This document shows, piece after piece, positions 1 through 50,256 of a stretch of DNA of 50,256 nucleotides. The translations under genes and the position numbers were made by a program. Location of the stretch: assembly GCA_028874985.1 (NCBI GenBank), contig JAPPGI010000212.1:1-50256 (forward strand), given 5' to 3'. The stretch comes from Gemmatimonadota bacterium (lineage in GTDB: Bacteria; Gemmatimonadota; Gemmatimonadetes; Longimicrobiales; Gaopeijiaceae). Within the stretch, counting starts at the first letter, position 1. The number at the start of each line of letters is the position of its first letter. The notes under the pieces were generated by a model that had not been told where the DNA came from, made no database searches, and saw only the letters and a program-made list of their open reading frames with translations.

Positions 1-454
1 TCTTGCCCGAGCCCGTGCCGCCGGAGACGAGGATGTTCTGGCGGGACGCAAGCGTGCTCCGAGCGGCTTCGAGGATGTCTTCGGGCAGCGAGCCGAGGCG
101 CACCAGGTCCTCGGCCGTGAACGCCCGGCCCCCGAACCGGCGGATCGTGATGGCGACCTCGGGAGAAGCGGGCGGCGTGCAGATCGCCACCCGCGAGCCG
201 TCTTCGAGCCTCGCGTCGAGGATGGGCCGGGCGGCGGGATCGAGCCCTAGCGGGCGGGCTATGTGGATCGCGGCGCGGTGGAGCCATGGGGCGGTCAGCG
301 CAGGGGCTTCGTGCGGCTCCAGCCTCCCGGCCCGTTCGACCCATACGTTGCCGGGTCCGTTGATCATGATCTCGGAGATCTCCGCGTCCTCCAGCAGCGT
401 CTCCAGACCCGGAAGGAACGGCTTCAGGTGGGCGATGCCGCTCGCGCGCTTCAT
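1..454 (-). CDS. trbB: VirB11/TrbB conjugal transfer ATPase (partial, cut by window edge)
   Basis: Reading leftward from an ATG at 454, the frame stays open to base 1 (151 residues) and ends exactly in the P-loop GGTGSGK. Before it lie typical VirB11 N-terminal features: a stretch reading EISEIMINGPGNVWVE and a GSRVAI segment before the nucleotide-binding domain. VirB11 ATPases are hexameric cytoplasmic motors that drive pilus assembly and substrate transfer in type IV secretion. The start overlaps the stop of the upstream VirD4 gene as ATGA (451-454), so the two are translationally coupled. The C-terminal half lies outside the window. Confidence 0.93.
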   Translation of the reverse strand, partial: MKRASGIAHLKPFLPGLETLLEDAEISEIMINGPGNVWVERAGRLEPHEAPALTAPWLHRAAIHIARPLGLDPAARPILDARLEDGSRVAICTPPASPEVAITIRRFGGRAFTAEDLVRLGSLPEDILEAARSTLASRQNILVSGGTGSGK

Positions 455-2478
455 ATCCGTCCCTCCTCGCGGAGCCGCCAGTAGCCCGTCTCCCTCGGCA
501 GGTAGTGCGGCTTCAGGTAGACGCGCGTGGCCGGGAGCGACCTGGCCCCGTCGTAGGGCAAGCAGACCGCCTGGTAGTTGGCGAGCAGCGCGAACTGCCG
601 GGGCGTGAACACGGGCTGAAGCGCCTGGCGGAACGACTTGCTCGTTCCCATCGTGCCGCGCCCGCCTCCGGCGCGGCCGGACAGGAGCGAGAACTCGGGC
701 CTGCCGGTGGTCTCGGTGAACGTGTGGGAGGCCTGGGTCTTCATGACGCTGCCGCACATCTCGGACGCGATCCGCGCCGACGCCTCGTCGGAGAGCGAAA
801 GGAAGATCCGGGTGCGGAGCGTCTGCACGAGCGTCCTCCACGCCTCGCCCGAGGGCAGCACGGAGCGGAGCGAGGAGATCGACTGCGTGGCGACGATGGG
901 GATGCAACGGCACTGCCGGGTCAGCGCGAACGCCTTCTCGTCGCCCGACGGGTCGTCCTGTCCGACGGTGGCGAACGCCTGGTACTCGTCGCAGATGAAC
1001 ACGGCGGGCCGCATGTGGCGTCCGGGACGCCGGGCCGCTTCGGCGGGACGCCTCAGCAGCGCCTGTATCCACGCGTTCTTGAGAAGCACGCCGACGGCGC
1101 GGGCAAGCGCCGGGTTCGCTCCGGCCGGCATGTTGAGCGCCAGCACCTTGCCGCCCTCGATCAGGTCGGCGAGGGGCGGCAGCCTCCGGCGTAGCCCCGG
1201 CATCGGGTGGACCTTCGGGGCGTCCTTGTCGGCTTCGTCGTTCTTGACGGGAGCGGCATCGGGCGCGGGCGGACAGAACACGCCCGCCACGTCCGGCTGG
1301 TCGAAGAGCGACAGGAAGACGCTGATGCCCTCGACGATCGTGGTGCGGATCTTGGCGTCGAGCTTCGTCCAGTCCTTCAGATACCAGCGCGCCACGGCCT
1401 CGACCTGTTCGGCGTACTCGCCGCCCGCGCCGTCCCCGTCCGCCTCCGTCCTGTAGGCGACCTTGAGCCGCTTGAGCCGGGCTTCGAGCTTCGGATCGAG
1501 GCGGCACGCCGACTTGTCCGTGCCGGGCACGGGTGCCCAGGCCCAGTCTTCGAGCGGCTCGATATGCGCGTTGAGATCCGCGTTGGCGACGACGGCGCGC
1601 ACCGGGCGCATGCCGTTCGCCAGCCTCTGGGCCTCGCGGATCCTGTCCCTGAACAGGTCCGCGTCCACGGTGCAGCGGTAGATGTCGCGCAGCGTGACCC
1701 AGCCCCCGGGCAGGAGCCGGTGCACCTCGATGATCCACCGGACGAGGTTCGTGTACGCCTGTTGCCAGAACGGGTCCCGGCTCTTGCCGAATAGCTGGTT
1801 GACGAGGGAGGCCACGGAGTAGGCGAGCGAGTAGGAGTCGAGCAGCGGATCGTCGAGCGGGTTCCACTGGAGCGAGCCGCCGAGCCCGATTTCGAGGTAG
1901 TCGCCGCCGCGCCCGGCGTCTTCGAGGATGCCGCGCACCTGGTAGCAGAAGTCCCCCTTGACTTCGAGCACGAGCGCGCCCGCGCGGCGCTTGGCGTCGT
2001 CCGCCCTCCACGAGAGAAGCTGCTTGGCGAACGGGTACATGCAGGCGGTGGTCTTGCCCGTCCCGACCGCCCCGACGACGAGCACGCCGGTGTAGAGCCC
2101 CTTCTCGGGGACGACGAGCCACGAGGGCCGCTCGCTCTCTCTCGCCACGGTCGGATGGTGAAGTTCGCCGATGACGAGCGAAGGGGCGTCGTCGCCGGGC
2201 GAGGCGGGCCACGCCGGGAGTTTGCCCCGCCGCCTAAAACGGAAGAGCGGCTGAAGCCAGACCCGCCAGACCGAGAGGCAGAGGCTCCCCGCGAGCACGA
2301 CGGCGACGGCGGGCCATGCGTAATACCAGAGGCGGATCGCGGAGTGCAGGCCCGGATCGTGCCACGCGATCAGGTCGAGCACGGGGTTGCCGCCCGTGCC
2401 GGGAAACGGCGCCTTGAGCGCCTGCGCGCCGGCCGCTCCGATGGCGGCCCCGATGACGGCGAGCGTCGAGTACCTCAT
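451..2478 (-). CDS. traG: VirD4/TraG type IV coupling protein
   Basis: Predicted 675-residue coupling ATPase that brings the relaxosome to the transfer channel. Two N-terminal membrane segments (about residues 3-20 and 49-73) precede a P-loop GAVGTGKT (about 136-143). A Walker B-type stretch FICDEYQAFAT lies in the C-terminal third. The ATG at 2478 is chosen because it directly precedes the first hydrophobic segment; the longer upstream frame is arginine- and proline-rich and not membrane-like. It is separated from the preceding operon gene by a 295-base gap containing strong inverted repeats, and overlaps VirB11 by ATGA. Family assignment is secure; the exact transfer system type (Trb-like) is inferred from gene order. 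Confidence 0.93.
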   Translation of the reverse strand: MRYSTLAVIGAAIGAAGAQALKAPFPGTGGNPVLDLIAWHDPGLHSAIRLWYYAWPAVAVVLAGSLCLSVWRVWLQPLFRFRRRGKLPAWPASPGDDAPSLVIGELHHPTVARESERPSWLVVPEKGLYTGVLVVGAVGTGKTTACMYPFAKQLLSWRADDAKRRAGALVLEVKGDFCYQVRGILEDAGRGGDYLEIGLGGSLQWNPLDDPLLDSYSLAYSVASLVNQLFGKSRDPFWQQAYTNLVRWIIEVHRLLPGGWVTLRDIYRCTVDADLFRDRIREAQRLANGMRPVRAVVANADLNAHIEPLEDWAWAPVPGTDKSACRLDPKLEARLKRLKVAYRTEADGDGAGGEYAEQVEAVARWYLKDWTKLDAKIRTTIVEGISVFLSLFDQPDVAGVFCPPAPDAAPVKNDEADKDAPKVHPMPGLRRRLPPLADLIEGGKVLALNMPAGANPALARAVGVLLKNAWIQALLRRPAEAARRPGRHMRPAVFICDEYQAFATVGQDDPSGDEKAFALTRQCRCIPIVATQSISSLRSVLPSGEAWRTLVQTLRTRIFLSLSDEASARIASEMCGSVMKTQASHTFTETTGRPEFSLLSGRAGGGRGTMGTSKSFRQALQPVFTPRQFALLANYQAVCLPYDGARSLPATRVYLKPHYLPRETGYWRLREEGRI

Positions 2479-2511
2479 CGGCCGGACTCCCTTCCCGGAG
2501 GGATCGTTGGT

Positions 2512-2603
2512 GCGGGAGCGACCCAGGGGGCGGGGGCGGGAGTGTGAAAACACACCTGGCCCCGAACCCGTACCAGGCCCTCGGACTGGGGGGTCGCTCC
2601 CGC
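2512..2603. repeat. 13-bp inverted repeat in the virD4 leader
   Basis: GCGGGAGCGACCC at 2512-2524 is matched perfectly by its reverse complement at 2591-2603. Between the arms sits a small GTGTG-AAAA-CACAC hairpin (about 2542-2555). The repeat lies in the only large gap of the transfer operon, just upstream of virD4. It could be an operator, an attenuator or part of a transfer origin; nothing in the sequence decides this. Confidence 0.6.
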
Positions 2604-2614
2604 CACGGCCTCTT

Positions 2615-2644
2615 CGGCCCGTCCGCGCGTTGCCGGACGGGCCG
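2615..2644. repeat. 11-bp stem, 8-nt loop hairpin upstream of virD4
   Basis: CGGCCCGTCCG (2615-2625) and CGGACGGGCCG (2634-2644) form a perfect stem around the loop CGCGTTGC. No T-run follows on either strand, so a simple intrinsic terminator is unlikely. The position, 137 bases before the virD4 start inside an otherwise tightly packed operon, suggests a processing or regulatory element or an oriT-like structure. Confidence 0.6.
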
Positions 2645-2773
2645 CGAGGCCGCAAGACCCGGCCGCGCAAGCGGATGGACGGAAGGGCCGGTGTGAATCG
2701 CCGGGGGCCGAAGACGTGAATCGACCCCCCATGTCGTTTTCACAACGCGGTTCGGTCGTAAGTCGCCTGCCGT

Positions 2774-3703
2774 TCATCGGTAGCGAGCCCCGGCGAGGCG
2801 CACCGTCCGCCATGCGGTGCCGCGTTGGATCGACCCGCGTCCGCCCCGCCGCCGCACCTGCTTGGTCAGCGCGACGCTGCGCTTCATGGCGGCCTGGAGT
2901 CCTCCGAACTCTTCGAGGACCTGGATCGCGCCCTGGAGGATCGCGCGCTCGATCCGCGCGATCTCGTCGCGGATCTCCGGGTCGGCCTCGGCGACGCCAT
3001 CCTCGGCCCAGCCGCGCATCACCCGCTCGGCCCGGCGGATCTCCCGCGAGGCGCGCGCGACGGCCACGACCTCGACGGACCGGCCCAGCGATTGTAGCCC
3101 CCGCCACAGCGCCCGGTGCGCCGTCCCCCAGGAGCGGAGCGCGGTCGCGGTGTCGTGGCCCGGGTCCACGTAGACGAACGTCGCGTGGGCCGAGTCCAGC
3201 GCGACCGGCAGCTTGACGGGGAAGTGGCGGCGGGTGTTCCCGGCGGCCCCCCGGTAGACTCGCACGGGCAGGAGCCTGCGTTCGATGCCGAGCGCCTCGA
3301 ACGCGGCGACCTTCTCGTCTTCGGTCGGCAGCCAGGGCAGGTCCGCGTGCTCGATCACGTAGTCGAGAGAGAGGAGCCGGCGCATCAGCACCTCTTTAGA
3401 CGCGTCGCGCCGGTGCCGGACGTGCTCGGCTCCGAGCGCCCGGTAGACGCGCCGCGAATAGATCCGGCACACCCGCCCGATGCCCCGGACGCCCGGCACG
3501 GTCTCCTCGGCGGCGAGACCCCGGGCGATCAGGGCGTGCACGACGCGCCGCGCCTGTTCGGGGTGCGCGTCCAGGAACCGCATCGCCTGCGCGCGGGTGA
3601 AGACGCCGCTGTGGAGGCACACCAGGGCGATCCAATCGGCATGGCGGCCCGTCCAGCCGAACTCCCTCAGCGCCTTCTCCCGGCCCTTCAGATGCGCGAT
3701 CAT
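2774..3703 (-). CDS. Winged-helix-like protein of the transfer operon, unknown function
   Basis: Predicted protein of 309 residues. The start at 3703 overlaps the VirB8 stop as ATGA, so it belongs to the transfer operon. Residues about 20-75 (WIALVCLHSGVFTRAQAMRF followed by an alternating helix pattern) resemble a winged-helix DNA-binding domain. The C-terminal third is rich in Arg, Glu and Ala and looks helical. I do not recognise a family with confidence; it may be a replication-relaxation or mobilisation accessory protein working with the relaxase. A short decayed copy of its middle part (RRLLSLD..IEH..LP) is found at 12192-12239, next to the operon start. Confidence 0.75.
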   Translation of the reverse strand: MIAHLKGREKALREFGWTGRHADWIALVCLHSGVFTRAQAMRFLDAHPEQARRVVHALIARGLAAEETVPGVRGIGRVCRIYSRRVYRALGAEHVRHRRDASKEVLMRRLLSLDYVIEHADLPWLPTEDEKVAAFEALGIERRLLPVRVYRGAAGNTRRHFPVKLPVALDSAHATFVYVDPGHDTATALRSWGTAHRALWRGLQSLGRSVEVVAVARASREIRRAERVMRGWAEDGVAEADPEIRDEIARIERAILQGAIQVLEEFGGLQAAMKRSVALTKQVRRRGGRGSIQRGTAWRTVRLAGARYR

Positions 3704-4368
3704 CGGCCGTCCTCCGTGACCAGCGCCCGGTCGGCCTGGAGGTAGGTGACGAGGATGCCCATCGGGTTGTGGACGACGAGTTCCGGTGGAATGCTTTCGA
3801 GAAACTCGAACCGAAGCGTGAGCGTCCAGCGCTCGCGCCGGACCTCCCGCGCTCCGGTCAGGTGCACGAGATCGAAGTCGGCGGTCGCGCCGTGCGGCGG
3901 CTCGGGCGACGGGTGGATGCGGAGCACGACGTTCTCGACCTGGGCTTCCGTCTCCGCCGTCCCGGCCGCCGTGGCGGCGACCTCGCCGCCGTCCCTCTGG
4001 AACGCGGCGTTGGCGAGTTCCGTGGACAGGAACCGGAGGCTCCGGGTCCAGTGCTCCTCGACGGTCGCGCGGCGGCGCGAGTGGAAGTCGGCGACGAACC
4101 GGTTGAGGAAGTACTTGGTCGTGGGATCGAGCGGGTCGGCCTGGGCGGTGGCGGCCTCGTAGGCGAGCGCCTCCGCGCGGCCGACCTCGTCCACCCGGAT
4201 CACGATGGGCCTGGGCGGCTCCGCGCCCGCAAGCCGGAGCAGCACCACGACGCCGAGCACGCAGCTTGCTGCGAGCAGCACCACGATCCTCCGAAGTTTC
4301 CGGTTCGCCTGAACGGCCTCTCCCCAGATCTCGGCGTACTCGCGGCCAGCGTTCTTGTCTCTTTTCAT
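3700..4368 (-). CDS. trbF: VirB8/TrbF inner-membrane transfer protein
   Basis: Predicted 222-residue bitopic protein with a short cytoplasmic N-terminus, one membrane segment (about residues 28-47, IVVLLAASCVLGVVVLL) and a periplasmic domain of the VirB8/TrbF fold containing KYFLNRFVADFHSRRR and a conserved-looking NPMGI motif near the C-terminus. VirB8 bridges the inner-membrane complex and the core channel. The ATG at 4368 is preceded by a good AAGGAG site. It sits 18 bases after virB6 and overlaps the next gene by ATGA. Confidence 0.9.
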   Translation of the reverse strand: MKRDKNAGREYAEIWGEAVQANRKLRRIVVLLAASCVLGVVVLLRLAGAEPPRPIVIRVDEVGRAEALAYEAATAQADPLDPTTKYFLNRFVADFHSRRRATVEEHWTRSLRFLSTELANAAFQRDGGEVAATAAGTAETEAQVENVVLRIHPSPEPPHGATADFDLVHLTGAREVRRERWTLTLRFEFLESIPPELVVHNPMGILVTYLQADRALVTEDGR

Positions 4369-4386
4369 CGGCTTCTCCTTGGGGTC

Positions 4387-5385
4387 TCAGACGGGTGGCT
4401 TGGCGGCGGCCGCGGGCGCGACCGCTCCCCCGGCTCCGCGCATGACGAGGGCGACGAACCCGGATCCTGCGTTGCCGGAGCCGGACACCAGCATGGCGGC
4501 GAGTTCGCCGACCTTGAGGCTGGCCATCAGGCCGCAGACGACGAGCGGGAGCAGGACGACGGCCCAGAGCCAGAGTTCCATCGGGTCGGAGGTGCCGGTG
4601 CCCATCAGCGCATCGGCGTAGGTCGTGATGTAGCCCATGCCGACCCCCATGAAGACCCGAAGCACGGCACCCGCCACCACGCCGTAGAGCGTGTAGACCA
4701 TCATCGTCCGGAACCATCCCCAGAACAGGAACGCGAGCGGCTCGAAGAGCAGGAAGGCGATGAACACGGGACCCAGAAGGATCACGATCGCTATGGCGAC
4801 CTGCGCCCAGATCACTTGCGCGTAGGTGATGCAGAAGAGCAGCAGCAGGCAGACCACCAGCGAAGCGCCCATCACCAGCGTCACGAGTGACGAGAAGATC
4901 ACGGTGACGCCCGCCGTCACGATGGACAGCAGGTTGCCGGTGGACCACGCGGCGCTCAGGTGCGCCGAGTACGCCTGCACGAGCGCGGTCATCTCGGTGT
5001 ACCCGGCCGACACCACGTCGGACAGGAACAGGTTCTGGAGCCAGATCCCGCCTCCGGCGATCATGGCCGGGAACGTGAGTCCGACGCCGGGGATCGGAAC
5101 GACGTAGTAGTGGAGCAGCGTGCGGGGGATCGCGATCCCGAGCACGAGCTTGACGATCTGCCACGAGTCGAAATGGCCGCTGAACGCGATCTTGAGTCCG
5201 GTCCAGGCGACCATCACGGCGGCGAGCCCGCCCCAAAGCTGGAGCCCGAGCGTGTGCACGTCCGGGGCCGCGCCGCCGATCACGGTGTCGAGCACCACGT
5301 CCAGAAAGCTCTTGAAGTCCTGGAGTTGATCGTCCGGGATCTGCGTCGGGACGTTCGGGTCGATGGACTGCGGGGGGAGTTGCAT
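4387..5385 (-). CDS. trbL: VirB6/TrbL polytopic transfer protein
   Basis: Predicted 332-residue integral membrane protein with five or six hydrophobic segments, including SLVVCLLLLFCITYAQVIWA and AIAIVILLGPVFIAFLLFEP, the pattern typical of VirB6/TrbL. It forms part of the inner-membrane pore through which DNA or protein passes. The ATG at 5385 (MQLPPQSIDPN) is chosen because the longer frame upstream runs into VirB5 coding sequence in another frame. The C-terminus is short and Ala/Pro-rich. Confidence 0.9.
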   Translation of the reverse strand: MQLPPQSIDPNVPTQIPDDQLQDFKSFLDVVLDTVIGGAAPDVHTLGLQLWGGLAAVMVAWTGLKIAFSGHFDSWQIVKLVLGIAIPRTLLHYYVVPIPGVGLTFPAMIAGGGIWLQNLFLSDVVSAGYTEMTALVQAYSAHLSAAWSTGNLLSIVTAGVTVIFSSLVTLVMGASLVVCLLLLFCITYAQVIWAQVAIAIVILLGPVFIAFLLFEPLAFLFWGWFRTMMVYTLYGVVAGAVLRVFMGVGMGYITTYADALMGTGTSDPMELWLWAVVLLPLVVCGLMASLKVGELAAMLVSGSGNAGSGFVALVMRGAGGAVAPAAAAKPPV

Positions 5386-5399
5386 GGCCGCCCTAGCCC

Positions 5400-6317
5400 C
5401 TACCGGTAGAACGAGGGAATGCGGAACAGGAGCCCGTCGCGAAGCGCGGCACGGTTCTGGAGCGCCGCGTTCTGCATCGTCCGGGCGAACGCGTTGGCGC
5501 GCATCCGGCCCTCGCGCCACGCGGCGAGTTGTTCGAGCCGCGCGAGTTCGGCCAGCCGCGTGCGGTTCGCCTGCTCGGCCGCCTGGTGGGCGAGCACCTG
5601 GGCCGCCGCCGCGTTGATCCGGCCCTGGCTCAGCGCCGCCGCGACTTCGGCCTGCTGAAGAGCCGTGTGGGACAAGTTGCCGTTCGCGGTGAGGCCGGCG
5701 AACGAGCCCTGCGCGCTCTCGACGGTTCCCGCGAGCGCAGCAGCAGCGTCGAGCGTCGCGTAGTCGAGCACCCGCTGCCGGTCGGCGGCCTCGCGGGCGC
5801 GGCGGTAGTCCTCAAGCGCACGCGTCGCAACCTCGGGAGACTGGTTTCGGTACAGCGCCAGGATGTCCGCTTCGGTCACCCGGTCGGCCGCGTTCCGGGC
5901 GGTGCGCCAGAGTCCGGTGAGGGAGTTGCCGGTTCCGAAGTCCCGCACCGCCCCGACCATCTCGCCGCCCGGCCCGGTGAAGTCGGAGCCCCAGCCGAGT
6001 CCATCGCGCACCAGTCCGACGGGATCGGCGGCGAGGTCGGAGAACGGGCGCAGAAGCGCTTCGATCTCGCCGCGCGCGGAGCGCTCAAGGTGGTCGAGTT
6101 GGTTCTCCAGTTCCGAAAGCTGGCGGGCCATCGACCGCAACTCGCGGACCTGGTTCCTGATCTGCGTGATCTGGTTCGCGATGATCGTGGCGCGCTGGAA
6201 CCAGCTGCCGAAGTCGAACTGGGCGCTCGCGGACTGCGGAGTCCCGAGCAGCAGGAGCGGGAGGAGAAGGGCCATGATGAAGGTCCGGTGATGCATGGGA
6301 GAGTCCTTATCAGTCAT
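5400..6317 (-). CDS. trbJ: VirB5/TrbJ minor pilus subunit
   Basis: Predicted 305-residue exported protein. A signal peptide (HHRTFIMALLLPLLLLG...SASA) is followed by the helical, Gln/Arg/Glu-rich body characteristic of TrbJ/VirB5, including IIANQITQIRNQVRELRSMA. VirB5-type proteins sit at the pilus tip and contact the recipient. The start at 6317 overlaps the VirB10 stop by ATGA; an alternative ATG at 6296 lies closer to the signal peptide. Confidence 0.88.
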   Translation of the reverse strand: MTDKDSPMHHRTFIMALLLPLLLLGTPQSASAQFDFGSWFQRATIIANQITQIRNQVRELRSMARQLSELENQLDHLERSARGEIEALLRPFSDLAADPVGLVRDGLGWGSDFTGPGGEMVGAVRDFGTGNSLTGLWRTARNAADRVTEADILALYRNQSPEVATRALEDYRRAREAADRQRVLDYATLDAAAALAGTVESAQGSFAGLTANGNLSHTALQQAEVAAALSQGRINAAAAQVLAHQAAEQANRTRLAELARLEQLAAWREGRMRANAFARTMQNAALQNRAALRDGLLFRIPSFYR

Positions 6318-7552
6318 CGGGGGGTCGTGGGGTTGGGAACGAGGACATCCGCAGTGAACCAGACGCGCAGGCGGTGTCCGGCCCGGATCGTGATCTCGGG
6401 CATCCGGTTCAGGAACCGGTCGAGGGTCGAGGTGGCGCTCTGGCCGAGCCCCTGCCCGACACCGGCCCGGAGTCCGTAGGGCGAGCCTCCGGCCAGCGTG
6501 AGGCCGCTCAAGGCCCCGATGGCCCCGGCCGCGGCGAACGTCGAGACGTAGTGGCGGCTCACCTCGTCCTTGAGTGCGCTTTCGCCCGCCTGGTTGAGGC
6601 CCGCGAATTCGATGTCGATCCAGCCGCCGTCGGGCAGCAGCAGCCGGTGGAATGAGACGGCGAGGCGGCTCTGGTCGCGTTGTTGAACCGCATGGGCGGT
6701 GCCAACGACGCGCGCGCCACGGGGAATGAGAACCCGCTGGCGGTCAGACGAATACAGCGGCACCGACACCATCGCGAGCACGGGTCCGGGAAACTCGCCC
6801 GAGAGTTGCGTCAACAGCACCGCTTCGAGAAACGAGCCCTCGCGGATCCGCTCCCAGCCCGGCGGGTCCTGCGGCCGGACGCCAGGGACGGGCTCCGCCG
6901 TGCCGGGACTGCGTGGCGCGGCCGGCGCTGCAACTCCCGGGGAAACCGGGAAGGGCTGTCCCGCCAGCCCGGCCGCCAACTCGCCTTCGAGCGCGGCGAC
7001 GGACCGCTCGAAGGACGCCAGTGCCGCGTCCAGCGCGGCATCAGGCGGCTCGGGTGCCGCCGGAGAACCTCCCGCGCCTCCGCGAACTCCGCCCGGATCC
7101 CGGTAGGAGCGGGCGACCGGAAGCGAGCGGAGCGAGCGGGTCCTGCGCTCGATCTCCTCCAGCCGCAGCGCCTCGCGAAGTTCGGACTCCGCTTGCGTCG
7201 TGCCCACGGGTCCACTGCCGGGGTTGTCCGCCGTGCCGGCCGGGGCCGCATCATCGGACGCGGCGGACTGCCGCCGTTCCATGTCGGCGCGGGCACTGTC
7301 GGCCGCCGCCTGCTGGGCCTCGCGGTCCGTCTCGGCCCGGATCCGGCCCAGGAACGAGCGGCCCATGCCGCCGTCCACCGCCCGCGGCTCGGCGGCGGCG
7401 GGAGCCATCGGATCTTCTGCGGGACCCGTGAGCGACCAGGAAAACAGCATCCCGGCGACGAGCACGGCGATCAGCGCAATGCCGGCCTTCGTGACGATCC
7501 CGCCCGGAAGCGCGCCCTTTGGCTCCTTCACCCACTGCTTCCAGCGGCTCAT
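6314..7552 (-). CDS. trbI: VirB10/TrbI core-complex protein
   Basis: Predicted 412 residues. One N-terminal membrane anchor (about residues 18-40, AGIALIAVLVAGMLFSWSL) is followed by a long low-complexity Ala/Pro/Arg linker. The conserved C-terminal VirB10 beta-barrel domain starts near IREGSFLEAVLLTQLSG and includes VLIPRGARVVGTA and the late GLGQSATSTLDRFLNRMPEI segment. VirB10 spans both membranes and senses ATP use by the motor ATPases. The ATG at 7552 overlaps the VirB9 stop by ATGA and starts right before the anchor. Confidence 0.93.
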   Translation of the reverse strand: MSRWKQWVKEPKGALPGGIVTKAGIALIAVLVAGMLFSWSLTGPAEDPMAPAAAEPRAVDGGMGRSFLGRIRAETDREAQQAAADSARADMERRQSAASDDAAPAGTADNPGSGPVGTTQAESELREALRLEEIERRTRSLRSLPVARSYRDPGGVRGGAGGSPAAPEPPDAALDAALASFERSVAALEGELAAGLAGQPFPVSPGVAAPAAPRSPGTAEPVPGVRPQDPPGWERIREGSFLEAVLLTQLSGEFPGPVLAMVSVPLYSSDRQRVLIPRGARVVGTAHAVQQRDQSRLAVSFHRLLLPDGGWIDIEFAGLNQAGESALKDEVSRHYVSTFAAAGAIGALSGLTLAGGSPYGLRAGVGQGLGQSATSTLDRFLNRMPEITIRAGHRLRVWFTADVLVPNPTTPR

Positions 7553-8427
7553 CGGCCCTCCTCCCCTGGCTCGAACCGCCAGGGCATCCGCTTGTCGCCG
7601 ATCTGGAGCCAGCCGTCCGCCAGGACATGACGCGCGATGTAGAGCCCGTCGCTGCCCAAGTCGAACGCGACCAGCGCCGGTTCGCCGTCCTTGAGTTCGT
7701 AGAGCGCGGGCGACTCCTGGGCGTTCGAGCGCAGATAGGTGAACCGCCCGTCGTGCCACATCGCCTCGATGAGGAACGGCCGCTTCGACGCGCCCGAGTC
7801 CAGCCGGTACTCGAACCGGAGCCGTCCCGGATACTCGGCGCGGAAGGCTTGCGTTTCCGCTTCAGCCTCCGTCCGGGCCTCGATGATCCCGGCCTCGGCC
7901 TCCGCCCGAGCCCTGCGCGCCGCCTCGGCAGCCTCGTTGGCCATCCGCCGGTAGGCCGTGACCTCGCTCCGGGCGACGAACCCGGGAGCGCCGGGCGCGC
8001 CGCCCTCATGCTCAGCGCCCGGATCGACCCGGACGACCAGGTGCGGCGGCTTCTCGCCGTGCTCGGAGACCAGGAACGAATAGATCCGTCCCGATTCGCA
8101 GACGAGCGCGACGTTCGTCGCCCCGTCCTCGGCCAGCGGCTTCAGGTACGCGACGTTCGCCGCGCCCGTCAGGTGCCAGTACTCCGAGTCGCCGACCACG
8201 AAATCGAGGATCCGCTCCCCGGCCGGGAGCACTATTAGCGTCGTGTGGCGCACGCGCGCGCGCAGGCGAGGGATCAGTTCCTCGCCCTCTCCGCCCACCG
8301 GCACGCGGAGGAAGGCGGCGTCTTCCCCCGGCTGTTGCGCCGCGGCATTGGCGGGGACCGCCGCCAGAAGCAGCGTCAGCAGAACAACAACGAGCCCCAG
8401 CAGGATCGCAATGGTCGCATTTCTCAT
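7549..8427 (-). CDS. trbG: VirB9/TrbG core-complex protein
   Basis: Predicted 292 residues with a cleavable signal peptide (MRNATIAILLGLVVVLLTLL...ANA). The TrbG/VirB9 domain shows FVVGDSEYWHLTGAANVAYL in the first half and a C-terminal half with PFLIEAMWHDGRFTYLRS and DGLYIARHVL. VirB9 forms the outer-membrane ring of the channel with VirB10. The ATG at 8427 overlaps the VirB4 stop as ATGA. A charged Ala/Glu/Arg helix region (about residues 150-200) may be a coiled coil. Confidence 0.92.
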   Translation of the reverse strand: MRNATIAILLGLVVVLLTLLLAAVPANAAAQQPGEDAAFLRVPVGGEGEELIPRLRARVRHTTLIVLPAGERILDFVVGDSEYWHLTGAANVAYLKPLAEDGATNVALVCESGRIYSFLVSEHGEKPPHLVVRVDPGAEHEGGAPGAPGFVARSEVTAYRRMANEAAEAARRARAEAEAGIIEARTEAEAETQAFRAEYPGRLRFEYRLDSGASKRPFLIEAMWHDGRFTYLRSNAQESPALYELKDGEPALVAFDLGSDGLYIARHVLADGWLQIGDKRMPWRFEPGEEGR

Positions 8428-10876
8428 GGTGTCTTGTCCTTTGTTGGGTTGGTTGGGGTGGGATGCGCCGGGCTCGCGAGCACTTCGAGCGCCCGCGCCA
8501 GGCCGTGCTTCGCCACGACCTCGGCGCGCTTCTCGGCGTCCAGCGGCGACGACGTGTAGAGCCAGTAGCTCTCCGGATCGACTTCGAGCCGCAGCACCGC
8601 CGCCTCGTCCGGGCGGCGGAGATACAGTTCGCGCTTCGGCGTGAGTTCGCGGATGCGCGCCACCTCCGACACGTTCAGCCGGAAGAGTGTCCCGACCTCC
8701 TCGGGCAACTCGGGGTTGGCGAGGAAGAGCTTGGTCGGCACCGACTCCAGCAGCGCCGATGCGCCGGGCGTCCCGGTCACGTCCACCGCCGACTGCGTCG
8801 CGAGCACCAGCGCGGCGTTCTTCTTCCGCCACGTCTTCGCCGCCTCGGCCAGGTAGGCGAGCACCGAAGGGTCAGCCAGGTAGCGCCACGCCTCGTCCAC
8901 AACCATCAGCTTGAGCCGCGCCGTCTCGGCCGGGTCCTCGATCTCCAGCCGCATCCGCTCCAGCAGGTACGAGAGCGCGGCCTCGCACAGGTCGGCGTGC
9001 TCGGCCGCGCCCGCCAGGTCGATCACTTGCCAGTCCCGGAACTCGATGTCCGCCCCGTCGCTCGGGGCGTTGTCGAAGTAGGTGCCCCACGCTCCGCCTT
9101 CGGTCCAGCGGCTCAGGGCGGGCCACATCGCCGACGGCAACGAACCCGCCAGCACGCCGAGGGTCCGCCGTCCCCGGTCGAACGCGTACAGGTCCTCGAC
9201 CCTTGTCCGGATCTCGGTCGTGTCAGCCCCGCCCGGCTCGTATCCGCCGAGCCTTAGCAGGCGCAGCACCCAGCCGGTCAGGAACTGGAAGGTGCGCGTG
9301 GTGGGCGGCAGAGCGAACGGCTGGAGTTTGAGGCCGGATTCCGCGTCGCCCGGCGTGAGCTCCAGGTAGGAGCCCCCGAGGAACCGGGTCAGCCAGCGGT
9401 ACGACCCGCCCAGGTCCAGGATCAACACGCGCGGGCCGTACTTGAGCGCTTCGACCAGGAGGAAGTTCAAGGCAAAGCTCTTGCCCGATCCCGTCGCGCC
9501 CAGGATCAGCGTGTGGCCCACGTCGCCACAGAACAGGTCGTAGTGGTACGCGGTGCGCCACGGGGTCTCCAGCACCGCGAGGGACTCGCGCCGAAGATGC
9601 CCGCTGCCTGCGGACCCCTTGGGCGGCCCGAACACGGGCGCGAGGCACGCGGCGAGCCCGGCCGACACCACGACGCCGCGCACCTGACGCCTGCGCGGCT
9701 GGGCCGGGAGCCGCGAGAACCAGACCGGGAGTTGGCCGAAGCCCTCCCGGACCACCTTAGCGTCGTGCGCGGCGAACAGACGGCGCACATCGCCGTCCAA
9801 CCGCTCGATCTCGGCCAGATCGCCGTGCAGCGCCACGGTCAGCGACGCCTCGCCGTAGGCCACGCCGTCCGCCTCAAGCTCGACGAGCGCGGAGCCCAGC
9901 CGGTCCGACTCCGCAGCCGCGGCCGAATCGACCATCGCAGACGCCGTGCCCTCGGTCTCGCGCGCGTGCGCCATCATCGAGTAGCGCCGCGAGAAGTAGT
10001 GGCGCTGCGCGCCTCGGATCCGGCGGCGCGCCTTCTCGACCGTCCAGGGCCGCCATTCGAGCGAGACGGTCAGCACCGCGTCCAGGCAGTACAGCTCGCG
10101 AAGGAGGTTCGCGTACGCCTGGCCGGGCGGGGACAGCAGCGAATACAGGATCACCGGCTCGCCGTCGAGCCGGAGATGACTGCGTTCGGCTTCAAGCTCC
10201 GAGAGCGCGAGCCGCCAGTTCATGCCGCTGCCCGTCGCCCCGTCCCACGGCGTGCCCGGGCGGTTGACGAGTTCGGAGAGAAGGCGCGACCCGCCGCGCG
10301 CATCGAGCAGTTCGACGGGCGTGTGCTCGGCCACGAGCGCGCGCCCCGCGTCCACCATCGCCCGCAAGCGCCCGGCCGCGGCCTCGATCTCCGAGGCAGG
10401 GTAGGTCGGCGCCGTCCTGCTCCGGCGGCGCTTCCACAATCTTGCGATCCGGGAGACCGAGCGGGAACCCGCGGCAACCGGTCGGAGGCCGGGGTTCTGC
10501 GACCAGACGACATAGGCGTCGAGCGCCTGCACGCGCTTGCCAAGGAACGCCCGGCGGTTCCGTCCCGAGACCGCCGCGATGTCCGAACCGTGCGGCCCCG
10601 CTTCGTGGTCTACAGAAACGGGGCGGCGGAGCAGCTGGAAGTACAGTCGCGCATCGGGTCCAGCCCGGAAAGCAGCCGCTGCCAGAGGCCCAAGACGCGG
10701 TCGATCTGCTCCGGCGTGCGACCGTCCGTCACTGCGGGCCGGATCCGGCCCGCCGCGATCAGCTCCCCCGAGCGGGTCAGGCAGGTGCGGCCGTCATCGA
10801 GCCAGCCCCAATAGGGAAGCTCCTCGGCCAGCGAACCGGCCGCCGCGTAGGCCCGGAGTTCCTCGACGACTCTCAC
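8424..10876 (-). CDS. trbE: VirB4/TrbE conjugal transfer ATPase (frameshifted)
   Basis: VirB4 is the large cytoplasmic ATPase energising pilus biogenesis. Two frames must be joined to read it: 10876 to about 10655, then the second frame to 8424, together about 817 residues, normal for TrbE. Walker A ILGATGSGKSFALN lies near residue 460 and Walker B LMVVDEAWRYLAD near residue 657. At 10651-10660 one base appears to be missing: the first frame ends LSGLDP and the second resumes DARLYFQLLRRP. The GTG start at 10876 overlaps the TrbD stop as GTGA. Either the element is transfer-defective or this is an assembly indel; the clean sequence on both sides favours the latter. Confidence 0.9.
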
Positions 10877-11178
10877 TTCGAGTCCCTCCGGATGCGCAGA
10901 TGCCAGGGCTCGTCCGCCCACTTGCCCGGATCGTACCGGGCCGGGTAGCGCGCCGCCGCGCGGAGGACGGCGAGCATGGCCGGATCCCTCCGGCCCGCGA
11001 GCCAGCCCGCGCCGTAGCAGGAGGCGAACACCACGCCGCCCGCCATCAGCGAAGCCGTCGCGTTCCACACCGCGAGCGCGAGCGTCGCGCCCAGCAGGAA
11101 CAGCCGCCGCTCCACGCCCAGGACCGTCAGGGGACGGTTGAGCGCCGCGTAGCCCGCCCAGCGCCTCAAGTCCCGCAT
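10873..11178 (-). CDS. trbD: VirB3/TrbD transfer protein
   Basis: Small protein of about 101 residues with the TrbD/VirB3 pattern: an N-terminal RRWAGYAALNRPLTVLGVER stretch, then two adjacent hydrophobic segments (LFLLGATLALAVW and GGVVFASCYGAGWLAG) and a basic C-terminal tail. It helps anchor VirB4 at the membrane. The ATG at 11178 forms a TGATG junction with the TrbC stop; an alternative ATG at 11190 would add four residues. Confidence 0.85.
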   Translation of the reverse strand: MRDLRRWAGYAALNRPLTVLGVERRLFLLGATLALAVWNATASLMAGGVVFASCYGAGWLAGRRDPAMLAVLRAAARYPARYDPGKWADEPWHLRIRRDSK

Positions 11179-11453
11179 CAGAACAGCCACGCCAGGAAGT
11201 TCACCGCGCCCACCGCCATCCCGATCCCGAAGATGATACCGGCCAGCGTGCGCTTGCTCCCGCCCTCGCCGAACGCGAACATCAGACCGCCCACCACGAT
11301 CGCGATCAGCGACAGCCCGCGCGCGATCGGTCCCGTGAACTGCCGCTCAAGCTCCGCCACCGCGTCCACCCACGGACTCGTCCCCTGCGCCATCAGCACG
11401 GTCGGCGTGAGCAGCCAAAGGGCGGCCCACAAGGTCGTCAACAACGTTCTCAT
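11178..11453 (-). CDS. trbC: VirB2/TrbC pilin-like protein
   Basis: A 91-residue exported protein. A signal sequence ends near LMAQG. Two hydrophobic helices follow (ARGLSLIAIVVGGLMFAFG and TLAGIIFGIGMAVGAVNFLA), separated by a short polar loop EGGSKR, the standard VirB2/TrbC pilin layout. It would form the conjugative pilus. The ATG at 11453 overlaps the stop of the upstream regulator as ATGA and is preceded by an A/G-rich stretch (aaaagagATG), so regulator and pilus operon are translationally coupled. Confidence 0.88.
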   Translation of the reverse strand: MRTLLTTLWAALWLLTPTVLMAQGTSPWVDAVAELERQFTGPIARGLSLIAIVVGGLMFAFGEGGSKRTLAGIIFGIGMAVGAVNFLAWLF

Positions 11454-12001
11454 CTCTTTTTCCTTTTTCTCTCTGAAGGGGTCAGTAGGCGACGATCTCC
11501 GCGCCGCCCGGGGCGGTCCGCCATCCGCTCGCGGAACCACGCCTCCAACTCCGACTCGATGAAGCCCACGTTCCGCGTTCCCAACCGAACCGCCTGCGGG
11601 AACCGTTCCGCGACCCGCCACTCGTAGATCGTGGTCCGCGACAGGCCCGTGCGGGCCATGACCTCCGGCAATCGCAGAATCCGGGTCGGCGCTCTCGTTC
11701 TCTCATTTCTCGGCTGATCGGGCGTTCCTGTGCTCTTCTTCGTTCTCCTCGGCTCTCTCGATGGCTTCCGGTACCGGGGACGGTTGGGCGGATCGCGCGC
11801 GCCGCCCGAGCCCCTTTCGTGGTCTGCGATGAACGCCAGAACCCGGTCCGCCATCCGCAGCGTCAGCGAGCGGCCACCCTCCATCTGGCTGATCAGGTTC
11901 CGGTCGCCGACCGCCTTCAGGCCGAACGTCGTCGGCCCCATGCCCGTGTCTTCGAGGAACGCGCTAATCCGTGATCTGACATACTCTTCCAGCGTTTCCA
12001 T
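11450..12001 (-). CDS. Two-domain regulator: XRE-like N-terminus plus AlpA/excisionase-type HTH
   Basis: Predicted 183 residues. The N-terminal part (about 1-55, ending in an HTH-like stretch GLKAVGDRNLISQMEGGRSL) resembles a lambda-repressor-type helix-turn-helix. A basic linker follows. Then comes an AlpA/MerR-type excisionase helix-turn-helix (RLPEVMARTGLSRTTIYEW, then a FIESELEAWF wing-helix). AlpA-type proteins often control integrase or excision in mobile elements. Its stop overlaps the TrbC start as ATGA, so it probably heads and regulates the transfer operon. The ATG at 12001 was chosen because the frame upstream is Pro/Gly/Arg-rich without homology. Palindromes at 12041-12056 and 12065-12072 lie just upstream as possible operators. 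Confidence 0.8.
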   Translation of the reverse strand: METLEEYVRSRISAFLEDTGMGPTTFGLKAVGDRNLISQMEGGRSLTLRMADRVLAFIADHERGSGGARDPPNRPRYRKPSREPRRTKKSTGTPDQPRNERTRAPTRILRLPEVMARTGLSRTTIYEWRVAERFPQAVRLGTRNVGFIESELEAWFRERMADRPGRRGDRRLLTPSERKRKKR

Positions 12002-12040
12002 GACCGAACGCTGAAAGCCCCTCCGCAAGCCCGTCAATCC

Positions 12041-12072
12041 GTCGGAAATATCCGACTTGTTCGGGAACGTTC
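12041..12072. promoter_or_regulatory. Candidate operator palindromes upstream of the element regulator
   Basis: GTCGGA-AATA-TCCGAC at 12041-12056 is a perfect dyad, and GAACGTTC at 12065-12072 is a second short palindrome. They lie 40-70 bases upstream of the regulator start, where autoregulation is common. Binding is inferred, not shown. Confidence 0.4.
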
Positions 12073-12191
12073 GAGGAGGTTCAGCAGCGCCTCCAGCCCA
12101 GAACACGCCGCCGCCAGCGGCTCGAAAAACTCCCCCGTGGGTCTGCGAGACAGGCCCCGTGCGACACCCTCGCAGCTTCAATGGAATTCCG

Positions 12192-12239
12192 CGGCAAGAC
12201 CGAATGCTCGATCGCACAGTCGAGCGAGAGCAGGCGGCG
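12192..12239 (-). pseudogene. Relic of the winged-helix transfer gene
   Basis: On the minus strand this stretch encodes GRRLLSLDCAIEHSVLP, closely matching RRLLSLDYVIEHADLP of the intact gene at 2774-3703. The two DNA stretches (12192-12239 and about 3330-3380) also agree at most positions. No open frame of useful length surrounds it, so it is a leftover of a duplication or of a related element. Confidence 0.5.
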
Positions 12240-12323
12240 TCCGTGACGGGACGGCAGGGGCACTGCCATCGCGCGGGGGTGTGCCGATCCCGTCTGTGGA
12301 CCCACGGCCGGCCCAGCCCGGCA

Positions 12324-12365
12324 CGGAATCCAACACACGGAATCCGACAGACGGAATCCGACAGA
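12324..12365. repeat. 14-bp tandem repeat, three copies
   Basis: The unit CGGAATCCGACAGA occurs at 12338-12351 and 12352-12365, with a diverged first copy (CGGAATCCAACACA) at 12324-12337. It ends immediately before the promoter of the cysteine-rich protein gene. It could be an iteron-like or regulatory binding array. Confidence 0.6.
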
Positions 12366-12368
12366 CAG

Positions 12369-12397
12369 TTGCGCTAGACGCGCTGGCAACATATTAT
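12369..12397 (+). promoter_or_regulatory. Sigma70-like promoter of the cysteine-rich protein gene, copy 1
   Basis: TTGCGC (12369-12374), 17 bases, then TATTAT (12392-12397). The same architecture (TTGCGC, 17 bases, TATCAT) precedes the paralogous gene at 15157-15185, so the promoter was duplicated with the gene and kept. Confidence 0.6.
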
Positions 12398-12448
12398 TCT
12401 CCATGTTCCGGTTTCCGTCTCATCGGTCTTCTCACAAGGAGTTCTAAG

Positions 12449-12712
12449 ATGCTGTCCCGTTCCCCTCGCTTGAGGTTCCTCGCTTTGGTCCTACTCGCCG
12501 GAGCCGCCTTCCTCACGCCACCCGCCTCTGCGGACGCAGCCGCCCCGATGCGCTGTTTCGTCTGCTTCCCCTCAAACGTCTGTTCCCTCTCCGACCCCCT
12601 CCAGCACTCGCTGTGCGGCGCCTACTGTGGCGCAGGCCGGATCTCTCTCGGTTGCAGCACCGAGTACCCGGGCTGCATTCACTGCTCGGACGATCTGTTG
12701 CCACCCAGGTAG
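12449..12712 (+). CDS. Small exported protein with eight cysteines, copy 1
   Basis: An 87-residue protein with a Sec signal peptide (LRFLALVLLAGAAFLTPP, cleavage near ASA or ADA). The mature part is about 55-58 residues with eight cysteines, beginning MRCFVCFPSNVC and continuing CGAYCGAG, GCSTEYPGCIHC. An AGGAG site sits just before the ATG. The even number and close spacing of cysteines suggest disulfide bonding in the periplasm or outside. A DsbA-like oxidoreductase gene (start 12745) and a propeller lipoprotein gene follow in the same direction, suggesting one functional module. About 70 of 87 residues match the second copy at 15237. No family is recognised; structural, signalling or toxin-like roles are all possible. 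Confidence 0.8.
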   Translation: MLSRSPRLRFLALVLLAGAAFLTPPASADAAAPMRCFVCFPSNVCSLSDPLQHSLCGAYCGAGRISLGCSTEYPGCIHCSDDLLPPR

Positions 12713-12744
12713 CCGGAACAGCCAACTTGGAGGGGTAGCGAGCC

Positions 12745-13452
12745 GTGCGTGAGCGTAGTCGAATCCAGACGCTTGGTGACGTTACGTTCGTCTTGGCGTG
12801 CGTGGCTATCGTGGTGGCGGTGGTAGTTCGTGAGGTCCGCCGACCTGCACCCGCTACCGTATCGGGTCCACCGGCGCGGTATCTCACTCAGTGGCATGCC
12901 CTGCTAGAAAAGGCCGTCATAATCGGTCCCGAAGGGGCAGATGTCTACGTTGTCGAGTTCGGTGATCTTCAGTGCCCGGCGTGTCGCACATTCCATCGAA
13001 CTCTTCGCCAAGCTATGGCAACGTACCCGAACACAGTCGCGTTCGCATTCCTCCACTTCCCCCTACCTCAACATCCTCTGGCCGTTCCCAGTGCCCATGC
13101 CCTTGAATGTGCCGATGCACAAGATGCAGCGGATTCCTTCATCGATGTTCTCTATGCCAAGCAGGATTCTCTCGGCCTGAAGGACTGGGACTCTTTCGCC
13201 ATCGAAGCCAATGTGCCAGAACCACAACGTCTAGCTGACTGTATTGCCGACCACCAACCGCCTGACCGCGTGACCGAGGGTCAACAACTGGGATCAATAC
13301 TCGGGATACAATTTACACCAACGGTCCTTGTCAACGGCTGGTGGTTTCCCGCTCCACCAGATAGTACCACACTGGTCAACGCAATCCAAGCCATTGTTGA
13401 GGGGCGATCCCCCTTTGAGAATTACGAGGTCAATGACGCTGGCTTGCGCTGA
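12745..13452 (+). CDS. Membrane-anchored DsbA-like thiol-disulfide oxidoreductase
   Basis: Predicted 235 residues. One N-terminal membrane anchor (about residues 10-28, LGDVTFVLACVAIVVAVVV) is followed by a DSBA/thioredoxin-fold domain with the active-site motif C77-P-A-C80 in VEFGDLQCPACRTFH. A cis-proline TPT follows (Pro192) in IQFTPTVLVNG. Two further cysteines lie in the helical insert. It would act on the periplasmic side as a disulfide oxidase or isomerase. The GTG at 12745 is preceded by GGAGGGG with 9-base spacing. It lies 32 bases after the cysteine-rich protein gene, the obvious candidate substrate, and 10 bases before the propeller lipoprotein. A decayed copy of its start follows the second cysteine-rich gene. 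Confidence 0.85.
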   Translation: MRERSRIQTLGDVTFVLACVAIVVAVVVREVRRPAPATVSGPPARYLTQWHALLEKAVIIGPEGADVYVVEFGDLQCPACRTFHRTLRQAMATYPNTVAFAFLHFPLPQHPLAVPSAHALECADAQDAADSFIDVLYAKQDSLGLKDWDSFAIEANVPEPQRLADCIADHQPPDRVTEGQQLGSILGIQFTPTVLVNGWWFPAPPDSTTLVNAIQAIVEGRSPFENYEVNDAGLR

Positions 13453-13462
13453 TACGGGCGAT

Positions 13463-14665
13463 ATGACCGCTCTTCGTGTCCCGCGCCCGAAGTGGGTCAG
13501 CTTGTCGATGGTGTTTGTTGGGAGCGTAATCTCTTGTTCTGACGGTCGCTTGGAGGGGTTGCCGACGCAACAAGAGCCGGTCGTGAGTATTTCGGGTGAC
13601 GACCGAATGCTCTCGGGCGCCCCGACCATTGTCTATTCGGTTGGACGACAGGAAGGTGAGGATTGGGAAGTCCTGCATAGCGTACGCGGTGTTGTTTTTG
13701 ATGATGAGAACAAGCTCTACATCCTTGATGGTCAGCATCGGGTTCTTGTTTTCGACACGGCAGGTCAGCTTGTGCGCCAGTTTGGACATGAGGGTGACGG
13801 TCCCGGTGAGTTCCGGTTTCCCCGCCATTTGGCAGTAACTGCCCAGGGCCACATTGTCGTTGACGACGCCCGCCATCGTAGTTGGATAGTATTTGCTTCT
13901 GATGGACGGTATCTTCATGCCATTCCCTGGCGCATCTTTCAAGCCGGTACGCTCACCGTTGATCCATCTTACGGCGGGCTCCAAGGGAGTCCACTCGGGG
14001 GCCTGGTGTCTCTCAGTGGCGGCTACCCGCTAGCCGATAGCACGTTTTCGTCTGTTTTTCGGCACTCATTGGATGATGGGAACACCGCGACAGAGCTTTA
14101 CACATTGCCGGTAACAGACTATGTGTCCGTTACGACTGGTGGAGGTACGGTCATACGATCGCCGGAATACCGGGCAATACCGCGTTTTGCGATGTTACCA
14201 GACGGCGCAGTCGTTGTACAACACGAATACGACTACATAGTTCGGATCGTCGATTCCGCAGGAAGGGAGAGTTTTAGAATCGAGCGACCGCTTCAAGCGA
14301 GAGAAGTCACGGAACGAGATCGCCGGGAGTGGCAACGACGAGAGGATCAACGACTAGAGCGTATTGGGCTTGGGGATTTCCCGCCGGTGCCTTACGACGT
14401 ACCGTTTGCGAGGTTCATGTCGGTTGTGACCGGCTTGCGCACAGATCCTACGGGACGCATTTGGATCCGACGAAGACGAGACGATGGAGCTGAGGACGGT
14501 CTAATTGATATAGTTGGCCGTTTAGGAAATTACGTTGGGACGCTGGAGAATCAGCGAATGCCTGTGGCGATTGGCGGCTCGGGATTTGTCGCGTTCCATG
14601 AAGTTGATCAATTAGGGGTGGAGCGCGTGGTGGTGCGTCGATTACCTGCGTCATGGTATCGTTGA
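13463..14665 (+). CDS. 6-bladed beta-propeller lipoprotein
   Basis: Predicted 400 residues. The N-terminus ends in a lipobox-like VISC (SMVFVGSVISCSDG), so it is probably lipid-anchored. The body has repeated propeller blades: GVVFDDENKLYILDGQ..VLVFDTAGQLVRQFG, then the signature GEGPGEF-type loop (here GDGPGEFRFPRHLAV) and later blades ending VVRRLP. The ATG at 13463 gives the shortest plausible export signal and lies 10 bases after the DsbA-like stop. Third gene of the cysteine-protein / oxidoreductase / propeller module. Codon use is more A/T-rich than the transfer genes, consistent with a separate origin for this cargo. Confidence 0.85.
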   Translation: MTALRVPRPKWVSLSMVFVGSVISCSDGRLEGLPTQQEPVVSISGDDRMLSGAPTIVYSVGRQEGEDWEVLHSVRGVVFDDENKLYILDGQHRVLVFDTAGQLVRQFGHEGDGPGEFRFPRHLAVTAQGHIVVDDARHRSWIVFASDGRYLHAIPWRIFQAGTLTVDPSYGGLQGSPLGGLVSLSGGYPLADSTFSSVFRHSLDDGNTATELYTLPVTDYVSVTTGGGTVIRSPEYRAIPRFAMLPDGAVVVQHEYDYIVRIVDSAGRESFRIERPLQAREVTERDRREWQRREDQRLERIGLGDFPPVPYDVPFARFMSVVTGLRTDPTGRIWIRRRRDDGAEDGLIDIVGRLGNYVGTLENQRMPVAIGGSGFVAFHEVDQLGVERVVVRRLPASWYR

Positions 14666-14697
14666 GTGGCTCTTCACCTTTTCTGGTGGGCGGCTGA

Positions 14698-14886
14698 TCA
14701 CGAAGGGAGGCTATTGGGGTAGAGGTCGAGGCCTCCGAGATGGAGGCGTTTCGCGAAGCGTTTCCGGTTGCGAAGGCTGCGGCTACGCACCTTGGACGGT
14801 CTTGACCCGGCTGTTGAAGTCCTTCGGACGGACCGTTGGTCGCACGCAAATGATGGCGTTTGACGATTGCCTCGGAGATGGGTCAC
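14698..14886 (-). pseudogene. Transposase C-terminus relic (ISL3-like)
   Basis: On the minus strand two frames must be joined. One reads ATNGPSE and FNSRVKTVQGA before a stop; the other continues SRSLRNRKRFAKRLHLGGLD and LYP. Together they resemble the C-terminal end of ISL3-type transposases (TNG..E..N...K, then RN..RF and HLGGLDLYP). Frameshifted and truncated, so inactive. Family assignment is from memory of the motif. Confidence 0.45.
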
Positions 14887-15156
14887 GGAACCGAGGCCGT
14901 GGTACTCGAATCGGACGGAGGGTCCGGCGCACGTAAGGCGGAGGTGCGGTGGGACGTGCGGTCGGTGAGCTCGAAGTCCACCGGCGCGGTTGAGTTCCCG
15001 GAAGCGGCGAAGCTAGTCTAGGTGAGCCTGCGAGCCCGTTCGGTGCGAAGTGTCACGATCATCCTCCAATGATGTCTTCGCCCCGGACTTCAGGCTCACA
15101 TCTCCCGCTGGCAACGCGAATCCCATTCAGGCTTGTCGTTGGAATCGAACATGCAG

Positions 15157-15185
15157 TTGCGCTAGACGCGCCGGTGACATATCAT
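15157..15185 (+). promoter_or_regulatory. Sigma70-like promoter of the cysteine-rich protein gene, copy 2
   Basis: TTGCGC (15157-15162), 17 bases, TATCAT (15180-15185), matching the promoter of the first copy in sequence and spacing. Confidence 0.55.
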
Positions 15186-15236
15186 TCTGTGTTCGGTTTC
15201 CCCTCTTCATCGGCCCGCTCGGAAAGGAATTGCAAT

Positions 15237-15500
15237 ATGCTGTCCCACTTCCCTCGCCTCAGGTTCCTCGCCCTGTTCCTCCTCGCCGGAGCCGCCTTCC
15301 TGACGCCGCCCGTCTCTGCGGACGTAGCCGCCCCGATGCGCTGTTTTATCTGCTTCCCCGAAGACATCTGTTCCCTCCCTGACCCCTACCAGCACTCGTT
15401 CTGCGGAGCTTATTGTGGTGCAGGCCGGATCTCTCACGGTTGCAGCACCGAGTACCCCGGCTGCATTCAGTGCTCGGGCTTTCTGTTGCCACCTGGGTAA
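15237..15500 (+). CDS. Small exported protein with eight cysteines, copy 2
   Basis: Paralog of the 12449 gene: 87 residues, same signal peptide and all eight cysteines kept (MRCFICFPEDIC, CGAYCGAG, GCSTEYPGCIQC). Differences cluster in the loops between cysteines, which suggests selection on the scaffold. An AAAGGAA site precedes the ATG. Downstream sequence is homologous to the first locus but the oxidoreductase gene has decayed, so this copy would have to rely on the intact DsbA-like protein at 12745. Confidence 0.8.
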   Translation: MLSHFPRLRFLALFLLAGAAFLTPPVSADVAAPMRCFICFPEDICSLPDPYQHSFCGAYCGAGRISHGCSTEYPGCIQCSGFLLPPG

Positions 15501-15531
15501 GGCGGATAGCCAACCCTGGAGGGACCAGCGA

Positions 15532-15610
15532 GCTGTGCGTGGCCATTAGGCGAGTCCAGAATCTTTGGCGATGTCGCGTTCGTCATGGCGTCCGCGCTTG
15601 CCGACGTGAA
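15532..15610 (+). pseudogene. Decayed start of a second DsbA-like gene
   Basis: The DNA after the second cysteine-rich gene aligns with 12720-12810: GGAGGGACCAGCGAGC.GTGCGTG, then CGAGTCCAGA, GTCGCGTTCGTC.TGGCGT. An in-frame TAG and small indels break the frame right after the GTG, and similarity ends near 15610. It is therefore a truncated remnant that shows the duplication included the oxidoreductase. Confidence 0.6.
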
Positions 15611-15777
15611 TACAGCCGAAAGGCCGCCCACGGAGAGCGAGGGCGGCGCGCTGGAGCAGGCCCCGGCCCGCCTGCCCCTTGAGGTTGAGAATGGACTGCT
15701 CCATGTGATGGCCGAAGGAGGGCCGACCCCGGATCGCGCCATCCACCCAATAGCGTGTTGCGGGTAAGGATCATGGG

Positions 15778-16683
15778 ATGTCCATTCCCTGCTTCAGAAA
15801 GGCCTTGGATTCCCGCCGTTTACGACTGCATCCCGGTCGTCTCGCGTCGGTTCAGTCGACCGCCCGCAAACGGCAAGAGCGGCAGATCGTGCGGTCCCTA
15901 TTGAATTTACGTGATCTCCTGCCGTGGTTCGGGCCTTGGGTACTCTGCCCGAGCGGCAGGCCCGTGTCCGACCGGACCATCGAATGCGATCTGAAGTTCC
16001 TGATCGCAGTCTTCAACTGGGCCGCCAAGTCGAGGGACGAGGCGGGGCGGCTGCTCCTCGGCTCGAACCCGCTGAAGGGCCTGAAGACACCCACGGCGAA
16101 GAATCCGGTCAGGGTCGTCCTGCTGGAGGAGGAATACCACGCGCTGGTCCGAGTCTCCCGGAAGATGGACTGGCGATTCCATGTCGCCTTGGTGCTCGCG
16201 CACGAGACCGGACACCGTATCGGGGCCATCCGCAAGCTCCGGTGGACGGATATCGACCTTGAAGGCGGAGTGGTGCGGTGGCGTGCAGAGCACGAGAAGA
16301 CCGGCTACGAGCACACCACGCCGGTAACCGCCGAAGTCCTGGACGCCTTGGAAGAGGCGCGAAGGGAGAATCCCGGAAACGGGGACGCTCCGGTGCTACC
16401 CGCATCCACGGATGCCTCAAGGTGCGCGGGACGTTCGCTGGTCCGCTACTGGTGGAACCGAGCCGAGAAGCTCGCCGGTTTGGAACCCCAGCGCGGCAGG
16501 GGCTGGCACTCGCTGAGGCGGAAGTTCGCCAGCGACCTGATGGACCAGCCCCTCAAGGTGCTCTGCGAGTTGGGAGGCTGGAAGACGGCCAAGACCGTCC
16601 TTCAGTGTTACCAGAGGGCCGACGAGGACCGGCTTCGGAAGGCGCTCGCTAGCCGCCGCAACGGCGCGCTCGATCCCGTTTAG
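15778..16683 (+). CDS. Tyrosine recombinase / integrase
   Basis: Predicted 301 residues, with the catalytic domain complete: R147 (HETGHRIGAIRKL), K174 (EKTGYEHTTP), H244 and R247 (WHSLRRKF), W268 in the usual late His/Trp position (LGGW) and nucleophile Y278. Such enzymes integrate and excise mobile elements. From about residue 58 (PSGRPVSDRTIECDLKFLIA) it matches the core-binding region, but the first 55 residues look unlike an arm or core-binding domain, so the 5' end may be truncated or rearranged. It lies downstream of the transfer genes and cargo and probably marks the right side of the conjugative element. No attachment repeat could be recognised. Confidence 0.85.
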   Translation: MSIPCFRKALDSRRLRLHPGRLASVQSTARKRQERQIVRSLLNLRDLLPWFGPWVLCPSGRPVSDRTIECDLKFLIAVFNWAAKSRDEAGRLLLGSNPLKGLKTPTAKNPVRVVLLEEEYHALVRVSRKMDWRFHVALVLAHETGHRIGAIRKLRWTDIDLEGGVVRWRAEHEKTGYEHTTPVTAEVLDALEEARRENPGNGDAPVLPASTDASRCAGRSLVRYWWNRAEKLAGLEPQRGRGWHSLRRKFASDLMDQPLKVLCELGGWKTAKTVLQCYQRADEDRLRKALASRRNGALDPV

Positions 16684-16807
16684 CGGGAACGAATCGGCGG
16701 GAATCCTGACCTCCAATCCCGTAACCTCAACCATCGCAACGCGATGAGAATCTGTGACCTCCCGCCGTTACGTCAGGGTCAAGGGGGGAGGGGATGAACT
16801 GTCAGCA

Positions 16808-17340
16808 CTAACGTCCTGGAGCCTTCACCAGGTAGTAGCACCCGGCGGCGGCCGCCCAGGTCGCCGACTCCACACGAATCATGTCTGCAAGGCGGGTGGA
16901 TTCGGTGAAGTAGGGATCCTTCAATGTCGCATGCAGGGTCGAGTGGGTTACCGAGTGGGAAAGACCTCCAAGAGGTTGCTCCAGACGGTTGACCGAGGCC
17001 CTCGCTCGACCTGAGTCGCGGTCGCCGTCGGCAGTAGCGAGAATGACACCGGCACCGGGGTAGATCTCGGCGGAGGTGTCGCGCCAGAACATGCCGTCGG
17101 TGTCGGCGGCTCGCTCAAGCCCCTCCCGATTGCCGCCGCCATTTCCGGGACCGCGATTCTCTCCCAGGTCCCGTCGATGATGCCGATCGTCGAAAGCCGC
17201 GGGGCAGGGCTGTCGAGGGCGGCCGCAAGGGCCGCAACGATCTCCTCGCCGACGGCCCCGTCCTGTCCTCCCAGGGCCGAGGGCACCGTGCCCCAGCCGG
17301 CCACGGCCACCATCTGCAACAGGACCGCTTTCGCTCTCAT
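16808..17340 (-). CDS. Secreted protein of unknown function (frameshifted)
   Basis: Two frames must be joined: from the ATG at 17340 (signal peptide MRAKAVLLQMVAVAGWG..SALG) through PRLSTIGIIDGTWERIAVPE to about 17120, then another frame through RAADTDGMFWRDTSAEIYPG to the TAG at 16808. The result is about 176 residues, exported, mostly soluble. The start overlaps the CDP-alcohol phosphatidyltransferase stop as ATGA, so it is the last gene of that operon. No family is recognised. The break is a single-base shift in an otherwise coherent protein. Confidence 0.65.
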
Positions 17341-17927
17341 CCACGGACTCCAAGCCGACGGTAGACGAAGACCGCCCGCGCGCACATCGAATGAACGGAA
17401 AAGAAGACGAGCACCGAAAGAACGGGGACACCCCATGCGGGGCCCAGCATCCCGAGCACCATCAGGAGCATCAACCTGTCGGCCCGCTTCACGAGGCCGA
17501 CATTGCACGTCACGCCCTCGACTTCGGAGCGGGCCTTGAAATAGCTGGCGATGTTGGATCCGGATGCGGCGAGCACGGCGAGCACGGCCCCGGCGTGGCC
17601 AACGGGGTCGGACAGGTAGTAATGGAGAAAGATCCCCAGGAAGAGCACGCTGTCGGCGACCCGGTCCATCGCCGAATCGACGAACCCGCCGAGCTTCGAT
17701 CCTCCCTGATGCCGCGCCCGGGCCGTCGCCCCGTCCAGCAGGTCGAACGTCCCCGACAGGGCGATCCCCGCGGCCGCCCAGCGAAAGGAACCGAGCGCGA
17801 AGCCCGCCGCCGCCGCCGCGGCGACCACCAGACCGAGACTGGACAGCACGTTTGGATGGACGGGAATGTGCCTGCCGACGGGGGCCAGCCATCTCGCCGC
17901 CAAGGGTCTGAGCAGAGTTGTGAGCAT
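17337..17927 (-). CDS. CDP-alcohol phosphatidyltransferase family protein
   Basis: Predicted 196-residue membrane protein with about six hydrophobic segments. It carries the family signature as DLLDGATARARHQGG followed by GGFVDSAMDRVAD, supplying the metal-binding aspartates (DG..AR...G...D...D). These enzymes join a CDP-activated lipid to an alcohol such as glycerol phosphate or inositol phosphate at the inner membrane. The spacing and sequence resemble the phosphatidylinositol-phosphate-synthase-like branch, but the alcohol cannot be told from sequence. The ATG at 17927 shares one base with the glycosyltransferase stop (TGATG). Confidence 0.85.
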   Translation of the reverse strand: MLTTLLRPLAARWLAPVGRHIPVHPNVLSSLGLVVAAAAAAGFALGSFRWAAAGIALSGTFDLLDGATARARHQGGSKLGGFVDSAMDRVADSVLFLGIFLHYYLSDPVGHAGAVLAVLAASGSNIASYFKARSEVEGVTCNVGLVKRADRLMLLMVLGMLGPAWGVPVLSVLVFFSVHSMCARAVFVYRRLGVRG

Positions 17928-19194
17928 CAGCGCCACCCCTGGGCCCAGGAGCCGGATTCGGCGCCTGCCCACTCCAGGACCTGACCCGCCGGCATCCCCT
18001 GGCTCAGGACCCGCTTCTGCTCGACAACCACTTCGTAGAGGCGCTCGACCTTGCGGATCATCGCCACGAGACTGAATTCCGACACCGCCAGTCTGCGACC
18101 CGTCCTGGCCATTCCCGTGCGCAGCTCGCGGTTCCGGCAGACGTGCCTCACCGCAGCGGCGATTTCGAGGCCTGAATCGCCCTCGACGACCCATCCGGTC
18201 TTGCCGTGGACGAGGTATTCGTCGATTCCCTTCGACTCGCGACCGATCAGGGGCACGCCGCAGGCGAGCGCCTCGATGCCGACTAGCCCGAACCCCTCCG
18301 CGTCGGAGAGAAAGAGCACGCAGTCGCTCGCGCGATACACGTCGGGCATTTCTTCGGGAGAGAAGGAGTCGACCAGCAGGGTCACACGGTCCCTGAGCCT
18401 CGAACCATGGATCCGACTGCGCACTTCCTCGAAGAACCCGGGCTCGGAAGTGTTTCTGGTGGTCGTGATGGCCAGGTGGACGTCCTCGGACTCGAGAAGG
18501 GGGCTGGAGACCGCGTCCAGGATCCCCGTGATGCCCTTCCGACGGACCACCCGGCCCGGGGCGAGCAACAGCGTCGCGGCACCGCCGGGACAGAGCGCCC
18601 GGCGGATTCGGCGTGGTGCGACACCGGGTGAAAGCGCTCCACGTCGACGCCGTGACGGATCAGGTGGAGCTTTTCCGGAGGAGCGCCCCGGCTGATGGCC
18701 CAGTCGTAGAAGCGCCGGCTCGGAGCAAGGGCGGCGTCGTACGTCCCGTGCTTGAACATGAACTGCCCGAAGGCGAGTTCGACCTCGTAGCAGTTCACCC
18801 CCGAAATCCAGCGGCGCTGTTCTGGCATGGGGGTGTTGTGGTCGGTGAACACGATGGCCGGAGGTCCCGGGAGCGTGTCCGCGATCAGCGTCAGGGCGAT
18901 TCCCGGGAGCACGCTCTGAACATGGATCACATCGGGGCGGAGACTCCTGAGCAGGCGATGGAACGGGACCAGCGTGCTCAGCGGCGCCCGGGCCGAGTTG
19001 AACTCGGAGAGCCCCGCAACGCGTGCCACCTCGAAGGGGTAGCTGTGCTCGTCCCCGTAGTGCGGCGGCAGATCGGAGGTCACGACCACGACCTGATGGC
19101 CCCGCCCGCTCAGGTACTCCCCCAGGTTGTACGCGTATGTCTCGCTCCCCCCGATGACGGGGTAGAGCGCCCGGCTGACGATGCAGATCTTCAC
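17927..19194 (-). CDS. GT4 family glycosyltransferase (frameshifted)
   Basis: The N-terminal GT-B half reads from a GTG at 19194 (MKICIVSRALYPVIGGSETY, then VIHVQSVLPGIALTL and RHGVDVERFHPV). The C-terminal half continues in another frame (TLLLAPGRVVRRKGI, then SDAEGFGLVGIEALACGVPL), giving about 422 residues. The E-x7-E motif (EGFGLVGIE) is intact. The frame changes at about 18605-18625, apparently by one lost base. GT4 enzymes are retaining transferases, many of them PimA-like or capsule mannosyltransferases. With a lipid head-group transferase next in the operon, a glycolipid product is plausible. The GTG overlaps the reductase stop as GTGA. Confidence 0.82.
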
Positions 19195-20108
19195 GATTCC
19201 ACCTCGCTGGAGGGAGTCCCCTGCGGGAACTTGTAGTACATGAGGCGGGATGCGTTCGGCGCCATTCGACGTACCAGCGCGTCCGCCTCGGAGCGCGCCA
19301 TGGGAGCGAACCGGGAGGCGTAGCGGACGTTCTCTTCCAGCTGCCGGACCGAGTCGCAGCCAACGAGCACCGTGGACACGGGTTGACTAAGTGCAAAACG
19401 CAGAAACGGTTCCACGGTTTCAAACCAGTCCAGGCCGGAGACCAGGCCCCCCCAGTACGCGTACATCCCGATGACGCCGACTCCGGCGTCCGCCGCCACG
19501 GGCAGAACGGACGTGAGGAACGATTTGTAGTGCCTCTCGGCCGGATTGACCGGGATCATCACGGTGTCGAAGTCGAAGGTCTCCAGACAGCGGCGGATCA
19601 CCCCGGGACTCCGATGACCGGTGACCCCCAGGTAGCGCACCAGCCCCGCCTCCCTGGCTTCCACAAGCGCCTCCATCGCTCCGCCGGCCCCGAAGATCCG
19701 GCTTATTTCCTCGTCGGTCCGCACGTCGTGCAGCTGCCACAGGTCGAGACGGTCGGTCCGAAGCCGCCGCAGGGTCTCGTGCAGCTGTGCCCGGGCCGTC
19801 TCGCGGTCGCGGGCGTGGGTCTTGCTCGCCAGGAAGATCCCGTCGCGGCGCCCCTCCAGGCCCTCGCCGAGAAAGATCTCGCTGCTCGCGTAGAGTCGCG
19901 CCGTGTCGAAGAAGGTCACCCCCAGGTCGAGTGCCCGCCCGACCAGACGTACGGCCTCCCTCCTTCCATCGCGCTTCGTGAGGAGCCGGTTCCCGCCCAA
20001 TCCCAGCAGGCTCACCGCCACCGCCGTGTCGCCCAGGGGCCGCCCTTCGAGCGCCGCGGCTCGTCGTGCGCGGACACCGCCAGACATCTCCGTGGCGTCC
20101 ATTCTCAT
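19191..20108 (-). CDS. Aldo/keto reductase
   Basis: Predicted 305 residues, TIM-barrel oxidoreductase using NAD(P)H. The catalytic tetrad is visible: Asp and Tyr in TFFDTARLYASSE, Lys in LASKTHAR, His in LWQLHDV. The C-terminal region has the cofactor-binding-type STVLVGCDSVRQLEENV. First gene of the minus-strand operon with the glycosyltransferase, lipid transferase and secreted protein. The carbonyl substrate is unknown. Confidence 0.88.
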   Translation of the reverse strand: MRMDATEMSGGVRARRAAALEGRPLGDTAVAVSLLGLGGNRLLTKRDGRREAVRLVGRALDLGVTFFDTARLYASSEIFLGEGLEGRRDGIFLASKTHARDRETARAQLHETLRRLRTDRLDLWQLHDVRTDEEISRIFGAGGAMEALVEAREAGLVRYLGVTGHRSPGVIRRCLETFDFDTVMIPVNPAERHYKSFLTSVLPVAADAGVGVIGMYAYWGGLVSGLDWFETVEPFLRFALSQPVSTVLVGCDSVRQLEENVRYASRFAPMARSEADALVRRMAPNASRLMYYKFPQGTPSSEVES

Positions 20109-20170
20109 CTCTTTCTCCGGCGCGGACGGGGTTCGGTGGGCCAGGTGAATGATACTGTCCGTTCTCTTGC

Positions 20171-20204
20171 GCCGCCCGCAGCCGCCCGCAGCCGCCCGCA
20201 GCCG
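20171..20204. repeat. 10-bp tandem repeat
   Basis: GCCGCCCGCA is repeated three times (20171-20200) plus GCCG, in the divergent spacer between the aldo/keto reductase operon and the exported protein gene at 20303. Confidence 0.8.
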
Positions 20205-20302
20205 AAACTTGCAAACGTCCGGCTGGAGGTCCAGTTTGTAAAATGGTGACCTGAAGTGACAGCGTGGCCGTCACCACCTGAAGAACTCCGGGAGGGGACA
20301 AG

Positions 20303-21094
20303 ATGATCGCACCAGCCAGACAACAGCTTCGGACGTGGTTCGCGGCCTGCTCAATCGCAGCCACCCTGCTGGCTCTTCCATCGCATGGGGCCGGGCAGCC
20401 GGTTACCTGCGACGCCGACCGCATGCCCGCACTGCCGCTTCCGGAGCTGCGGATCTCCCAGCCGACGGCGGAGCTGCGGACGACACCGGAATCCGATGGC
20501 AGAGTCGTCATCACGCTTCCGCAGGACGTGGAGGTTCCCCTTCTCGGGCGCCACGACGGCTGGTTCGTCGTGAACTACCGCGATGGCAACCGTTATCGCC
20601 GGCTGTTCATGTCCGCACAGGCAGCCGAGAGTCCCCTCTCGGCCGACTATGGCCCCAGGAACTTCGCGGCCCAACGGTGGAGCGACGCGCATTCCCGGAT
20701 CTGCGCGAAGGTTTCAAGAGCGAGGACTGCCGCGAAATCGTTTGTCGGCGGCGCGTTGCTTGCGGGCGCCTCCGCGCTTCTGTTGCGGGCCTTGTTCGAA
20801 GACGACGACGACCACTACTACGAGGCCAACGGCCATGCCTGGCACTTCGAAACCGAGAACCGCTACGGCAAGATCCTCGCCGTGTGGACCGGCGTGAGCG
20901 TCGCTGGGATCGCCGGCGCGGCGTACCAGGCCATCCGACTCAGGCAGTCCAGGAAGGAACTGGCGGATCTCGGCTCGCCACCGCTGCACAATGGGGGGGG
21001 CTTGCCTCTGCCCAGGCTGGGCGGCGCCAGAGGCGACCTCCGGTTCGATTCGGCGACGGGGCGCCAGACTCTCGTGGTGACCTGGCAACCCTGA
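20303..21094 (+). CDS. Exported SH3-like hypothetical protein with membrane segments
   Basis: Predicted 263 residues. A signal peptide (AACSIAATLLALPSHGAG) is followed by a region resembling a bacterial SH3 fold (about 45-110: LRTTPESDGRVVITLPQDVE, then WFVVNYRDGNRYRRLFM). Two hydrophobic segments follow (SFVGGALLAGASALLLRALF and AVWTGVSVAGIAGAAYQAI), separated by an acidic DDDDHYYE loop. A GAGGGG site precedes the ATG. SH3-type modules often bind peptidoglycan or peptides. The specific role is unknown. Confidence 0.7.
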   Translation: MIAPARQQLRTWFAACSIAATLLALPSHGAGQPVTCDADRMPALPLPELRISQPTAELRTTPESDGRVVITLPQDVEVPLLGRHDGWFVVNYRDGNRYRRLFMSAQAAESPLSADYGPRNFAAQRWSDAHSRICAKVSRARTAAKSFVGGALLAGASALLLRALFEDDDDHYYEANGHAWHFETENRYGKILAVWTGVSVAGIAGAAYQAIRLRQSRKELADLGSPPLHNGGGLPLPRLGGARGDLRFDSATGRQTLVVTWQP

Positions 21095-21214
21095 CAGCCC
21101 GTGGCGGGCGGACAATCCCGCCGGCGCGGGACCGGGGCATTGCGGAAATCGGCCATGGCATGGCAACATTCTCGCCATGCCAACCACCCCATCACCCCGC
21201 ACAGCGAGGACGTC

Positions 21215-21535
21215 ATGGCCAAGTACATGTTTCGAACCAGTTACACGCAATCCGGTCTGAAGGGGCTTCTCGCCGAGGGCGGCACCGGCCGGGAGGCCGC
21301 CCTGCGTCAGACGATCGAGGCAGCCGGCGGCAGCTTGGAGGGGTTCTACTACGCCTTCGGGGATTGCGACCTCTATCTGATCGCCGACCTCCCCGACGAA
21401 GCGACGGCCACGGCGCTGGCGCTGAACATCGCCGCGGCGGGTGCGCTAACCGTATCCGTGACCGTTCTGCTAACCCCCGAGACGGTGGACGCTGCAGCGG
21501 GGAAGTCGGTGACGTACCGGTTGCCGGGCGACTGA
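21215..21535 (+). CDS. GYD domain protein
   Basis: Predicted 106 residues. It begins AKYMFRTSYTQSGLKGLLAE and contains GGSLEGFYYAFGDCDLYLIA, the alpha/beta dimeric fold pattern of GYD-domain proteins (the Gly-x-Asp is here GDCD). The function of the family is not established. The ATG at 21215 follows an AGCGAGG site; longer in-frame starts lack one. Confidence 0.85.
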   Translation: MAKYMFRTSYTQSGLKGLLAEGGTGREAALRQTIEAAGGSLEGFYYAFGDCDLYLIADLPDEATATALALNIAAAGALTVSVTVLLTPETVDAAAGKSVTYRLPGD

Positions 21536-21633
21536 GTGGGATCCACCGACCGACGCGGGTTCGTTCGCCGCTCCGGGGACCCGTCCGGTCCTGCTGACCG
21601 GCCATAGGGCCGCGGCGCCGGCCTGCCCGACGG

Positions 21634-22257
21634 GTGCTGCGCCCGGATCGAAAGCACGGCTGGATCGAGGTGATATCCGGCGTCATGTTCAGCGGCAAGA
21701 CCGAGGAGCTGATCCGGCGCGTTCGGTGCGCCCTCATCGCCAGTCGGCGTGTTCAGCTCTTCAAGTCCCACCTCGACGACCGCTACGGCAGCCAATTCCG
21801 CATTTCGTCCCACGACGGGCGGCAGATCGACGCCGAACCCGTATCCAACTCCGTGCGGATCGCCGAGAAGGTCCGCGCGGAGACGCAGGTCGTCGCCATC
21901 GACGAAGCCCAGTTCCTGGACGACGGCATCTGCGAGGTCGCCGATGCGCTCGCGGACGCCGGGATGCGCGTCATCGTGGCGGGCACCGACATGGACTTCC
22001 GCGGCGAACCCTTCGGACCCATGGGACTGCTCCTGGCGCGCGCGGAACGCATCGACAAGCTGCACGCGATCTGCGTTCTGTGCGGTGACCCGGCGACGAG
22101 GAACCAGCGGCTGATCGACGGGAGGCCCGCGCCGGCGGAGGGGCCGACGATACAGGTGGGGGGCTCGGAGAGCTACGAGGCGCGCTGCCGGCGCTGCCAC
22201 GAAGTGCCCGAGCGAGGGCGGGCCCAGGGCGAGCTGGTCCTGGGGGAACCTGCGTAG
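21634..22257 (+). CDS. tdk: Thymidine kinase
   Basis: Predicted 207 residues. Type II thymidine kinase phosphorylating thymidine in pyrimidine salvage. P-loop [12 protein letters not shown] near residues 15-26, Walker B/catalytic segment [12 protein letters not shown], lasso-like loop [12 protein letters not shown], and a zinc site from CVLCG and CRRCH. Start is GTG at 21634. Stands alone with its own upstream spacer. Confidence 0.93.
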
Positions 22258-22278
22258 GAACGCGACAGGGGTCGGCCG

Positions 22279-22740
22279 GTGGTGAGCCCGCATCCTCTTC
22301 CGCCGGGCAAAGGCGATACGCCATTCGGTCTCGGAGGATGGCTGCTGGTCTACCTCTGCGCCTCCATCCCCTACCTGCTGTTCCATTCGGCTGGCCTGTC
22401 GGGACTTTTCGACTATCCCCTCTGGCTGCTTGCCGCCACCTTCCTTCTCCTGGCCTCGCCGCTCGCTCTCATCCTCCTGAAATCGCCGCGGGCTCCCGGT
22501 TGGAACGTGGTCGCGCTGTGGGTGGTCGCGCTCTCGATCACGCTGCGAGCCGCCGCCGTCCCCTTCACTCGCCCGAGCGGCGACGCGGCAGATGGCAGCG
22601 ACCCGGAAGACCGGGCCGTCGCGATCGCGATCCTTGCTGTCATCGTGGCCGTGTCGCTGGCATGGGCGACGATCTGGACGGCCTACTTCCGGCGATCGGT
22701 CCGCGTTCGGAACACCTTTTTTCCACCGGGTGCGGAGTGA
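22279..22740 (+). CDS. DUF2569-like membrane protein
   Basis: Predicted 153 residues with four hydrophobic segments, beginning GLGGWLLVYLCAS as in DUF2569 proteins, then ALWVVALSITLRAAAVPF and AIAILAVIVAVSLAWATIW. Unknown function in the inner membrane. It begins 21 bases after thymidine kinase and may be co-transcribed with it. Confidence 0.7.
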   Translation: MVSPHPLPPGKGDTPFGLGGWLLVYLCASIPYLLFHSAGLSGLFDYPLWLLAATFLLLASPLALILLKSPRAPGWNVVALWVVALSITLRAAAVPFTRPSGDAADGSDPEDRAVAIAILAVIVAVSLAWATIWTAYFRRSVRVRNTFFPPGAE

Positions 22741-22820
22741 TAGGCGGTTTGGATCCGGGCATCGCGATCGTTGAGTTCGGTCGAGACGATGTTCGGATAC
22801 CTTGCTTGCGCAGGACGCCC

Positions 22821-22866
22821 TTAGCCACGATTATTCGCAACGTGACAATTATCCACTCCTGGCTAA
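22821..22866. promoter_or_regulatory. Inverted repeat upstream of the ATPase remnant
   Basis: TTAGCCA (22821-22827) and TGGCTAA (22860-22866) are perfect reverse complements flanking an A/T-rich 32-base stretch, immediately upstream of the remnant at 22885. Candidate promoter/operator region. Confidence 0.4.
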
Positions 22867-22884
22867 AGCCGGCTAAGGAGACCG

Positions 22885-23507
22885 ATGGCGGGAGATCCCT
22901 GGCATTTCCGGCGCGCCGGACTCGCCGAACAGGTGCTCAGTACACTCGCGCCGGATCCAGCCGCGCCGGTCTGGCGGCCATGTTCTCGAGCCGGGAAGTC
23001 CCGTTCTTCCATTTTGCCACACCCATCGATCTTCCTGAACTCGGCAAGCCCTTCGTCGACCATCTCGTCTCCGTGTTCCGCAGAGCGGCCGGCCGAACGC
23101 CGGATCGCGACGCGATGCTCGATGCCTTCGTCCGTCTTCATCGCAACCCCCACTTCTTTCGCCTGCTCGTTCAGACGATGTTGCACGACCCGGACCGTAC
23201 CGTCGGATCGGCTCTCGATCATGTCCGGGAGCGCATCGCCGCGGACCTGGGCTACCCGGACGCATGGTTGGCCCTCACTCCGATTCAGCGAGAGACCGTA
23301 CGCGCCCTGGCGATGGGCGCTTCGAGGCCGTTCAGCCGAGTCTTTCGCGCGGCCCTGGGGGCTGCCCTGGGCGAAGAGGCCCCGAGCGCGGCGCGCGTGC
23401 AGGCGGCACTTCGGAGGCTGGAACGCCTGGGGATCGTCGACACCGCGAGGGGAAAGTGGGAGGTTGCGGATCCAGAGTTTGGAGGATGGATCATCGAAAG
23501 ACCTTAG
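22885..23507 (+). pseudogene. Internally deleted AAA-type ATPase
   Basis: The first about 25 codons (MAGDPWHFRRAGLAEQVLST) read like the start of the archaeal-type AAA ATPases. At about 22950 the sequence jumps to a second frame at AGSSRAGLAAMFSSREVPFF, which in that family follows the Walker B segment, and then runs to a complete C-terminal winged-helix region (LPELGKPFVDHL..LGIVDTARGKWEVADPE). The P-loop and Walker B segments are missing, so nucleotide hydrolysis is lost. The deletion is inferred from family layout. The remnant ends tail-to-tail with the ParB-like gene, overlapping it by 4 bases. Confidence 0.6.
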
Positions 23508-24217
23508 CCCCAACCATCCCCCACGACCAACTCGTCCCGTTCCATCGTGAGTCGCTCAACCTCTTCCACCAACTCGGCGATCCGGGCATCCCTTTTCTCA
23601 ATCTCCGTCTTCAGGAAGGCAACCTGGCTTCGCAGTTCGGAGACTCTCGACCTCTCTTGCCGCTTCTCCTCCACCGCCTTCCCGGAGCTCTTTCGCGCCC
23701 CGGTCGTAGCAGCCCTCCTTTCCTTGGCCGCCAGTGAACGGAGCGTCTCGGATCCTTTGGCCAGCGCTTCCCCGTGCCCGGCCCGAATCTGCGCCTTCAC
23801 CCGCTGAATCGTTCTCTTGCTCACCCCCGCCTGTACAGCGGCCGCCTCGTTCGATAAGGGTGACACGGTGTCACCCTTTCCCGTCGCCGCAGGGCGATGT
23901 GACGGCATCCATTCGGCCGCGAGCAACACGACCGCCGCCCGCTGCTCCGCCGTCATATGGCGGCGATGCGCGTTCTTTCCCAGGACGTACTCCACCAGTT
24001 CCAATCCTTCCGCGAGAGTTCGTGTCTTCGGTTCAAGCTCCAGAATCTCGCAGGCTCGGTACCGATGCCACCCGTCTACGATCTTGTCGCCGACCAGATC
24101 GATCGGCTCCAGCTGCCCCTGCTCCCGAATGTCATTGACGAGGGCATTGAACGATTCCGCGTCCATGTCACCACAGAGGGACGAAAGGGGGTGGCGGGTG
24201 AAACGCCGATCGGTCAT
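23504..24217 (-). CDS. ParB-like N-terminal domain protein with coiled coil
   Basis: Predicted 237 residues. The ParB/sulfiredoxin-type N-terminal domain spans about 1-85 (LVNDIREQGQLEPIDLVGDK, IVDGWHRYRA). An HTH-like region follows (AAAVQAGVSKRTIQRVKAQI), and a long charged coiled coil forms the C-terminus (LRSQVAFLKTEIEKRDARIA). This resembles orphan ParB-like regulators or plasmid/phage proteins rather than chromosomal ParB, as no ParA is adjacent. The ATG at 24217 is chosen because the ParB-type motif begins shortly after; the longer frame lacks similarity. Confidence 0.78.
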   Translation of the reverse strand: MTDRRFTRHPLSSLCGDMDAESFNALVNDIREQGQLEPIDLVGDKIVDGWHRYRACEILELEPKTRTLAEGLELVEYVLGKNAHRRHMTAEQRAAVVLLAAEWMPSHRPAATGKGDTVSPLSNEAAAVQAGVSKRTIQRVKAQIRAGHGEALAKGSETLRSLAAKERRAATTGARKSSGKAVEEKRQERSRVSELRSQVAFLKTEIEKRDARIAELVEEVERLTMERDELVVGDGWG

Positions 24218-24675
24218 TCCTCTTCCTCCGTTGGCTCGAATGCCCCATCTCGCATCGTGATTCGTCCGCGCCACGATGGGCCTTTGGCGGGCGTTGTGTC
24301 AAGGGAAAGGGACGGCTGACGTGAACTTCGGCAACACCCCCATTCCCCGTTACTGCACGACCGACTCTCGGGTCCGAAGAGAGCGCCCCGTCCCGCAACA
24401 CGCTGTTGCACAAGACTTTGCGCGTCAGTACCGATGGTCGAGTCGTCGTGACTACTCTGCTGCACACTGACTACGCTCCTCACACCATGAGCGCCCCGCC
24501 GCCCGCCACGGCTCTTCAGCTGCCTGGCTTGACCGTAATCGAATGTCGTCATCCGACGGTTCCCCTGCTTCCGACAATCAGACGCCCAGATTCTTGCGGA
24601 ATGCCGTCATCAGACCCTATCATTACCATTGATCATCAAACGAGTAACATGACCTCTTATCGGTGAGCCGGATCA
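24218..24675. other. Gene-free region between ParB-like gene and propeller
   Basis: I see no credible gene, RNA or repeat here. It presumably carries the promoters of the divergent flanking genes. Confidence 0.4.
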
Positions 24676-25806
24676 TTGGGATTCGCGAAAACCCCCAGCT
24701 ACGGGATTTCAAGGGCGCCACGATGCCCGCCTTTTCGCATCGTTGGTCTTTGCGTGGCTATCGCGGGATGCGGTGCGGAGGCGCCCCCGCCCGAAGCTTC
24801 CGGCCCATGCACGGCGGGCGACTGCCAGATCGAACTCGAACACATCACACGTATCACCGACGCGGACGACCCCGGTATTCTTCCGGAATACTTGATCTGG
24901 CTCCAGGAGACCGAAGCAGGGACGTTCGTGTCGGCCACCGCCGATATGACACAGATCGCGGAGTTCGATCCGAATGGTCGGCTCGCCGGGGTGTTCGGCC
25001 GGGCGGGCCAGGGGCCGGGGGAGTTCCTGCGATTGCGCACTCTAATCCCGGGACCGGGCGATACGTTGTTTGCTCCGGACAAAGGACAGGGACGCATCAC
25101 GATGTTCGGCCCTGACCGCACGCCGGCCGGGACGCTTCCAATGCCTTTTCTTTCTCCGGCTCTTGTGCTGCTCGATGGGTCCTTCCTCGTGGCCCGGCAG
25201 ATCAGGAGAAGTGAGACGATCGGCTATCCCATGCATGTGGTCGATCGAGAGGGCCGGGTGGTTCGATCCTTCGGCACCGACGAACCGCAGTATCGTCCGG
25301 ACTTGAATCACATCCTGACCCGAAAGGTCGCGCTGGGTCAGGACGGTGCGGTCTGGGCGATGGCCCCGGCCAGGTATCTCCTCGAGCGCTGGGATCCGTC
25401 TACTGGAGACCAGTTGCAGTCGACCCGGATTCGGTCAGACTGGTTCCGTGAATCTAGCGAGCCCACCGACTATGCGGTGTACCCACCTCCGCGAGTTGAG
25501 GGGCTGTGGGAAGACGAGGATGGATTTGTCTGGACCATCGTCCGCGATGCGGATGTCGACTGGGAAGCTCCACCTTGGGCCAACGAGAAAGAGGAACGCC
25601 CCATCGACCTGCAGGAATACAACCGTCTTTTTGACTGGGTGATTGAGGTAGTGGACCCTGGCTCGGGGCGTGTGCTCGCAAGCCAGCGGTTCAGTGAGGT
25701 GCTCTGGTACCGCCCTCCATCCAGGATTCTCGTTTCTCCCGTGGACACAGTCCTTACCACCGTCGCATACGACGTGTGGAAACCCACTCTCCAGCAAAGG
25801 AGGTAG
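24676..25806 (+). CDS. 6-bladed beta-propeller lipoprotein
   Basis: Predicted up to 376 residues. A lipobox VAIAGC (in GLCVAIAGCGAEA) indicates lipid anchoring. Blades include MTQIAEFDPNGRLAGVFGRA followed by the GQGPGEF loop typical of the propeller family, and MHVVDREGRVVRSFGTDEP. The TTG start at 24676 is uncertain because no in-frame ATG lies close to the lipobox; an ATG at 24723 in the next frame hints at a small indel here. Followed after one base by a cysteine-rich exported protein gene, the same pairing as in the conjugative element. Confidence 0.8.
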   Translation: MGFAKTPSYGISRAPRCPPFRIVGLCVAIAGCGAEAPPPEASGPCTAGDCQIELEHITRITDADDPGILPEYLIWLQETEAGTFVSATADMTQIAEFDPNGRLAGVFGRAGQGPGEFLRLRTLIPGPGDTLFAPDKGQGRITMFGPDRTPAGTLPMPFLSPALVLLDGSFLVARQIRRSETIGYPMHVVDREGRVVRSFGTDEPQYRPDLNHILTRKVALGQDGAVWAMAPARYLLERWDPSTGDQLQSTRIRSDWFRESSEPTDYAVYPPPRVEGLWEDEDGFVWTIVRDADVDWEAPPWANEKEERPIDLQEYNRLFDWVIEVVDPGSGRVLASQRFSEVLWYRPPSRILVSPVDTVLTTVAYDVWKPTLQQRR

Positions 25807-25807
25807 C

Positions 25808-26293
25808 ATGAAGAAGTTCTCAGTCTTGTTGGGCTTGCTCGCAGCGATCGCGTTCGCCCTGCAGGCGCCCAACAACGGGGTCGCCGAGGCGGTGGCCATG
25901 TCAATGGTTGGTCCGGATTGCATCTTCTGTGATGACGACGAGGACTGCCCGGATGGACAGCACGAAGCCTGGGAAGCTCACATGTTCCCCAATTTCACTC
26001 GAAATGGTGGCGTCCATATCAGCAAACCGTGCTTCCCCGGTTCCTGCTGGACGAAGCACGGACCCGCCTGCGGCCCGGGTGGAGGGCCACTCCGCATGGT
26101 CGACATGGACCGACTCCGCGGCTCGATCGAAGCGAAGGATGTCCATGCCGTCAAGGACCTGCTCGCGAACCATACGCAGAGCGCAGCGCTCAACGTTGAG
26201 CGGTCAGCGGTTCAGGTCATGGACTGCGAAGGGGCGGTCATCGCGCATTTCCCCGTCGACCAGAAGTTCCTTGACCGGGTCTCGGCGGAGTAG
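25808..26293 (+). CDS. Cysteine-rich exported protein paired with a propeller
   Basis: Predicted 161 residues. Signal or leader (MKKFSVLLGLLAAIAFALQA, then NNGVAEAVA) is followed by a cysteine-rich segment: DCIFCDDDEDC, then KPCFPGSC and ACGPGGG. The C-terminal half is helical with one more cysteine (VMDCEG). A perfect AGGAGG site overlaps the end of the propeller gene, so the two are tightly coupled. The CxxC..C opening recalls the eight-cysteine proteins at 12449 and 15237, though overall sequences differ. The GVAEAVA leader end resembles the NVEALA-type leaders of small proteins found beside propellers in Bacteroidetes; that link is inference. Function unknown. Confidence 0.75.
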   Translation: MKKFSVLLGLLAAIAFALQAPNNGVAEAVAMSMVGPDCIFCDDDEDCPDGQHEAWEAHMFPNFTRNGGVHISKPCFPGSCWTKHGPACGPGGGPLRMVDMDRLRGSIEAKDVHAVKDLLANHTQSAALNVERSAVQVMDCEGAVIAHFPVDQKFLDRVSAE

Positions 26294-26541
26294 CGACGTG
26301 CGCCACCCTGTGTCCCATGGGTAGTGACCGGGCCGACGGTGGCTGAAGAACGAGCGGACTCCGGGGCGTGGCTGAGAGGCGCCTCGGGGCCCGCTCGGTT
26401 TCATCCAGGGTGTCCAAAACTGCCACTTCTCGAACTCTGCTCTGCCGACCCGAGCGGTTCTCGGCCGCGCATTCGGGGCCCTCTGGTCTGGAATTCCCTT
26501 TGCGCCGTATTGTCGTCAGCCCGTACCTCGTCGGCCCCGAC

Positions 26542-28758
26542 CTACCCCCTCATCCTCCCCCCCGCCGGATCGAACAACCCCACCCCCACCGCCGCCACCG
26601 TCACGGGAAAGCACTCGTTCATGTACATCACCTGTAACCGCTCGCCGACCCGGTCCAGCCCGGCCGGCAGCCACGCCATCAGCAGGTACTCCCCCACCGA
26701 CGGCCCCATCCCGGCCGAGGTCACGCGGGACTCCCTGCCCAGCGCGTCCACGATGCGGTCCCCTTCCGGCGTGAGGATCGGCTCGTTTCCGCCCGTCGGG
26801 AAACGCGCGACGCCGGACGCGCTCAGGTGATCGTCCATGGTGAGCGTGCAGATCCGTGCCGCCGGCCCCCGCTCGCGGGCCTCCAGGTACGCGGCCTTGC
26901 CGATGAACTCCGTCTCCTTCACACGGCGCCGCGCCAGCCCGGCCTCGACCGGTGAGTACTCGGAGGTGAGCTCGGCGCCCATGAGCAGGTAGCCCTTCTC
27001 CATGCGCGCGGTCGTGCCGTAGACGCCGATCCCCACGGGCCGCGCGTCGAACTGCCGGCCGGCGCTCCGAATCGCGTCCCAGAGCGCCAGGCCGGGCTCG
27101 GTGCGCGTGTAGATCGAGCTTCCGACCGGGCGGTCGCAGGCGTTGACCGTCATGCGCTCCAGGTACGGGAGCGCGCCGGGCCCGGAGACGTCGAAGATCC
27201 GGAACGCGCCCAGATCAACCACGCCGACCTTCTCGCGCAGGTGCAGGTGTTCCGCGTTGACGATCGGCGACCACCAGCGCCGGTCCCACTCGTGCGGGCG
27301 GTCCGGGACATCGTAGCGCGCCACCAGGTCCTCGTTCGAGGCGTACCACTGCGGGCGCTCCCATCCCCGCGCCTCGAAGTACTCGGCCCCGAGCGCCTCG
27401 GTCCGGGGGTGGAACGGCGACCGGGCAACCCCGCGCGCCGATTCCCACTGCTCGCGCGGATGCACGATCCCGTACGTCTTCCGGAAGTGCTCGCGACAGC
27501 GCGTGCGCACGTGACGTCCGGTGCGCTCATGGGGCTGGAAGCGGGTGACATCCGACTCGTGCGGATCCAGGAGGCGCGGGTACCCGTGGGTCATCCACTC
27601 GGCGATGAGGCGGGCCGAGCCGGGGCCCTCGCGCACCCACACGGCCGCCGCAGACCAGAGGTTGGCCACCTCGGCGGTCTCGCCCAGAAGCTGCTGGGTG
27701 TCGGGCGTGAGGGAGAGGAGGCCGTTGACGGCGTACTGCATCTCCGTGCCGGCCAGGAGGTCGCCCATGATCTCGTGCGCGCGTTCGAGTTGCGGGGCGA
27801 AGTCGCCGGGCGTGAAGGGCAGTTCGGTCGGAGAACGCTCCGCCTCGGCAATGGAGGGAATCTCCTCGGGCCGCACGAGGATGGGGCGATGCGCATAGGA
27901 GCCCACCTCCATGGCTCCGCCGCTCTGCCTTTCATACATGAACGAATCCATGTCGCGCACGATGGGGTAGCCGATCTCGTTGCCTGTCGCCAGCAGAAGC
28001 TCGACGGGGCCGAAGTCGGCCATCTGGTGCACCGCCGGGGTGAGCGGGATCGTGGCGCCGGCCATTGCGGCGATGCGCGGGCTCCAGACGCCGCATGCGA
28101 TGACCGCGTGGTCGACCTCGATGGTGCCCCGGGTCGTGGCCACCGCACGGACGCGGGGGCGGCCGAAGGGCACGGGGTCCACTTCGAGGCCGGTGACCTC
28201 GGTCTCTTCGAGCACGGTGAGCACGCCCCTGGCCAGCGCCCGCTCGCGCATGATCGTGCCCGCCCTCACCGAGTCGACGACGGACACGCCGGGAGTGTAG
28301 AAGCCGCCGAGGATGACGTCCGGGTTGACGAACGGCACCCTGGCGACGACTTCCGCGGGTGTCAGCAGCTCGCTCTCGATGCCCCAGACGCGGGCCGAGG
28401 TCATGCGGCGCCGCAGCTCCTCCATGCGCGCTTCGGTGCGGGCGACCTCGACTCCGCCGCAGGTCGTGTTGACGCCGAGCGCTTCGTACTGGCGCTGGCT
28501 CTCGAGCGTGATCAGAGCGATCTCGCGCGCGTGGTCGACGGGGAAGATGAAGTTGGAGGCGTGGCCGGTCGATCCGCCGGGATCGGGGAGCGGGCCCTTG
28601 TCGATCAGGACCAGGTCGTCCCAGCCGAGCTTCGCCAGGTGCTCGACTAGGCAGTTGCCGACGATGCCGGCGCCGATGACGGCGACCTTGGCGGCCCGCG
28701 GACAAGCCCTCCCGGCATTCGACCGGCGGTGAATCCGCGCTGGACCGCTTCGCTTCAT
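26542..28758 (-). CDS. Dimethylglycine/sarcosine dehydrogenase-like flavoprotein with shortened GcvT domain
   Basis: Predicted 738 residues. N-terminal FAD-dependent oxidoreductase (DAO family): GxGxxG at residues 29-34 (VAVIGAGIVGNC), then GGSTGHASNF, where related enzymes bind FAD. A GcvT-type folate domain follows from about residue 430 (GVVDLGAFRIFDVSGPGALP) to the C-terminus (RMEKGYLLMGAEL, ...EFIGKAAYLEAR). The GcvT N-terminal half seems to lack roughly 100-120 residues between VGSSIYT and LALWDAI, an in-frame loss. Such enzymes oxidatively demethylate dimethylglycine or sarcosine and pass the one-carbon unit to tetrahydrofolate. It follows the TmpB-like gene by 17 bases, consistent with breakdown of betaine formed upstream. 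Confidence 0.8.
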   Translation of the reverse strand: MKRSGPARIHRRSNAGRACPRAAKVAVIGAGIVGNCLVEHLAKLGWDDLVLIDKGPLPDPGGSTGHASNFIFPVDHAREIALITLESQRQYEALGVNTTCGGVEVARTEARMEELRRRMTSARVWGIESELLTPAEVVARVPFVNPDVILGGFYTPGVSVVDSVRAGTIMRERALARGVLTVLEETEVTGLEVDPVPFGRPRVRAVATTRGTIEVDHAVIACGVWSPRIAAMAGATIPLTPAVHQMADFGPVELLLATGNEIGYPIVRDMDSFMYERQSGGAMEVGSYAHRPILVRPEEIPSIAEAERSPTELPFTPGDFAPQLERAHEIMGDLLAGTEMQYAVNGLLSLTPDTQQLLGETAEVANLWSAAAVWVREGPGSARLIAEWMTHGYPRLLDPHESDVTRFQPHERTGRHVRTRCREHFRKTYGIVHPREQWESARGVARSPFHPRTEALGAEYFEARGWERPQWYASNEDLVARYDVPDRPHEWDRRWWSPIVNAEHLHLREKVGVVDLGAFRIFDVSGPGALPYLERMTVNACDRPVGSSIYTRTEPGLALWDAIRSAGRQFDARPVGIGVYGTTARMEKGYLLMGAELTSEYSPVEAGLARRRVKETEFIGKAAYLEARERGPAARICTLTMDDHLSASGVARFPTGGNEPILTPEGDRIVDALGRESRVTSAGMGPSVGEYLLMAWLPAGLDRVGERLQVMYMNECFPVTVAAVGVGLFDPAGGRMRG

Positions 28759-28775
28759 CTGCTCGTTATGTAAAG

Positions 28776-29354
28776 TCAGGCCCGCCTCGGTTCGCGCGCG
28801 AAGATCCGGCGCACCATCGGCTCGAAGAACTCCAGCGGCAGCGTATCGTAGTCGGGATCGAACGCGCACTGGTCCCAGCGATGACAGAAGTCCACCGCGT
28901 CCCGATACCAGGGGTGGTCGCGGTACCTGTCGCGCGCGTTGCGGTCGCCTCCCACGTGATGGGCGTAGTAGTAGTACTGGAACAGGCCGTGGTGCCGGAC
29001 GATCCAGCAGGTTCGCTCGCTCACGAAGGGACGCAGCAGCAGCGCGGCCAGCTCGCCGTGACTGTGCGGGGCCAGCAGGTCGTCGATGTCATGGAGGAGC
29101 GCCGCCACCACCATCTCCTCGTCCGCGCCGTCGCGATACGCCAGGGTCGCGCTCTGCAGGGAGTGCTCCAGCCGGTCCACCCGGTAACCGGCCAGCGAAC
29201 CGGACAGTTCACGGAGGTGCGTCAGCACGCGGTCGGCGGTTCCGGCCGCAAACTCCTCCTCGAGGCGCGCAAGCAGCTCGTAGTCCTCGCGGGTGCCGTC
29301 CGCCATGCTGGTGAAGCTCACCTTCGGACCATTCGATTGATCCATATCGTCCAT
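28776..29354 (-). CDS. TmpB-like HD-domain mixed-valent diiron oxygenase
   Basis: Predicted 192 residues, HD fold. Putative metal ligands: H64 (RLEHSLQSA), H88-D89 (LLHDIDDLL), H97 or H99 (APHSHGEL), H121 or H122 (IVRHHGLFQ) and D161 (CHRWDQCAFDP). The LEHSLQ..A...GAD.EMV.AALLHD pattern is that of PhnZ/TmpB oxygenases, which cleave the C-P bond of hydroxylated phosphonates. TmpB converts hydroxylated 2-(trimethylammonio)ethylphosphonate to glycine betaine and phosphate. The divergent neighbour is a gamma-butyrobetaine-hydroxylase-like gene, the typical annotation of its partner TmpA. Assignment rests on motif and context; plain phosphohydrolase activity is the alternative. Confidence 0.75.
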   Translation of the reverse strand: MDDMDQSNGPKVSFTSMADGTREDYELLARLEEEFAAGTADRVLTHLRELSGSLAGYRVDRLEHSLQSATLAYRDGADEEMVVAALLHDIDDLLAPHSHGELAALLLRPFVSERTCWIVRHHGLFQYYYYAHHVGGDRNARDRYRDHPWYRDAVDFCHRWDQCAFDPDYDTLPLEFFEPMVRRIFAREPRRA

Positions 29355-29460
29355 CCTTGTCGGCTCTCTCGAAGCAGGCTCCGAGCTGGGAGCGTGGGCG
29401 CGGGCGGAACGCGGTGTCAAGGCGGGATGCCTTGAGATACCCGTATCCGGCCTGCTTCGC

Positions 29461-29475
29461 GCACACCCGGTGTGC
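29461..29475. promoter_or_regulatory. Candidate operator dyad GCACACC-C-GGTGTGC
   Basis: Perfect 7-bp arms around one central base, in the shared promoter region of the divergent tmpB-like and tmpA-like genes. A substrate-responsive regulator site is plausible; no regulator gene is adjacent. Confidence 0.5.
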
Positions 29476-29511
29476 AGGCAGGGTACGGGGCGCCTCCGCC
29501 GGGGCCGTAGC

Positions 29512-29556
29512 CCGTGGACAAGACCCGCGTCCACACGCGAGCCGGTTTGTCCACGG
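29512..29556. promoter_or_regulatory. 10-bp inverted repeat operator candidate
   Basis: CCGTGGACAA (29512-29521) and TTGTCCACGG (29547-29556) are exact reverse complements with a 25-base spacer that itself holds a short dyad. Located just upstream of the TTGACA at 29568, a position suited to repression of the tmpA-like gene. Confidence 0.5.
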
Positions 29557-29706
29557 TCTGCCGGCGCTTGACAGAGCGCGGCCAAGGCGCACTCTGATAC
29601 CGGTAGCCTTCGCGTTCGCCGCACTCCGGGCCAACGCGCGAACGACCCAAGCCCCTGCGGTCAGGCACGCCCCGGGCGACCCCACCGCCACCCGAGGGGA
29701 TCGACC

Positions 29707-30822
29707 ATGGACCACTCGATCAGCAGCCTCGCCCCGAACGCCGACGCCCTGCGTGCAGTCTGGAGCAACGGCGGGCACACCGACCTTCCCTACCTCTGGC
29801 TGCGCGACAATTGCGGTTGCGGCGAGTGCCGCGTCCCCCAGACGACGGAGAAGCGGTTCCATCTCTTCCGGGTCCCCGCGGACCTGAGACCCCAACAGGT
29901 CGCCATCGAGCGCGACGGATCCGGGGACGAGGCGATCTCCATCGCCTGGCCGGACGGACACCGCACCCGCTACCGGTCGAGCGAGATCCGCGGCCACCTG
30001 ACACTGCCCCGCTTCGAGCTGGGCTACTGGGACGGCGGGTTCCGGCCGAAGAGGTTCGGCTACCGGCGCTTCCTGGAGAACGACAGCGCGGCGGCGGAGC
30101 TGATCGATGAGTTTCTGCGGACGGGTGTCTGCGTGCTCGTCGGCGCCCCCACCGAGCCGGATTCGTCGGAGCGGCTCGCGACCCGTCTGGGCCCGATCCG
30201 CGAGCTGCTGTTCGAGCGCATCCACAACGTCCGGGTCGATCCGAAGGGGTACAACATCGCGCACACGGATCTGGCGGTCGCGCCGCACAACGACTTCACC
30301 AGCTACACCTGGCCGCCGAACGTGCAGGCGCTCCACATGCTGGTGAACGAATGCGAGGGCGGCGAATCCATCGTCGTGGACGGCTTCGGCCTGCTCAACG
30401 AACTCCGCGGAGATCACCCCGGCAAGTTCGACGTGCTGTGCGGCGTGCCGGTGCCGTTCCGCATCTTCAGCGAGGAGTACGAGTGCCACACGGTCAAGCC
30501 GATGGTCGAGCTGGACGACGGCGGCGAGATCCGCATGGTGCGCTTCAACACCGCCCAGATGCAGGCGCCTCCCCCGTCGGAGCCCCGGCTGGGAGACTTC
30601 TACGCCGCCTACCATGAGCTGTCCACGCGCGTCAATTCCCCTGCCGCCCAGGTCACCTTCCGGTTGGAGGGCGGGCAGATCCTGCTTTGCGACGGGCACC
30701 GCGTGCTGCACGGTCGCACGGCTCTGCGCTCGAAGGGGCGGCGCCACCTCCAGGACGCCTATTTCGAGCACGACAACGTACGCAACCACCTCAGGTGGCT
30801 GCGTCTGAGCGGGCGGACCTGA
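29707..30822 (+). CDS. TmpA-like Fe(II)/2-oxoglutarate dioxygenase (gamma-butyrobetaine hydroxylase family)
   Basis: Predicted 371 residues. The N-terminal zinc-binding domain has LRDNCGCGECRVP (Cys cluster near residues 35-41). The TauD-like catalytic domain supplies the iron facial triad H194-N-D196 (VAPHNDFTSYTWPP) and H335 (RVLHGRTAL). Family members hydroxylate trimethylammonium compounds: gamma-butyrobetaine, trimethyllysine, or, for TmpA, 2-(trimethylammonio)ethylphosphonate. The divergent TmpB-like HD protein makes the phosphonate role the most likely, with glycine betaine as the end product. The nearby BCCT transporter and demethylation enzymes fit this. Family is certain; substrate is inference. 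Confidence 0.85.
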   Translation: MDHSISSLAPNADALRAVWSNGGHTDLPYLWLRDNCGCGECRVPQTTEKRFHLFRVPADLRPQQVAIERDGSGDEAISIAWPDGHRTRYRSSEIRGHLTLPRFELGYWDGGFRPKRFGYRRFLENDSAAAELIDEFLRTGVCVLVGAPTEPDSSERLATRLGPIRELLFERIHNVRVDPKGYNIAHTDLAVAPHNDFTSYTWPPNVQALHMLVNECEGGESIVVDGFGLLNELRGDHPGKFDVLCGVPVPFRIFSEEYECHTVKPMVELDDGGEIRMVRFNTAQMQAPPPSEPRLGDFYAAYHELSTRVNSPAAQVTFRLEGGQILLCDGHRVLHGRTALRSKGRRHLQDAYFEHDNVRNHLRWLRLSGRT

Positions 30823-30846
30823 GGGCCACCGACCCGCGCCCCCCTC

Positions 30847-32138
30847 TCAGACCGCCGCGTCGAGGCCCCGGGCCAGCGCCGCCTCGCGGGCGCTCGGGTT
30901 CACGGAGGGGCGGAAGGGCACCTCGCACACGCGCGCGGGGTCCGGCCGGCCGGGCTCGCCGGCGTATTCGTCGGGCAGCCACACCGTGAGTTCCGTGCCG
31001 ACGGCCGACTTCCCGGCGGGTACGTACCCCAGCGCGATGTTGCAGCCCAGCTCCGGGGCGTGCCACGGCGAGGTGAGATAGCCGATGGGGTCGCCGCCGT
31101 CCGCGTCCGACACGAGCCAGAAGTCCGGGGCATAGTCGTCGATCGGCCTTCCACCCAGCGTCATCCCCACCATGACCATCGCGAACGGGGAGCGCCCGGC
31201 GTCGATCTCGGCGCGCTGGCGCTCCAGCACGTCCCGCCCGATGTAGTCCCCCTTCTTCTCGCGCGGCACCTGGTAGGCCAGGTTGCACTGGAACGGACTC
31301 GTCTCGTGGTCGATGTCCTGTCCCCACGACAGGATTCCGGCCTGGATGCGGCGCTGGTGACCCGGAGCGATGACCGTCAGCCGGTGCGCCTCGCCGGCCG
31401 CGAGCACGGCGCGCCACAGCCTCTCGGCGTGCAGGGTGGCGTCGCGAAGATAGATCTCGTACCCCTTCTCGCCCGAGAACCCGGACTGCGAGACCACCAC
31501 GGAACAGCCCGCGATCTCGGCCTCCATGAGCCCGTAGTACGGGATGTCCCGCACGCCTTCACCCACCAGATCGACCATGAGGCCGAGCGACTTCGGCCCC
31601 TGGATCTGCAGGGGACAGACGTCGATTTCGTCGATCGCATCCCCACGTTGACGCCCTGCAGCCAGAACAGAAGGTCGGAGTCGGCGAGCGAGAACCAGAA
31701 CTCGTGCGCCGAGAGCCGCAGCAGCACCGGGTCGTTGAGAATGCCCCCCTTCTCGTTGCAGACGATGACGTACCTCGCGTGCATCGGCTCGATGCGGGTC
31801 GCGTCGCGCGTGATCACGTAGTCGGTGAACCGTTCCGCATCCGGTCCCCTGACCCGGATCTGCCGCTCCACCGCGACATTCCACACCGTGACGTCCCGGG
31901 TCAGCGCCTCGTGCTCGGCCGCCGCGCCGCCGTCCTCGGGCCGGACGTAGCCGCGCGGGTGGTAGATGCGGTTGTACACGGTGGCCCGCCAGCAGCCCGC
32001 CTCATGCGACAGGTGCCAGTAGGGGGACTTGCGCACCCTGGTCGAAACGAGCAGCTCGACCGGCGTGCGGCCGCTCTGGCGCAGGTTGACCGGCACGATC
32101 CTGTCGGACTGGTCCACGCTGGTCGGTTGATGGATCAT
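30847..32138 (-). CDS. GcvT/DmdA-like folate-dependent methyltransferase (frameshifted)
   Basis: Joining two frames at about 31645 gives about 430 residues: SPYWHLSHEAGCWRATVYNR, ...GGILNDPVLLRLSAHEFWFS, LFWLQGVNVG in the first frame, then DAIDEIDVCPLQIQGPKSLG and YYGLMEAEIAGC in the second. This is the aminomethyltransferase fold, closest in pattern to DmdA-type demethylases (ILNDPV, SLADSD, PLQIQGPKS). Such enzymes move methyl groups from a sulfonium or ammonium donor to tetrahydrofolate. The context suggests glycine betaine or a related donor. The shift lies in a run of four Gs where five would restore the frame, typical of a homopolymer sequencing error. Convergent with the tmpA-like gene and divergent from the transporter. 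Confidence 0.78.
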
Positions 32139-32295
32139 CGCCGGGATTCTCCGGTTGCGCGGGTGGGGTTGGTGGGGTCGGGAGGACGACGCCCAAGGTC
32201 GGTTCAGCTTGTCGGTGGGGATGCGGGGGAGCAAGGGGGCGGGGCAACCCGGTCGGGTCGCGGAGGATGGCCAAGGGGACTATCGTTGCAGCCCT

Positions 32296-33909
32296 ATGAG
32301 AGAACATCTCACCGGGCGGCGCCGGCGGGCCACGGCGGACGGCGGGCCGTGGAAGGGGTTGAATCCTGCCATGGCGCTGGCCGCCAAGGGCGTCGTTCTG
32401 GCCTTCGTACTGGGCACGGTTTGGGACGTGGAGGCCGCGGGAGCGGTTTTCGGCCGCATCCGCGATTGGATCGAGGGCACCCTCGACTGGTTCTACATCC
32501 TGACCGTCTGCGCCGCCCTGTTCACCTGCCTGTTCCTCGTGTGCAGCCGGTTCGGCAAGGTCCGGCTCGGCGACGACGATTCCACGCCCGAGTTCAGAAC
32601 GTCCTCCTGGATTGCCATGCTGTTCTCGGCGGGCGTCGGGATCGGACTCCTGTTCTTCTCCATCGCCGAACCGCTCTTCTACTTCGACACCGCCCAGTCC
32701 GCGGGCTACCCCAACAACCCGGTCGCCGACCTCGCGGGCGCCGTGTCGCCGGACGAGCGGCGCGCCCTGCACGCCGTGCGCGTCACCTACTTCCACTGGG
32801 GCATACACGGATGGGGCGTCTATGTCGTGGTGGGGCTGTGCCTGGCCTACTTCGGGTATCGCAAGAAGCTCCCGCTGACGCTGCGCTCCGCCCTGCATCC
32901 GCTCATCGGCGACCGCATCTACGGCCCGCTCGGCGACCTGGCGGACCTGCTGGCGGTGTTCGGCGGGGTCTTCGGCATCGCGACGTCGCTGGGCCTCGGG
33001 GCAAGCCAGATGGCCGCCGGACTCGACGTGCTGCTAGGCGTCGATCCCGGTCTCGTCACGCAGGTCGTGCTCATCGCCGCCGTTTCGCTCGCGGCCACAT
33101 TGTCGGCCGTATCCGGCGTGAGGCGCGGGATTCGCATCCTGTCCGAGTGGAACATCGTCCTGAGCATCGTCCTGCTGGGGGCCTTCCTGTTTCTGGGCCC
33201 CTTCGCGTGGCTCGTCCGATTCGTCGCCACCTCCATCGGCGAATACCTGTGGCACGCCGTGCCCATGGGATTCCGGATCGCCGACGAGCCGGGGGAAGCC
33301 GCCTGGCAGAACGCCTGGACGATCTTCTACTGGGGATGGTGGATCTCCTGGGCGCCCTTCGTCGGCACGTTCATCGCCCGCATCTCCCGCGGGCGCACTC
33401 TGCGCGAGTTCATCCTGGGCGTGATGTTCGTACCGACCGGCCTGGCCCTGGTGTGGTTCGGGATCTTCGGCGGCAACGCCCTCCATCTGGAACTCAACGC
33501 CCCGGGCGGCGCGGGAACGGCGGGGATCATCGAACTGGTGCGAGACGCGAACTACGAGGCCGCGCTCTACGCGACCATCGGCCGGATGAGCGACAGCGGC
33601 TGGCTCACCTGGACCATGTCCGCCATGGCCACACTCCTGCTGGCGACATGGTTCATCACGTCTTCGGACTCCGGCACCCTGGTCATCACCACCTTCCTGA
33701 GCATGGGCGACCCCGATCCCCCGCGGCGTTTCCGCGTCGTCTGGGGGCTCGGCGTGGGGGTGGTGGCCGCCGTGCTCCTGCTTGCCGACGGTCTCCAGGC
33801 CCTGCAGACCGCGGCGATCGCGGCTGCGCTGCCGGTGAGTGTGGTGTTGTTGGTCATGATTGCGGGGTTGCTGAGGTCGCTGGTGGGGGAGCGGTCGGCG
33901 AATGGGTGA
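32296..33909 (+). CDS. BCCT family betaine/carnitine/choline-type transporter
   Basis: Predicted 537 residues, about 12 membrane segments. The family signature FYWGWWISWAPFVGTFIARI is near residues 345-365, and the glycine-rich stretch GVGIGLLFFSIAEPLFYF forms the substrate site in characterised members. BCCT carriers import quaternary ammonium solutes by ion symport or exchange. The location inside the TmpA/TmpB/betaine-demethylation cluster suggests uptake of betaine or the trimethylammonium phosphonate. The ATG at 32296 was preferred over a longer frame rich in Gly/Arg. Missing the long cytoplasmic C-terminal tail of osmosensing types, consistent with a catabolic role. Confidence 0.92.
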   Translation: MREHLTGRRRRATADGGPWKGLNPAMALAAKGVVLAFVLGTVWDVEAAGAVFGRIRDWIEGTLDWFYILTVCAALFTCLFLVCSRFGKVRLGDDDSTPEFRTSSWIAMLFSAGVGIGLLFFSIAEPLFYFDTAQSAGYPNNPVADLAGAVSPDERRALHAVRVTYFHWGIHGWGVYVVVGLCLAYFGYRKKLPLTLRSALHPLIGDRIYGPLGDLADLLAVFGGVFGIATSLGLGASQMAAGLDVLLGVDPGLVTQVVLIAAVSLAATLSAVSGVRRGIRILSEWNIVLSIVLLGAFLFLGPFAWLVRFVATSIGEYLWHAVPMGFRIADEPGEAAWQNAWTIFYWGWWISWAPFVGTFIARISRGRTLREFILGVMFVPTGLALVWFGIFGGNALHLELNAPGGAGTAGIIELVRDANYEAALYATIGRMSDSGWLTWTMSAMATLLLATWFITSSDSGTLVITTFLSMGDPDPPRRFRVVWGLGVGVVAAVLLLADGLQALQTAAIAAALPVSVVLLVMIAGLLRSLVGERSANG

Positions 33910-34001
33910 CGTTCGAGGGCCACGTCGAAGAGTAGGCTCATGTCGATGCCGGGCCCGGCGCCTCGCCGCTCTCGGTGCCCGGGCGGCTTGTCCACGGACA
34001 G

Positions 34002-34271
34002 CTACCCGAAGAGATCGGAATGGGTGCCGGTGCGGACCAGGTGCAGTTCGTCCCCCTTGACGCGGTAGATCAGAAGCCAGTCGGGTTCGACGTGCGCCTC
34101 CCGATGCCTCTTCCAGATGCCCCGAAGCGGATGGTCGCGATGGCGCGCGGCCAACGGTTGCTGGTCGATCAGCGACTCCAGCAATACCCGCAGCTTGCCC
34201 AAGTCCTTGCCCCGCGCCCGGGCTTTCCTCACGTCGCGCTTGAACTGTGCGGAACGGATCGGTGTCAGCAC
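34002..34271 (-). CDS. yafQ: YafQ-type mRNA interferase toxin
   Basis: Predicted 89 residues, RelE/ParE superfamily. YafQ-type residues are in place: H47, H60, D64, W65 (AHVEPDWLLIYRV) and H84 (TGTHSDLFG), the catalytic set of YafQ. It cleaves mRNA at the ribosome and is neutralised by the DinJ-type antitoxin encoded just upstream. GTG start one base after the antitoxin stop. Confidence 0.88.
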   Translation of the reverse strand: MLTPIRSAQFKRDVRKARARGKDLGKLRVLLESLIDQQPLAARHRDHPLRGIWKRHREAHVEPDWLLIYRVKGDELHLVRTGTHSDLFG

Positions 34272-34272
34272 G

Positions 34273-34530
34273 TCAGATGTCGAGGTCGCGGAACAGCTCC
34301 TCGGCGCTATCGAACCGCTGACCCTTGCCGTCGTCCAGCTCCCTCATCGCCCTGAGCGTGGTCGGATTCGGTACCTGGACGGTGAATGGCAGTCGCTTCT
34401 CTTCCGCAACCCGCAACAGCACCATGCGGATCACGTCGGATACGGAGAGGCCCATGGCCTTGAGCGCCTCGGTGGCTTGAGCCTTGGTGTCACTGTCGAT
34501 TCTCGCGCGTACCACGCTGTCGGAACTCAT
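34273..34530 (-). CDS. dinJ: RelB/DinJ-type antitoxin
   Basis: Predicted 85 residues. The N-terminal ribbon-helix-helix region (VRARIDSDTKAQATEALKAM followed by GLSVSDVIRMVLLRV) binds operator DNA, and the C-terminal part (RFDSAEELFRDLDI) would wrap the YafQ toxin. The start at 34530 leaves a compact promoter with the TGTAGCTACA palindrome upstream. Confidence 0.88.
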   Translation of the reverse strand: MSSDSVVRARIDSDTKAQATEALKAMGLSVSDVIRMVLLRVAEEKRLPFTVQVPNPTTLRAMRELDDGKGQRFDSAEELFRDLDI

Positions 34531-34547
34531 CCCGGTCTCCTCTCTCG

Positions 34548-34568
34548 TGTAGCGCAAGTGTAGCTACA
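34548..34568. promoter_or_regulatory. Operator of the dinJ-yafQ module
   Basis: TGTAGC (34548-34553) and GCTACA (34563-34568) form an inverted repeat. The right side also contains the perfect 10-bp palindrome TGTAGCTACA (34559-34568). It sits 18 bases upstream of the antitoxin start, the usual place for RelB-type autoregulation. Confidence 0.55.
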
Positions 34569-34617
34569 ATCTGAACCTGGGGCAAGATTCCGGTCCGGCA
34601 TCTTCGTGGCGTCCGAG

Positions 34618-34947
34618 TCAATCCTTGCCGCCCGCCTCACTCCGGCTCGCGCCGACATCGCCCGTCGGACGATAGCGCTCCACGTTCACCTCGCCTTCCC
34701 GCCTCCGGGTTCGGGCGATGTCGTAGGACGATTGCATACGCATCAGCGTTTCCATCCTCACGCCGAACGCCTTCTCGATACGCAGCGCCATGGTGCCGGA
34801 CAGGTCCGACCGGCCGTTAAGGAGCATGGACAGGGCCGGCCGCGAAACCCCGAGCACCTTCGCCGCGGCGGCCACCGTCAGACCATGGGGTTCGATCACC
34901 TCGGTCTTCACGAACGCACCGGGATGAGGGGGGTTCAGCATTCGCAT
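34618..34947 (-). CDS. higA: HigA-type antitoxin
   Basis: Predicted 109 residues of the HigA/XRE family: PPHPGAFVKTEVIEPHGLTV, then helix-turn-helix AAKVLGVSRPALSMLLNGRS. It represses its operon and neutralises the HigB toxin encoded 12 bases upstream (toxin-first order as in other HigBA loci). The basic C-terminal tail after residue 80 is longer than usual. Confidence 0.9.
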   Translation of the reverse strand: MRMLNPPHPGAFVKTEVIEPHGLTVAAAAKVLGVSRPALSMLLNGRSDLSGTMALRIEKAFGVRMETLMRMQSSYDIARTRRREGEVNVERYRPTGDVGASRSEAGGKD

Positions 34948-34959
34948 CTTCGGCTCCGG

Positions 34960-35244
34960 TCAGTGGTAGTCCTCAAGGGTCAGGCCGGTGATCGCGTCGT
35001 CCTCAATGGAGAAGGTCAGGCGCCAGTTTCGGGTGACATGGAGGCTCCAGAAGTCGGGTCGATCCCCGGTCAGACGGTGCGCCCGCCAGATGCCCAGCGC
35101 GTGCAACTCGCCCGGGTTTTCCATGTCCTGCAGGAAGGCTAGCATCTTCCTCAGCTTGTCCGCGGTCGCGGGTGGGACACCTCTCGCATCGTCTCTCAGA
35201 AACAGTCGGCGAAGACCACGGTGTGTGATGTTTCGGATTCTCAC
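34960..35244 (-). CDS. higB: HigB-type toxin
   Basis: Predicted 94 residues, RelE-superfamily HigB: GLRRLFLRDDARGVPPATAD, KLRKMLAFLQDMENP, and a C-terminal segment FWSLHVTRNWRLTFSIEDD with the conserved WRLTF strand. Ribosome-dependent RNase. GTG start at 35244 directly under a dyad operator. Confidence 0.9.
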   Translation of the reverse strand: MRIRNITHRGLRRLFLRDDARGVPPATADKLRKMLAFLQDMENPGELHALGIWRAHRLTGDRPDFWSLHVTRNWRLTFSIEDDAITGLTLEDYH

Positions 35245-35265
35245 CGTATAGTGTGACGTTACGGT
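35243..35265. promoter_or_regulatory. Operator/promoter of the higBA module
   Basis: ACCGTA (35243-35248) and TACGGT (35260-35265) form an inverted repeat overlapping the toxin start. On the minus strand a TTGACT sits at about 35272-35277. A related CGTAAA-containing element occurs at 43216 and 48668. Confidence 0.45.
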
Positions 35266-35499
35266 TTACGGAAGTCAAGGTCCGCTGAACAGAGAGTGGG
35301 GCCAACGTGGGGTAGTGCGGTCATCGGCTGGTCATCGCCCTGCTCCAGCTTTGGCAGCTCCCCAAGCCGCTAGCCACTCACTTGTCATCCCCGCTTTCCA
35401 AAATGGAAACTGGAGGTGACAATCGACGAGGGCTCCGCAACCACTGCACCACGGCAACCCACTATGATTCAACCCACCATGTTCCGGCGAAAGGACCGT

Positions 35500-36705
35500 A
35501 TGAACATGATCAGGCGCGCGGCCCTCGCTGTCGCCATGACCAGCCTGGCCGTCTGCACCGACCGCCCGTCGGCCCCCATTTCAGTCCCCGCCCAGATCCA
35601 GGACAGCGCCGGCGTCCAGATCGTCGAATACGCGGGCGTGCCCGAGGTCGAGCCGCCCTTCGCCATCGCGGGGGAACCGATCTACCGCCACGGAACCAAC
35701 CCGGGCGACTACGAGTTCCAGTCCGTCAACGTCGGCCGGCTCTTCCCGGATGGGAGCGCGGTCGTTGCTGATCGCGAGAACAGTGAACTGGTCGTCCTGA
35801 GTCCGGACGGAGCGACACACGAGATGCTGGCGAGGCGCGGAGAGGGGCCGGGGGATGTCATCTATCCCTATTCCATGTTCGTCCTGGGGCAGGACAGCGT
35901 CCTGGTGCCTGACCGTCGTCAGTCTCGCATCACTCTCTTCGTCGGCGATTCGGTCGCGCGGATCGCGAGGCTTCCGCGGGTGGGCCATCTCGGCGTCGCG
36001 GGAATCGGCGCATCCGGTCGGCTGCTGCTATTCGACCGGGTGCCCTACCGCTCCTGGGTCGATATCGAGCAGGAGTGGCTCGCGGGGCACATGTCCCTGT
36101 TCGATACGGAGACCGGTGCCCTGGACACGGTCGTTTCCTACGATCACTTCCCGCGGGACGTGCAGGGGCTGATGAACCCGATCAGGGCCGTCGGCTGGGT
36201 CACGGCCGCCAACGGGCGCTTCGTCTACACGCGGTCCGACAGGCCCGAGGTCACCTGGCGTCTGCCGGACGGCACGGTCGAGCGGATCGTGCGCTGGCGG
36301 GCCGAGCCCACCATGCTGACCGCAGAACACCTGGAGCCCGTCGAGGCCTATGAGCGGATGATGGGCCGGATGAACTACGGAGTGTCCGACGCCCGGCTCG
36401 AGGAGATCGTTCAGGAAGGCATGTCCCTGTTCTGGGCCAGGATCGGCCAGCCGCTGCCGTTCTTCCGTACCCCGTTCGCCGACGCCGACGGAAACGTGTG
36501 GCTGCCCTCCTACCGGCTGGCCTACCCGGAAGAGGGGTCGCCGCACACCGTCATTTCGTCGGAGGGTGAGTGGCTGGGACGGGTTGAGGCGCCGGCCAGG
36601 TTGCGCATTCTCGATGTGGCGGGAGGGCTCGTGCTGGGGGTGCTCAGGGACGAGATGGATGTGGAGAGTGTTGTGGTGTATGAGATGCCGCCTAGGCGCG
36701 GATAG
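35500..36705 (+). CDS. 6-bladed beta-propeller exported protein
   Basis: Predicted 401 residues. An N-terminal signal (MNMIRRAALAVAMTSLAVC) carries a lipobox-like cysteine, with Val rather than Ala/Gly before it, so lipidation is uncertain. Blades: VGRLFPDGSAVVADRENSEL, the loop GEGPGDV and SMFVLGQDSVLVPDRRQSRI. The last blades lie around WLPSYRLAYPEEGSPHTVIS. Stands alone, no cysteine-rich protein downstream. Confidence 0.8.
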   Translation: MNMIRRAALAVAMTSLAVCTDRPSAPISVPAQIQDSAGVQIVEYAGVPEVEPPFAIAGEPIYRHGTNPGDYEFQSVNVGRLFPDGSAVVADRENSELVVLSPDGATHEMLARRGEGPGDVIYPYSMFVLGQDSVLVPDRRQSRITLFVGDSVARIARLPRVGHLGVAGIGASGRLLLFDRVPYRSWVDIEQEWLAGHMSLFDTETGALDTVVSYDHFPRDVQGLMNPIRAVGWVTAANGRFVYTRSDRPEVTWRLPDGTVERIVRWRAEPTMLTAEHLEPVEAYERMMGRMNYGVSDARLEEIVQEGMSLFWARIGQPLPFFRTPFADADGNVWLPSYRLAYPEEGSPHTVISSEGEWLGRVEAPARLRILDVAGGLVLGVLRDEMDVESVVVYEMPPRRG

Positions 36706-36847
36706 AAACGCCGATCATGCCGCTACAGTAACGCCATTTCTGCCGCTACGCTTACGCCGAATCTGCCGTTGTCCCCTTCCGGCAATCTCCCATCACCGCT
36801 AACATCCTTCCACGCCAACCCTCCAGCCAAGCCCGGGCAAACCACCA

Positions 36848-38098
36848 ATGAACTATCATCCGCGAATCGTGGACCACGAGTTGGCGGAGCGTCTGCAAGC
36901 CACGGGTGCGGTGGTGATCGAGGGCCCCCGCGCTTGCGGGAAGACCACCACGGCAAGGCAGATCGCCGCCAGCGAAGCGCGGCTGGACGTCGACCAGGTT
37001 GCACGCCGCCTGGCCAGCCTCGAGCCCGCCCGCGTCCTGGTCGGTGACGTGCCGCGGCTGATCGACGAGTGGCAGCTGGAGCCGGCGATCTGGAATCATG
37101 TGCGCAGAGCAGTGGACGATCGGCACCTGCCCGGCCAGTTCATCCTTACCGGGTCCGCGGTGCCGGCCGACGACGCCACCCGCCACACGGGAGCCGGCCG
37201 GCTGACCCGGCTCCGCATGCGTCCGCTCTCGACATTCGAGCTGGGTCGCTCAACCGGCGAAGTCTCGCTGGCAGGCCTCCTGGACGGCGACCGTGCCGCA
37301 GCGGGCAGGTCGTTGATCCCCCTCGGTGATCTGGCCGAACTGATCTGCGTCGGCGGCTGGCCCGTCAATCTGGGCCGCGCCACCGCCCAGGCGCTCCGCG
37401 CCAACCGCGACCACCTGGACGAGATCCGCCGCCTGGACATCGCCAACGGGGACGGCAAGAGGAGAGACCCGGTGAGGGTGGGCATGCTCCTTCGGTCCCT
37501 GGCGCGAAACGTCGCCACCCCCGCCGCCATCGCAACCCTCGCCTCCGACACCGGCGAAGGAGTGTCCGCCATCAAGGAACACACGGCCGCCGACTACCTG
37601 AGGGCGCTGGACCGCATCATGATTGTCGAGAACCAGCCGGCCTGGCCCACGCACCTGAAATCGCGGTCGGTCCTGAGAAGCAAGCCGGTCCGTCACCTGG
37701 CCGATCCGTCGCTCGCAGTGGCGGCCGTTCGTGCCACCCCCGCCCGCCTGCTCCGCGACCTGGACTTCCTGGGGCTTCTCTTCGAGTCGATGGTCGTGCG
37801 GGATCTGCGGGTCTATGCCCAGGCGGCCGACGCGGAGGTGTTCCACTACCGCGAGAAGGGCGGACTGGAGGTGGACGCGATCGTGCAGGGCAACGATGGT
37901 CGTTGGGCGGCGTTCGAGGTGAAGCTGGGGGAAGGGAGGGTGGGTGAAGGGGCTCGCAACCTGCTCCGGCTCGCGGAGAGGGTGGATGCGGGGCGGATGG
38001 GGGAGCCGATGGCGCTGGGGGTGATCGTCAGCAGCGGTTACGGGTACACGAGGGAGGATGGGGTGGGGGTGATTCCGGTGGGGGCGTTGGGGCCGTGA
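36848..38098 (+). CDS. DUF4143 AAA ATPase
   Basis: Predicted 416 residues. P-loop IEGPRACGKTTTAR near residues 24-37, Walker B-like RLIDEWQLEP, and a sensor-type FILTGSAVPAD form the N-terminal ATPase. The C-terminal DUF4143 domain has a PD-(D/E)xK-like pattern (YREKGGLEVDAIVQGND, AAFEVKLGEG). Members are widespread, mobile-gene-like, and of unknown role. Two imperfect 22-base repeats containing TGCCGCTAC lie just upstream (about 36719-36765). Confidence 0.9.
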   Translation: MNYHPRIVDHELAERLQATGAVVIEGPRACGKTTTARQIAASEARLDVDQVARRLASLEPARVLVGDVPRLIDEWQLEPAIWNHVRRAVDDRHLPGQFILTGSAVPADDATRHTGAGRLTRLRMRPLSTFELGRSTGEVSLAGLLDGDRAAAGRSLIPLGDLAELICVGGWPVNLGRATAQALRANRDHLDEIRRLDIANGDGKRRDPVRVGMLLRSLARNVATPAAIATLASDTGEGVSAIKEHTAADYLRALDRIMIVENQPAWPTHLKSRSVLRSKPVRHLADPSLAVAAVRATPARLLRDLDFLGLLFESMVVRDLRVYAQAADAEVFHYREKGGLEVDAIVQGNDGRWAAFEVKLGEGRVGEGARNLLRLAERVDAGRMGEPMALGVIVSSGYGYTREDGVGVIPVGALGP

Positions 38099-38175
38099 GG
38101 TTGGGGTGATCGGGACGCGGCCCCGGCAGGGCCGTTAAGTTGGGAAGCCCAGTTCTGATTCCGCAGGAGTAGAGG

Positions 38176-39579
38176 ATGATCGACCCAGGAAGCGAAACCA
38201 GCCCCCGCCAGCCATCAGGCCCACGTCATCGGTCTCACCGCCGGAGGCGCTCACCGCTCGCCCTCCTGCCTGCCTGCATCCTGGCCGCCGCCCTCGTCGG
38301 CGCCCCGTCCGCCCACCCCCAGGAACTGGCATTGACCGGTCACGACCGGCCGATCGACGCCGATTTCGAGGAGGTCTTCCGCGTCGGAGCCGTCGACGGC
38401 GAGCCCTGGGAGTTGTTCGCGTCGATCAAGAGGGTCGCCTTCGACGAACGTGGCAACCTCTACGTCTTCGATGACGGGGGCGACTTGCTGGAGCCGGACC
38501 TCCGCATCGTGGTCTTCGATCGCTCCGGCGCCTTCGTGCGCGAGTTCGGACGCGCCGGCGAGGGCCCCGGGGAGTTCGGGAGGCCCGCGTCCTACGGCGT
38601 CATGCGCAACGGGATCATCGTGGTCGGGGACAGGGACCACCAGGCCTACCATCTCTTCGACGCGTCCGGCAAGCTGCTGCGCATGGTCCACGACAGGAAC
38701 GTGACGACGCGCAACGGTTTGTCGGTGAGCGCCGTCGTGTCCGGGCCGATACAGGTGGACCCCCGCGGCGGAGCGGTCTACAAGACAACCAATGACGGGG
38801 TCCGGAGAGACACCGGGATCGACCACCGTTCGATCTGGCGACGCATCCTCGACGGCGAGGAAATCCGATCCGAAGTCGCGGTTCGAGCCTGGCGGCCGCC
38901 GCGCGAACCGCAGCCCGACGCGTTCGAGTTGTCGGATGACCTTCCCGACATCACGGGGGACTCCGGGCAGACGATCGACCTTCGGGAATTGTACCGCGGC
39001 ATCACCCGCACACCCGTCTTCGAGCCGAAGGTCCTGTACGGTCTGTTGCCCGACGGGAGCATCGTGTACTCGGACTCCTCCGCCTGGGCGCTGAAGATCG
39101 CGCCGCCGGACGGCGAGGGGCCGGTGCGGACGATCACGCGGCCGATCGAGCCCCGGCCGGTTACCGAGCGGGTCAAGGAGGAGCACAAGCGGAAGACCGA
39201 GGAGCGGCGGGCCGCGCGCGCGCCGTCTCCCACGATGCGCCGACTCGAGGCGATGCGGGCCGCGGTGGGCGGTTCGACCCGGTCCGAGCCGATGATCTCC
39301 ACCCGCGAGGCCCCGTTCTACTCGGTGGTTCCGGTGATCCAGCGACTGTCGACCACCTGGGATGGCCGGATCTGGGTCATGCGCCAGGGCGACCAGATCC
39401 TGGAGGACGGCCCAATCGACGTGGTGAGCGCCGACGGCGAGTACGCGGGCACCTTCCCGGCGGGTGCCACCAGGACGCCGAACGCTCTCGGTCCCGATGG
39501 TTTGGCGGCGTTCATCGAGCGGGACGAGTTCGACGTGGCCACGGTGGTGGTGCGGAGACTGCCGGAGGGAGTGCGGTAG
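38176..39579 (+). CDS. 6-bladed beta-propeller exported protein
   Basis: Predicted 467 residues. A basic N-terminus and hydrophobic signal segment (LALLPACILAAALVGAPSA) direct export. Blades are clear: RVAFDERGNLYVFDDGGDLL, IVVFDRSGAFVREFG, then the loop RAGEGPGEFGRP and LFDASGKLLRMVHDRN. A charged helix-forming insertion (VTERVKEEHKRKTEERRAA) interrupts the late blades. AGGAG site before the ATG. Role unknown; members often sit in the periplasm or on the cell surface. Confidence 0.83.
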   Translation: MIDPGSETSPRQPSGPRHRSHRRRRSPLALLPACILAAALVGAPSAHPQELALTGHDRPIDADFEEVFRVGAVDGEPWELFASIKRVAFDERGNLYVFDDGGDLLEPDLRIVVFDRSGAFVREFGRAGEGPGEFGRPASYGVMRNGIIVVGDRDHQAYHLFDASGKLLRMVHDRNVTTRNGLSVSAVVSGPIQVDPRGGAVYKTTNDGVRRDTGIDHRSIWRRILDGEEIRSEVAVRAWRPPREPQPDAFELSDDLPDITGDSGQTIDLRELYRGITRTPVFEPKVLYGLLPDGSIVYSDSSAWALKIAPPDGEGPVRTITRPIEPRPVTERVKEEHKRKTEERRAARAPSPTMRRLEAMRAAVGGSTRSEPMISTREAPFYSVVPVIQRLSTTWDGRIWVMRQGDQILEDGPIDVVSADGEYAGTFPAGATRTPNALGPDGLAAFIERDEFDVATVVVRRLPEGVR

Positions 39580-39585
39580 GCGGCG

Positions 39586-40728
39586 CTACGACACCGACGG
39601 CAGCATCCCCGCGCACGGCTCCCCGCCAACCCGGCGGAGCGGGTGGAGCGACGCTCGGGTGGCGGAGCCAATAACGACGCTATTGACCGTCCGCCCCTGC
39701 TGGTCGGTCACTTCCCTGGTGGCGTTACGGAGTACCAGCACGCTGTCCGCGTGAATGGCCACCGGCATGCTGCGGCGGGCCATGGCGGAGCCCATCGGTG
39801 AGCGAATCAGTGCGTAGCAGCCGGTCTCGGGGTTGATGATGGCGCCGCGGGTCCGCGAGTCCAGACCGAGGAGCACGATATTGCCACGATCGTCCAGGGA
39901 CATGTCCGCGCTCTGGCTCCAGTGGGGGCAGGGGCGTGTCCGCTCGCGTCCGCCGATCGTGACCTTGTGCTCACACTTCCCTCCTTCATAGGCGCCCTCC
40001 GCCGGTACCGCCACCCTCCCCTCCTCGCCGTGCCGGTAGTATGAGAGTATGGAGTCCACCCCTGCTCCGCTCCCCTCCTGGCGAGCCATCAGGTATCCCT
40101 TGGACGTCAGGACATAGGCCGCATCTTCGGAGCAGGCGAGCTTGGCGTTCAGCATCCCGAGGAACATCGGCCGGGCGTCCGCCGGCGTTTCGGCATCGAG
40201 ACCGAGGTCCCGCGCCCCGATGGTCCCGATGGTCTCGTCCGTGCCGTCCGGCCCGCGCCTGACCACTCCCCCGCGAGTCAGGACCGCCGGTGCCCCGGCG
40301 AAGTTGCAAACCTCGCCGGTCGACGAAGCCGACGGCCTCCAGGAGTCGATGGGCCGACCCTGGGGATCGTACTCCACGACCCTCAACCGGCCCGAAACGT
40401 AGAGACCACCGCCGGGAGCGGCGGCGAATTCCTCCCGGCCCTGCGAGAACTCGTGCGGACCATCGCCCCTCGGAGTCGAGATCGTCCGGATCCACTCCCC
40501 GGTCTCCAGGGAGAAGGCCATGATCCCTTCCGGCTCCTCCTTGTCTGTCACGTAGAGGATGTTCCGGTCCCAGTCAGCGGCCGAGCCCGACATCGACCGC
40601 CACTCGTCGTCGATGATGGTTCGGCCGGTCGTCAGGTCGATCTCGAGCACTTGCTGCGCATCGGCCGCGGGGGCCAGCAGGATGGCGAGCACCGCAATCC
40701 CGGGGAGAGTAGGAGTAGGTCTTGGCAT
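39586..40728 (-). CDS. Exported propeller-like protein
   Basis: Predicted 380 residues. The signal peptide (PGIAVLAILLAPAADAQ) is followed by beta-propeller-like repeats: WDRNILYVTDKEEPEGIMAF, RLRVVEYDPQGRPIDSWRPS and DDRGNIVLLGLDSRTRGAII. It lacks the canonical GEGPGEF loop but has a related GDGPHEF. Eight or so cysteines are scattered rather than clustered. It ends tail-to-tail with the 38176 gene. Confidence 0.72.
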   Translation of the reverse strand: MPRPTPTLPGIAVLAILLAPAADAQQVLEIDLTTGRTIIDDEWRSMSGSAADWDRNILYVTDKEEPEGIMAFSLETGEWIRTISTPRGDGPHEFSQGREEFAAAPGGGLYVSGRLRVVEYDPQGRPIDSWRPSASSTGEVCNFAGAPAVLTRGGVVRRGPDGTDETIGTIGARDLGLDAETPADARPMFLGMLNAKLACSEDAAYVLTSKGYLMARQEGSGAGVDSILSYYRHGEEGRVAVPAEGAYEGGKCEHKVTIGGRERTRPCPHWSQSADMSLDDRGNIVLLGLDSRTRGAIINPETGCYALIRSPMGSAMARRSMPVAIHADSVLVLRNATREVTDQQGRTVNSVVIGSATRASLHPLRRVGGEPCAGMLPSVS

Positions 40729-40852
40729 GGGGATTCCTCGGTTGGTCATGTTTCGGGTTTCCTATCTGATCGAGGCCGAGTGCGGCCCGCTTGAAGAAGC
40801 CGGTCTTTGGGCTTCTGACGCAACTCCGCCTGTCAGGGTTGGCATGGCGCAA

Positions 40853-41922
40853 TCACGCCGCCGGCTGGTTCGCCGCACCCGGAATCCGCCGCCAGTCGCC
40901 CGACAGCGGTCGCAGCTCCTTGCGCTGAACCCAGACCTGTCCTCCCGCCCTGTGAACCTGGCCGTAGGCCCAGCGCGCGATCGAATGGGTCGCGGGCCAG
41001 TCGTGCAGGACCTTGCGTTCATCGAAAGCAACCTCCAGTTCGGCCCCGGAGGTACGATTCCGTTCCGTCCAGCGCTCGAGATGCTCCTCCGCGGCGAGCA
41101 GGTCCGACTTGCTCGAGTTACACCCCTGGTGGGCCAGGACGAAGTTGTGTCCCAACTCCAGCGAGTATCGTCGCCACGGGATGAAGTGGTCGACATCCCC
41201 GCCCTTCTTGATGTCCCCGGCGCAGTAGAAGCAGCGGCCCTCCTGGACTTCCCTGAGCAACGGGCGGAAAGCGCCGAGCGAACCGCGTCGGGACCCGAAG
41301 AGGAAGGACCGCAGATCGACGACCTGGCCCAGGAGCGCAGGGTTGCGCCGCTGGACGAAATGGGACCACGCTCCCTCGATCATGTCGGTGACCATCGGGT
41401 AGAAGGCCCGGAAGCAGAGGCGACTCCGGGCTCAAGCCGAACGAGCGCACCGGCATCGAGGTTTTCGTACAGGAAGTCCAGCCGTTCGGAGCCGACGGTC
41501 TGCAACTTCCAGAGCGGCATCTTCCTCACCGTACGCTCGACTGTGCGCCGCAGGTCGTCCCAGTCCGAGCGGTTGTTTGCAAGGTCGGCCAGAGAGCCCC
41601 GGCAGCGGTGGTGTCGGTCGGCCAGCTCGCGCACGACCGCCGCTTGCCGGCCCGTGTTCTGACTCAGGATCCGTGGGTGGTCGCCGGCGGGGTACGGGAT
41701 GACCTGGGGCCAGTAGAGCCGGACGAACTGTTCCGCGATCTCGGACGTGGAGAGCTCCAGCGCCGCTCCACTGTCGTCACCCTTGACGAGACACAGATCG
41801 GCGATGGCATGGAGCAGGGCGAACTTGTAGCTGGCTACAAAGCTGCCCTCGTCGAGAAGGCGCTGGAGCGAGCGGAGGAAGGCCAGTTGCTCTTCGGCCG
41901 TCGGCGGTCCGGGTTCGCTCAT
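40853..41922 (-). CDS. HNH endonuclease (frameshifted)
   Basis: Two frames join at about 41412-41425 to give about 356 residues. The first frame (from ATG 41922) is a helical domain ending LDAGALVRLEPGVA. The second continues LCFRAFYPMVTDMIEGAWSH and contains the nuclease motif: CFYCAGDIKKGGDVDHFIPW, then HNFVLAHQGCNSSKSDLL (zinc cysteines plus DH...N...H-type active site). One base seems missing at the join. The ATG overlaps the stop of the DUF429-HIT fusion gene as ATGA, so both are made from one message. Likely a DNA- or RNA-cleaving effector of unknown target. Confidence 0.8.
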
Positions 41923-43121
41923 GGATCCCAATACGCGGCACGGTCGGGCCGCACCCAGCGAATGCCGCCCTTCGGGTCCGTCACGTCCCCGTCGAAGCGG
42001 GGGATGACGTGTACGTGGGCGTGTTCCACGGTCTGGCCGGCGGCTCGGCCATCGTTAAGCCCGACGTTGAGGCCGTCGGGGTTGAGTTCCGACTGAAGTG
42101 CGTCCCTGACCTCCGCAACGAGACGCCAGACGTCTGCCTGGATTGCGGCGGTGTGGGCAAAAAGGGTTTTCGCGTGGGCTTTGGGGACTACGAGCGTGTG
42201 GCCGTCGGCCACGGGGTGGCGGTCCCGAATGGCGAGGGCGTGGCGGGACTCGGCGACAACGGACTTGGTGGGGACGTTGCAGAAGGGGCAATTGGGCTGC
42301 GAGGCAAGACCGGCCGGTGAGCTGGTGCCAAGCTCGTGGCTCCGTCGAGGCCACCAGATTGCACCCTCGATGAGCCCCAGGGGTTCCCGGGATCGCGTGA
42401 GCGCCGAGATCTCTTCCACGTGGCGGCTCATCACCATGGCGGATACGACCGCGTCGAAGGCGTCCTCGGAGGACGCGGCCGCACTTGCGAGACGGTAGTC
42501 GATCTCGGAAAAGCGCTCACCCAGATACGACACTCGCGCGTCGAAATCGGACTTCGTCACCCGGCCGGTGAGCAGCCGCGGATAGATCTCGATCGCCAGC
42601 GGAGCCCGGACCTGGTGAAAGGGCCAGATCGAGAAACCCGATTCGCGCAGCACCGCAAGGCAGGGCATTCCCCGGATTGAGCCCGTCCCGACCTGACCCG
42701 CGCCGCCGATCTGGAAGACGCTCTTCGGAGTCGCACCCGTCTGTTGGGCCGCGCGCTTCTCCGTGCAACGGTAGAGCTCGCGGTGCTTCGGCTTGCGACT
42801 TCCACGCCGCCATCCCCAGAACGGGTCCCGGCAACGGCGCAGCCATTCCTCGCCTTGCCTGCCGACGAGGTCCCACAGTTCCTCCACAGAGGTCGCGCCC
42901 AATTCCTCCGCAAACCAACGGGGGAAGGAAAACGCGAAGTCGAGGCCGACGACGACGTCGGGATCCCTACAGGCGTCGGCGACCAAATGCGCGAGCACTT
43001 CGTCGCGGTCACGCCCCGACTCCAAGCGCGCCAGGCGACCGTGACGGACCTCGGCGAGCCATATCCTGGACTTCGCTCCGGTCTTGGCGCCGGACCAATC
43101 GACGGCGATGACGCGTTTCAT
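41919..43121 (-). CDS. DUF429 - HIT domain fusion protein
   Basis: Predicted 400 residues, two domains in one frame. Residues about 1-240 are DUF429 (RNase H-like fold): MKRVIAVDWSGAKTGAKSR at the start and VVVGLDFAFSFPRWF near residue 60, with an EDAFDAVVSAMV segment closing the domain. Residues about 265-400 are a HIT domain: CPFCNVP, HTLVVPKAHAKTLFAHT and the histidine triad H367-A-H369-V-H371. HIT enzymes hydrolyse nucleotide-phosphoryl bonds (AMP-lysine, dinucleoside polyphosphates). The ATG at 43121 matches the natural start of DUF429 proteins. Fusion to a HIT domain and translational coupling to an HNH nuclease are unusual and suggest a nucleotide-linked nuclease system. Confidence 0.85.
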   Translation of the reverse strand: MKRVIAVDWSGAKTGAKSRIWLAEVRHGRLARLESGRDRDEVLAHLVADACRDPDVVVGLDFAFSFPRWFAEELGATSVEELWDLVGRQGEEWLRRCRDPFWGWRRGSRKPKHRELYRCTEKRAAQQTGATPKSVFQIGGAGQVGTGSIRGMPCLAVLRESGFSIWPFHQVRAPLAIEIYPRLLTGRVTKSDFDARVSYLGERFSEIDYRLASAAASSEDAFDAVVSAMVMSRHVEEISALTRSREPLGLIEGAIWWPRRSHELGTSSPAGLASQPNCPFCNVPTKSVVAESRHALAIRDRHPVADGHTLVVPKAHAKTLFAHTAAIQADVWRLVAEVRDALQSELNPDGLNVGLNDGRAAGQTVEHAHVHVIPRFDGDVTDPKGGIRWVRPDRAAYWDP

Positions 43122-43450
43122 GGGCTGCCAGCGCCAGTGCGCGGGAAGCGTCCTCGCGGCCCATCCCGGCACCTTGCCCGTAATGGCCACCAAGCCGGCT
43201 GGCGGTGCCTCACGATGTCAACTGCACTATACATTCGGTAAAGTTGCCATTACATGGAGCCCTCCCCAGCATGAGTCAGCCACCTCATCCCGAGACGCGC
43301 ACGCGGCTACGACCACCGCGCTCGTAGAGGCGCTAGAGGCCACGGTGGACGGAACTTCCCGGGATCCACGTCGGGCTGGGCCGTCACTCGAACCGCCCGG
43401 TCTCGCTGGAGGTGGCCGCCACCAACGAGTCCACGCCTCTCTACTCCTAC
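43122..43450. other. Gene-free spacer with a repeated promoter-like element
   Basis: No gene recognised. Contains at 43216-43255 an element shared with 48668-48708. Presumably holds the promoter of the DUF429-HIT/HNH operon. Confidence 0.5.
43216..43255 (+). repeat. Promoter-like dispersed element, copy A
   Basis: Begins TGTCAACTGCACTATAC and continues with TTCGGTAAAGTTGCCATTAC. The first 17 bases match copy B (48668) at 15 positions, and the CGTAAA/GGTAAA..TTAC core recalls the higBA control region at 35243-35277. Confidence 0.5.
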
Positions 43451-44407
43451 TCACAGCTTCCTGAGGTGTGGCTTGAGTGCCGACTCGAGCCTGGTCATCC
43501 CCTCAGCCAACTCCTGGTGCACGGCCTCCCAGTCGTCTTCATCCCGGTATCCGCCGGTGACGTAAGTCTTCTGAACTCGGCACGCTCGTCGTCCCTCCTT
43601 CGTGTCCCACTCCAGTGAAGAGCCGAAAGCGGCTTCGATTCTCTCCTTCTCATCGAAGAGTGCCTTGAAAACACGCTGGTTTTCCACACCGTCCCGCGTG
43701 TCGATGTATAGCTCGACGCGAGCGTCACGCTGGCGAACGACGTAGATGAAGGAAAGTCCGGTGATCCCCGCCCCCGCCCCGACCCAGCTGTGCTTGCCGG
43801 GGCTGATGTTCGCATGGAGCTGAGTTCTCGATTTCGCCTGCTTGAGCAACCCCTCGAAGAACCGGTAGCGCAGTCGCTCCCGCTCTGCCATTTCTGTCTT
43901 GGTCCGGCCTACTCTGCGGGTCTCCTCGCTCGGTCCTACGATTTGAGTAAGGAGCGGCGCGGGCTCGGAGCCACCGATCCGTATGGCTTCGAGCTTGAGC
44001 AGGTAGAAATCCGCGGAAGAACTCTCGTTCAACCAGGCAATCACTGCCGTATGCTCTGGCCGAGGATCCGCTACGATCCAAACCGCCCGCCGTGCTTCGA
44101 TGCCAACGAGGTAGGTGAGAAGCTTCCCAAGGTGGTCATGATCGCTCTGCTTCAACTGGTTCTCGATCACAACAAGGCGACCGTCTTCGTCTTCGGCCAT
44201 CAGGTCGACGCTGAAGGCGCCAGCAGACTGTTCGCGCTCGACACCGCTGAGCTGAAGGCCCGTAGCCTCGGCCAGGACGTCGATGTTCTCCTCCAACCAC
44301 GTCGTGAAGTCGTGAGCCTCGTGACGCCAGACCTCACGCAGACCGATACGCTGAACGAGCCCAATCCCCTGTCCCTTCTCGTCGTCCTTGAGATTCAGTT
44401 CACTCAT
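43451..44407 (-). CDS. DUF4268 / PD-(D/E)xK-like nuclease family protein
   Basis: Predicted 318 residues. The N-terminal half carries a restriction-endonuclease-like pattern: SVDLMAEDEDGRLVVIENQL followed by DHDHLGKLLTYLVGIEARRA (D...ExQ, then a helix), resembling the PD-(D/E)xK fold. The C-terminal half matches DUF4268 (RYRFFEGLLKQAKSR, ELYIDTRDGVENQRVFKALF). Family members occur near restriction and other defence genes. Activity not shown. Confidence 0.8.
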   Translation of the reverse strand: MSELNLKDDEKGQGIGLVQRIGLREVWRHEAHDFTTWLEENIDVLAEATGLQLSGVEREQSAGAFSVDLMAEDEDGRLVVIENQLKQSDHDHLGKLLTYLVGIEARRAVWIVADPRPEHTAVIAWLNESSSADFYLLKLEAIRIGGSEPAPLLTQIVGPSEETRRVGRTKTEMAERERLRYRFFEGLLKQAKSRTQLHANISPGKHSWVGAGAGITGLSFIYVVRQRDARVELYIDTRDGVENQRVFKALFDEKERIEAAFGSSLEWDTKEGRRACRVQKTYVTGGYRDEDDWEAVHQELAEGMTRLESALKPHLRKL

Positions 44408-44576
44408 GCACTACCCTTCTTGCTGTCGTCACTCGTTTCCCCCCGGCCTGCTTCCCGACCGTGTCCGGCTCATGGTTCGGCTCCGATACGCTCCCCTGAG
44501 CCCGTCCAATCTACTCTCGACAAGGGATGGGCTACCAGCAGTCGGTGCCAGTCGTGGGCGGTAGCCCATTCGCCTC

Positions 44577-45455
44577 CTACTCCCAATTCTCCAGCGGCGG
44601 CACCTCCGTCCGCAACCGGAGCTTCGTCCACATGGCGGAGTGGTCGCTCCACCTCTCCCGGCGCCATTCGTGATGGTAGCCGCAGTCGACGACCTCGAAG
44701 TGCCTCGACACAAACGTGTGATCGAAGCAGCGAGGCCCCTCGCCCCTGGTGACACGGTGTGTGACGGGTGTGGCCACCGCGAAGCCGTGACGGTCGCGGT
44801 ACGCATCCCGCAACCCGTGTCGTGATGTGTCCGCGAGGACCGACCTGACGCCCCTCGACCAGTCCTCAAGCGGCCGGCCCCTCCACGTTCCGCGCAGGGT
44901 CGACATCGAGCCATCCGAGTCGACCCGCTCTCCCGCGAAGGTCAGGAGCTGACCCGAACTCAGGAACGCCTTCGGTTCGTTGAAATCGCCGGTGAGAATG
45001 CGAGGCGAATCGGTTCCGCCGCGTAGCGCCAGGGCCAGTGTCTCGAAGGTGTCGATCTTCTTCCAGCCATGTCCGCTCCCGTGGGGGATGTGCGCGGTGA
45101 AGAGGTCGATGTCCGCGGCCGGAGCGCTGACCGCGACTCGGCCGAGGGTTTCCGGGAAGGGGGCGGCGCAACGCCACGTGTCGCCTCCGGGCGGATCGGT
45201 CAGAGGCCAGCGGCTGGCGATCATGCAATGGTACTCTTTCTGGACCTTGCGATCACTGCAGGGCAGGGGCTCGTGGCTGTGCCAGACGTGTTCGAGGCCG
45301 TACCTCTGCAGTGGCTCGGCCACTTTGCTCGCGTGTCCCGAGCGCACTTCCTGAAGGGTGACGATGTCCGGTCCCGTCGAGCCGATGGCATTTGCGACCG
45401 CTTCGATCCGCTTGGCCGAGCCGAGTTGGTCGACGTTCCAGGAAAGCAGATACAT
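44577..45455 (-). CDS. Endonuclease/exonuclease/phosphatase family protein
   Basis: Predicted 292 residues. EEP-fold motifs in order: YLLSWNVDQLGSAKRI, the catalytic Glu in VTLQEVRSGH, the GDFN motif in RILTGDFNEPKAF, and the C-terminal SDHSAMW (Asp-His pair). Such enzymes cut DNA, RNA or phosphoesters using Mg. The ATG at 45455 places the first motif at the very N-terminus. Stands in the nuclease-rich stretch with DUF4268 and HNH genes. Confidence 0.87.
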   Translation of the reverse strand: MYLLSWNVDQLGSAKRIEAVANAIGSTGPDIVTLQEVRSGHASKVAEPLQRYGLEHVWHSHEPLPCSDRKVQKEYHCMIASRWPLTDPPGGDTWRCAAPFPETLGRVAVSAPAADIDLFTAHIPHGSGHGWKKIDTFETLALALRGGTDSPRILTGDFNEPKAFLSSGQLLTFAGERVDSDGSMSTLRGTWRGRPLEDWSRGVRSVLADTSRHGLRDAYRDRHGFAVATPVTHRVTRGEGPRCFDHTFVSRHFEVVDCGYHHEWRRERWSDHSAMWTKLRLRTEVPPLENWE

Positions 45456-45591
45456 GGGAAACCCCCGGTTCGAGTTGAGCACCCCCTCCGTACCACCGCG
45501 CACGTCACATCACATTCGTCCGACGCAGGGCACGACGCCAGCCGTACCGCCCGGATTCCGCTGACAGCCCCACACTCAGGCGCGTGGAGAG

Positions 45592-47307
45592 TCATCCCCC
45601 CCTCCCCCGATCATCCTCCTCCGCCTCCTTCTTCCCCACAAAGAACGCCCTTCTCCTCCTCTCCCTCTCCCCAACCCCCGCCCCCCGATACTCCCCGACC
45701 GCCCTGTTGAAGCTCCCGATCGCCTCGCGCACCCCGACCCGGTCCGCCCGAAAGTCCTGCACCGACCCGTCATCCAGCCCCAGCCGCCCCGCCTCCGCGT
45801 AGCTGTCCTGGTTGGCCCCCATGAACACGAACGTCCAGCCGTCCTTCTTGCGGGCGGCGATCATGTCGAACAGATCCGCCCTCGTCCACTTCCGGGACGC
45901 GTTCTCCAGGCCGTCGGTGAACACGGCGACGATCTGGTCCTCGTCGTGGTCCAGCGTGGCCAGGCGCACATCGGCCTTCCCGATGATGCTGCCGAGCGCG
46001 TCCAGCAGCGGCGTCATGCCGCGCGGGCGGTACTGCTGCGGGGTCAGGTCGGGGAGCTTCGCGACGGGGACTGCATCGTGGATGACTTCGTACGGGTCGT
46101 TGCTGTCGAACTGGACGAGGGTCAGCGCGCACTCGCCCGGCTTGTTCCGCTGCTCGGCGACGAAGCCGTTGAAGCCGTCGACCACGTCGCTCTGCAGGCC
46201 GCTCATCGACCCCGAACGGTCGATCAGGAACGAGATGTGCACGGGAGTGTCGTCTTCGTCACCTTCACGCGGCGTGGTCTCCCGCTCGACCGGCCTGACG
46301 CGCTTCCCGGCGATCCGGTCCGCCGTGTCCAGTACGGCTCCGCTCCCGCGCACACCGGTCGTCAGCGCGTCGACCGGCATGCCCGCAGGCCGCCGTGTCC
46401 CGTCCCACGACGTGAACGCGGTCTCGCCGTGCCGAGCCCCGATGCACGCGCCCATCATGGCCCGGCAGGCGGGGTGGAGACCGGCGATGCGCCGCAGGTC
46501 CCAGTCCGCGGAGGTGTCGAAGGCGGCGGTGATCGGTACGGGGGCGGTCGCGGCAGACAGGAGCGCGGCGGGGACGGCTTCGGTCGAGAGCGACGAGCCC
46601 CGGGCCTCATCGAGCGCGTCGCCCAGGCAGGTGCCGATAGGGGCCGGGATCCGGCGGATGCGGCCGGCCACGGTGGCGCCGTAGACGTCGCCCTGCGGGT
46701 ACTCTTCGCAGATGTTCGCCACATGGGCCAGCCACTGCTGGTCGAGGGGGCCATTGCCGTTTGCGGCGAGTGCGACCGCGGCGGCGAAGGCGGCTGCTCC
46801 GGCGATCGCGGCCGGATGTCCGTGTGTGACCGTGGCGGAGATCGCGGCCTCGTAGGCGGCGCGGGCGGGATCGCGGGACCAGAGAAGCCCGAAGCCGGTG
46901 GAACGGGCGGCCGCGGCGGCTCCGGCGGAGTTCGAAGCACCGGCGCGCCACCATGCCACCCCGGCCCGGAGCGATTCCCGTGTGTGCAGCGCGGCCATTC
47001 CCGCCCCGCGGACGTGGGTGGCAGCCAAGCGGGCGGCAAAGCGCACTGGATGATCGTGGGCGCCGGACAGCACCGCGTCGGTTGTGATGAGGGTCAGTCG
47101 GCTGTCGGGGCCGGCGGAGGGCGTCTTTCCCAGCAGGATTGCGGGCAGCGCCTCACCGGCCACCGCACCGAGCAGGGCGCCGCGGCATCGGTCCGAGGAG
47201 GCGGGGCTGAAGTTGGAGTCGCCGGCGGGCGGCAGGCCGATGAGCCTGGCAAGCCGCCGGGCCGCGTCGCTTTCGAATCGGGTGTCGAGATCGTTGTCGG
47301 GGTGCAT
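45592..47307 (-). CDS. ADP-ribosylglycohydrolase-like - vWA fusion
   Basis: Predicted 571 residues. Residues about 40-320 resemble the DraG/ARH fold (RCRGALLGAVAGEALPAILL; LITTDAVLSGA; CRAMMGACIGARHGE). The metal-binding aspartates of active DraG (the DD and DTDT sets) are only partly kept, so it may bind rather than cleave ADP-ribose. Residues about 350-540 are a von Willebrand A domain with a complete MIDAS: SFLIDRSGSMSG, MTPLLDALG and VFTDGLENAS. Divergent from an NrtR-like regulator with a shared operator at 47376-47398, which implies control by NAD metabolites or ADP-ribose. Domain calls are firm for vWA, fair for the glycohydrolase part. Confidence 0.82.
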   Translation of the reverse strand: MHPDNDLDTRFESDAARRLARLIGLPPAGDSNFSPASSDRCRGALLGAVAGEALPAILLGKTPSAGPDSRLTLITTDAVLSGAHDHPVRFAARLAATHVRGAGMAALHTRESLRAGVAWWRAGASNSAGAAAAARSTGFGLLWSRDPARAAYEAAISATVTHGHPAAIAGAAAFAAAVALAANGNGPLDQQWLAHVANICEEYPQGDVYGATVAGRIRRIPAPIGTCLGDALDEARGSSLSTEAVPAALLSAATAPVPITAAFDTSADWDLRRIAGLHPACRAMMGACIGARHGETAFTSWDGTRRPAGMPVDALTTGVRGSGAVLDTADRIAGKRVRPVERETTPREGDEDDTPVHISFLIDRSGSMSGLQSDVVDGFNGFVAEQRNKPGECALTLVQFDSNDPYEVIHDAVPVAKLPDLTPQQYRPRGMTPLLDALGSIIGKADVRLATLDHDEDQIVAVFTDGLENASRKWTRADLFDMIAARKKDGWTFVFMGANQDSYAEAGRLGLDDGSVQDFRADRVGVREAIGSFNRAVGEYRGAGVGERERRRRAFFVGKKEAEEDDRGRGG

Positions 47308-47375
47308 CGGGGTGGTGCCTTTCTGCTCTGAGGTGGAAGCGCCCGTGGAGTCGGTGCTGTAGGGCTTTGACCTAT

Positions 47376-47398
47376 ATTACTGTCATTGTGACAATAAT
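47376..47398. promoter_or_regulatory. NrtR-type operator
   Basis: ATTACTGTCA-TTG-TGACAATAAT: 10-bp arms with one mismatch, in the 150-base spacer between the divergent ADP-ribosylglycohydrolase-vWA gene and the NrtR-like gene. The TGTCA...TGACA core with A/T flanks matches the form known for NrtR sites, so both genes are probably under autoregulated control. Confidence 0.75.
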
Positions 47399-47454
47399 CT
47401 TCACCGAAAGGGACCGGAAACTTGTCAACCCCCACGGCGAGGATAGGTTGTGGC

Positions 47455-48237
47455 ATGGACCGCAAGCACTCGGAGGACCGCGCGCGACAACGGCGCGCCA
47501 AGGGGACAAGACCCTCCCCGTTCGTGGTAACCGTCGACATCGTTCTGATGACCATCCTCCGGGGCGAGCTCCGGATCTTCCTCGTTCAACGCGGGAATCG
47601 GCCGCACCTGGGAGAGTGGGCGCTTCCCGGCGGGCCGGTCATGAGTTCAGAGCCCCTGGAGGAGGCGGCGCTGCGGATCGTCGACGAAGAGGCCGGGATC
47701 CCACCCGCGCCGGGACACCTGGAGCAGCTGGGTGCCTACGGCGATCCCGCGCGCGATCCCGACATGAGGGTGGTCACGGTCGCATACTGGGCAGTGGCAC
47801 CCCTGCTGTCACCCGCGTACTTCGACCGGGGGCTGGCCGAGAAGAGTACCGCCATCTACGCGGAATTCGTCCCCGTGCCGGAGATCGAGAGCGGCCGTCT
47901 GCGCCTCGCCTTCGACCACGCGCGCATCGTGGCCGACGCCCTGGACCAGGTGCGCTCCCGTCTGGAGACGACCACGCTGGCGCGCCGGTTCTGTCCACCC
48001 GAATTCACGATCAGCCAGCTCAGGGAAGTGTACGAGGCCGTGTGGGGGATGCGGCTCGACGCGGCGAACTTTCAGCGCAAGGTGCTCCAGAGCGATGGGT
48101 TTGTCGCGCCGCTGGAGAAGTGGCGGCGGTCGACGGGTAGACGGGGGAGACCGGCACGGCTGTGGGTGGCGGAGGATGCGGGGTACGGGAGGTTGGAGCG
48201 GCCGTTTCGGGGGGCGTGGAGGGAGGGGGGTGGGTGA
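47455..48237 (+). CDS. nrtR: NrtR-like Nudix transcriptional regulator
   Basis: Predicted 260 residues. The N-terminal Nudix domain (VVTVDIVLMTILRGELRIFL, then the Nudix box region GGPVMSSEPLEEAALRIVDE EAGI) carries Ile where catalytic members have the first Glu of REuxEE. This fits the non-catalytic, ADP-ribose-sensing Nudix of NrtR. The C-terminal part is a winged helix (EFTISQLREVYEAVWGMRLD). NrtR represses NAD-related genes and releases DNA on binding ADP-ribose. The ATG at 47455 has an AGGA stretch upstream; a TTG at 47422 is an alternative. Confidence 0.87.
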   Translation: MDRKHSEDRARQRRAKGTRPSPFVVTVDIVLMTILRGELRIFLVQRGNRPHLGEWALPGGPVMSSEPLEEAALRIVDEEAGIPPAPGHLEQLGAYGDPARDPDMRVVTVAYWAVAPLLSPAYFDRGLAEKSTAIYAEFVPVPEIESGRLRLAFDHARIVADALDQVRSRLETTTLARRFCPPEFTISQLREVYEAVWGMRLDAANFQRKVLQSDGFVAPLEKWRRSTGRRGRPARLWVAEDAGYGRLERPFRGAWREGGG

Positions 48238-48939
48238 GGGGTGGCGAGCGCGGCTGTCCCCCGCAACCCCGTCGGCCAGATCCTCACCCACGACGAACGC
48301 TCGATCGCCCTCGGCCGCCATGCCAGCAAAGCCATCCGCGCAACCTGGCCCAAGGTCCGAGTGCTGGAGACGTTGCCAGCGTTGGTCTGACAGCTATCGA
48401 GCCAATCGTAGGCCGGGTGGCGGGAGACCCGCAGCGGGCGAGTTCGGACTATTCACCGAGAGCGCCGTCTGCCGTTTCCGTGACTGGTCGGCGACAGGGG
48501 GCGTCGACGGAGCCGCCCGCACGGGAGTCCGGCGATCCTGGATTTCACCCTTGCCCGAAACCGACTTCAGCGTGCGCAGCGCGGCAATGCGATTCAGCGC
48601 GGGAGGCGACCGCGCACTTGGGAGAGCGGAACGCGCACTCGCCATCGATTGAGTGAACACGGTTGAATGTCAACTACACTTTACTTTTCGTAAACTCAGA
48701 GTTACATTAGACCTCACTTGGATGCCTTACAGCACCATCCGGCGCTTGCCTACCCTCAGCACTGCAACCTACGATCCCGGCGTGCCGCGGTGGCGTTCCG
48801 TGGCCCCGCTGATAGCACCGAAAGGAGAGTTGGCCGATTCTGCTATGGTAATGACTCGTAGGTCTTCCCATTGATTCACTTCGATGCTGCGGGGTTGCTC
48901 TCCCGCGCTGAGACTCCGTCACCGGGAAACTGGAGATCC
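48238..48939. other. Largely gene-free region with a repeated promoter-like element
   Basis: About 700 bases without a convincing gene. A 48-codon open stretch at 48241-48390 (VASAAVPRNPVGQILTHDER...) shows no family resemblance and may be a gene fragment. Element B lies at 48668-48708. Confidence 0.4.
48668..48708 (+). repeat. Promoter-like dispersed element, copy B
   Basis: Begins TGTCAACTACACTTTAC and continues with TTTTCGTAAACTCAGAGTTAC. Matches copy A at 43216 over its first 17 bases and shares the CGTAAAC core with the higBA control region. No toxin or antitoxin gene follows it, so it may be the leftover front of a lost module. Confidence 0.5.
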
Positions 48940-49137
48940 ATGATGCAGAAGGACGCGGGGCAGAAGACCCAGCCGAAGCGCACCATCCGCCACACGGTCA
49001 GCGGCGGCCACTCGGTCGATCGTGCGGAACTCCTCAGGAGCGACCGCGTTCGGAAGATCATTTCCGAGGTCGCGGAGAAGCTGAAGGTCACTCATCCGGA
49101 GAACACCCGGTCCCCAAGGTCGCAGGCGACTTCCTAG
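48940..49137 (+). CDS. Small hypothetical protein
   Basis: Predicted 65 residues, basic and soluble: RTIRHTVSGGHSVDRAELLR, DRVRKIISEVAEKLKV. A GGAG site lies 6 bases before the ATG. The C-terminal half would form one amphipathic helix. No family recognised; it could be a true small gene or chance. Confidence 0.4.
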   Translation: MMQKDAGQKTQPKRTIRHTVSGGHSVDRAELLRSDRVRKIISEVAEKLKVTHPENTRSPRSQATS

Positions 49138-49681
49138 TGTCGTGTCACACGTGATATGTCGTAAGACGGTGCGGTGGGTGGCTGAAGAGGCGCCATCAGA
49201 CCGAGGCGGCGCGTCGGCCGGGTGATCCCGCCGGGGCGCAATCCCGACTTCGCGGCGGGGATGGGGCGGGTGTTCGACTGACAGGACGCCGGGCAAGAAT
49301 CCCGCCGGTGGCGATGTCCCATTCCGACATGCTCGTGTCCCGGGTTTTGCCGCGGCGGCGGGCGGGCGGTTTGATCACAGGCCCACCCGAGCATCGGCGT
49401 CCCAAATCGTCTGATCACAGGCCGATTCCACTATGTACGGTTTCGGATTCGCGCTCTCGCGCCGTCGGGAACCGTTTCCACAGTGACCCCCGGAGGCCGC
49501 TGCAAGGCCCGGGAACGCGTCGGTCGGCCTCGTGAACCGTTCGTGGTGTTGCCTCCACCCCCGGTCTTCGCCTCCCGAGCCGTCCTGAGAGGCCGAAGTC
49601 ACCCCGCGTATATTGTAGCGGGCGTGCACGCCGCGCCCTCCGAAAACCCTTTGCCACACCTGTATTTCAGGAGATTTCACC
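49138..49681. other. Gene-free region upstream of the DUF222 gene
   Basis: No gene recognised. A 12-base direct repeat TGATCACAGGCC occurs twice, about 37 bases apart (near 49375 and 49412). An AGGAG site at the right end serves the DUF222/HNH gene. Confidence 0.4.
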
Positions 49682-50256
49682 ATGTCCGACGACCTCTTCG
49701 AACTCGGCGAACGCATCGCCGATCTCGCCGCCCGCATCAACATCGCCACCTTCGACATGCTCGCCCTCGTCGCCGACTTCGACCGCCGCGAGGGCTGGGC
49801 CGACAGCTTCAGCTCCTGCGCCGAATGGCTCGCCTGGCGCACAGGGCGCACGCTGGCCGCCGCGCGCGAGAATGTGCGGGTCACCCACGCGCTCGAGGAA
49901 CTCCCCCTGACGGCGACCGCCATGAAGGGCGGCCGGCTCTCCTACACCAAGGTGCGCACCATGACCCGGGTCGCGACGCCCGAGACCGAGGCCACGCTGC
50001 TCGAGTACGCGCAGTCCACCTCCGCCGCGCGGCTGGAATGGCTGGCGCGGGGGTGGAAGAGGCTGTCGCGGGACGGCGAACTCGCGGCCGAGGAGGTCCG
50101 CCACCGCAGCCGCACCTTCTCGGTGGCGATCGACGCCGACGGGATGTACGTGGTGCGGGGGCGGCTGGAGCCCGAGGTCGGCGCCGTGCTGATGCGGGCG
50201 CTCGAGGCGGCGGGCGACGCGCTGTACCGGGGGGAGGACGCGGATCGGCGGCCGCG
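49682..50256 (+). CDS. DUF222 / 13E12-type HNH endonuclease (partial)
   Basis: Open from the ATG at 49682 to the window end (191 codons). The N-terminal DUF222 domain is clear: GERIADLAARINIATFDMLA, CAEWLAWRTGRTLAAARENV, LPLTATAMKGGRLSYTKVRT and the SVAIDADGMYVVRGRLEPE stretch. Such proteins usually end in an HNH nuclease domain, here outside the window. They are often multicopy and associated with mobile DNA. An AGGAG site precedes the start. Confidence 0.92.
   Translation, partial: MSDDLFELGERIADLAARINIATFDMLALVADFDRREGWADSFSSCAEWLAWRTGRTLAAARENVRVTHALEELPLTATAMKGGRLSYTKVRTMTRVATPETEATLLEYAQSTSAARLEWLARGWKRLSRDGELAAEEVRHRSRTFSVAIDADGMYVVRGRLEPEVGAVLMRALEAAGDALYRGEDADRRP

Follow-up and report, generated by a model that had tools for sequence, protein, structure and literature searches.

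The window analyzed here, a stretch of 50,256 nucleotides that corresponds to contig C30 of an assembly with 95% completeness and a total of 4.25 Mb, contains a divergent gene pair in which a catalytically eroded ADP-ribosylglycohydrolase (ARG) domain fused to a vWA domain is encoded opposite an NrtR-type regulator. Specifically, the fusion gene (45592..47307, minus strand, 571 aa) and the regulator gene (47455..48237, plus strand) flank a 23-bp near-palindromic operator (47376..47398). Gene content and sequence comparison make it fairly probable that this unit is a reduced variant of the ARG-centered NAD/ADP-ribose conflict systems predicted by Iyer et al. (2022, Viruses 14:1977, PMC9503650), with the fusion acting as an ADP-ribosyl-reading adaptor under NrtR. 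Systems of the ARG-centered kind were already predicted in that work, and what is new here is an eroded ARG domain fused to a vWA domain and provided with its own operator. This two-gene, one-operator version is the smallest form met in our analysis and offers a tractable test case for whether NrtR proteins can govern responses to ADP-ribosylation and not NAD synthesis. Should the dead ARG domain bind ADP-ribosylated protein, it would represent a reader module on a fold known for erasers, and possibly a detection reagent. A preliminary description of this DNA had recognized a DraG-like domain with eroded metal-binding aspartates, a fused vWA domain with an intact MIDAS, a divergent NrtR-like regulator with a non-catalytic Nudix box, and a 23-bp operator at 47376-47398; all of these were borne out by the family, fold, and alignment evidence given below, and the operator sequence at those positions is exact.

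The ARG-vWA fusion and its relatives

Residues 67-297 of the fusion match Pfam ADP_ribosyl_GH above the cut-off (1.2e-17), and residues 358-514 match Pfam VWA below it (0.0095). The vWA assignment comes from homology to annotated vWA proteins (tblastn, at most 42% identity, best E 5e-32) and is also backed by a fold search, in which ARH3 and vWA/I domains were the best matches. The AlphaFold model, obtained from a four-sequence alignment, was poor (mean pLDDT 58.7), and fold-level matches alone were used. By sequence as well as by fold, the best solved match of the ARG domain was ARH3 (PDB 2foz). The protein is laid out as an ARG domain (residues ~39-297), a variable linker (~298-352), a vWA domain (~353-540), and a charged C-terminal tail, and no NCBIfam model was found for the fusion as such.

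The preliminary description stood or fell with the occurrence of the fusion in relatives, and four further full-length fusions were found. The closest are those of an Acidobacteria MAG (L003) and of a genome of the same class and another family (L017, genome G096), both at 65% identity, followed by a member of the same genus (L005, genome G020; 54%) and an Actinomycetota MAG (L004; 49%). The fusion occurs in 3/395 genomes drawn from the phylum Gemmatimonadota, in 1/396 from the phylum of L004, and in 1/297 from that of L003, each draw containing the genome on which it was centered. Three of the four relatives also keep the divergent NrtR gene (L003/L040, L017, and L004), and two keep the operator. 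In the Acidobacteria MAG, the contig ends inside NrtR, whose first residues, MGGTDSERTAPGWTDPDGTFAPFAVTVDIILMTI, could be read at the contig edge, and a matching remainder opens contig C37 of the same genome (L040). These sequences point to a pair of NrtR and fusion inherited together across phyla. They also suggest horizontal transfer of the fusion, because the window copy is closer to copies from another phylum and another family than to that of its own genus member. A phage-borne origin was considered and is unsupported: phage and plasmid collections yielded standalone vWA proteins only, and IMG/VR yielded no fusion. Near the fusion of the Acidobacteria MAG we observed an AbiEii/AbiEi toxin-antitoxin pair (L003:2986-4754). 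Two other genes that looked restriction-endonuclease-like by eye (L003:2184-2741 and L004:6198-7262) matched no Pfam or PADLOC family and were not counted.

The alignment of the five fusions located the erosion precisely. In the window protein, the TDDT metal motif (T76-D77-D78 in ARH3) is replaced by G66-P67-D68-S69, GGDTDT has become A-G-L-H-P-A, and the glutamate of the GDxxG...E motif is gone, while the TH motif (VTHGHP) is retained. The window protein does not retain the full set of binuclear metal ligands of ARG enzymes (E, TDD, and DxDT), and its ARG departs in this from the catalytically active one of ARG-centered systems. Although the sequence family, the predicted fold, and the TH motif are those of the DraG/ARH3 ADP-ribosylhydrolases (PF03747; 2foz), the binuclear metal site of these enzymes has been lost. 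The TDDT position reads G[PAS][DA][ST] in all five fusions, so that the first aspartate is missing from every one and the D78-equivalent is present in 4/5. L004 alone has a fusion with both GGDTDT and the first-motif glutamate; in the other four that glutamate is absent, and the sequence at the GGDTDT position is LHPAC or LHNAI. The TH motif is common to all (VTHGHG in L005). By contrast with this pattern, a comparison set of nine ARGs, eight of them NrtR-linked, showed TDDT or a near form (SDDT, TDDA) throughout, and G[GDSH]D[TAS]D[TS] in every member covered at that end (L095 is truncated; L100, L101, and L103 read GDSDS). This set comprised the phosphatase-ARG of L004, a second ARG encoded elsewhere in the window genome (contig C100), whose motifs are intact, and ARGs beside seven or more further NrtR genes. 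Loss of activity may accordingly be graded across the fusions, with residual activity possible in L004. The MIDAS of the vWA domain (D363-x-S365-x-S367, T432, and D465), on the other hand, is intact and invariant in 5/5 fusions.

Substitution counting for the pairs window-L003 and window-L017 gave dN of 0.22-0.25 and dS of 0.57-1.23 for the ARG domain (dN/dS about 0.2-0.4), and dN of 0.17-0.18 and dS of 0.78-0.82 for the vWA domain, whereas in the linker dN ranged from about half of dS up to equality, i.e., near neutral. By these counts the ARG domain is under purifying selection and, because the MIDAS is invariant as well, the fusion qualifies as a maintained pseudo-enzyme and not as a decaying gene. 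The metal site has been lost yet constraint has been kept, from which we infer that binding is favored over catalysis.

Two alternatives bear directly on this point. The ARG domain might still remove ADP-ribose through a rearranged or single metal site, in which case the fusion would be a conventional eraser that carries a chaperone domain. The universal TH motif, the D78-equivalent kept by most fusions, the second metal motif and glutamate kept in L004, and the purifying selection just described would all suit such an enzyme; nevertheless, the first TDDT aspartate is gone from all five proteins, the second metal motif and the glutamate from four, and the motifs persist in every comparison ARG covered there, so that we regard a working eraser as unlikely. 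Neither do the eroded motifs and the rare, patchy distribution lend much credit to a functionless remnant whose motifs were lost by drift, since the reading frame is open in 5/5 genomes, MIDAS and operator are conserved, and the constraint on the ARG domain stands against a nearly neutral linker; this we judge highly improbable. A maintained reader of ADP-ribosyl groups remains our preferred interpretation.

The NrtR-type regulator and its operator

The regulator combines a Nudix domain (Pfam NUDIX, 4e-13) with a following NrtR winged helix (NrtR_WHD, 1.3e-13), the arrangement that defines the NrtR family, and it is the sole NrtR_WHD protein of the assembly. Its length of 260 aa is counted from an ATG; the mechanical open reading frame, starting at a TTG, begins at 47422. 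It is homologous to the solved NrtR/AraR structures 3gz5 and 5bs6. The Nudix box carries RI in place of RE (GGPVMSSEPLEEAALRIVDEEAGI), that of the L017 regulator carries RV and EQ, and that of L004 is intact; erosion to RI or RV is unlike that of most relatives. The arginine that contacts the ADP-ribose phosphate in SoNrtR could be aligned and is invariant (R46). The four regulators associated with fusions (window, L017, L004, and L003/L040) form one clade with support of 98/96.

The operator ATTACTGTCATTGTGACAATAAT (TATTGTCANNNTGACARTA on the minus strand), a near-palindrome of 23 bp (19-23 bp), lies between the divergent genes, and its pattern occurs at one place in the 4.25 Mb assembly at no more than two mismatches (reversed-pattern control, 0). 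The palindrome score by itself is unremarkable, being reached by 36/1000 shuffles; palindrome statistics of single intergenic regions were not decisive and were replaced by conservation across loci. A nearly identical site, ATTATTGTCACGATGACAATAAC, separates the same two genes in L003 (157-179), and a similar one, GATATTGTCAGTGTGACAAAAAT, is found in L017 (3024-3046). The best shared intergenic 21-mers were the operators themselves, with 19/21 identities for window-L003 and 16/21 for both pairs involving L017, against maxima of 16, 15, and 15, in the same order, in 30 shuffles each; the first match is strong and the two L017 pairs are just above chance. Across 40 Actinomycetota NrtR loci (512 kb), GTCANNNTGAC occurred 20 times, and 9/20 occurrences fell within 300 bp upstream of an NrtR gene, against an expectation of 0.5 (binomial P about 7e-10, overstated because some of these loci are related). 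The operator is convincing because two other lineages conserve it next to this gene pair and because GTCANNNTGAC is enriched upstream of other NrtR genes. Judged from this enrichment, the operator form characterizes this NrtR group. In L004, no matching operator sequence was recognized, and the upstream region of the fusion in G020 holds a degenerate remnant only, with no NrtR gene anywhere in that genome. Where NrtR would adjoin the G020 fusion, we observed broken, C100-like ARG pieces (L018:2487-2799), an apparent pseudogene. In one clade, a GTTNNNGTCANNNTGACCANAAC-like site is conserved 0.7-2.1 kb upstream of NrtR genes (L107:3870, L110:3882, L125:3649, and L123:5165) and probably acts as operator for a different NrtR target.

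With the NrtR regulators of NAD metabolism from Shewanella (3gz5/3gz6/3gz8), the window protein shares the Nudix and winged-helix architecture, an impaired Nudix signature, and a palindromic operator within a divergent intergenic region. Unlike in Shewanella, the operator was found only before the pseudo-ARG-vWA gene, and no NAD gene was found as a target. Classical control of NAD metabolism, with the fusion as a bystander, could be argued from a bona fide NrtR-type regulator and from the nicotinamidase-like gene that adjoins some relatives (L105, by eye). It is set against a single genomic operator placed before the fusion, co-inheritance of the NrtR/fusion pair across phyla, and the absence of a NAD gene beside the pair in the window, and we consider it very unlikely. 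The proposal of the preliminary description that the unit does something other than control NAD synthesis is supported by this unique operator and by the lack of a NAD gene beside it. More room has to be left for a Nudix ligand other than ADP-ribose (a sugar, NAD itself, ADPR-1''-phosphate, or a modified nucleotide), as effectors differ within the family, being NAD for NdnR and L-arabinose for AraR (PMC4666351), and as the Nudix box is eroded differently from most relatives. The fusion partner is nevertheless an ADP-ribose-type domain, the phosphate-contacting arginine is invariant, and the L004 neighbors are ADP-ribose-processing genes, which leaves another ligand as a minority prospect, and the unit is probably an ADP-ribose-centered response.

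ARG-centered systems and a proposed mechanism

In section 3.8 of PMC9503650, ARG-centered systems are proposed as a defense against phages that ADP-ribosylate host proteins. The text on these systems further proposes that Nudix regulators sense ADP-ribose and that vWA proteins, given as an additional gene, act as chaperones; linked R-P phosphatase and ARPP genes are described there as frequent, not universal. The ARG of such systems goes with a Nudix or a WYL transcription factor and with vWA or another peptide-binding chaperone. We found no experimental test of such systems in the literature searched. The L004 locus matches the gene composition given in that section: NrtR and the fusion are joined there by ARPP-1 (2.7e-63), an NYN-like gene, and a phosphatase-ARG whose TDDT and GDDTDT motifs are intact. 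Standalone vWA relatives adjoin ARPP-1 in L048 and L085; these MIDAS vWA proteins are among the closest found (about 36-46% identical) but lack a fused ARG domain. In L113, a vWA relative with a short match adjoins NrtR and an ARG-phosphatase protein, and an ARG lies within a few kb of NrtR in eight of the 40 NrtR loci (L088, L095, L100, L101, L103, L109, L111, and L113).

Compared with the published description of these systems, the window likewise combines an ARG, a Nudix transcription factor, and a vWA chaperone candidate, here fused to the ARG, and no ADP-ribosyltransferase adjoins the ARG among the genes examined; the likeness extends to phosphatase-ARG and ARPP in L004 only. In contrast to that description, ARG and vWA form one protein in the window, the ARG is catalytically eroded, and no linked R-P phosphatase or ARPP was present among the locus genes examined. 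Membership of the window locus in these systems would therefore be partial, given that it has neither a linked phosphatase, nor ARPP, nor a catalytic ARG. ARPP-1 elsewhere in the window genome was rejected as support, being a core gene (present in 21/23 genus members).

In the mechanism we propose, NrtR would sit on the shared operator and repress both divergent genes, as the family and the site suggest. ADP-ribose, or a related product of NAD breakdown, would bind the non-catalytic Nudix domain and free the operator in cells undergoing protein ADP-ribosylation or NAD degradation, for instance under phage attack. The fusion thus released would act as an adaptor: its dead ARG domain would bind ADP-ribosyl groups on modified proteins as a reader and not an eraser, and the vWA domain would grip the modified protein in a Mg-dependent manner, as a chaperone or as a recruiter for enzymes encoded elsewhere. 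A catalytic ARG and a phosphatase are at hand in L004 to complete the job, and the C100 ARG might do so in the window genome. Alternatively, the window unit may by now serve purely for sensing or sequestration. The link that the preliminary description drew between ADP-ribose or NAD level and a vWA scaffold protein is best taken as putative. More tentatively, we advance the possibility that the dead ARG and the MIDAS vWA domain capture ADP-ribosylated host or phage proteins upon induction by free ADP-ribose through the dedicated NrtR operator. The suggestion of a stress or phage response made in the preliminary description is supported by context, as it agrees with the prediction in section 3.8 of PMC9503650 and with the neighbors in L004; a phage role for the window unit itself is a prediction carried over from that literature.

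Neighboring genes in the window

Downstream of the fusion gene, and 88 bp from it, lies an endonuclease/exonuclease/phosphatase (EEP)-family gene (44577..45503, minus strand; Pfam Exo_endo_phos, 3e-17), a possible accessory cotranscribed with the fusion; no EEP match was found near the fusion in the other fusion loci. It is followed by a DUF4268 gene (43451..44407, minus strand; Pfam, 4.8e-30), a candidate island gene whose product matches the PADLOC phage-defense candidate PDC-S11 (4e-126) and, weakly, the C-terminal nuclease part of NucS. Further downstream, the protein encoded at 41919-43193 has a C-terminal HIT domain with top matches to ATP adenylyltransferase models and similarity to HIT proteins listed under Thoeris ThsC, and its N-terminal part weakly resembles MobB fusion models over their C-terminal part. 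An HNH gene with weak PtuB-like matches (40853-41395) overlaps a small open reading frame without family (41380-41931). Within the genus, the EEP, DUF4268, HIT, and HNH genes were found apart, on other contigs, as expected of a mosaic island. We also observed an AAA_14/DUF4143 ATPase gene (36848-38098); two beta-propeller-like genes come after it, one at 38176-39579 and the other, on the opposite strand, at 39586-40749. At the other end of the window, a repeat (49134-50256) has many copies on many contigs of its own genome and in the genus, at 73-94% identity. Since the contig ends within this element, a mobile repeat bounds the island; an open frame inside it (49682-50254) resembles, by eye, a DUF222/13E12-type HNH element in its initial part and is cut by the contig end.
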